32,671 nucleotides of DNA from a virus: the IMG/VR virus record IMGVR_UViG_3300009605_000069, positions 1 to 32,671 of that record; one strand, written 5' to 3'. The notes beneath the pieces are model-generated. The model was not told where the DNA came from. It saw nothing but the letters and a program-made list of their open reading frames with translations, and made no database searches. Both the position numbers and the translations under genes were made by a program. Shown one piece after another: positions 1 through 32,671 of the stretch (the first letter of the stretch is position 1; the number at the start of each line of letters is the position of its first letter).

Positions 1-744
1 ACCTCCAGCACCACCTCCACCTGCAAAACTTCTACCAGTTACAGCAGATAATATTTTCTCAAGTAAACTGATTACTTGATTTTCTTTGTGTTTTATTTCG
101 CCTTGTCTTTGTTCGCCTTCTCTTCTTATTTCTGCTGATTCTGATGCACTGGTAGATGTAGTAGATGAACCGCCTACTGAATCAAGTTCTGCTTGTGCTT
201 GTTTTAATTTAAGGTTTGCTCTATTTCTTTTTGATGAGGGTTCTCCAGAGCCGGGTGCATCTCCTCCTAATGCCCAATCAGTAAAGTTTGCACCAAATAT
301 TGTTTTGAATATACCAGCACCAAACATGTCAGACTGAGGCATTACACTGCCCATTTTAACTTTCGCCGCTCTAGTAGAACCAGTCGCAAGAGAGTCGGCA
401 AGTTCTGTTATATAATCCCCTTCGATTCCACCTTGGCCAGAAGCAATGGCCGCGATATCTTTTGCTCGTATTTGGATTTGTCTAAGTCTGGCAGAATCTG
501 CATCTGTGCCTTCTTTTACTAGGTTATCTAATTCTTCTTTTAATACTTTACTCGAAGCAGAAAGTTTGCCATCTTCTTTGTCAAATAAAGCAGTTAGATA
601 TGCTTGTGTTTCAGCAACTTCACCAATAATATCTCGAATTGATTCCTTACCCAACTCATGAATAGTCATAGTAGCGCGAACACCCTCTTTGGCTTCGGCT
701 ACCCTTTGTTGCAATTCTTCAATTCTGTTTTTTATATCTGCCAT
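1..744 (-). CDS. Probable tail tape measure / gp29-like protein, N-terminal part
   Basis: The reading frame opens with ATG at 744 on the minus strand and stays open for 248 codons to the window edge, so the C-terminus is missing. The visible part begins MADIKNRIEELQQRVAEAKE, an amphipathic coiled-coil start. It continues with long helical, Ala/Glu/Lys-rich segments, then a Gly/Ser/Glu-rich linker and a poly-Gly run at the edge. No catalytic motif is visible. It is the gene directly downstream of the gp26 and -1-frame pair, the place where tailed phages put the tape measure, which sets tail length and threads the tube. This identity rests on position and helical character, not on recognised homology. 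It could instead be another hub-associated structural protein. Confidence 0.5.
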   Translation of the reverse strand, partial: MADIKNRIEELQQRVAEAKEGVRATMTIHELGKESIRDIIGEVAETQAYLTALFDKEDGKLSASSKVLKEELDNLVKEGTDADSARLRQIQIRAKDIAAIASGQGGIEGDYITELADSLATGSTRAAKVKMGSVMPQSDMFGAGIFKTIFGANFTDWALGGDAPGSGEPSSKRNRANLKLKQAQAELDSVGGSSTTSTSASESAEIRREGEQRQGEIKHKENQVISLLEKILSAVTGRSFAGGGGAGG

Positions 745-751
745 ATTTTAT

Positions 752-886
752 TTATTGTTGTTGATGTCTGACTGTTCTTTCATTTTGTTCTTTGACAAAT
801 TTGTGTAACAATGATATATAAATTTCTCTCTCCCAAGGTATCATATTTTCTAATTCTTCTAGTGAATAGTTATGGTGATGCATCAT
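752..886 (-). CDS. Small PWER-motif ORF in -1 frame to gp26 (probable tail chaperone extension)
   Basis: Read alone from the tandem ATGs at 886 and 883 it encodes 44 residues starting MMHHHNYSLEELENMIPWER and ending in HQQQ, with stop TAA at 752-754. No Shine-Dalgarno sequence precedes these ATGs. The frame is open upstream across the end of gp26 and is exactly -1 to it, so slipping on the T run at 940-946 would join gp26 residue 239 to 62 further residues (codons 940 down to 755), giving about 301 in all. The compact 'PWERxIY' helical segment resembles short proteins I recall next to gp26 in T4-like phages, but I cannot confirm that. The position, after a gp26-like gene and before the probable tape measure, matches tail assembly chaperones. 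Whether it is made alone, as a fusion or both is inference. Confidence 0.65.
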   Translation of the reverse strand: MMHHHNYSLEELENMIPWEREIYISLLHKFVKEQNERTVRHQQQ

Positions 887-933
887 CTGAAAATTGAGTT
901 TATAATAAACTACAAGACATTCATGAGAGAGGC

Positions 934-1656
934 TTAGAGAAAAAAATCTCGAATACCTCCTAAAATCATTTTATTCTTTTTTTTGCATTTTCTACACTCA
1001 AAATTAACAGTATGACGAAGTTCTGGCATAGTTTCAAAGAATTTTAATATACTATCGAATTGTTTGTGAGTAAGTTCTCCAACAAATTTAATTAATTCTT
1101 CTATAGAATAATCTTCTGATTTGTATACATTTTCTCCATCATAAATTGTTTCTATACAACATGCAATCGCTTCAAAACTTTCCGCATCTGGATTTAATGG
1201 GTCATCAATTACAGAAGATGCCATTTCGATAGTTGGATATTTCATTATTATTCCTCTATCTGATGAAAGTTCAATTTTATTTGTGTGTCCTTTATGAGTC
1301 TTTAATTTGATTTTTGTCAAATCAATTTCCACTGGATTTGATTCTCCACAGTGTTTACATGTTAATTCGGGTGTGGATGTTTCCCCTACAGATTTTGCTC
1401 TGATGTTTATAAACATAAAACATAAATCTGGTATTGATAATTCTTCAGGGTTTAATGTTCCATATGTACAATTAGAAATTACACCTTTAAGTGCTGTTAC
1501 TATTTGTTCTATTTCTGCACTTTCAAGTGCCATCAATAATATTTTTTCTTCTTTTACTATAAAAGGTCTAAATTTAACCTTCTTTTTACAAGCCGGTAAA
1601 GTTATAGAATACTCTGGTAGTATTGGTTTAGGTAAAGTTATTGTTTTTGTTGTCAT
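934..1656 (-). CDS. gp26: gp26-like baseplate hub / tail assembly protein
   Basis: This 240-residue protein has the T4 gp26 family signature near its N-terminus: a proline-rich start, then LPEYSITLPACKKKVKFRPF and FIVKEEKILLMALES. T4 gp26 has about 208 residues. Two CxxC pairs (Cys100/Cys103 and Cys221/Cys224) could form one split zinc ribbon. The protein is needed for hub assembly in T4, and in lambda-like terms it occupies the place of the shorter tail chaperone. It lies 17 bases downstream of gp54 on the same strand, and its last codons carry the frameshift signal described separately. The ATG at 1656 follows an AGGAG-less but purine-containing leader (GGAGAATTATA), which is adequate for initiation. 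The family call is strong; the chaperone role is inference from gene order. Confidence 0.85.
   Translation of the reverse strand: MTTKTITLPKPILPEYSITLPACKKKVKFRPFIVKEEKILLMALESAEIEQIVTALKGVISNCTYGTLNPEELSIPDLCFMFINIRAKSVGETSTPELTCKHCGESNPVEIDLTKIKLKTHKGHTNKIELSSDRGIIMKYPTIEMASSVIDDPLNPDAESFEAIACCIETIYDGENVYKSEDYSIEELIKFVGELTHKQFDSILKFFETMPELRHTVNFECRKCKKKNKMILGGIRDFFL
940..961 (-). other. Candidate programmed -1 ribosomal frameshift site
   Basis: On the minus strand the last codons of gp26 read GAT TTT TTT CTC TAA. The seven Ts at 946-940 form an in-frame X XXY YYZ heptamer (T TTT TTT). A perfect AGGAGG lies at 961-956, nine bases before the run, close to the spacing of the stimulatory internal Shine-Dalgarno in E. 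coli dnaX. No ATG, GTG or TTG follows AGGAGG at a usable initiation distance, so the element is not explained as a ribosome binding site. After slipping, reading continues TCT CTA AGC into the small PWER ORF. I saw no strong downstream stem-loop. Confidence 0.6.
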
Positions 1657-1673
1657 TATAATTCTCCATTATT

Positions 1674-2516
1674 TTAAATAAAATCTCCAAGTGCATCTGA
1701 TAGGAAGTTTCCTATAATATCTTCTCCCTGTTGGGTCATTTGTCCGGGGTCTAAACCCCAAGGAAGACTAATGACATGTCCGCCAATTGCAGTCGGAATC
1801 ATAGGGAATGGGAAGTCTTCTGTGGCACCTTGAAGCCATCTGTCTACTCTCCCTACTAAATCCAATCTGTCTATAAGTCCTTCTAAGAAACCCACTTCGT
1901 CTGGCATTTTGATTCGCCATTTCCTATAAGAAAAAGATATTGGTTGTTTATTAACTTCGTTTGTTCGTTCATCGCCGAATTGAATAGGGCCTATTGTTTT
2001 TGGATATGCTTTTTCCAATACAATTCTCATTATTGGATTATCTTCTAAATCTAGTTGTGTAATTTCTATATCTCTTGCATATGAATCTAAATATCCAATA
2101 TTATGGGTTTTTTCATCGATAATTTGGTTTTGCCATTGTTGGAATTTATTTCTTTCATAATAATCACCAGACAATTTGAATACTGCTTCCATGTCCCCTG
2201 CGAAAGATTCTTCATAAGGCATTTCATAAACAGGTCCATGATATTTAATTTCTTGGGTTGCAATAGTTTTTCCTGGCATTACACAACTTTCACATGAAAC
2301 ACACAATCTAAGATTATCTGTAGCCCCCATATTAGTGAATGCTATTTCATATTTATGGGGGTATGAAAGTTTATGTGCGGCTATACTTGCAACCATGCTA
2401 TTAATTCTGGTTGGTACATTTGATTTTGGTGGTATCAAGTTATCGAGAAAACCGCCCGCGGTTTCTCTTACATTATCGAATATAGGACCGATAGTTTGTT
2501 CTAATGGATTTGTCAT
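1674..2516 (-). CDS. gp54: gp54-like baseplate tail-tube initiator protein
   Basis: The 280 residues include a tail-tube-fold pattern: around residues 95-150, GPVYEMPYEESFAGDMEAVF, a 'DYYERNKFQQWQNQII' helix and then 'ARDIEITQLD'. This is the layout of the gp19/gp54/gp48 tube-like family. T4 gp54 (about 320 residues) docks on gp48 atop the baseplate and starts polymerisation of the gp19 tube. The C-terminus is Gly/Pro-rich. The gene overlaps the upstream gp2-like gene by four bases (ATGA), so the two are translationally coupled. Its partner gp48 lies on the opposite strand across the divergent promoter region. Another gp19-like protein is possible, but the position beside gp26 and gp48 favours gp54. 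Confidence 0.75.
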   Translation of the reverse strand: MTNPLEQTIGPIFDNVRETAGGFLDNLIPPKSNVPTRINSMVASIAAHKLSYPHKYEIAFTNMGATDNLRLCVSCESCVMPGKTIATQEIKYHGPVYEMPYEESFAGDMEAVFKLSGDYYERNKFQQWQNQIIDEKTHNIGYLDSYARDIEITQLDLEDNPIMRIVLEKAYPKTIGPIQFGDERTNEVNKQPISFSYRKWRIKMPDEVGFLEGLIDRLDLVGRVDRWLQGATEDFPFPMIPTAIGGHVISLPWGLDPGQMTQQGEDIIGNFLSDALGDFI

Positions 2517-3289
2517 AACTCTGCACTCCCCGCCCGTTCTTCTACTAGTTTTTGTCTACTCTCCACCCACACTTGATTTTTATATGCCTTTTTAAATCTA
2601 TGTATTGGTAAATGTATAGCAAAATCCCAATCTTTTGGGTAAATGTGCAACATTCTAGAACCAATATATTTGGTCTTGTATCTTTTGATACATGGGCGAT
2701 AATACCTAAATTCTTTTCTCTTTTTCAGCAATTCATAAGTCAATTCTATTCTAGACCATTTATTGTTTATATTTCCTTTCATATGTCTTTTAACCAACAT
2801 AAAGAACCTTTCTCTCATTTTTGGAGGAAGATAGTGAAAGTTTAATCCCATGAATCCATCTTTAGTATAATTTAAAAGAAAAATTAAAGGGACTACATCA
2901 TAATATTTCAGTTTTGCTCTGGTTTTTGGTCTATAGTTGAATAGATACATGCCGCCTAGCCTTTTATATCCACTTTTTTGAATCAATCTAGTTCTATCTC
3001 TTAGAACAGTTTCTTCTGGAGATAATTCAGTACCTTCAAACATCTCTCTCACCAATTCTCTAAACCATTTCATTGCTTCCATAGAACCTCTACGGATACC
3101 AGTATCTTTAAACATTTCATCTAATGCATCAAAAATATTTTTCCTAGAAAGTATAACATCAGGAGAACCAATACGCCCAGTTTTGTAGGAAGATTGGGCG
3201 GATACAGGACCCCAATAAAATGGCGAATTCTGAATGCCTGGAGGTGGACTTAATTCATCCTCAAAATTTGTTTCTTCTGGTTCTGGCAT
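2513..3289 (-). CDS. Putative gp2-like DNA end protector protein
   Basis: This is a basic protein of 258 residues with a distinctive central motif at about 115-170: a tyrosine-rich FNYRPKTRAKLKYYD, then VVPLIFLLNYTKDGFMGLNF and HYLPPKMRERFF. The C-terminal third is rich in Lys, Arg, Tyr and Trp. It sits immediately downstream of gp4 and has a similar size to T4 gp2 (about 274 residues), which in T4 is the neighbour of gene 4 and protects packaged DNA ends from RecBCD. I assign gp2 mainly on this synteny and basic character. If the assignment is wrong it is a conserved virion protein of unknown role. No Shine-Dalgarno is visible before the ATG, which follows an AT-only leader. Confidence 0.5.
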   Translation of the reverse strand: MPEPEETNFEDELSPPPGIQNSPFYWGPVSAQSSYKTGRIGSPDVILSRKNIFDALDEMFKDTGIRRGSMEAMKWFRELVREMFEGTELSPEETVLRDRTRLIQKSGYKRLGGMYLFNYRPKTRAKLKYYDVVPLIFLLNYTKDGFMGLNFHYLPPKMRERFFMLVKRHMKGNINNKWSRIELTYELLKKRKEFRYYRPCIKRYKTKYIGSRMLHIYPKDWDFAIHLPIHRFKKAYKNQVWVESRQKLVEERAGSAEL

Positions 3290-3306
3290 ATAAATATATA
3301 TGTAAA

Positions 3307-3741
3307 TTATGGGGAAAGAGTTTCATCTGTCATTATAATAAATCTCCATCCTCTATTTTCTGCATATTCGGTGGCGGCCTTCCATTTTGCAGAGTTTATT
3401 CCCCAATTTTTTACTTCTGTAAAATATGTTCGTGTCTTTCTTTCTGGTCTTTTTGGTGCTTTGCACTGTTTTTTTGGTTTTACTTCAATTAAAAGTGTTT
3501 CTATAATTTTATCTTTGTTTTTTATTTTAACTAGAAAATCTACAAAATATCTGTGCATTCTGTTATCAATTGGTGATTTATATGGTACTATAACTTCCTC
3601 TGAGCCCCATTCTAATATGGCGTCTGTTTTATCACAGTAAAGCATGAATCTTTTTTCTAATAAACTGCGATATACAATTTTTGTTGAGTCACCAATATAT
3701 TTTTTAGGTTGTTTTGGTTTGTATCTTCCTTTATATGACAT
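3307..3741 (-). CDS. gp4: gp4-like head completion protein, nuclease-fold
   Basis: The 144-residue protein matches T4 gp4 (gp50/gp4 head completion) in length and pattern: YRSLLEKRFMLYCD near the start, then EWGSEEVIVPYKSP, then RYFVDFLVKIK and LLIEVKPKKQ. The Asp68 and Glu86-x-Lys88 arrangement is the PD-(D/E)xK layout also seen in TnsA-like nucleases, so catalytic residues look intact. In T4 this protein finishes filled heads before tail joining. It is the first gene of the leftward group, starting beside the divergent promoter region. Like the gp2-like gene, it has an AT-only leader (ATATTTATAT then ATG) rather than a Shine-Dalgarno. The family call is firm; active cleavage is not shown. 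Confidence 0.85.
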   Translation of the reverse strand: MSYKGRYKPKQPKKYIGDSTKIVYRSLLEKRFMLYCDKTDAILEWGSEEVIVPYKSPIDNRMHRYFVDFLVKIKNKDKIIETLLIEVKPKKQCKAPKRPERKTRTYFTEVKNWGINSAKWKAATEYAENRGWRFIIMTDETLSP

Positions 3742-3742
3742 A

Positions 3743-3750
3743 TATAAATA
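3743..3750 (+). promoter_or_regulatory. T4-late-type promoter box TATAAATA
   Basis: TATAAATA matches the T4 late promoter consensus read by gp55-type sigma factors. It lies in the 55-base gap between the divergent gp4 and gp48 genes and faces gp48, leaving room for a start near 3757-3760 and a leader that contains AAGGAG at 3783-3788. The AT-rich background weakens the case, since similar strings occur by chance elsewhere in the window, but this copy is the only one placed as a promoter should be. Confidence 0.5.
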
Positions 3751-3796
3751 TGTATGATGGTTTAAATAATTTTAACAACTTAAAGGAGAAATTATA

Positions 3797-5131
3797 ATGA
3801 CTTCAACTCTGCCAACCAACGAACAACACGGTGCGGCGTTCAATCCCTTCACAGACCCAATTGAGGTTGCTTCTGCGCCAATGGGAGCAAGAAAATCCCT
3901 CGAAGGATTCTGGTCCCCAGAATTACACGGCCATCTAAATTACGACCACGAGAGAATGGGAGGGACAAATGTAGCGCACACAGTAGGCGGTGGTGGATTT
4001 GGTTCTGGGAAATTATTGGAATTTCCAGAAAATGTGGGGACTGAAGACATGAAGCATTTTGTTGTATTTAACATTTATAATGGCATAGAAAGCGCTATGA
4101 CCCCAGAAGAATTAGCACTATATGAAAGTGGAGAAACAAACGAATTACTAGGTGGGGCACTTACTAGTGCAACGACATTTGGGGTTACTACATTATTAAC
4201 TGCCAAAGGAATTACTAAACTTTCAACAATGTCGACACGACTGCGAAACTTACCAAAAGTTGGACCTTTCATTGCACTAGCGGTGGGCGGTTATGCCGCA
4301 TTTAAAGCATGGGGAGTAGGGGCAGATTTAGGCGGATATGCTTTGAATACTGAACAAGAAGCGGCCGCCCAAGCACAGTGGACTGAGGTTAAGAATGCAA
4401 TTAAGGCAGCAGGACAAGCAGAAGCAGATATTGAATTTGGTGATGCAACACAAACTGGAAGACTTACCAGAATAGGAAAAGCACATGTAAAAAGTATGGA
4501 TACTATTGCTATGTATATGCCTCAAAAAATTAATGCAATGTCTATTTTAGAATATGAACAACAAGATATGAGATTTATTCAAAACATAATAAATGACTGG
4601 ACTGGTGCCGTTGCTAATATTGGGTTATCAACTGCGCCGAAAGTTGCTGACCAGGTCGCAAGTTTAATGGGGACAAACAGTAATATTGATGTTGCCATAC
4701 AAGGTGCAATGCGAATAGCGCCCAACCCAAGAAAGCAACTTATGTTTAGAGAACCAGTTTCAAGAAAATTTGAATTTAACTTTAACTTTTCTCCAAGAAA
4801 CCCCACAGAATCTGCAAGGGCGTATGAGATAATTAAAATGTTTAAAAAACATGCATATCCAATATTGTCAAAGACTGCTGGTTCAGGTGCATTCTATAGA
4901 TTTCCTGCTGAATTTGAAATTAAATATTACACTATGCAAGATGGAGAACCAGTTGAAAATGATTTTATTAATAAAATTGGGCGATGTGCGCTGAGAGAAG
5001 TTAATGTTGATTATGCTTCCAGTGGTTCTTTTTCTACTTTTGAAAATGGCGCGCCAACTAATATGATTATGTCTTTGACATTTGAAGAGATGGAACTTTT
5101 AGACTCAGGTATGGTAGCCAAAGGGTATTAA
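3797..5131 (+). CDS. gp48: gp48-like baseplate tail-tube cap protein
   Basis: This 444-residue protein carries the conserved gp48 C-terminal half: NPRKQLMFREPVSRKFEFNF, NFSPRNPTESARAYEIIKMF and KKHAYPILS, then YRFPAEFEIKYY and a tube-fold ending. T4 gp48 (about 364 residues) caps the hub and, with gp54, starts the tail tube. The extra length lies in the N-terminal half, which has a Gly-rich stretch and a hydrophobic helical segment at about 118-185 (ALTSATTFGVTTLLTAKGIT, then VGPFIALAVGGYAAFKAWGV). Start choice is supported by AAGGAG eight bases upstream of the ATG. It is the first gene of the rightward group and is followed after three bases by gp53. Confidence 0.8.
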   Translation: MTSTLPTNEQHGAAFNPFTDPIEVASAPMGARKSLEGFWSPELHGHLNYDHERMGGTNVAHTVGGGGFGSGKLLEFPENVGTEDMKHFVVFNIYNGIESAMTPEELALYESGETNELLGGALTSATTFGVTTLLTAKGITKLSTMSTRLRNLPKVGPFIALAVGGYAAFKAWGVGADLGGYALNTEQEAAAQAQWTEVKNAIKAAGQAEADIEFGDATQTGRLTRIGKAHVKSMDTIAMYMPQKINAMSILEYEQQDMRFIQNIINDWTGAVANIGLSTAPKVADQVASLMGTNSNIDVAIQGAMRIAPNPRKQLMFREPVSRKFEFNFNFSPRNPTESARAYEIIKMFKKHAYPILSKTAGSGAFYRFPAEFEIKYYTMQDGEPVENDFINKIGRCALREVNVDYASSGSFSTFENGAPTNMIMSLTFEEMELLDSGMVAKGY

Positions 5132-5134
5132 TTT

Positions 5135-6028
5135 ATGTATTTTCAAAATTTTCCAAAAATAAATTTAAGAAACGGTACTGGAGCAACTTCTGGGGTTTCT
5201 GTAGCAGTTGATATACTAAGAAGGGCCGGATTTTCGGAAAGGGGTAAAACAGGTTCTCAACATTTCTTTAAATATAACATAAAAGATGGAGAAACCCCAG
5301 AATCTTTATCAAATTCATTATACGGTTCATCAAATTATAATTGGGTCGTCCTTATGTTTAATGATATAATCGACCCGTTGTTCGACTGGCCTCTTAGTAC
5401 AAACAAATTTGAAAAATTTATAAAGAAGAAATATAAAGGTGTAACTTTATATTTGGGTGAGGGTATAACTGGGACTTTTAAATGGGGGGATACAGTTGCT
5501 CTTATGACCACCAGTAGTGGTGAAACTGGTTGGGGAGGAGTGGTAAAAGAATATGACCCAACATATAGAAAGTTAGTAATATCTGAATTGGGAGTGGGCG
5601 AAAATTTTAAAACTCAAGACCACATTCAAGCATACAACTCTGATGGTGGTACAGACTGGAATCAATATGTTGCGGGTGCTACAATAGAAAGAGTTGTATC
5701 CGATTCTACACAGGCGTTACATCACTTTGGGACAAGTGGGTCTGCAACTGCTGGATATGATGATATTGGCGGTGGTACTGCTACCGCGTCTATGTGGTTA
5801 GACCCTCTTTCACAATATAACGGAATTACTCAAGTTTCTTTGGCTGATGGTGCCGCATTTGTAGATACTTTAATATATGGGTATTCTTTTAATAGTACCA
5901 ACGATTATGTAATAACTAATGAAAAGTATGAGTCAGATTTAAATGAATCCAAAAGAAGCATTTATTTGTTAAGACCAGAATATATCCCCTCCATTAATGA
6001 TGAATTTAAAATGTTGATTAGAAGATAA
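5135..6028 (+). CDS. gp53: gp53-like baseplate wedge protein
   Basis: The N-terminus (MYFQNFPKI) and the LysM-like segment at about 44-90 (FFKYNIKDGETPESLSNSLY, then NYNWVVLMFNDIIDPLFDWP) are the gp53 hallmark. T4 gp53 is about 196 residues and joins neighbouring wedges around the hub. Here the protein has 297 residues. The added part includes, at about 113-167, a copy of a module that recurs in gp7, gp8 and gp14 (FKWGDTVALMTTSSGETGWG, then KLVISELGVGENF). The C-terminus ends in RPEYIPSINDEFKMLIRR, as expected for the family. The stop codon TAA overlaps the ATG of the next gene by one base, indicating coupled translation. Confidence 0.85.
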   Translation: MYFQNFPKINLRNGTGATSGVSVAVDILRRAGFSERGKTGSQHFFKYNIKDGETPESLSNSLYGSSNYNWVVLMFNDIIDPLFDWPLSTNKFEKFIKKKYKGVTLYLGEGITGTFKWGDTVALMTTSSGETGWGGVVKEYDPTYRKLVISELGVGENFKTQDHIQAYNSDGGTDWNQYVAGATIERVVSDSTQALHHFGTSGSATAGYDDIGGGTATASMWLDPLSQYNGITQVSLADGAAFVDTLIYGYSFNSTNDYVITNEKYESDLNESKRSIYLLRPEYIPSINDEFKMLIRR

Positions 6029-7452
6029 TGGTAGATACAAACTTCGGACAAAATACTGACGACTTCTTGAATGGCGGGTTCGACCTTGAAATGTACAACC
6101 GACATCACGATGTTCGTATTGATGATGTTAGAATTATATCATTCAGTGGGTTGGATGTTAGTATAATAGACCATTTGGATTTTTTTGAATTACATGAAGA
6201 TATATTTGAATGTTCTTTATCTGGTAGAATTTCATCACTTGATGTTAGTAACCTACCAACAAATTTATGTTTAACTGGACATGAATTACTGGTAATTACT
6301 TTTGGTACTCCTGGATTACCGAGAATTACACAAGTTTTTACTATAGATAAAATTTCTGATAAAGTCCAATTAGATGATAAAAAATCACAAATGTATGATT
6401 TGCATTTTGTTAGTTCTTCTTTTATAAACAATATATTCAGAGGAGTTAGTAAATCATATTCTGGGACTATTTCCTCTACTGTAAAATCAATTTTCCAAAC
6501 TTATATCAATCAAGATATTAGTTCAAATGCTATAAAAATAAATGTTGAACAAACTATGGGAGATTATAAAGTAGTTATTCCTGGATGGAAACCCAATGTT
6601 GCAATTAATTGGTTAAGAAGAAAAGCAGTATCACTTGGACACTATCCAAGTTCTAATTATGTTTATTATCAAGACTTGGATGGGTTTAATTTTGTTTCTT
6701 TGGCATCATTATATAATAATCCTGTAGTAGCAACATATTCATCACTTCCTGTTAGGTCTTCTGAGGCTAGAGAAGAAGATGGTCCAGAAATGGATTTACA
6801 AAAATCTTTAACTAATATTGAAAGAATATTAGTCAAAGGTTTCGACCAAAGTACAGAATCATTAAATGGAACATGGTCTTCTACATTACTAATACATGAT
6901 ATAACTACTAAATCGTATGAAAACTTTTTGTATTCTTATAATAAAAATTTCCAACCAACGAAAACCTTAAACGGATATCCACTATTACCACAATTAACAG
7001 ACCATTTTTCAGTACAACCAGATGCAAGGAATTATATGACACCAAAACACACTGGAATACATGGCGGTGTTAGTGATGTAGATGGTCTTAAAACTATAGA
7101 TTATCCAGATAATGAAGCAACATGGAATCACTTACAACAACATGATGCCGAATTAAATCATTTACAATTTAATTCTATTGAAATTGTTGTCGCTGGCGAT
7201 TCAAATAGAAGAGTGGGAGATAAAGTTGCAGTACAAGCACCAGATGTAACAGGTGGTGAGGATAATAGCGGTTTAGATACTATGGTTAGTGGAATTTATT
7301 TAATCACAAAAATAAAACATACAATAACACCGAACAGTGGGCATCAAATGCATATGAAATTATGTAAAGACTCATATGGGTGGGGTCTACCAAATGAGTT
7401 TGTGCATGAAGGTGGCGAAGAAAAAGGAATTGGTGGGGTGTATCATGCTTAA
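6028..7452 (+). CDS. gp27: gp27-like baseplate hub protein
   Basis: This 474-residue protein begins with an acidic leader and then a beta-rich domain (VRIISFSGLDVSIIDHLDFF). The central segment WLRRKAVSLGHYPSSNYVYY followed by QDLDGFNFVSLASLYN is the pattern I recognise from T4-like gp27-type hub proteins. T4 gp27 (391 residues) forms the trimeric torus that holds the gp5 spike. The assignment agrees with gp5 directly downstream, whose ATG overlaps this gene's end. The C-terminal section contains a Gly/Asp-rich loop (GVSDVDGL) and ends in HEGGEEKGIGGVYHA. Sequence divergence from T4 is large, so the family call rests on motif plus gene order. Confidence 0.7.
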   Translation: MVDTNFGQNTDDFLNGGFDLEMYNRHHDVRIDDVRIISFSGLDVSIIDHLDFFELHEDIFECSLSGRISSLDVSNLPTNLCLTGHELLVITFGTPGLPRITQVFTIDKISDKVQLDDKKSQMYDLHFVSSSFINNIFRGVSKSYSGTISSTVKSIFQTYINQDISSNAIKINVEQTMGDYKVVIPGWKPNVAINWLRRKAVSLGHYPSSNYVYYQDLDGFNFVSLASLYNNPVVATYSSLPVRSSEAREEDGPEMDLQKSLTNIERILVKGFDQSTESLNGTWSSTLLIHDITTKSYENFLYSYNKNFQPTKTLNGYPLLPQLTDHFSVQPDARNYMTPKHTGIHGGVSDVDGLKTIDYPDNEATWNHLQQHDAELNHLQFNSIEIVVAGDSNRRVGDKVAVQAPDVTGGEDNSGLDTMVSGIYLITKIKHTITPNSGHQMHMKLCKDSYGWGLPNEFVHEGGEEKGIGGVYHA

Positions 7453-8434
7453 TTATATGGGAAAAGATTCTTTCGTTTGGTTTATGGGTGTTGTGGAAGA
7501 CAGACAAGACCCATTAGAACTTGGAAGGTGTAGAGTCAGATGTTTAGGATTACACACTCAAAATAAAATTGACATACCCACTGAAGATTTGCCTTGGGCA
7601 ACACCAGTGCAACCTATGACTTCGGCATCTATGAATGGAATAGGATATACTCCATTGGGTCCTGTAGAAGGTTCATGGGTTGTAGGATTTTTTAGAGATG
7701 GCGCCAATGCACAAGACCCAATATTAATTGGAACTGTTGGGGGAGTACCACAAGTTGAATCAGATGTAGAATATGGATTTAATGACCCAAATGGAAAATA
7801 TCCAAAATTAGATTTCTTAGGAGAACAAGACACCAACAGATTGGCAAGAGGTGTAACACAGGATACAGTAGTAGAAAAGAAATTGAATGATGTAAGCATT
7901 AACCATCCAATTGCAAATGAAGGTGGGTTGTGGTCAGAACCGCAAACACCATATGACCCAACATATCCATATAATAATGTTTATGAATCTGAAAGTGGCC
8001 ACATACAAGAATTTGATGACACGGAAGGCAAAGAAAGAATACACACATATCATACCTCTGGAACTTTTGAAGAAATTCATCCAGATGGAACTAAAGTAAC
8101 AAAGGTCAAAATGGATGATTATGAAATTATTCTCAGAGATAAATTCGTTCATATAAAAGGCGATGCAAATGTTATTATCGGAGATGATGAAGAAGAAAGT
8201 AATCTTACACTTTATGTCAAAGGAAATGTTGATATGCAAGTGAAGGGGGATGTTACAGAAAAAATTGAAGGTAAAGTAGAACAAACCGTGAAGGGTGATG
8301 TTTCCATTCATAGTGAAGAAGGTAGTTTAAATATAGCCTCTGAAGGAAATATACACATTCATTCTGGCGGTGAAATGCAGTTAATATCAGACGGACCTAT
8401 GAGATTAAGAGGTTCATCGATTGATTTAAATTAG
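7445..8434 (+). CDS. gp5: gp5-like baseplate hub spike, lysozyme domain absent
   Basis: I place the start at ATG 7445, which overlaps the end of the gp27-like gene and follows a GGTGGGG stretch, giving 329 residues. Upstream in-frame ATGs lie deep within gp27. Residues about 1-110 form the gp5 OB-fold (WFMGVVEDRQDPLELGRCRV, then PWATPVQPMTSASMNGIGYT and GSWVVGFF). Next comes the gp5C start (YDPTYPYNNVYESESGHIQE, then GTFEEIHPDGTKV). The tail is a triple beta-helix of VKGDV-type octad repeats, the membrane-piercing needle. T4 gp5 carries a lysozyme domain between OB-fold and needle; here that stretch is only a short linker, so cell-wall digestion must come from another protein or be dispensable. 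Confidence 0.88.
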   Translation: MLNYMGKDSFVWFMGVVEDRQDPLELGRCRVRCLGLHTQNKIDIPTEDLPWATPVQPMTSASMNGIGYTPLGPVEGSWVVGFFRDGANAQDPILIGTVGGVPQVESDVEYGFNDPNGKYPKLDFLGEQDTNRLARGVTQDTVVEKKLNDVSINHPIANEGGLWSEPQTPYDPTYPYNNVYESESGHIQEFDDTEGKERIHTYHTSGTFEEIHPDGTKVTKVKMDDYEIILRDKFVHIKGDANVIIGDDEEESNLTLYVKGNVDMQVKGDVTEKIEGKVEQTVKGDVSIHSEEGSLNIASEGNIHIHSGGEMQLISDGPMRLRGSSIDLN

Positions 8435-8443
8435 GAGAAATAA

Positions 8444-8713
8444 ATGGGACTTGGAATTACAAGAGCATATTTAGATACAGCAGGAGGCGTTATATTAACC
8501 GGCGCCGGTACAGTAAGGGTTAATGGGATGCCTGTTGCATTGGATGGAGCATCAGTTTCGGGACATGGCAAAAGTCCACACAGCAGTCCTATGGTGATTA
8601 AAAGTTCATCAACTGTTAGGGCAAATGGAAGAGGAGTTGTTCGTCAATCTTTAGACATTGCAAGTTGTGGCCATCCCTGTAATGGTTCAGGTAATGTTAG
8701 GGCAGGAGGTTAA
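8444..8713 (+). CDS. PAAR-type spike tip protein (gp5.4-like)
   Basis: The 89-residue protein is a typical PAAR repeat protein: repeated Gly-rich beta turns (GTVRVNGMPVALDGASVSGH, later STVRANGRGVV) with conserved His/Cys residues (GHGKSPHSS, CGHPC) that usually bind a metal ion at the cone tip. It corresponds to T4 gp5.4, which sharpens the gp5 needle and is the first part to contact the outer membrane. AGGAG nine bases before the ATG supports the start, and gp5 is directly upstream. The cysteine pair CGHPC near the C-terminus agrees with metal binding, although I cannot assign the exact ligands. Confidence 0.88.
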   Translation: MGLGITRAYLDTAGGVILTGAGTVRVNGMPVALDGASVSGHGKSPHSSPMVIKSSSTVRANGRGVVRQSLDIASCGHPCNGSGNVRAGG

Positions 8714-8715
8714 TT

Positions 8716-9498
8716 ATGGGTATTTTTCCAACAGAAGGGTGTACAATACAGGCAGCGAAATATACGGATGCCGAGAAAGATTTAATTCAAACAGTTATGG
8801 ACGGTAATGCATTTTTAAATCCAGTAAAGGGTTCTATAAATTCAACAAATACTTCAATATCTGAAACGCAGAGTTTGCTTAATTCTGTTCAGTATCCAGA
8901 TTTACCACAGTGGTCTGGACTATCTGCATCAATCTCGTCATTGTCTGACCAAGTAGGTTCATATAATACACATTCAAATAGAATATCTGGTAAAAATTTA
9001 ACTGCATTAGGTCCGAACGATGAACCAGGATTTATGGGTCTTTATGGAATTGCATCGGCAAATAATACTGCAAGAGAATCTATACTAGAAAAAAATGAAG
9101 ATAATTTTAGTCCTGTCTTTAATAGTATACTTGGTCCAGCATCCAGTGTTTTAAATTCTGTAACTGATACAATTAATAATTCTGTAAAAGATTTAATTTC
9201 ACTTAATCTTGGAGTTACATCAAGCGGTGCAAATGAATATCCAGAGGGATTTACGGCATCGGTTGCTGAAGTACAAACATTAATCAGCGCCGCGGCATCC
9301 TCGGTGGCAAATTTTATATCGGCAGATAATAGTTCTTACACTTCAGCACTAAGGTATGTGGAGAAGTTTAGTTTGGGTAATATGATAATGAGTAGCACAC
9401 AAGACCCATGTTTTGGCGGAAAATGTATGGACAATGTACTTACACCCGGCGTTAAAGCAAAATTAGAAATTGTTGAATCGGAAAAAAATCCTACATAA
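8716..9498 (+). CDS. Baseplate-cluster structural protein, function unknown
   Basis: The protein has 260 residues and starts two bases after the PAAR stop. It is rich in Ser, Asn and Ala, with long helical stretches separated by Asn/Ser turns and few charges in the middle. Near the start is GIFPTEGCTIQAAKYTDAEK, and near the end a cysteine pair within DPCFGGKCMDNVLTPGVKAK. I do not recognise a named domain. The place between the spike tip and a membrane-anchored protein in the hub operon suggests a virion or hub-assembly role, and I recall similar Ser/Asn-rich proteins with a 'DPC' ending among marine T4-like phages, which is memory rather than a search result. Confidence 0.6.
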   Translation: MGIFPTEGCTIQAAKYTDAEKDLIQTVMDGNAFLNPVKGSINSTNTSISETQSLLNSVQYPDLPQWSGLSASISSLSDQVGSYNTHSNRISGKNLTALGPNDEPGFMGLYGIASANNTARESILEKNEDNFSPVFNSILGPASSVLNSVTDTINNSVKDLISLNLGVTSSGANEYPEGFTASVAEVQTLISAAASSVANFISADNSSYTSALRYVEKFSLGNMIMSSTQDPCFGGKCMDNVLTPGVKAKLEIVESEKNPT

Positions 9499-9518
9499 TA
9501 GTAAAAAAAGGGTAGCAT

Positions 9519-10187
9519 ATGAAACCAGAAATTTGGGACATGTTTATAAAGATAGGATTAACTTTGGGCGCTGTTTTCACGGGCATGGCCACTTATTTCT
9601 TTACAAAAGTAAAAAAGAAGAAAAAGAAGGAAAGGAAAGAGAAGGACATTGTTTCCCCTCTACTTTGTTATCCTCCAGATTTTTGGATGACTCACACCAA
9701 AATTCAGGAATCTCTTACTGAATTAAGATTAAAGGTTGATTGTGCAAGGACTCAATTAACTCAATTTCACAACAGTGGTGAGTTTTTTAACGGTACAGGA
9801 ATGAAAAGACTTTCACTAACTCATGAATCCTTGGCAAGTGGAGTAGCAGGAGAACAGAAAAGAAGTCAAGACTTACTTATGAGTATGTTTATGCTCCTCT
9901 TAAAGCATATAAAAGATAATAATGTTGCGGTATATTTCGTTGATGATTTGGAAGAATCTTATACCAAACAATATTTAGAATCTTCAAATACAATAGCATA
10001 TGGTGTTTTGCCTATTAAACAATCTTCGGTTATTATAGGGTTTGTTATGATTCATTGGTGTAGAGAGGCAAAAGCGGAAGAGGCACTTAAGGATTTTGAA
10101 TTGATTGTAGATTGGATGGAGAGAACACAAACATTAATTGAAGTAGAATTAACAAATAAGGCTTCAAGGGATTCAATTAAGGTATAA
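9519..10187 (+). CDS. Membrane-anchored protein with possible GAF-like domain
   Basis: The 222 residues start with one transmembrane helix at about 9-29 (FIKIGLTLGAVFTGMATYFF) followed by a very basic stretch (KVKKKKKKERKEK), which by the positive-inside rule puts the rest in the cytoplasm. The soluble part has a helix leading to QFHNSGEFFNGTGMKRLSLT and HESLASGV, then beta strands (NVAVYFVDDLE, IAYGVLPIKQSSVIIGFVMI) and a C-terminal helix. The FHN...G...S..HE pattern with alternating strands suggests a GAF/PAS-type fold, at low certainty. It has no counterpart in the T4 baseplate operon. It could be a lysis, superinfection or host-signal protein. A GGGTAG purine stretch precedes the ATG. Confidence 0.6.
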   Translation: MKPEIWDMFIKIGLTLGAVFTGMATYFFTKVKKKKKKERKEKDIVSPLLCYPPDFWMTHTKIQESLTELRLKVDCARTQLTQFHNSGEFFNGTGMKRLSLTHESLASGVAGEQKRSQDLLMSMFMLLLKHIKDNNVAVYFVDDLEESYTKQYLESSNTIAYGVLPIKQSSVIIGFVMIHWCREAKAEEALKDFELIVDWMERTQTLIEVELTNKASRDSIKV

Positions 10188-10196
10188 ATAAATATA

Positions 10197-10589
10197 ATGG
10201 CTGGTATTTCAGATTATAACAGATATAAAGATTTAGACTTGGATTTTATACCTCATCCAGTGTCTGGTGATGTCGTGCAAAAAGTTGGAGCGGATGCTGT
10301 TAAAAGGTCTGTAAGAAATTTGATATACATGAGAATTTACGAAAAGCCTTTTCAACCACATATACATTCTACTGTTAGAAATCTTTTGTTTGAGCCAGCA
10401 ACCCCATTAATAACCATTCAATTAAAAAAATCAATTAGTGAAGTACTAACAAGAAACGAACCAAGAATTAAATTAATAGAAGTTGGGGTACAGGGGCATG
10501 AAGAGAGTTATAAGATAACTATAAGGTATGGTATTAAAAATCAACCAGAAGTGGAAACAGTGCTACTAAATTTAAAGAGGTTACGATAA
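10197..10589 (+). CDS. gp25: gp25-like baseplate wedge protein
   Basis: At 130 residues it is the usual gp25 length (T4: 132). The family pattern is clear: a short N-terminal strand region with DLDFIPHPVSGDVVQKVGAD, then AVKRSVRNLIYMRIYEKPFQ, PHIHSTVRNLLFEP and a C-terminal beta hairpin ending in LLNLKRL. It belongs to the GPW/gp25 group shared by contractile tails, type VI secretion (TssE) and R-pyocins, and links sheath to wedge. The stop overlaps the ATG of gp6 by one base. The start follows an AT-rich leader (TATAAATAAATATA) without clear Shine-Dalgarno. Confidence 0.92.
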   Translation: MAGISDYNRYKDLDLDFIPHPVSGDVVQKVGADAVKRSVRNLIYMRIYEKPFQPHIHSTVRNLLFEPATPLITIQLKKSISEVLTRNEPRIKLIEVGVQGHEESYKITIRYGIKNQPEVETVLLNLKRLR

Positions 10590-12493
10590 TGGCAAATGAC
10601 AGAAAAATTAAAGTGAATGAATTAGATTTTCTTACTATAAAAGAAAATTTAAAAAATTATCTTAGTGGTCTTGATGAATTTAGTGATTTTAATTTCGAGG
10701 GTTCTGGAATTTCTATACTTCTAGACCTTCTTTCTTATGTGACCCATTATCAAGGATTTTATAATAATATGGTCGCGAACGAAATGTTCTTGGACAGTGC
10801 AATAAAAAGAACTTCAGTTGTTTCCCATGCAAAATCTCTAGGATACACCCCATCGTCTAAAACTTCGGCCGAGGCTATTGTAGATATTACTATAAATGAC
10901 GATACAACAACTACAACAACATTAACAAAACGGTCAAAATTTACATGTCAAAGGGACGGAACTACTTATACATTCACCAACCCAGATGCCGGCGATTTTG
11001 AAACATTAAATGCTACTCAAAAAGTAATAAGAAATGTAACACTAAAAGAAGGTACATGGAGGAATCAAAGTTTTGTAGTTGATAATAATATTGATACTCA
11101 AAAGTTTATAATTTCTTCCAAAGATGTTGATATGTCTACTTTAGGTGTTCGTGTCCAAACTTCTATTAATGACACAACTGGATATACAGATTCGTGGTCT
11201 GCTGTATCTGATATTACAAGTCTTACAAGCACCACCAAAGCATATTATACACAAGAAGTAGAAAATGGATTATATGAAATATATTTTGGTGATGGTATTC
11301 TTGGAACTAAATTGTCTGATGGTAATGTAATTGTTCTTGAATACTTAATTACAAATGGAGTTTTGGCAAACGATATTGGTTCGCAAGATACGACTTATTC
11401 TAGAACATTCAGTTCTTCTGATATCAATGTTGCAAACATAAGTGTAGTTTCTGCATCAGCAGGTGGTGGAGGGAAAGAAAGCATTAATGAAATTAAATTT
11501 AATGCGCCCAAAGCATTCCAATCTCAAAATAGGTCCGTCACAACCAACGACTATAAAACATTTATATCTCAAAATTATAGTAATGCCGGCGATGTATTCG
11601 TTTGGGGAGGAGAAAATAATAATCCACCAGAATATGGAAAGGTATTGATTTCTGTTAAACCTACCAGCGGGACTGTGTTAAGTCAAGAAGATAAATTGGG
11701 TTTACAAAACTTATTAAAAACACAAAATCTTGTTAGTATAATCCCAGAAATTGTTGAGCCAAATTATATCTACATGAAAGTAAAAAGTAATATTTCATAT
11801 GATTCTAATACCACAACAAAAAGTACAAGTGATATTAAAACATTAGTCGATTCTTATATTATATCATATTCTGTTTCTGAACTTGAACGATTTAATAGAA
11901 ATTTTAGATATTCTAAATTTGTAAAAGTTCTTGATGATGCAGATGATTCTATTCTAGGAAATGAAACTTCTATTAAAATACAAAAAAGAATAGAGGTAAC
12001 GGTTGGTAAGTCAAAAACATATACCATAGATTTTGGTAATAAAATTTATCATCCACATGCTGGTCATATGCCTGTAGTTGAAAGTAACGCCTTTACATAT
12101 ACCAAACTTGATGGGACTGTTGTAAATGCTTTGTTGGACGATGACGGAGAAGGAAATATCAGAATATATGAAGTTATCAATTCGGTAAAGTCATATCTAA
12201 ATAAAACTGCTGGTACAATAGATTATAGTGAAGGTATAATTTCATTAAAAGACTTTATGCCTGTTTCTGTTGATGGAACACTTTTGAAAATAGATATCGT
12301 TCCAGAAAGTAAAGATATTATATCTGAAAGAAATGGAATTATTGCAATAGACTTAAATGATTCTGATTCTGTTCAAACTGTTGTGGAATCTTATTCTCCT
12401 TATAGTATTAATAGTGAATCGTCATCTGGTAGTGTTTCTGTTTCTTCTTCAACAAGTTCTTCTAGTAGCAGTTCCAGTGGTTCAGGATATTAA
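10589..12493 (+). CDS. gp6: gp6-like baseplate wedge protein (baseplate J family)
   Basis: The 634-residue protein (T4 gp6: about 660) starts with the gp6 signature: LDFLTIKENLKNYLSGLDEF, GSGISILLDLLSYVTHYQGF and AIKRTSVVSHAKSLGYTPSS. A central beta domain and the NEIKFNAPKAFQSQNRSVTT segment with NDYKTFI follow, as in baseplate J proteins. gp6 forms the inner ring of the baseplate and drives its opening. The last 29 residues are almost all Ser/Gly, an unusual low-complexity tail not found in T4 gp6. The gene lies between gp25 and gp7, the conserved wedge order. Confidence 0.9.
   Translation: MANDRKIKVNELDFLTIKENLKNYLSGLDEFSDFNFEGSGISILLDLLSYVTHYQGFYNNMVANEMFLDSAIKRTSVVSHAKSLGYTPSSKTSAEAIVDITINDDTTTTTTLTKRSKFTCQRDGTTYTFTNPDAGDFETLNATQKVIRNVTLKEGTWRNQSFVVDNNIDTQKFIISSKDVDMSTLGVRVQTSINDTTGYTDSWSAVSDITSLTSTTKAYYTQEVENGLYEIYFGDGILGTKLSDGNVIVLEYLITNGVLANDIGSQDTTYSRTFSSSDINVANISVVSASAGGGGKESINEIKFNAPKAFQSQNRSVTTNDYKTFISQNYSNAGDVFVWGGENNNPPEYGKVLISVKPTSGTVLSQEDKLGLQNLLKTQNLVSIIPEIVEPNYIYMKVKSNISYDSNTTTKSTSDIKTLVDSYIISYSVSELERFNRNFRYSKFVKVLDDADDSILGNETSIKIQKRIEVTVGKSKTYTIDFGNKIYHPHAGHMPVVESNAFTYTKLDGTVVNALLDDDGEGNIRIYEVINSVKSYLNKTAGTIDYSEGIISLKDFMPVSVDGTLLKIDIVPESKDIISERNGIIAIDLNDSDSVQTVVESYSPYSINSESSSGSVSVSSSTSSSSSSSSGSGY
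12404..12490 (+). repeat. Serine-rich low-complexity tail of gp6
   Basis: The last 29 codons encode SINSESSSGSVSVSSS and further serines, ending GSGY, using a mixture of TCT, TCA, AGT and AGC codons rather than one expanded triplet. The mix argues for selection on the peptide rather than recent slippage. It is likely flexible and exposed. Confidence 0.7.
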
Positions 12494-12496
12494 TAG

Positions 12497-14749
12497 ATGC
12501 CACTAATTATAGGACAAGGTGGAGGTGATGGACAGGACCAGGAGCCGTATACATTTGTATCTCTTCTTTCGGGTGCAACAGCAAGTATAAGTAATAAAAT
12601 TTCCAGTGTTGTATCTGAAATATTGCCTGGTTTTGTTGATAACAACCATTCTAAATTTGTAGACTTTATGGAAGCATATTATGAATGGACGGAACAAAAT
12701 GAAAATCCTCACGGAACTTCTGTCGCTTTGATTGATTTAATTGATGTTGATAAAAGTTTAGATTCTTTTATTGAATATTTTAAAGATGTCTATATTAAAG
12801 ATTTTCCTAAAAACCTTGCAGTCGATTCTTCTGGTAATGTCTTAAATGAAAAAACAATTATTAAAAATATCAATGATTTTTACAGAAGTAAAGGAACAGA
12901 AAAATCATATAAGTTTTTTCTAAGAATTTTACACGATAGTGATGTTGAATTTTATTATCCCAAAGAAGATATACTTCGTGTGTCTGATGGTAAATGGATA
13001 GAAAAAAAATCACTTAAAGTTACAAGCACCAACGGAACAAAATTATTTGAATTGGCAAAGAAAACAATCATCCAAAAAGATGCTATCGGAAGTGGGGTGT
13101 TATCTGAAGCATCTGCAACCGTAGAATCTATACTTCAATATAATGTCGAACAATATTTCGTAACAGAATTGTTTCTAACAGATATAAATGGCACATTTCT
13201 TCAGGGAAATAAAATTGAAGGTTTAGATGATGATAATAATAAAATTCAAGAAGATATTTATTCTGTTCCAGCCGTCATTAATATTCATTCTAGAGGAGCG
13301 GGATATAGGTCTGGGGATACGGTAATAATTGATGAAAATTCTAATGAATATATTTCTGGTAAAGGGGCAAAATTTGAAGTTGATAAAGTTAATAATGCTG
13401 GTGCAATACAAAGTGTTATAATTAAAAATTTCGGTACAAACTATACAACCAATACATTAGACGATACTGTTCCAGTATATTTTCGTTCAACTTCTGGCGA
13501 TGGTAGTGCATCAGGAAATGCTTCGTTGAAAGCATTGTGTGTTTATCCTGGATATTGGTTAAACAATGATGGTAAATTGAGTTCAAACAAATATTCAAGA
13601 GATAATGAAAAATATTCTGAGTTCTCTTATGTTTTAAAAACAGAAATCGCTTTGGAAAGTTATAAAAACCAAGTTTTAAAAACAATTCACCCCAGCGGAA
13701 CAAGATTATTTGGCAATATTTCTTTACTTAATATAGTATCTAGTGCTGTTCCATATCACACAGAAATTGTTGCAATTGAACCTCCTCTTGTTGGACATTA
13801 CACACCGTACACTTTAGACACACACGACAATTTGAGAGGTGCGACTGGTTCTGGTTCTGCCATAGATTTATATCCTGTAGGATTCAATCCAGGCTCAACT
13901 GCTGCCGGTCATTGTCTTGGAAATACTGGTGGTAGATTGGCAATTGAGCATGGTAATATAACTGGTGGATATACTATTGGTTCGTTTACTGCTGGCATAA
14001 CTCTTGACTCGCATGGTGGAGGTTGCACAGGAACTATATTTGGATGGCATAGAAGTTCATCAACAGGTGGAGTTCTTTTTGTTTATTCTCATGGGGGTGG
14101 AACTGCTCTAGGATTTACAGTAGGTAATACTTTTGAGGCTCAAACTGGTCAAACAGGACACATCAGAGCAGTTACAGTTGGAAATGGAACAGTGTTGGAA
14201 AGGGACGCGGTTGTACATGCTACTGGTCCTGCCGGTGGATTAAGTTCTGGTGCAACTTCATCACAAGAGAGCGGAATAACTCATTGGATAATTAACGAAT
14301 CTTTTCAATCAGTATCAACAACTATTGGCGAAACCCTCGATGTTAAAACTTTTACACACACAAGCCCATACACAGCAGGATATGATTATTCTATAGGAAA
14401 TTATGTACAACAGCAAGACCCTGATAATCAGGGAATTTCGGCAGAAGGTATTGTTCAAGATTGGATTCCGTCTGCATCTGGTGGCACAGGAGGAGTTTTA
14501 AAAATTCAGCAAATTGGTACACACAATTTTGGAGCAGGCACCATATATGAAATAAATAATTATAATGGTACTATATCCATAACAAATAATTTTACCGTAA
14601 TAGGGGCTGATGAAATAATTAGAAATAAAATTAAAAATCTAAAACTGGACGATATTGTTCAGATACCTGCCGCGGGCAGCGACCGTTGGATTTATCATAG
14701 TGGAGATAGTGAATCGAGTGTTACTGGTGGGTACACGCAAGGCGCGTGA
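12497..14749 (+). CDS. gp7: gp7-like baseplate wedge protein, variant C-terminus
   Basis: The N-terminal 430 residues of this 750-residue protein align by eye with the C-terminal half of T4 gp7: KFVDFMEAYYEWTEQN, then INDFYRSKGTEKSYKFFLRI followed by LHDSDVEFYYP (T4: FYSTKGIEASYKFLFKVLYN), then YKNQVLKTIHPSGTRLFGNI (T4: WKSDVIRFVHPVGFGFIAIT). The N-terminal half of T4 gp7 is missing. Beyond residue 430 the protein turns Gly/His/Thr-rich and holds two copies (about 490-556 and 629-688) of the module also found in gp53, gp8 and gp14. gp7 is the arm that ties gp6, gp8 and gp10 together. The final part may be surface-exposed decoration. Confidence 0.8.
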   Translation: MPLIIGQGGGDGQDQEPYTFVSLLSGATASISNKISSVVSEILPGFVDNNHSKFVDFMEAYYEWTEQNENPHGTSVALIDLIDVDKSLDSFIEYFKDVYIKDFPKNLAVDSSGNVLNEKTIIKNINDFYRSKGTEKSYKFFLRILHDSDVEFYYPKEDILRVSDGKWIEKKSLKVTSTNGTKLFELAKKTIIQKDAIGSGVLSEASATVESILQYNVEQYFVTELFLTDINGTFLQGNKIEGLDDDNNKIQEDIYSVPAVINIHSRGAGYRSGDTVIIDENSNEYISGKGAKFEVDKVNNAGAIQSVIIKNFGTNYTTNTLDDTVPVYFRSTSGDGSASGNASLKALCVYPGYWLNNDGKLSSNKYSRDNEKYSEFSYVLKTEIALESYKNQVLKTIHPSGTRLFGNISLLNIVSSAVPYHTEIVAIEPPLVGHYTPYTLDTHDNLRGATGSGSAIDLYPVGFNPGSTAAGHCLGNTGGRLAIEHGNITGGYTIGSFTAGITLDSHGGGCTGTIFGWHRSSSTGGVLFVYSHGGGTALGFTVGNTFEAQTGQTGHIRAVTVGNGTVLERDAVVHATGPAGGLSSGATSSQESGITHWIINESFQSVSTTIGETLDVKTFTHTSPYTAGYDYSIGNYVQQQDPDNQGISAEGIVQDWIPSASGGTGGVLKIQQIGTHNFGAGTIYEINNYNGTISITNNFTVIGADEIIRNKIKNLKLDDIVQIPAAGSDRWIYHSGDSESSVTGGYTQGA

Positions 14750-14770
14750 TATATAGTATAGGAGATAAAC

Positions 14771-17164
14771 ATGGCATCTGATGCATTAAAACAAGAATTT
14801 AAAACAACCTTCGCGAGTAATTTCGAGAAGGCTTTTGACAATGATTCTGATGACCAATACTTCTTGGTGTTTGGTAAAGTAGACAGTTGGGCAACCACTG
14901 GACCTGCATCTGCTGGACCCTATGGTACAGCAGATGATAATACTCCATCGGCTAATATAGATTCAACCGAAAGAGGATTTCAGGCTCTTAGAGATTCCGT
15001 TGGGGCAAAGAGAATTTCTTCTAGAAACATTTATAGAATGATTCCTAGAAATGACTGGACATATGGGATTACATATGACCAATATTCTTCATCCGAAGAC
15101 ATGTTTGGTACTCTTTCTGGAACTCAAAAAAGATTTTATGTATACACATCTACTGGCAATGTTTATAAATGTATAGGAAATACTGGTGCAGGTGCAGAGG
15201 GACCAGTATCACAATTTGAACCTTCTCACACTATATCAGATGTTGTTACATTAGAAGATGGATATAGATGGAAATTTATTTACAAAGTAACAGACGACAG
15301 TAAAGACTTTTTGACTAACGAATATATTCCAATTCAATATACCAATACAGATTCAGATACTTTTTTAAATCAATGGAATGCTCAACAAAGTTCGGTTAAA
15401 GGAACTATAGAGCATATTAATATAACTGCACCATCAAGTGCTTTTGTTCCCGCACAGTGGATAAAATCTACTCCTCCAAACACAACAAAAGAGATTCAAG
15501 ATAATTCAGAAGCCGGAGTAACATATGCTTATCTTGAAGAAGGGGCACAAACCAATGATTATTATGTTGGATATTCTCTTTACATTAATTCTGGACCTGG
15601 GACAGGACAAAAAAGAAAAATTGTAAAATATACAAATGATGGAAGAAAAGCAGAATTTAATATTCCCTTAACGGAAGCAATTTCTTCGGGAGATGGTGGA
15701 TTTGCCGTATCAACATATCAAATTATGCCAAATATTGTTTTGGAGGGTGATGGTAACAGTGCTGACGCACTTGCCGTAACCGACTCGGATGGTCGTTTGA
15801 CTGGTGTATCTGTTTTAAACACAGGAGAAAATTATACCGTAGTAGTTCCTAAAATATTACCTATTGGAGTTTCTGGTGGTGATATAGGAACTAATGATAT
15901 TCAAGGACCAACATTGACTTGTGAAATTTCTCCTGGAAATGGTCATGCATTTAATTCTATTCAAGATTTCCAAAGTGATAAAGTAATGATTAGAACAGTT
16001 GTAAAAGGAACGGATTCAAACTTTGTGGCTGGAAGTCAAGATATCAGACAAGTTATGTTGGTTAAAAATCCAAAAATTAATGGCGGAACATACGATGGAT
16101 GGACTGCCGGTTCTGAAATTTCTAGAAGAAAGCAACTAACTGTTGCAATACCATATTTTTCAACTGTAGGATTTTCTGATGATTCTTTCCTTTCCCCAAC
16201 AGGTAAAACTGGCGATACTGTTATGGGGGAAAATACTAAAGCAACTGGTCTTATTCAAAGTTGGACTTATAGTGCGGCTAATCCAGAATTAGGGACACTA
16301 GAACTTACAGATGTACGAGGAAATTTTGAAGTGGATACTCCAGGTAGCAATTTAACTAGAATTGTTTTTTCTGATGATGCAACTGGAACAACTTCTGATT
16401 TCGTAGCAGGTAGAACAATAAAACAACATAATGGTTTAGCAGGACCAAGTGGTGCAACTGCGATTGGAAAAGTTCATACATGGAATGCTTCTGCTATTGC
16501 AGAAACACACAGGCCATTTGAACTCATTGTTGATGTTTCTGCAAACTCCTTTGTTGATGACCAAACAGTAACAGAATATGGTACAGATGGAAATCCGAGT
16601 TCCAATACATGGACCGGAACTAATGTTGTAGAAAGAAAAATGGGAGAACTTCTTAAACACCATAGTTCTGCTCAAGGACTTACATTTGAATTTTATAATA
16701 ATTCAGATGGTTTTCAAAATATTGCTAGGTCAAACACATTAACTGATGTTCAGGACGAAGAAACACTTGAAAAATCATATAGACTTACAACAAAACTTGA
16801 AATAATAGATTCTAGTGGTTCGCCAGATTTAGCGTCAGGTACTTATGTTGCTGATGCGATATTCCAACAAGAACATCTTAGTAACACTGAAGGGGCAACT
16901 TCTGGGATAATTACAACAGGTAAAATAGTTTCTTGGTCTGCTAGCGAAGATGGTTCAAGTGGAGCCCTATATCTCAATGATGTTAGAGGAAGTTTTGTAA
17001 CTGGTGGATTTAGTAGCGGCTCAAGAACAAATGATGGAATAACTTTTGTTACAGAACCAGAATTACAGATAGGGTCTGGAGAAGTCTTATATATACAGAA
17101 TATAAGGCCTATTTCTAGAACTGCTGAACAAGACGAAGAAATTAAAATATTGATAGGATTTTAA
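14771..17164 (+). CDS. gp8: gp8-like baseplate wedge protein, extended
   Basis: Residues 1-200 carry the gp8 core: YFLVFGKVDSWATT, RGFQALRDSVGAKRISSRNI, RMIPRNDWTYGITYDQYSSS, FYVYTSTGNVYKCIGN and LEDGYRWKFIYKVTD. The end (GEVLYIQNIRPISRTAEQDE followed by EIKILIGF) is the usual gp8 closing segment in marine T4-like phages. T4 gp8 has 334 residues and this one 797. The added length is mostly repeated beta modules at about 476-520, 541-604 and 689-745 with the pattern 'GATG-I-x-W ... G-L-x-L-x-V-R-G-x-F'. gp8 is a peripheral wedge protein. AGGAGA before the ATG supports the start. Confidence 0.85.
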   Translation: MASDALKQEFKTTFASNFEKAFDNDSDDQYFLVFGKVDSWATTGPASAGPYGTADDNTPSANIDSTERGFQALRDSVGAKRISSRNIYRMIPRNDWTYGITYDQYSSSEDMFGTLSGTQKRFYVYTSTGNVYKCIGNTGAGAEGPVSQFEPSHTISDVVTLEDGYRWKFIYKVTDDSKDFLTNEYIPIQYTNTDSDTFLNQWNAQQSSVKGTIEHINITAPSSAFVPAQWIKSTPPNTTKEIQDNSEAGVTYAYLEEGAQTNDYYVGYSLYINSGPGTGQKRKIVKYTNDGRKAEFNIPLTEAISSGDGGFAVSTYQIMPNIVLEGDGNSADALAVTDSDGRLTGVSVLNTGENYTVVVPKILPIGVSGGDIGTNDIQGPTLTCEISPGNGHAFNSIQDFQSDKVMIRTVVKGTDSNFVAGSQDIRQVMLVKNPKINGGTYDGWTAGSEISRRKQLTVAIPYFSTVGFSDDSFLSPTGKTGDTVMGENTKATGLIQSWTYSAANPELGTLELTDVRGNFEVDTPGSNLTRIVFSDDATGTTSDFVAGRTIKQHNGLAGPSGATAIGKVHTWNASAIAETHRPFELIVDVSANSFVDDQTVTEYGTDGNPSSNTWTGTNVVERKMGELLKHHSSAQGLTFEFYNNSDGFQNIARSNTLTDVQDEETLEKSYRLTTKLEIIDSSGSPDLASGTYVADAIFQQEHLSNTEGATSGIITTGKIVSWSASEDGSSGALYLNDVRGSFVTGGFSSGSRTNDGITFVTEPELQIGSGEVLYIQNIRPISRTAEQDEEIKILIGF

Positions 17165-17169
17165 AATAA

Positions 17170-20100
17170 ATGGTATACGACCCAACACTTTTCAATACAA
17201 ACCCATACTACGATGACTTCAACGAAGATAAGAAGTTTCTTAGGATGCTATTTAATCCTGGAAAAGCAGTTCAAGCAAGAGAATTAACACAACTTCAAAC
17301 AGTAATACAAAACCAAATGCAGAGGTTTGGTGACCATATATTAAATAATGGGTCAAGAGTAATTGGTGGAGAAATTTCTAATCAAGATGTTTCTTTTATA
17401 AGATTTAAGAAGGACAACCCCGATGAAGAAACAGGAGAAATTGATGTAACCAATTTTTATGGAACTGATTTGGTTATAGATTCTGGAACTTCCGATGACA
17501 CTAGAAGAGCAAAAGTTCTTCATGGTATTACTTCAGACATATCAACAAATGATGATTATTATATTTTATGTGTCCAATATATAAGTGGTGGTAGTGGAGG
17601 TGCAGACCAATTTGCAGATGCTGAAGTTGTAAAGGGAATTTGTGGTAGTAATGTATACAAAGCACGGATTGCTGACCGAAATAATGTAGATTCTACAGAT
17701 GCATTGAATTATGATGGTGTAACTGGAACTGCTAAACTCACAACAATAAATGATGGTGTTTTCTTTGTTGATGGGTTTTTTGTAAAAAATGATATTCAAT
17801 CCGTTTCTCCTTATGGTTTAACAGGAGCAAGTTTAAATATCAGAAACTTTTCTTCTCCGACAAGTAGAATAGGATTTACTACAGAAAAATCAATTATATC
17901 TGCAACTGATGATTATACTTTGCGTGACCCCGCATCTGGCGCATATAACTTTAATGCTCCTGGCGCAGACAGATATAAGATTGATTTAAAAGTTGATTTT
18001 AAAAATTTCGAGAATCATGCGACCGCCGGTTCTACTGCTTTTGGTGATGTAAACTTTTTTGAAATTGTCAGATTTGTCGATGGTGCAGTTCAACTTAAAA
18101 AAGAATACAGTGATTATTCAGAAATTGAAAAAACTCTTGCAAGAAGAACTCATGACGAGTCTGGTTCATATACAGTAAAACCCTTTGAAATTGATATAAG
18201 AGAATCATTAGATACTTTGGGTGGAGTGTATAGTGAAGGAGCAGGCGGAAAGTCTGGTTCAGTTGCTGTTGGATTGGAATCTGGTAAAGCATATGTTTTT
18301 GGTTATGAACTAGAAACTCAAGGTACTCAATATGTTTTAGTTGATAAGGGTCGTTCAGCAGATAGTGTTGCTTCCCAACCTATGGGTTCGATTAAATTTG
18401 GACAATATGTAAAAGTTAAAAGCGGCACAACAGCAGGCGCGAAGGGTGTTGCAGGAACAGGTGGTGCTGGAGCAATGACTGGTGGATTCCCGGCATCAGA
18501 CTATCCAAAGATTAGGTTGGAAGACCCAAGTGGCGCCACTGGTACTGCTAGAGTAAGAATGTTTGAACAGTTGAATGACTGGGGCAGTTATGGCGATTCT
18601 ATGACTGGCGATGACCAAACCTACAAAATGTATTTGTTTGATGTTCAGTTGGGTGGAATTACTGCTTTTGGTAATGTTGTAAAGTTTGGCGGAGGAACTA
18701 CATTAGGTTCTGGTAGTCTTACAGCAGGATTTGTTGTTGCAACTGGAGGAACAAATGCAAACGGTACTGCACTGTTTGAACCAATTTACAATTCTTCAAT
18801 TTTTCCTGTTCCAATTGGAAACTCTGTAAATAATGTAAGTGATTTAACCTATACCATACTTAAAACTTTTAATATTTCTCAGACTACTGCATCAAATCAG
18901 GTTAACCTAGATTCGGGAGATAACTCTTTATCCTTCGCCGCGGCTTCATATGGAATACTTAACCCCTCAGAGAAATTTTCAAAATACCTGTTAGTATGTA
19001 AAGGTGGTGGTGATGCATCGCACGGAATAACAGGTGAACGGATTCTCACAGACTCCATCCGTTTTGAAGTTCTTTCTACAGACACTTCAACATTAAATAT
19101 TGGTGTTGCAGACGGTGGTGCTGGAAATCTTCCTGTAGGTAATTATTCATTAACTGCTACTCTAAATGTGGGTAGTCCTTTCTTACACAGAACAAAAACA
19201 TTTATACAAACTTCTGAGGATGGGGACAATACTTCTGAATGGATTTTTGGTGCAAACGGAAATGCTTCTGGTTTGTCGGGTTCGACTGGTTCGTACCATA
19301 TTACATTGGACCACCATGACATTTATGATATAGAATCTATTACTGATAGAGGAGATGGCACTAGTGCAACTAGATTAGGAATTTCTGGTACTGACTTGAA
19401 GGAAGCCTTTTTACTTGATAATGGACAAAGAGATAATTACTATGATTATGGTAGAGTATACTTAAATCCATCATGGGGTACTGGTGGCGGTGCTATGACT
19501 GGTGATATCAATTTATTGGTAACATATTCTAGATTTAATCATAGTGATGGTGTAGGACCATTTATTGTAAATTCTTACAACCATACTACAGGAATTTCAT
19601 TCGATAATATTCCAATATATACAAGTCCAAATACAGGTAAGAGTTATTCTTTAAGAAATTGTATAGACTTCCGTGGAACGGTTCAGTCGGATAATACAAT
19701 CAACCCTCTTGGTTTAATACCAAAACCGTCTGCCTCTAATGCATTGGTGGATTATGAATATCATCTATCCAGAATAGATAAAATTATTCTTACAAAAGAA
19801 AGACAATTTGATGTAATAAGAGGCATTCCTTCTTTAAATCCTCAAGAACCGCCAGACCGTGATGATGCAATGACATTGTATGTTTTAACTGTTCCGTCTT
19901 ACACATATAATGTTGGTGATATCACTTCAAAAGTTATAGAAAATAAACGATATACTATGCGTGATATCGGTTCAATAGAAAAGAGAGTTGAAAACTTAGA
20001 ATATTATACCAGTCTTTCTCTTCTTGAACAAGAAACCGAAGGAAGGTCAATATTAGATTCTTCTGGTAATGATATATTTAAAAATGGTATCATGGTAGAT

Positions 20101-22476
20101 GCTTTTAGAGGACACTCTGTTGGTGATGTTTTAAATGCAGATTATGTCTGTTCTATTGATTATGAAAATGGTCATTGTAGGCCTCCATTTACCAGCAACT
20201 CTTTGAAATTAGAAATGACATCAAATGATTCTGGTATTACTATGTCCCCTGCTGGCGTGGTATCTTTGGCATACGGTGTAAACAATTCTTTTGTGTGGCA
20301 AAGTCTAGCAAGTGGAAATGTTTCAGTAAATCCATTTAGTATTCCTTCTTTTATGGGACATGTTAAATTTAATGACCCGTTTGATGAATGGTATGACCAA
20401 ACAAATCAGCCTATAGTTAAAATTAACACTCAAGGTGAAAACGATAGATGGAAAGTCAATAACGAAAGTAGTGGATATGGATTTGGAACTCAATGGAATG
20501 ATTGGGAAGTCATGTGGTCTGGTAGAACAGTTACAAAAAATGACCTCTATAATAATAGAGGTAGAGATTACCTAGATGCATTCAGTACAGGTTCTACAGC
20601 ATCTAATATAGAGAGTAGAATTAAATTGGCAGAGTCGTCTGCGATTCGCTCAACAGAAACACAAAAAACTAATGAAGGTCGTTCTGGAATTAGAGTAAGA
20701 AAATTGCCAGAGAGATTAGAAAAAATTGTAAATAATAAAATTGTGGATGTTAGTGTTGTATCATATGCTAGGGCAAAAACCCTCACATTAAGTGTGTATG
20801 GAATGAAACCATATGCGAGAATATATCCTTTCTTTGAAGGAGATGATGTAAGTAGTTATTGTGGTGTGAGCGCGGGTGTTGGTGCTTCTGGTGGGGAAAT
20901 ACATACTGATTCTGAAGGTAAAGTTATAGATGCATTCTTCTCTGTTCCTGCATCAACTTATAGAACAGGAGAAAGAATATTAAGATTTACAGACAGTTCA
21001 TCGAACACTCTTTCTGAAACAACAACGGCCGCAGATGGTGTTTATTATGCAACTGGTATTTCTTCACAAATAGAGGGTGATTTAATATCAACTAGACCAA
21101 TCGTTAGCAGAAGACAAGTTGTAAATGATGAATCTATTATGAGAGATGCATTTGACCGAGAAAGATATATCAATACAAGTACAAATAGTCTTTGGTTGGA
21201 CCCTCTTTCACAAACAACGACTGTTGATAGAAATACATATGCAAACGGTGCATATATTCACAGTCTTGATTTATTCTTCCAAAGTATAGATGAAAATGTT
21301 CCAGTTACTGTAGAGATAAGACCAACAATTGGTGGGTATCCACACTTGTCGCAATCTTTACCATTCTCAACAGTTTCATTAATTCCAGATTCGAGTGAAG
21401 TTCGTTCGGATTATCCTAACGAAGAAACATATACTAGATTTACATTCGATAGTCCAGTATATATGGCTCCGGGAGAATATTCTATATGTGTAAGAAGTAG
21501 TAGTGATTCATATAAACTTTATATGGCAGAACTAGGACAAACAGTATTAGATACTGGGGTTGTGATTTCTGAACAACCACACAACGGTACTTTGTTCACT
21601 CCCCAAAACACTGGAATTTCTGTGCCAAATACAAATAAGGCATTGAAATTTAAACTTAATAATTGTAGTTTTACTACAGAAGGAAGTGCTTCTTTTGAAA
21701 TTCCTTCTGACGAATATGCGAGGGAAGTTACTGCTTCATCTTTAATCACAGATGTATTGAAAATTAATTCGGGAGAATACACGGCAAAAAATACATTAAT
21801 AAATCATAATTTTGACCTTGGTGGTCTTGTAGGAGAATCTATAATTAATAATGAAAACATTTATCTTGCAGACCCTAAATCTATGGCAAGTACAGTTGAT
21901 ACAAATGCATTTAAATTAAATTCAACATTAACCACTACAGATTTTTGGGTATCTCCTATGATGGATTCAAAAAGATTAGAATTTATAAGTGTTAATAACC
22001 TTGTCAATTCAAGTACAAACACATCTATAAATGGTGAATTGGATGCAAATGCACATTCTTCGGATGGTACTTTATATGGTGATACACCGGGGAGTGATAA
22101 CCCAACACTAAGAGAAGGTGCCGCGGCGAGATACATCACAAGAAGAGTTACTCTAGCGGATGGATTTGAATCTAACAACTTTAAAGTATTATTGGCAGTA
22201 AATAAACCGGCAGAGGCAACTGTTCAAGTATTCATCAAACCTCTTGGAACGGAAGATGATACTCCGTTTGAAGAAGTAGCATATACTCAGATGACAGAAG
22301 ATTCTACTATTCCTGATTCTGCAAATGACTATGATTTTAATGATGTTACTTTTTCTTTGAGTAGTGCATTTGACAGTTCTATAAAAACTTTTGCTATCAA
22401 GGTTTGTATGTATAGTTCTTCTTCGACAAAAGTTCCATCCATTAGAGATTTTAGGGCAATTGCTTTGGCATCATAA
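17170..22476 (+). CDS. Giant DUF4815-type virion protein, probable gp10-region baseplate/fibre connector
   Basis: This is the largest gene here, 1768 residues. The N-terminus NPYYDDFNEDKKFLRMLFNP then GKAVQARELTQLQTVIQNQM and QRFGDHILNNGSRVIGGEI is the DUF4815 signature I know from very large structural proteins of marine T4-like phages. The middle is beta-rich with Gly/Thr-rich stretches (for example VKSGTTAGAKGVAGTGGAGA). The C-terminal 150 residues (ARYITRRVTLADGFESNNFK, later AEATVQVFIKPL) look like a jelly-roll-type ending. It follows gp8, where T4 has gp9-gp10, so a peripheral baseplate or fibre-base role is likely but inferred. No enzymatic motif was seen. Confidence 0.75.
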   Translation: MVYDPTLFNTNPYYDDFNEDKKFLRMLFNPGKAVQARELTQLQTVIQNQMQRFGDHILNNGSRVIGGEISNQDVSFIRFKKDNPDEETGEIDVTNFYGTDLVIDSGTSDDTRRAKVLHGITSDISTNDDYYILCVQYISGGSGGADQFADAEVVKGICGSNVYKARIADRNNVDSTDALNYDGVTGTAKLTTINDGVFFVDGFFVKNDIQSVSPYGLTGASLNIRNFSSPTSRIGFTTEKSIISATDDYTLRDPASGAYNFNAPGADRYKIDLKVDFKNFENHATAGSTAFGDVNFFEIVRFVDGAVQLKKEYSDYSEIEKTLARRTHDESGSYTVKPFEIDIRESLDTLGGVYSEGAGGKSGSVAVGLESGKAYVFGYELETQGTQYVLVDKGRSADSVASQPMGSIKFGQYVKVKSGTTAGAKGVAGTGGAGAMTGGFPASDYPKIRLEDPSGATGTARVRMFEQLNDWGSYGDSMTGDDQTYKMYLFDVQLGGITAFGNVVKFGGGTTLGSGSLTAGFVVATGGTNANGTALFEPIYNSSIFPVPIGNSVNNVSDLTYTILKTFNISQTTASNQVNLDSGDNSLSFAAASYGILNPSEKFSKYLLVCKGGGDASHGITGERILTDSIRFEVLSTDTSTLNIGVADGGAGNLPVGNYSLTATLNVGSPFLHRTKTFIQTSEDGDNTSEWIFGANGNASGLSGSTGSYHITLDHHDIYDIESITDRGDGTSATRLGISGTDLKEAFLLDNGQRDNYYDYGRVYLNPSWGTGGGAMTGDINLLVTYSRFNHSDGVGPFIVNSYNHTTGISFDNIPIYTSPNTGKSYSLRNCIDFRGTVQSDNTINPLGLIPKPSASNALVDYEYHLSRIDKIILTKERQFDVIRGIPSLNPQEPPDRDDAMTLYVLTVPSYTYNVGDITSKVIENKRYTMRDIGSIEKRVENLEYYTSLSLLEQETEGRSILDSSGNDIFKNGIMVDAFRGHSVGDVLNADYVCSIDYENGHCRPPFTSNSLKLEMTSNDSGITMSPAGVVSLAYGVNNSFVWQSLASGNVSVNPFSIPSFMGHVKFNDPFDEWYDQTNQPIVKINTQGENDRWKVNNESSGYGFGTQWNDWEVMWSGRTVTKNDLYNNRGRDYLDAFSTGSTASNIESRIKLAESSAIRSTETQKTNEGRSGIRVRKLPERLEKIVNNKIVDVSVVSYARAKTLTLSVYGMKPYARIYPFFEGDDVSSYCGVSAGVGASGGEIHTDSEGKVIDAFFSVPASTYRTGERILRFTDSSSNTLSETTTAADGVYYATGISSQIEGDLISTRPIVSRRQVVNDESIMRDAFDRERYINTSTNSLWLDPLSQTTTVDRNTYANGAYIHSLDLFFQSIDENVPVTVEIRPTIGGYPHLSQSLPFSTVSLIPDSSEVRSDYPNEETYTRFTFDSPVYMAPGEYSICVRSSSDSYKLYMAELGQTVLDTGVVISEQPHNGTLFTPQNTGISVPNTNKALKFKLNNCSFTTEGSASFEIPSDEYAREVTASSLITDVLKINSGEYTAKNTLINHNFDLGGLVGESIINNENIYLADPKSMASTVDTNAFKLNSTLTTTDFWVSPMMDSKRLEFISVNNLVNSSTNTSINGELDANAHSSDGTLYGDTPGSDNPTLREGAAARYITRRVTLADGFESNNFKVLLAVNKPAEATVQVFIKPLGTEDDTPFEEVAYTQMTEDSTIPDSANDYDFNDVTFSLSSAFDSSIKTFAIKVCMYSSSSTKVPSIRDFRAIALAS

Positions 22477-22477
22477 T

Positions 22478-22699
22478 ATGAATAATTCTACAACAACAAT
22501 AGAAAATAGAAATGATATCATTAGAGATAATTACTCTAAAGCAATTATCAATACAGATTTAGAAGGCCTTAATGCATGGAAAAAGAGAAAAGAAAAAAGT
22601 AATCAGGTTGAGCGTAATGAAAATGATATAAATATTATAAAGAATGAAATTAATGAAATTAAATCTATGGTTCAAGAAATAATAAAGGGACTTAATTAA
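22478..22699 (+). CDS. Small coiled-coil protein between baseplate and fibre genes
   Basis: The 73-residue protein starts at ATG 22478, one base after the upstream TAA; an earlier in-frame ATG lies inside the giant gene and is unlikely. It is very polar, rich in Asn, Glu, Lys and Ile, with heptad spacing in RNENDINIIKNEINEIKSMV, and no cysteine. Its stop shares a base with the next ATG, so it is co-translated with the fibre gene. It may be a trimerisation or assembly partner for that fibre, or a fibre chaperone. There is no recognised family. Confidence 0.6.
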   Translation: MNNSTTTIENRNDIIRDNYSKAIINTDLEGLNAWKKRKEKSNQVERNENDINIIKNEINEIKSMVQEIIKGLN

Positions 22700-24096
22700 T
22701 GCCCGCATCAGATGATAATACAGTAAATATTACTCCTTTAGTATTGGGAGATACATTCTACGAATGGATGCAAGTTACCAATAGAGATATTATTGGAAAA
22801 CTTAATGAAATAACTGCCTATTCTGTAACAGGTGGTGATGGTGTCAGTGCTACCACTAATCAAAGTGGTCAAGTTCAACTTGAAATTGGTGCAAATGTTA
22901 CAAAGGGTATCACTTTTCATGGTGATGTTGTATTTGGCGGAACAATTACTAGAATTAATTCTATAGAACTTTCTGTTGATGACTTTAATATTGTATTAGG
23001 TGCAGTCGAAGGCGAAGCCGGTACAGCAGATGTCAACATTGGTAACAGTGGCGGTGGTGGAATGATTGTAATGAGAAATCAAGGGGCTTCCGCATCGTTT
23101 TTATGGAAACCACAATCTGATTATGGTGCATTAATAGCGGCGGGTTGTTCCGGCGCATGGCATAGTAACCAGAATATTGCATTCACTGGTGGTTGTGCTT
23201 TGATGTCTACAGATGACAGATTAAGATTCAAAACAAACAGTGGAACTGGTTCTGGACTTATGATTTCTACTGGTGGATTGCCAGGAAATTGTGGTCCAGG
23301 TTTTGAAAATGCATACTCTATGAAATTGTCCCATATGGGAACAGGATGTACTGGAACTACACAAGGTATATTCTTTGACGAAGATGGAATGGTTAGAATA
23401 TATGATGGTGTAAATAAGAAACTATTCACATCTACAGCACACGGATTCACATTTGGACATGCAGTAAGAATTACTTCTACAGGTGCATGTCAATTAGCAC
23501 ACGCAGAAACTAAAGAAGATGCGGAAGTATTTGGTATAGTATCCGAAGTACTAAACGCAAATCAGTTTGTGGTTACAATGAACGGTGAAATTCATGGTTC
23601 TTTTACCACCGCACTTGGTGGTGTTGCAGGTTCTACACTTATACCAGGCAGTGCATACTTCCTTTCTGGAAGTGCAGGTGGTAGTGGAGAAGTAACAAGT
23701 ACTGAAATTACAGACGCAGGTATGATTAGAAAACCAACACTGATTGGTTTGGGTGCAACAAGTGGATATGTAGTACAATATGTTGGTGCAAGAATTGCCG
23801 CGGAAACAGACAGTGGTGCGCCAACAATGAGAAGAGTTAGTATATCATCAACGGGTGGTAAGATAAGTTCTTCAAGTGGAATTACCGTTGGTAAAATTAC
23901 TACAGGATTATATGGAATTACCCACGGTTTTGGAACATTAAATTATTCTGTGGTTGCCACCGTACACGGAGGAAGTGGTGGTATTGCTATGGGCGGTACA
24001 TTTGGAACAAATAGAGTAGAAATAGAAACAAGAAGTACTTCTGGAACTTCAGCAGATATGGCGGTTCAAGTAATACTAGCAAAGGATGTAACATAA
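22699..24096 (+). CDS. Tail-fibre-type structural protein
   Basis: The 465 residues begin with an attachment-like N-terminus (LGDTFYEWMQVTNRDIIGKL) common in marine T4-like fibre proteins, then a shaft with NITPL, VVFGGTITRINSIELSVDDF and NIVLG. Residues about 244-365 form a domain also present at the start of the collar-domain protein two genes downstream (AHGFTFGHAVRI ... VFGIVSEVLNANQFVVTMNG). The last 90 residues (GLYGITHGFGTLNYSVVAT) are paralogous to the whole next gene. It is probably an adsorption fibre or its base. Which T4 protein it replaces cannot be said. Confidence 0.7.
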   Translation: MPASDDNTVNITPLVLGDTFYEWMQVTNRDIIGKLNEITAYSVTGGDGVSATTNQSGQVQLEIGANVTKGITFHGDVVFGGTITRINSIELSVDDFNIVLGAVEGEAGTADVNIGNSGGGGMIVMRNQGASASFLWKPQSDYGALIAAGCSGAWHSNQNIAFTGGCALMSTDDRLRFKTNSGTGSGLMISTGGLPGNCGPGFENAYSMKLSHMGTGCTGTTQGIFFDEDGMVRIYDGVNKKLFTSTAHGFTFGHAVRITSTGACQLAHAETKEDAEVFGIVSEVLNANQFVVTMNGEIHGSFTTALGGVAGSTLIPGSAYFLSGSAGGSGEVTSTEITDAGMIRKPTLIGLGATSGYVVQYVGARIAAETDSGAPTMRRVSISSTGGKISSSSGITVGKITTGLYGITHGFGTLNYSVVATVHGGSGGIAMGGTFGTNRVEIETRSTSGTSADMAVQVILAKDVT

Positions 24097-24438
24097 ATGG
24101 GTAGTGCAAGAGCAGTAACAGGTGTAGGTCCTAGATTTTGTTTTACATTTGCGGGAACTGGTGGGAGTGGTGTGACCAACTTATCTGTAGATAATCATAT
24201 TGGTACAGTTACTGCTTGGCGACATCCGGCTAGTGCTGGAATGTACGGTATACAACACGATTTGGGAAATACCGCATATGTTGTTAATGCAAACTGCGAA
24301 AGAGCGACTACCACTTATGGAAGTGTTACGATAACTCATCGTGGTACTACAGGATGCACCTTTGAGGTTAGAGATTTGGGCGCGGGCGGAATCGACCCGT
24401 CATTCGTACATTGCACAATACATGATGCAGGAGGATAA
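24097..24438 (+). CDS. Small fibre-tip-like protein, paralogue of the preceding C-terminal domain
   Basis: The 113-residue protein starts one base after the preceding stop. Its segment AGMYGIQHDLGNTAYVVNAN aligns with TGLYGITHGFGTLNYSVVAT in the last 90 residues of the preceding fibre gene, and its ending (CTFEVRDLGAGGIDPSFVHC) matches the paralogue's EIETRSTSGTSADMAVQVIL. It seems to be a free-standing copy of that domain, presumably trimeric and at a fibre tip. A GGAGGATAATT leader follows it for the next gene. Function beyond fibre association is not evident. Confidence 0.65.
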   Translation: MGSARAVTGVGPRFCFTFAGTGGSGVTNLSVDNHIGTVTAWRHPASAGMYGIQHDLGNTAYVVNANCERATTTYGSVTITHRGTTGCTFEVRDLGAGGIDPSFVHCTIHDAGG

Positions 24439-24445
24439 TTTATAA

Positions 24446-26527
24446 ATGGCAAATTCAGCATTTAATTTAAGTAGCGCAATCGGAGCAGACGGAAGGTCTA
24501 TCCGTGCTATAAAAACACAAGCAGGACATGGTTTTTCTGCGGGTACTGTTGTTAGATATGTTCTAAACTCTGTTGATGGTGCAACAGGAGATTTTCAACT
24601 CGCTCGGGCAGATAGTGTTGTAAATGCAGAAGCAGTAGGTGTTGTTGAAAGTGTAAACGGAAATCAATTTACTATTGTATATCAAGGAGAAATTAATACT
24701 GCCAGTTTCATTTCAAACCCAGGAGAAATCATTGGGTTGACAGGTTCTGATGTTTGGTTTCTCGATGCTGGTTGTTCTGGTGGTTTAACTGCCGCGGCGC
24801 CACTTTCCGCTGGAAGTGTTGTAAAACCTATAATTACTCTTGTCAGTGGTTCAACCGATGACAGGGGATTAGTTACAAATTATGTTGGTACTGTTGTTGG
24901 TGGTGAAAATACAGTAAGTCTTGATTCGGTACACCCTGTTGGCGAAATTTGCCCTTGGGGTGGAGAAACATATAATGTACCAGATGGATGGCAACTTTGT
25001 GATGGTAGTACTGTAGGTACTGCAACATATCCAGAATATTATACTCGCATCGGAACAAAATATGGATATTGGATTTCATGTGATGTAACATTCACCGAGG
25101 GCGAGGCAACAGGTTTTACACAGGCTTGTGAGGCCGGTAATACTTGTACGGATACTGGTATAGGTGTTAATGCAAGTGTTATTTCATATACTGAATCTTC
25201 TGGAACAACAGGAACTCTTCTTGTAGACCCAGATTATCTTGTAGGTGGTTTCTCTGCCGGTGGTGAAACACATACTGAAATTTCACCTCACGGATTAATA
25301 TTTAACGCAGGTGCGATGACTATTACAGTTGGCGAAGATTCCACTGGCGGCAACATTGATGCTGTTACAGTAATTGCCGCGAAGACACCAGACTTGAGAG
25401 GTAGACACCTCATCGGTGCAAATCCGGGTGGTGGTGCATTCGGTGGTTTCGATGGATATACCGCAGGACAAATTGGTGGTATGGAAGATGCGGCCACAAC
25501 AAGTATTACTGATGATGGTGGTGGTACAGAAGTAGATGTATACACCGGCGTGGCTTCTTCAAATGCAACACTCCGTTCACCATACCTGGCAGCCCATCAT
25601 ATTATTAGAATTTCAAATATGGGTAAGGCCGCACTCATCGGTGATGTTAGTGTAAACAATGACGGTATAACAGACCATAATACTCCTGTACCAACAAATG
25701 GCGACATTTTAGTGTATGGAACTAGTGGAGGTGTAGATAATTATAGAAATGTTCGACTGTTTAATGAATACCCAAGCACCACATCTGAACTAGATAATTT
25801 TGAGGACTCATTCCAAATTAAAACTTCTTCTGCGGGTGATGCAGGTGCGGGTGCAATTTCAATTGGCCATGTTTCTCCAGAACAAGATATTCATATTAAA
25901 CATCAGAATAGTCCAACAATTAGACTTCAGGATACCTCGTCCGCTGATTGCGTTCTGGACATATATTCCCACCAGACAACCGCAGAGATAAGAACAACTT
26001 CAGACGATGGGTTGAGATTGGGGACCAACGATACTGTTGTGATTACGATAAATACAGAGGCCGACCACAATCAAAGAGTTGATATAAAAGAAGATTTATC
26101 TGTCGATGGGAATTTTGGGGTTACTGGCGATATAGAATGTGCAGGGAATATTAAAGTAGATGGACAAGCATATTCACCATCAACATTGACTTCAGGCGCT
26201 ACGACATTAAATTGCGACAATGGTAATAGTGTTCTAATTCAGCGTAGTGGTGATTTTAACATTGTAGCAGTTAGTGCCCACAAAACAGGCGGAGCATATA
26301 GCATCATATGTAGAAATACTGGTTCGACAAATAGAAACCTTAAATATAATTCTGGGACAGACCCAACTGTTGCAGGACTAAAAATGTATTTTGCAAACAA
26401 TATTGTTCCTAGTACTGTTCTTGCAGGGCAACAGGTGGTAATTTCTATGGTGTCTGACGGAACAAATCTATATTGCACCTTTGCAGATTTCGATGCACCT
26501 GATGCCGAAGTATCGGCAGTAGAGTAA
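24446..26527 (+). CDS. Tail fibre protein with split phage tail collar domain
   Basis: The protein has 693 residues. At about 21-149 lies the domain shared with the 465-residue fibre (AGHGFSAGTVVRYV ... VGVVESVNGNQFTIVYQGEI). At 163-205 is the first half of a phage tail collar domain (HPVGEICPWGG, then VPDGWQLCDGSTVG and TYPEYYTRIGTKYG). The second half (TPDLRGRHLIGANPGG) appears only at about 314, after about 108 inserted residues; it is followed by HHIIRI as usual. The C-terminal third has repeated VDGNFGVTGDIECAGNIKVD fibre-shaft strands. Collar domains occur in short tail fibres such as T4 gp12 and mediate receptor contact. GGAGGATAATTTATAA precedes the ATG. Confidence 0.8.
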   Translation: MANSAFNLSSAIGADGRSIRAIKTQAGHGFSAGTVVRYVLNSVDGATGDFQLARADSVVNAEAVGVVESVNGNQFTIVYQGEINTASFISNPGEIIGLTGSDVWFLDAGCSGGLTAAAPLSAGSVVKPIITLVSGSTDDRGLVTNYVGTVVGGENTVSLDSVHPVGEICPWGGETYNVPDGWQLCDGSTVGTATYPEYYTRIGTKYGYWISCDVTFTEGEATGFTQACEAGNTCTDTGIGVNASVISYTESSGTTGTLLVDPDYLVGGFSAGGETHTEISPHGLIFNAGAMTITVGEDSTGGNIDAVTVIAAKTPDLRGRHLIGANPGGGAFGGFDGYTAGQIGGMEDAATTSITDDGGGTEVDVYTGVASSNATLRSPYLAAHHIIRISNMGKAALIGDVSVNNDGITDHNTPVPTNGDILVYGTSGGVDNYRNVRLFNEYPSTTSELDNFEDSFQIKTSSAGDAGAGAISIGHVSPEQDIHIKHQNSPTIRLQDTSSADCVLDIYSHQTTAEIRTTSDDGLRLGTNDTVVITINTEADHNQRVDIKEDLSVDGNFGVTGDIECAGNIKVDGQAYSPSTLTSGATTLNCDNGNSVLIQRSGDFNIVAVSAHKTGGAYSIICRNTGSTNRNLKYNSGTDPTVAGLKMYFANNIVPSTVLAGQQVVISMVSDGTNLYCTFADFDAPDAEVSAVE

Positions 26528-26533
26528 AATAAT

Positions 26534-28159
26534 ATGACATTTATGGGAAATTTACAACCAGACGATTATGGATGGGCTTTAGACTCAGAAGGCATTCCAG
26601 AAATGTGGATGTGGGTTGGTGGCATTTTTACCGACTCAACAGCAAACCCGGCTTTGTTCGATGAAGACAATAGTAATAAATTGGTATTATTAAAATGCGA
26701 CCCTGTTGATGGTAAAGTTAAAATCAAGCACGATTTTGGCCAAATTTTTGACTTTGATTTTGACGCTGAATATGGAAATTTAGTGTGGGTATCAAGAAAT
26801 GTTTTTCTTATTACAAAAATTATACACAGTAATTTTGTCCCGAACAACATCACACTTGAAACTGTTAAAGCAGTAGTTCATGCTTGTCGTCTTAATGAAA
26901 ATGGTTCAACCGACCCCGATAACTGGACAATTACTAAAAGTGTTTGGAAAAGGGAAATTTTAAAAGAGGGTTACTATGGCGAAGGCCATCCTACCCCATT
27001 TACAAATAGAGAGAGATATCCCGGAGTTCCATCTGGCATGACTGTGATGCCTTCTATGAGTAGGCCCGCGAGAGATTGGTCAGAAAATGGTGCAATTGAA
27101 AAAAATATACTAACAATTACAGGGTCGTGGCCTTATTTTAGTAATGTGGTTTCCCCAAGCGTCACAAATTTCCATGAGGTAATAGTGTTCCGAATGTCTT
27201 CTATTCCAGAAAATGTATTAAACGGCATTCGTGAAAATAATAATACTTATTATGCTAAAGACAGTGCATGGACTGACGGTTCTGATGGTAATAATACAGA
27301 AATAAGTGCTTGGAGTGAAGTTAAAGATTACGGGGTGCCTGATTACTTTTGGAATTCGAATTCTAATCCTTGCGAGGGGACTCATAGTTACTCGAATGAA
27401 GATAAAAGTGACCAGGAAGAAGGTTGGTGTACATGCGACAGTAAAGGAAATTTTTATTATGGAAACTTTGACCACTGGACCGGGTCAGACCCTATAACAT
27501 TTAAAGAATACTGTGACCCCAATTGTCCCCCTTCAAACTGCCCTGATGATTATTTTTATGTTGGTGGAGTTGCAAGAATAAATGCTACAAATGGTTTAAA
27601 CCAATCATCGACGCGAAGTAAATTGATGTTCAACAGAGAAGGCGCACAAGGAGCAGGTTGGGAAGGTTTGGGAACTCCGCCAGGGAACTGGGACAATGCA
27701 GGACAAGATGCAGATAATCCAGGAATACCCTATAAAATAAGTGAAACGACATATAGTTATCTCGACCAATCACACTCCTTAAAACCAGACGGAGGCGCTT
27801 GCGATATTTACGGACAATCAATGAGTCTATTACCGGCAGAAACTTCTTATACTGCGAAAGATACTCTTTTTCTATTACGACAACCAAACCAAGGTGGTGG
27901 TGGTCAGCCGAGGACCAATCAAGAAAGAGAAGGTATGTGGATTGTGAAAGAAAAAACACCAGGCTCTTCAGTGATGCAAGTATTAAAACATTATTCCTGT
28001 CATCACCAAGGAAGTAACAGCAGTCCAGATTCGGCCATTGACGATGGTGGTAATGGTGGTTGGTCTTGTTTAGGAATGGCTCACTTAGAAAGTGGAGATA
28101 CCAATGAAGGCAAAACAATAAGTCTTGGGATGTGTTTTAGGCCAAACTCTTATAAATAA
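26534..28159 (+). CDS. Orphan 541-residue cysteine-containing protein, possible adhesin
   Basis: I do not recognise this protein. Residues 1-130 read as repeated beta strands with Trp and Asp turns (WMWVGGIFTDSTANPALFDE, KVKIKHDFGQIFDFDFDAEY). At about 298-340 there is a cysteine cluster (EEGWCTCDSKGNFYYGNFDH, then EYCDPNCPPSNCPDDYF), and further cysteines near the C-terminus. There is no signal peptide or membrane helix. The place after two fibre genes and before the neck block suggests a host-contact protein or an assembly factor, with beta-propeller or other all-beta folds possible. The stop codon lies within a TATAAATAA string, noted and discounted as a promoter. Confidence 0.6.
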   Translation: MTFMGNLQPDDYGWALDSEGIPEMWMWVGGIFTDSTANPALFDEDNSNKLVLLKCDPVDGKVKIKHDFGQIFDFDFDAEYGNLVWVSRNVFLITKIIHSNFVPNNITLETVKAVVHACRLNENGSTDPDNWTITKSVWKREILKEGYYGEGHPTPFTNRERYPGVPSGMTVMPSMSRPARDWSENGAIEKNILTITGSWPYFSNVVSPSVTNFHEVIVFRMSSIPENVLNGIRENNNTYYAKDSAWTDGSDGNNTEISAWSEVKDYGVPDYFWNSNSNPCEGTHSYSNEDKSDQEEGWCTCDSKGNFYYGNFDHWTGSDPITFKEYCDPNCPPSNCPDDYFYVGGVARINATNGLNQSSTRSKLMFNREGAQGAGWEGLGTPPGNWDNAGQDADNPGIPYKISETTYSYLDQSHSLKPDGGACDIYGQSMSLLPAETSYTAKDTLFLLRQPNQGGGGQPRTNQEREGMWIVKEKTPGSSVMQVLKHYSCHHQGSNSSPDSAIDDGGNGGWSCLGMAHLESGDTNEGKTISLGMCFRPNSYK

Positions 28160-28164
28160 TTTAT

Positions 28165-28431
28165 ATGGGTGATTTTAGACACTACGGTGATAAATTTTTT
28201 ATAAACGGAAACAAATTTGATATAAAAGTTCTTAATGAATTTGACCCAGAATATTCTTTACCAGAAGGGTTAAACAGACACTATACCCAAGGTAAAAAAC
28301 ACATTATAACAAACGGTAAGTGGCAGATACCAGAGGAATTTCCTTGGAAAAAGGGAGATGTTTATATCAAATCTATTAGAGAATTGATGTATTTAGAACA
28401 ACAACTCAATTTAGATGAAGAATTTGAATAA
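28165..28431 (+). CDS. Small orphan protein upstream of the neck genes
   Basis: The 88-residue protein starts five bases after the orphan's stop and has no strong Shine-Dalgarno. It is mixed alpha/beta and acidic at the end (EQQLNLDEEFE); the centre reads LPEGLNRHYTQGKKHIITNG then KWQIPEEFPWKKGDVYIKS. Phage genomes often hold such short proteins, but I cannot attach a family. It is the last gene before the promoter region of the neck block, so it closes the fibre transcription unit. Confidence 0.55.
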   Translation: MGDFRHYGDKFFINGNKFDIKVLNEFDPEYSLPEGLNRHYTQGKKHIITNGKWQIPEEFPWKKGDVYIKSIRELMYLEQQLNLDEEFE

Positions 28432-28445
28432 CTCCACTTAAGGGT

Positions 28446-28475
28446 TTGTTATACTTATACATATATTTGTATAAT
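28446..28475 (+). promoter_or_regulatory. Sigma70-like promoter for the neck/packaging block
   Basis: TTGTTA (28446-28451) and TATAAT (28470-28475) are separated by 18 bases, close to the ideal 17. They lie in a 64-base gap, the largest on the plus strand of this window, upstream of gp13, whose AGGAG (28482-28486) follows. The match to host-type promoters contrasts with the T4-late-type TATAAATA box before gp48. Confidence 0.55.
28455..28474. promoter_or_regulatory. Perfect inverted repeat overlapping the -10 box (possible operator)
   Basis: TTATACA (28455-28461) and TGTATAA (28468-28474) are perfect 7-bp inverted repeats with a 6-base spacer. The right half overlaps TATAAT, so a dimeric DNA-binding protein bound there would block or shape the promoter. 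It is AT-only and lacks a T tract, so a terminator is unlikely. Confidence 0.45.
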
Positions 28476-28495
28476 AATACTAGGAGCAGTTATAA

Positions 28496-29239
28496 ATGGC
28501 ACAACCCACATCAAGAGCAACATTAAAAGATTACGCTTTACGAAGACTTGGCGCACCAGTTATTGAAATTAATGTAGATGATGCTCAACTGGAAGATAGA
28601 ATTGACGATGCGTTGCAATTCTTTGCAGAATATCATTTTGATGGAGTAGAAAAGACTTATCTTAAACATCAAATTACACAAACAGATATTGACAATGAAT
28701 ATCTTACCGTTGATGACAGTGTAATTTCTGTTACAAGATTATTCCAGTTTAGTGAAGGTACTGTAAATCTTTTTGATGTTAGATACCAAATGGCATTAAA
28801 TGATTTTTATGGATTAAGAAATCCTAACCAATCTTTGATGCACTATGATATAACCAAAAGACACCTTTCACTCGTTCAAGATATTCTTGAACCTGAAAAA
28901 TCTATTAGATTTAGTAGAGTAACTAATCGACTAAAAATCGATATGAAATGGAGTGAAGATGCAACTCTCGGTGATTATCTTGTTGCAGAAGCATACATGG
29001 TTTTAGACCCAGAAACATGGCCAGAAATTTACAAAGATAGAATGTTAAAACGATATGTTACGGCAACATTTAAAAGACAATGGGGTTCTAACTTATCAAA
29101 ATTTGACGGAATTCAACTTCCAGGCGGAGTTCAATTTAACGGTAGAGAATTAATGGAACAAGCACAAACAGAAATTGATAAAATAGAAGACCAAGTTCAA
29201 GAGATGTATGAACTTCCACCTGAATTTATAGTAGGTTAA
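28496..29239 (+). CDS. gp13: gp13-like neck protein
   Basis: At 247 residues the protein fits gp13 (T4: 309) and shows its conserved N-terminus: LKDYALRRLGAPVIEINVDD, then QLEDRIDDALQFFAEYHFDG. The middle has NDFYGLRNPNQSLMHYDITK and the C-terminal part WPEIYKDRMLKRYVTATFKR and QWGSNLSKFDGIQLPGGV, all typical. gp13 forms the neck ring with gp14 beneath the portal and closes the packaged head. AGGAG sits nine bases before the ATG. The gene starts the neck block and is followed after one base by gp14. Confidence 0.92.
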   Translation: MAQPTSRATLKDYALRRLGAPVIEINVDDAQLEDRIDDALQFFAEYHFDGVEKTYLKHQITQTDIDNEYLTVDDSVISVTRLFQFSEGTVNLFDVRYQMALNDFYGLRNPNQSLMHYDITKRHLSLVQDILEPEKSIRFSRVTNRLKIDMKWSEDATLGDYLVAEAYMVLDPETWPEIYKDRMLKRYVTATFKRQWGSNLSKFDGIQLPGGVQFNGRELMEQAQTEIDKIEDQVQEMYELPPEFIVG

Positions 29240-29240
29240 A

Positions 29241-30179
29241 ATGGCGACTAATAAGTTTTTCAAACATGCGATTAAGTCCGAACAAGGTTTAATAGAAGAT
29301 TTAACCACAGAATCAATTAAAATCTATGGACATGATGTAATCTATATCCCAAGAACATTGGTTAATAAAGATTTCTTGTTTGGAGAAGATACTATTTCTA
29401 AATTTGAACAGGGTATCAATATCGAAATGTATATTTCCAGTGTTGATGGATTTGAGGGTGAAGGTGATTTTGCTTCTAAGTTTGGTATTCAAATAAAAGA
29501 TACTGTGGAATTTGTTGTATCTAAAAAGCAATTTGAAAGATATTTATCTCACGAAAGTTCAATTAATAGACCTAGAGAAGGGGACTTAATATATCTTCCT
29601 CTCTCAAAGGGTTTGTTTGAAATTAAATTTGTAGAACATGAAAATCCATTTTATCAATTGGGTAGACTTCATTCATATAAACTTTCATGTGAACTCTTTG
29701 AATATAGTGAAGAAGATTTCACTACTGGATTTACTGATATTGATAGGGTTGAAGATATTTCAGAAAATATTGCATTCAACATTTATGTTACTGGCGGATA
29801 TACCACTAACTATAGTGTTGGTGAATATGTTTATCAAGGAACTGCTGGATTTGGACCTAGTGGCGTAAGTGCATCATGGTATGCAACTGTTCTAAATTGG
29901 GCTACTGGAGGAACTGCTGGACCGGATGGTGCAGGATATAATTTACTAACCGTTGCAGGACCTTCTGGCGCAACAGGATTTGTTACAGGAACGAGTGTTA
30001 CTGCTGGAGTTAGTGGTGCAAGTTCAGATGCATTCTATATCGCAGGAAATACATTAGACCCAGCGATACGAACGGTTGTCATTGCAGATGATTATGATGA
30101 TGCAGATGATTTTGAAATGGGTGGGGATTCCATCTTTGACTTTACTGATACTGACCCATTCTCGGAGGGTAATCTATAA
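29241..30179 (+). CDS. gp14: gp14-like neck protein, with inserted C-terminal module
   Basis: The 312-residue protein has the gp14 N-terminal core (ESIKIYGHDVIYIPRTLVNK, then LFGEDTISKFEQGINIEMYI and KDTVEFVVSKKQFER) and the REGDLIYLPLSKGLFEIKFV strand pair. T4 gp14 is about 256 residues. The extra part at about 185-256 is a copy of the recurring module (YSVGEYVYQGTAG...), closely resembling YSIGNYVQQQ in gp7. An acidic tail ending DTDPFSEGNL follows. gp14 joins gp13 in the neck. Its final bases form the first copy of an 18-bp direct repeat that recurs at the end of the next gene. Confidence 0.9.
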   Translation: MATNKFFKHAIKSEQGLIEDLTTESIKIYGHDVIYIPRTLVNKDFLFGEDTISKFEQGINIEMYISSVDGFEGEGDFASKFGIQIKDTVEFVVSKKQFERYLSHESSINRPREGDLIYLPLSKGLFEIKFVEHENPFYQLGRLHSYKLSCELFEYSEEDFTTGFTDIDRVEDISENIAFNIYVTGGYTTNYSVGEYVYQGTAGFGPSGVSASWYATVLNWATGGTAGPDGAGYNLLTVAGPSGATGFVTGTSVTAGVSGASSDAFYIAGNTLDPAIRTVVIADDYDDADDFEMGGDSIFDFTDTDPFSEGNL

Positions 30180-30181
30180 TG
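30164..30181 (+). repeat. 18-bp direct repeat, copy 1 (end of gp14)
   Basis: GGAGGGTAATCTATAATG spans the last codons and stop of gp14 and the next ATG. It is identical to 30721-30738. It contains a GGAGG ribosome binding site followed by the overlapping stop/start TAATG. The bases flanking the two copies differ. Confidence 0.95.
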
Positions 30182-30736
30182 GCACATAAGTGGATAGATT
30201 TAAATAAAATTATTATTAGAAATGCAAAATGTTTGACGACAGACAATTTACCAAACAAAATCCAGGACAAAGATTTCGGTCATTATTTATTCAAAATAAA
30301 AGATTCAGTTCATTATAAATCACTTGAAGATTCTGTTACATGTCCCAAGTGTGACGGAGATAAATGTAAACATTGCGATGGCAGGGGATACCATCTAAAC
30401 TTGGACTTATATTTAGATTATTGTAAACACACTCAGCCAGAGAAAGACAGCGAATGGCACTCTAATCGTTATAAAAACCTTATAGATTCGTTCCATACTA
30501 ATGGATTTGGAAAATGTCCCAGTGGAGAAAGAATTAGATTACATATTTTGCCAAATCAAGATGCATTTTTTTGCGTAGATGGGTCGCATAGACTGGCAGT
30601 TATTTTACGATACGGCCACCATAACGAGAGCAAAATTCCAGGCCACTATTTTGATATTGTTCCTTGGGACCCGCTTGGGAGGGGCCATCCTTCGGCACAT
30701 CTATATCCGCGGATTAAAATGGAGGGTAATCTATAA
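30179..30736 (+). CDS. Inserted zinc-finger / DGSHR-motif protein (moron-like)
   Basis: The 185-residue protein sits between gp14 and gp15, which are adjacent in T4. It has a CxxC-x4-CxxC zinc site (Cys55, 58, 63, 66, within CPKCDGDKCKHCDGRG) like half of a DnaJ zinc finger, and FFCVDGSHRLAVIL at about 130-143, the 'DGxHR' motif of ParB-like and sulfiredoxin-like domains. I do not know a phage protein combining these. Both ends are embedded in 18-bp direct repeats, so deletion between them would restore a clean gp14-gp15 junction. A nuclease, ATP-binding or regulatory role is possible; none is shown. Confidence 0.65.
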   Translation: MAHKWIDLNKIIIRNAKCLTTDNLPNKIQDKDFGHYLFKIKDSVHYKSLEDSVTCPKCDGDKCKHCDGRGYHLNLDLYLDYCKHTQPEKDSEWHSNRYKNLIDSFHTNGFGKCPSGERIRLHILPNQDAFFCVDGSHRLAVILRYGHHNESKIPGHYFDIVPWDPLGRGHPSAHLYPRIKMEGNL

Positions 30737-30738
30737 TG
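30721..30738 (+). repeat. 18-bp direct repeat, copy 2 (end of inserted gene)
   Basis: Identical to 30164-30181; offset 557 bases. It spans the last codons of the inserted gene (EGNL and stop, as in gp14) and the gp15 ATG. Confidence 0.95.
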
Positions 30739-31566
30739 TTTACTACATTTTATCATAATTCAGTAAGAAACGTAGTAATTGCTTTTGGGTCTTTATTTAA
30801 TGACATTTATGTTACTAGAAAAAATGCAGATGGAACTACAAAAGAACAAATCAAAGTTCCTATTTCATATGGACCTAGTGAAAAATTTATTAGAAGAATT
30901 AGCGAATCTAGTTCAATTACAGATGATACTAAAGTAGCAATTACTCTTCCAAGGCTTGGGTTTGAATTAACCTCTATGGACTATGATGGACAGAGAAAAA
31001 GAAATACAATGAGTCAGCGAACTCTTATGGCCGATACTGGTGTAACGAGTGTATCATTTGATTATGCAGAAGTTCCGTATAATTTTTCTTTTAGGTTGTC
31101 TGCTTTTGTTAGACATATGGATGATGGACTGCAAATAGTAGAACAAATTTTACCATACTTTACTCCAGAATTTAATGTTACTATTAATATGACCAGTCTT
31201 CACTCAAAAATTGACATGCCTGTTATATTACAATCTACTGCAATCACCGAAGACTATGAAGGCGATTTTGATGCAAGAAGAAATCTTCAATTTGATTTTG
31301 AGTTTTTAGCAAAATCTTATGTTTATGGTCCTGTCAAATCATCTAAAATTATCAAGCAAGTTGATGCAACAATATGGAACAGCGATTTTACAGGAAGTGG
31401 CGATGGTCTTTCTGGAGCAACAGGAGCATTATCAATGTTAGAAACTTTTGTTACTGGTCCTTCTGGTTCGGCATCTGCAATTGATGATTATTCATCAGAT
31501 ACACTAACATGGGTATTTGGTGCTTCTATGGATTACGCAGGCAATACATATAATACCAACCCATAA
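30736..31566 (+). CDS. gp15: gp15-like tail sheath terminator / tail completion protein
   Basis: The 276-residue protein (T4 gp15: 272) begins MFTTFYHNSVRNVVIAFGSL with FNDIYVTRKN, then IKVPISYGPSEKFIRRI, ITLPRLGFELTSMDYDGQRK and RNTMSQ, the characteristic gp15 pattern. The VPYNFSFRLSAFVRHMDDGL and QIVEQILPYFTPEF segment follows. In T4 it forms the hexameric ring that locks the last sheath ring and joins tail to neck. The C-terminal 50 residues are Gly/Ser-rich and not part of the T4 core. GGAGG from the second repeat copy precedes its ATG. Confidence 0.93.
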   Translation: MFTTFYHNSVRNVVIAFGSLFNDIYVTRKNADGTTKEQIKVPISYGPSEKFIRRISESSSITDDTKVAITLPRLGFELTSMDYDGQRKRNTMSQRTLMADTGVTSVSFDYAEVPYNFSFRLSAFVRHMDDGLQIVEQILPYFTPEFNVTINMTSLHSKIDMPVILQSTAITEDYEGDFDARRNLQFDFEFLAKSYVYGPVKSSKIIKQVDATIWNSDFTGSGDGLSGATGALSMLETFVTGPSGSASAIDDYSSDTLTWVFGASMDYAGNTYNTNP

Positions 31567-31577
31567 GGAGAATATAA

Positions 31578-31955
31578 ATGTTAAATTTTAAAAAATATTT
31601 AAGAGAAAGTTTAAAAGAAGCGGCAGAATCGGCGAAGACCCCTGCGCCCATCAAGATACCGTGTGAATTTGAAGGACATTGTGCTTGGGTGATGAATCCT
31701 TGTTGTTTGATAGATAAAAATGGTCAATGTGTTGCTTGTTTTGAAGGATGGTGTTGTTGCAATGAAGACTGCGAATATGACCACATTGAATCCCACAAAC
31801 CAGGCGCCACCCCAAGATGTTGTATTGAGAATACTTGCAACTGCATTAACCAAGATGGTACGGATTGGATTGCTTCCCAGAACCGGCCGCAAGCACAGAA
31901 AGGTGCAATGGTGGCGCCATCGGATGCAATATCAAAAAATGTAAAAGAATTATAA
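31578..31955 (+). CDS. Cysteine-rich small protein with capsid-targeting-like leader
   Basis: The 125 residues include 14 cysteines between residues 29 and 89, among them a CCC run and two CC pairs. The N-terminus MLNFKKYLRESLKEAAES is amphipathic and resembles the leader of T4 internal head proteins (IPIII begins MKTYQEFIAEA), which the gp21 protease removes after Glu. Here a cut after Glu10 or Glu14 would be plausible. If correct, the protein could be packaged in the head and injected with DNA; otherwise it is a metal-binding or disulphide-rich virion protein. AAGGAG supports the ATG. The stop shares a base with gp16. No known family recognised. Confidence 0.65.
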   Translation: MLNFKKYLRESLKEAAESAKTPAPIKIPCEFEGHCAWVMNPCCLIDKNGQCVACFEGWCCCNEDCEYDHIESHKPGATPRCCIENTCNCINQDGTDWIASQNRPQAQKGAMVAPSDAISKNVKEL

Positions 31956-32407
31956 TGGCAAAGAAAAAAGTGAATGAGCGCATCAGTGATGCATTAAATA
32001 TAGAACATGAAGTGATTGAGGGTGATGTTATAGAAACAGAAATCGTACATACCCCAGAACCAAAACAAGTTCATCTTGAAAAAGATTATACTGATGTTCG
32101 AGATAACCTAAAAGATATTATTGATAAGGGTACTACTGCGATTGACGGTATTCTTTCTGTTGCATCCGAAGGGGAATCCCCTAGAGCATACGAAGTTGTT
32201 TCTCAACTCATCAAGAGTGTGTCGGAAGCAAATAAGGACTTGATATCCCTGCACAAGCAAATCAAGGACATCAAGAAGGAAGATGTTACTCTTAACCAAC
32301 ACAACACAACAAACCAATCTATCTTTGTGGGTTCTACAAAAGACTTGCAGGCCCTCGTAAAGAAAAATGTTCAACAGATAGAAGACATGAACGATGACCC
32401 ATCCTAG
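31955..32407 (+). CDS. gp16: gp16-like terminase small subunit
   Basis: I place the start at ATG 31955, overlapping the upstream stop, for 150 residues (T4 gp16: 164). It is acidic at the N-terminus and then strongly helical: YTDVRDNLKDIIDKGTTAID, ILSVASEGESPRAYEVVSQL, and a coiled-coil core SVSEANKDLISLHKQIKDIK. That is the gp16 DNA-packaging family layout, in which the helices make the oligomeric ring. The C-terminal segment STKDLQALVKKN fits the family as well. It recognises viral DNA and stimulates gp17. The gene overlaps gp17 by 14 bases. An earlier in-frame ATG at 31865 lies in the upstream gene and was rejected. Confidence 0.88.
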   Translation: MAKKKVNERISDALNIEHEVIEGDVIETEIVHTPEPKQVHLEKDYTDVRDNLKDIIDKGTTAIDGILSVASEGESPRAYEVVSQLIKSVSEANKDLISLHKQIKDIKKEDVTLNQHNTTNQSIFVGSTKDLQALVKKNVQQIEDMNDDPS

Positions 32408-32671
32408 AGATTCATATCTTGGAAACAAGAACCTAAAAGCATCCGATGTTCCAGTTAATTTTACTAAAGAGCAAGTAGAAGAATATCTGAAATGTGCTGA
32501 TGACCCCGAATATTTTATTAGAACATATATTCAAATTGTGAATGTGGATGAGGGACTTATACCGTTCGATTTATATGACTTTCAATCTGATATTATAAAC
32601 AAAGTACACAACCATAGATTTGTTATTGCCAAACTTCCACGACAGAGTGGTAAGTCTACTACTGTTATTGC
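32394..32671 (+). CDS. gp17: gp17-like terminase large subunit, N-terminal part
   Basis: The frame opens at ATG 32394 inside the end of gp16 and runs off the window after 92 codons. It reads MTHPRDSYLGNKNLKASDVP, then FTKEQVEEYLKCADDPEYFI and RTYIQIVNVDEGLIPFDLYD with FQSDIINKVHNHRFVIAKLP, and reaches the Walker A motif RQSGKST (T4: RQLGKTT). This is the packaging ATPase/nuclease. The adenine-binding Gln-like segment YDFQ is present just before it. The nuclease domain lies outside the window. The 14-base overlap with gp16 suggests coupled translation and balanced amounts. Confidence 0.93.
   Translation, partial: MTHPRDSYLGNKNLKASDVPVNFTKEQVEEYLKCADDPEYFIRTYIQIVNVDEGLIPFDLYDFQSDIINKVHNHRFVIAKLPRQSGKSTTVI

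Follow-up and report, generated by a model that had tools for sequence, protein, structure and literature searches.

A probable −1 frameshift at the end of gene 26 as the source of a G/GT-type tail assembly chaperone in marine T4-like phages

The tail assembly chaperones of phage lambda (gpG/gpGT), HK97 (gp13/14) and P2 (E/E+E') consist of a short form and an extension added by −1 frameshifting, and the gene that follows theirs is long and occupies the tape measure position. In E. coli dnaX, −1 frameshifting takes place at a slippery homopolymeric run with an internal Shine-Dalgarno (SD) sequence some 10 nt ahead of it, and a downstream hairpin is known as well. Vladimirov et al. in 2022 reportedly identified the tail assembly chaperones of T4-like phages, which in T4 are gp26 and gp51. 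The review by Atkins et al. 2016 (PMC5009743) describes tail frameshifting as widely conserved 'except T4'. T4 gp26 and gp51 are listed as hub assembly chaperones (PMC3004832), of which gp51 is essential but does not form part of the particle. Sullivan et al. 2010 (PMC3037559) reported that gp51 of cyanophages and marine vibriophages is without its first ~200 residues. A GTTTTT motif and an open −1 frame likewise end the short chaperone gene at the tail chaperone locus of the Vandenendeviridae and Andersonviridae, which are other phage families than those of the gp26 phages (PMC12846349). The passages of two articles that cite Vladimirov et al. 2022 refer to T4-like phages with a short and a long fused gene (PMC10885494) and to poly-T −1 signals in 'TAC-N genes of T4-like phages' (PMC12846349). 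Going by these passages, poly-T −1 sites in T4-like phages are already credited to that work, so we do not claim the discovery of the mechanism. An earlier note on the DNA studied here, which knew of no T4-like phage described with it, is by the same passages probably out of date on this point. The frameshift case described below is a well-supported addition to a known mechanism.

The window, i.e. the whole stretch of DNA that was analyzed, comprises the 32,671 nucleotides of IMG/VR virus record IMGVR_UViG_3300009605_000069. At its start the minus strand encodes, in the order of transcription, a gp4-like head closure gene, a gp2-like gene, a tube-like gene, gp26, a small ORF and a long ORF. 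The features at the gp26 end are the following:

934–1656, minus strand: gene 26, zero-frame product of 240 aa, putative short, G-like chaperone form (PF12322, E = 2e-60; phrog_150, E = 7.6e-65).
956–961, minus strand: AGGAGG, putative internal SD-like stimulator, 9 nt (955–947) before the slippery site (sequence; SD-like pairing above that of synonymous-codon shuffles).
940–946, minus strand: slippery heptamer T TTT TTT, in frame (T TTT TTN in 87/87 loci; codon-choice bias).
934–936, minus strand: zero-frame stop TAA, separated from the heptamer by the 3 nt CTC (sequence; relatives).
752–946, minus strand: −1 frame coding part, T-like, 'gp51' in cyanophage annotation, joining gp26 in a predicted fusion of 301 aa (phrog_634; −1 codon periodicity in relatives).
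884–886, minus strand: first ATG of the −1 ORF, preceded by no SD-like sequence and unnecessary under frameshifting (sequence).
1–744, minus strand: start of the next gene, the rest being cut off by the contig end, candidate tape measure protein (position; visible glycine-rich and hydrophobic make-up).

The 3' end of gene 26 reads GA[T TTT TTT] CTC TAA. No stop is found in the −1 frame from 970 to 755. Its translation, FFSLSLSHECLVVYYKLNFQMMHHHNYSLEELENMIPWEREIYISLLHKFVKEQNERTVRHQQQ, terminates at the TAA at 754–752 and comprises 64 residues from the heptamer with FF counted, corresponding to 62 codons beyond FF. The predicted junction peptide of the window fusion is ...RDFF-SLSLSHECLVVYYK. 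The ATG pair of the small ORF (886–881) lies 48 nt downstream of the gp26 stop, without an SD-like sequence. The earlier note had placed the in-frame heptamer at 946–940, AGGAGG nine bases upstream of it and the end of the 62-codon −1 frame at 752–754, and these coordinates are right. An Rfam search of the window gave no match.

The 10,254 codons of the window genes (window GC 36%) contain 89 in-frame X XXY YYZ heptamers of any kind, six of them no more than 12 codons from the end of their gene. T TTT TTN was counted in frame three times, the gp26 copy being the only one close to the end of a gene. When the stretch holding the −1 frame was shuffled by mononucleotide, the frame remained free of stops in 0.46% of the shuffles. 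With several heptamers lying toward the ends of window genes, the heptamer by itself was unconvincing and relatives were examined. The case from the single sequence is no more than suggestive.

Loci were obtained from an IMG/VR scan with a gp26-only alignment, from an earlier scan and from named phages, which gave 87 loci including the window. They were chosen by gp26 homology only, and two records identical to the window (L002 and L003) were left out. The gp26 alignment of the Vibrio and rhizobial phages was too varied for a scan of the collection. Removal of loci with >90% identity left 80 non-redundant loci. T TTT TTN was present at the same place in 87/87 loci, the last codon being TTC in 66, TTT in 20 and TTA in one, and the zero-frame stop followed 0, 3 or 24 nt past the heptamer. 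The −1 frame was open through the PWER region in all 87 loci; the contig of one of them (L075) stops within the T part. At the level of sequence, this conservation across 87/87 loci settles the reality of the arrangement.

Among the 80 non-redundant loci the first Phe codon is TTT without exception (nominal P = 6.5e-11 at the genes' usage), TTC accounting for 25% of the Phe codons elsewhere in these genes, and the codon preceding it ends in T in every locus (nominal log10 P of −16); both values are nominal, as the loci are related and independence is overstated. FF and G are conserved residues, and part of the motif follows from coding. The variable codon position is that of frame 0 before the heptamer and that of frame −1 after it. 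Right after the stop the −1 frame exhibited a third-base entropy of about 1.4–1.5 bits versus 0.7–0.9 bits for the second base. The overlapping −1 ORF thus appears to be conserved and under protein-level selection from the slippery site onward. Codons 2–19 of the −1 frame are conserved (consensus RIxLSHxxLENYYxTNFA), yet 50 of the 80 loci have no ATG before codon 20, and 38 have no ATG, GTG or TTG. Consequently, these codons must be reached from gp26. In P-SSM2 the predicted junction peptide is ...LQSFF-RISMAHEDLESYYK.

SD-like pairing in the interval some 17 to 8 nt ahead of the heptamer had a mean best value of −6.45, compared with −4.83 (sd 0.14) in synonymous-codon shuffles. None of 200 such shuffles equalled the observed pairing, and the z score of the position was about −12 (80 loci). 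In a control segment 60 nt farther upstream no SD-like excess was observed in the 80 loci. Judged by these shuffles, the strength of the internal SD-like element goes far beyond what the protein sequence requires. The AGGAGG of the window is a strong copy of this element (−11.1 kcal/mol). The arrangement is like that of dnaX in having an internal SD before a one-base slippery run, and would work alike with no family relation; dnaX has an A-run read by tRNA-Lys, whereas the marine gp26 genes have a U-run read by tRNA-Phe.

The downstream hairpin signal was mild overall, with a mean z of −1.1 at +11. Strong hairpins ~5 nt past the heptamer were found in some lineages (P-SSM2, −14.6 kcal/mol; S-PM2, −13.5 kcal/mol); the window has little downstream hairpin, and in many other loci it is weak or absent too. 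The downstream hairpin, strong in P-SSM2, S-PM2 and their kin, is thus not required and was rejected as a general stimulator. No correlation was observed between SD strength and downstream folding energy. In loci L010, L011, L080 and L090 the heptamer is followed within a few nt by strong hairpins whose registers differ and which are absent in other cyanophage lineages.

We assign a probability of about 0.9 to the reading that a tail assembly chaperone of G/GT type is made by −1 frameshifting at the gp26 end. Alternatively, translation of the small ORF might be independent, through re-initiation or translational coupling beyond the gp26 stop, without formation of a fusion. A separate gp51 is annotated in many records, and the gp26 stop overlaps an ATG (TAATG/TGATG) in Vibrio phi-ST2 and EniLVp02 and in Rhizobium I1_9 and phiM9; however, these phages retain T TTT TTN as well. 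The conserved −1 codons ahead of the first ATG in 50/80 marine loci, the distance of the window ATG from the stop, the position of the conserved SD-like element in front of the slippery site and the occurrence of the linker within a single ORF in T4 also argue against separate translation, which we consider improbable. The earlier note had proposed to ask whether the T-run, the AGGAGG spacing and the open −1 frame are conserved in marine relatives; the T-run and the open −1 frame are present in all 87 loci, and SD-like pairing at this position exceeds that of shuffles. As observations that would count against frameshifting it had listed an intact small ORF without the slippery run, a −1 stop between the run and the small ORF, and a conserved ribosome binding site for the small ORF. 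None of these was found among the marine loci, in which a conserved SD-like element precedes the slippery site instead. In some Vibrio and rhizobial loci (L095 2486, L101 3193, L103 2462 and L094 2498) the T-run and the stop/ATG overlap occur together, and coupling and frameshifting may both act there.

RNA polymerase instead of the ribosome could slip on the T-run, which has seven T's in the window and eight in some relatives. Against this, the T-run of 61/80 loci has only six T's before a C, rather few for slippage of the polymerase, the heptamer always keeps the same codon phase, and the SD-like element lies at a ribosomal distance; transcriptional slippage is therefore slightly less credible still than separate translation. 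That a slippery-looking gp26 end arose by chance beside a decayed or mis-sequenced gp51 gains a little from the AT-rich window, where in-frame heptamers turn up close to gene ends with some frequency, but the identical arrangement in 87/87 loci and in named isolates of different laboratories makes the chance of this negligible.

The gp26 of the window scored 204.6 bits against PF12322 (curated cut-off 24.5). The −1 product matched phrog_634 ('baseplate hub assembly catalyst' gp51) with E = 1e-24 and 88.1 bits when the linker was included, and with E = 3.7e-17 and 63.6 bits when it was not. T4 gp26 and gp51 both belong to PF12322. T4 gp26 (208 aa) spans positions 14–235 of phrog_150, and T4 gp51 (249 aa) spans positions 13–280, i.e. 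a gp26-like domain and the T part in one ORF. The Pfam domain covers residues 1–201 of T4 gp51, and in hhalign the −1 part with its linker aligned to residues 200–244, the same C-terminal part. Thus, on this comparison T4 gp26 and gp51 are paralogues that match the short and the long form. In T4 these are two genes on opposite strands without a frameshift, whereas the marine phages have one gene with a −1 site.

PF12322 copies were counted in complete named relatives, the window's record being only a 32.7-kb fragment. Two copies were found in T4, PM2 and IME13. S-PM2, P-SSM2, Mosig, phiN3, phiM9, I1_9, OLIVR5, phi-ST2, EniLVp02 and Desulfovibrio 7757 have one copy, and all ten possess T TTT TT[C/T/G] and an open −1 frame. 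Nine T4-type gp26 genes have no T-run and no T part following and are a natural control; T4 gp26 retains FF, spelled TTC TTT. One copy was also found in three Ackermannviridae-like phages (L097 ~3175, L098 ~3223 and L102 ~3244), which have CTTTT[C/T] in place of T TTT TTN and whose −1 frame, open after gp26, encodes a T-like part of another kind (YNSMMPWHLMSL).

The AlphaFold2 model of gp26 had a pLDDT of 90.7. The −1 part was modeled as two helices, the first of which begins at the slippery site. When 559 PDB chains were realigned to the gp26 model, the best were 3fgx, 2ob9 (HK97 tail assembly chaperone) and 3klu (yqbN) with Z = 7.8, 7.6 and 6.8, none reaching 8; the next, unrelated chains had 5.1 and 3.5. 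The matches to 2ob9 and 3klu cover the N-terminal ~90 residues of gp26. Foldseek E-values of the gp26 model to the chaperones were not significant, no sequence similarity of gp26 to the chaperones in the PDB was detectable, and searching the PDB with sequence profiles of gp26 and the T part yielded chance matches only. With moderate support, the predicted gp26 fold therefore best matches known tail assembly chaperones, its N-terminal part resembling that of HK97. Different from lambda, HK97 and P2 are the site T TTT TTN, the larger N-terminal protein (about 240 aa) and an extra beta-rich part. The assignment of gp26 and the small ORF as G and GT parts, made in the earlier note, is supported by the T4 comparison and by this predicted fold. 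The next gene is complete in L002 and encodes 753 aa; a family search with it gave no family match. From its position and make-up it may encode the tape measure protein.

We propose that gene 26 and the small ORF, whose product generally goes by the name 'gp51' in cyanophage annotation, form a single gene for a G/GT-type tail assembly chaperone. The majority of ribosomes would end at the TAA at 936–934 and release the G-like gp26. A fraction would pause at T TTT TTT, helped by pairing of AGGAGG with 16S rRNA and, in some relatives but hardly in the window, by a downstream hairpin. Both tRNA-Phe would then move back by one base, and reading of 62 more codons would give the GT-like fusion of 301 aa. 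By analogy to lambda, the gp26 part would coat the tape measure protein, tube subunits would be recruited by the helical C-terminal part, and both parts would leave before the tail is completed. The model explains why gp51 of cyanophages and vibriophages appears truncated by ~200 residues.

A more far-reaching idea, which we regard as possible rather than probable, is that one-gene frameshifting is ancestral in the T4-superfamily, and that T4 and its close kin switched to gene duplication, the slippery run having been lost from gp26 while the fused form persists as gp51; on that reading neither the breadth of the mechanism nor its SD-like stimulator, nor the reason for the 'truncated' gp51 of cyanophages, would have been described so far. 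The order of frameshifting first and duplication later is suggested by the distribution. Such an ancestry would span Kyanoviridae, Pelagibacter, rhizobial, KVP40-like Vibrio and Desulfovibrio phages. With both solutions within one superfamily, the marine relatives open the swap between frameshifting and gene duplication to direct study. T4-like myoviruses are among the most abundant viruses of the ocean, and their records give gp26 and a 'truncated' gp51, or nothing, at a locus whose functionally important protein is probably the fusion. In the records of S-CAM7, S-CAM4, ACG-2014b, ACG-2014d and Syn2 the T part is present with nothing annotated at that place. Elsewhere in the window, a short, very cysteine-rich ORF (31578–31955, plus strand) lies directly before a small terminase-like gene.
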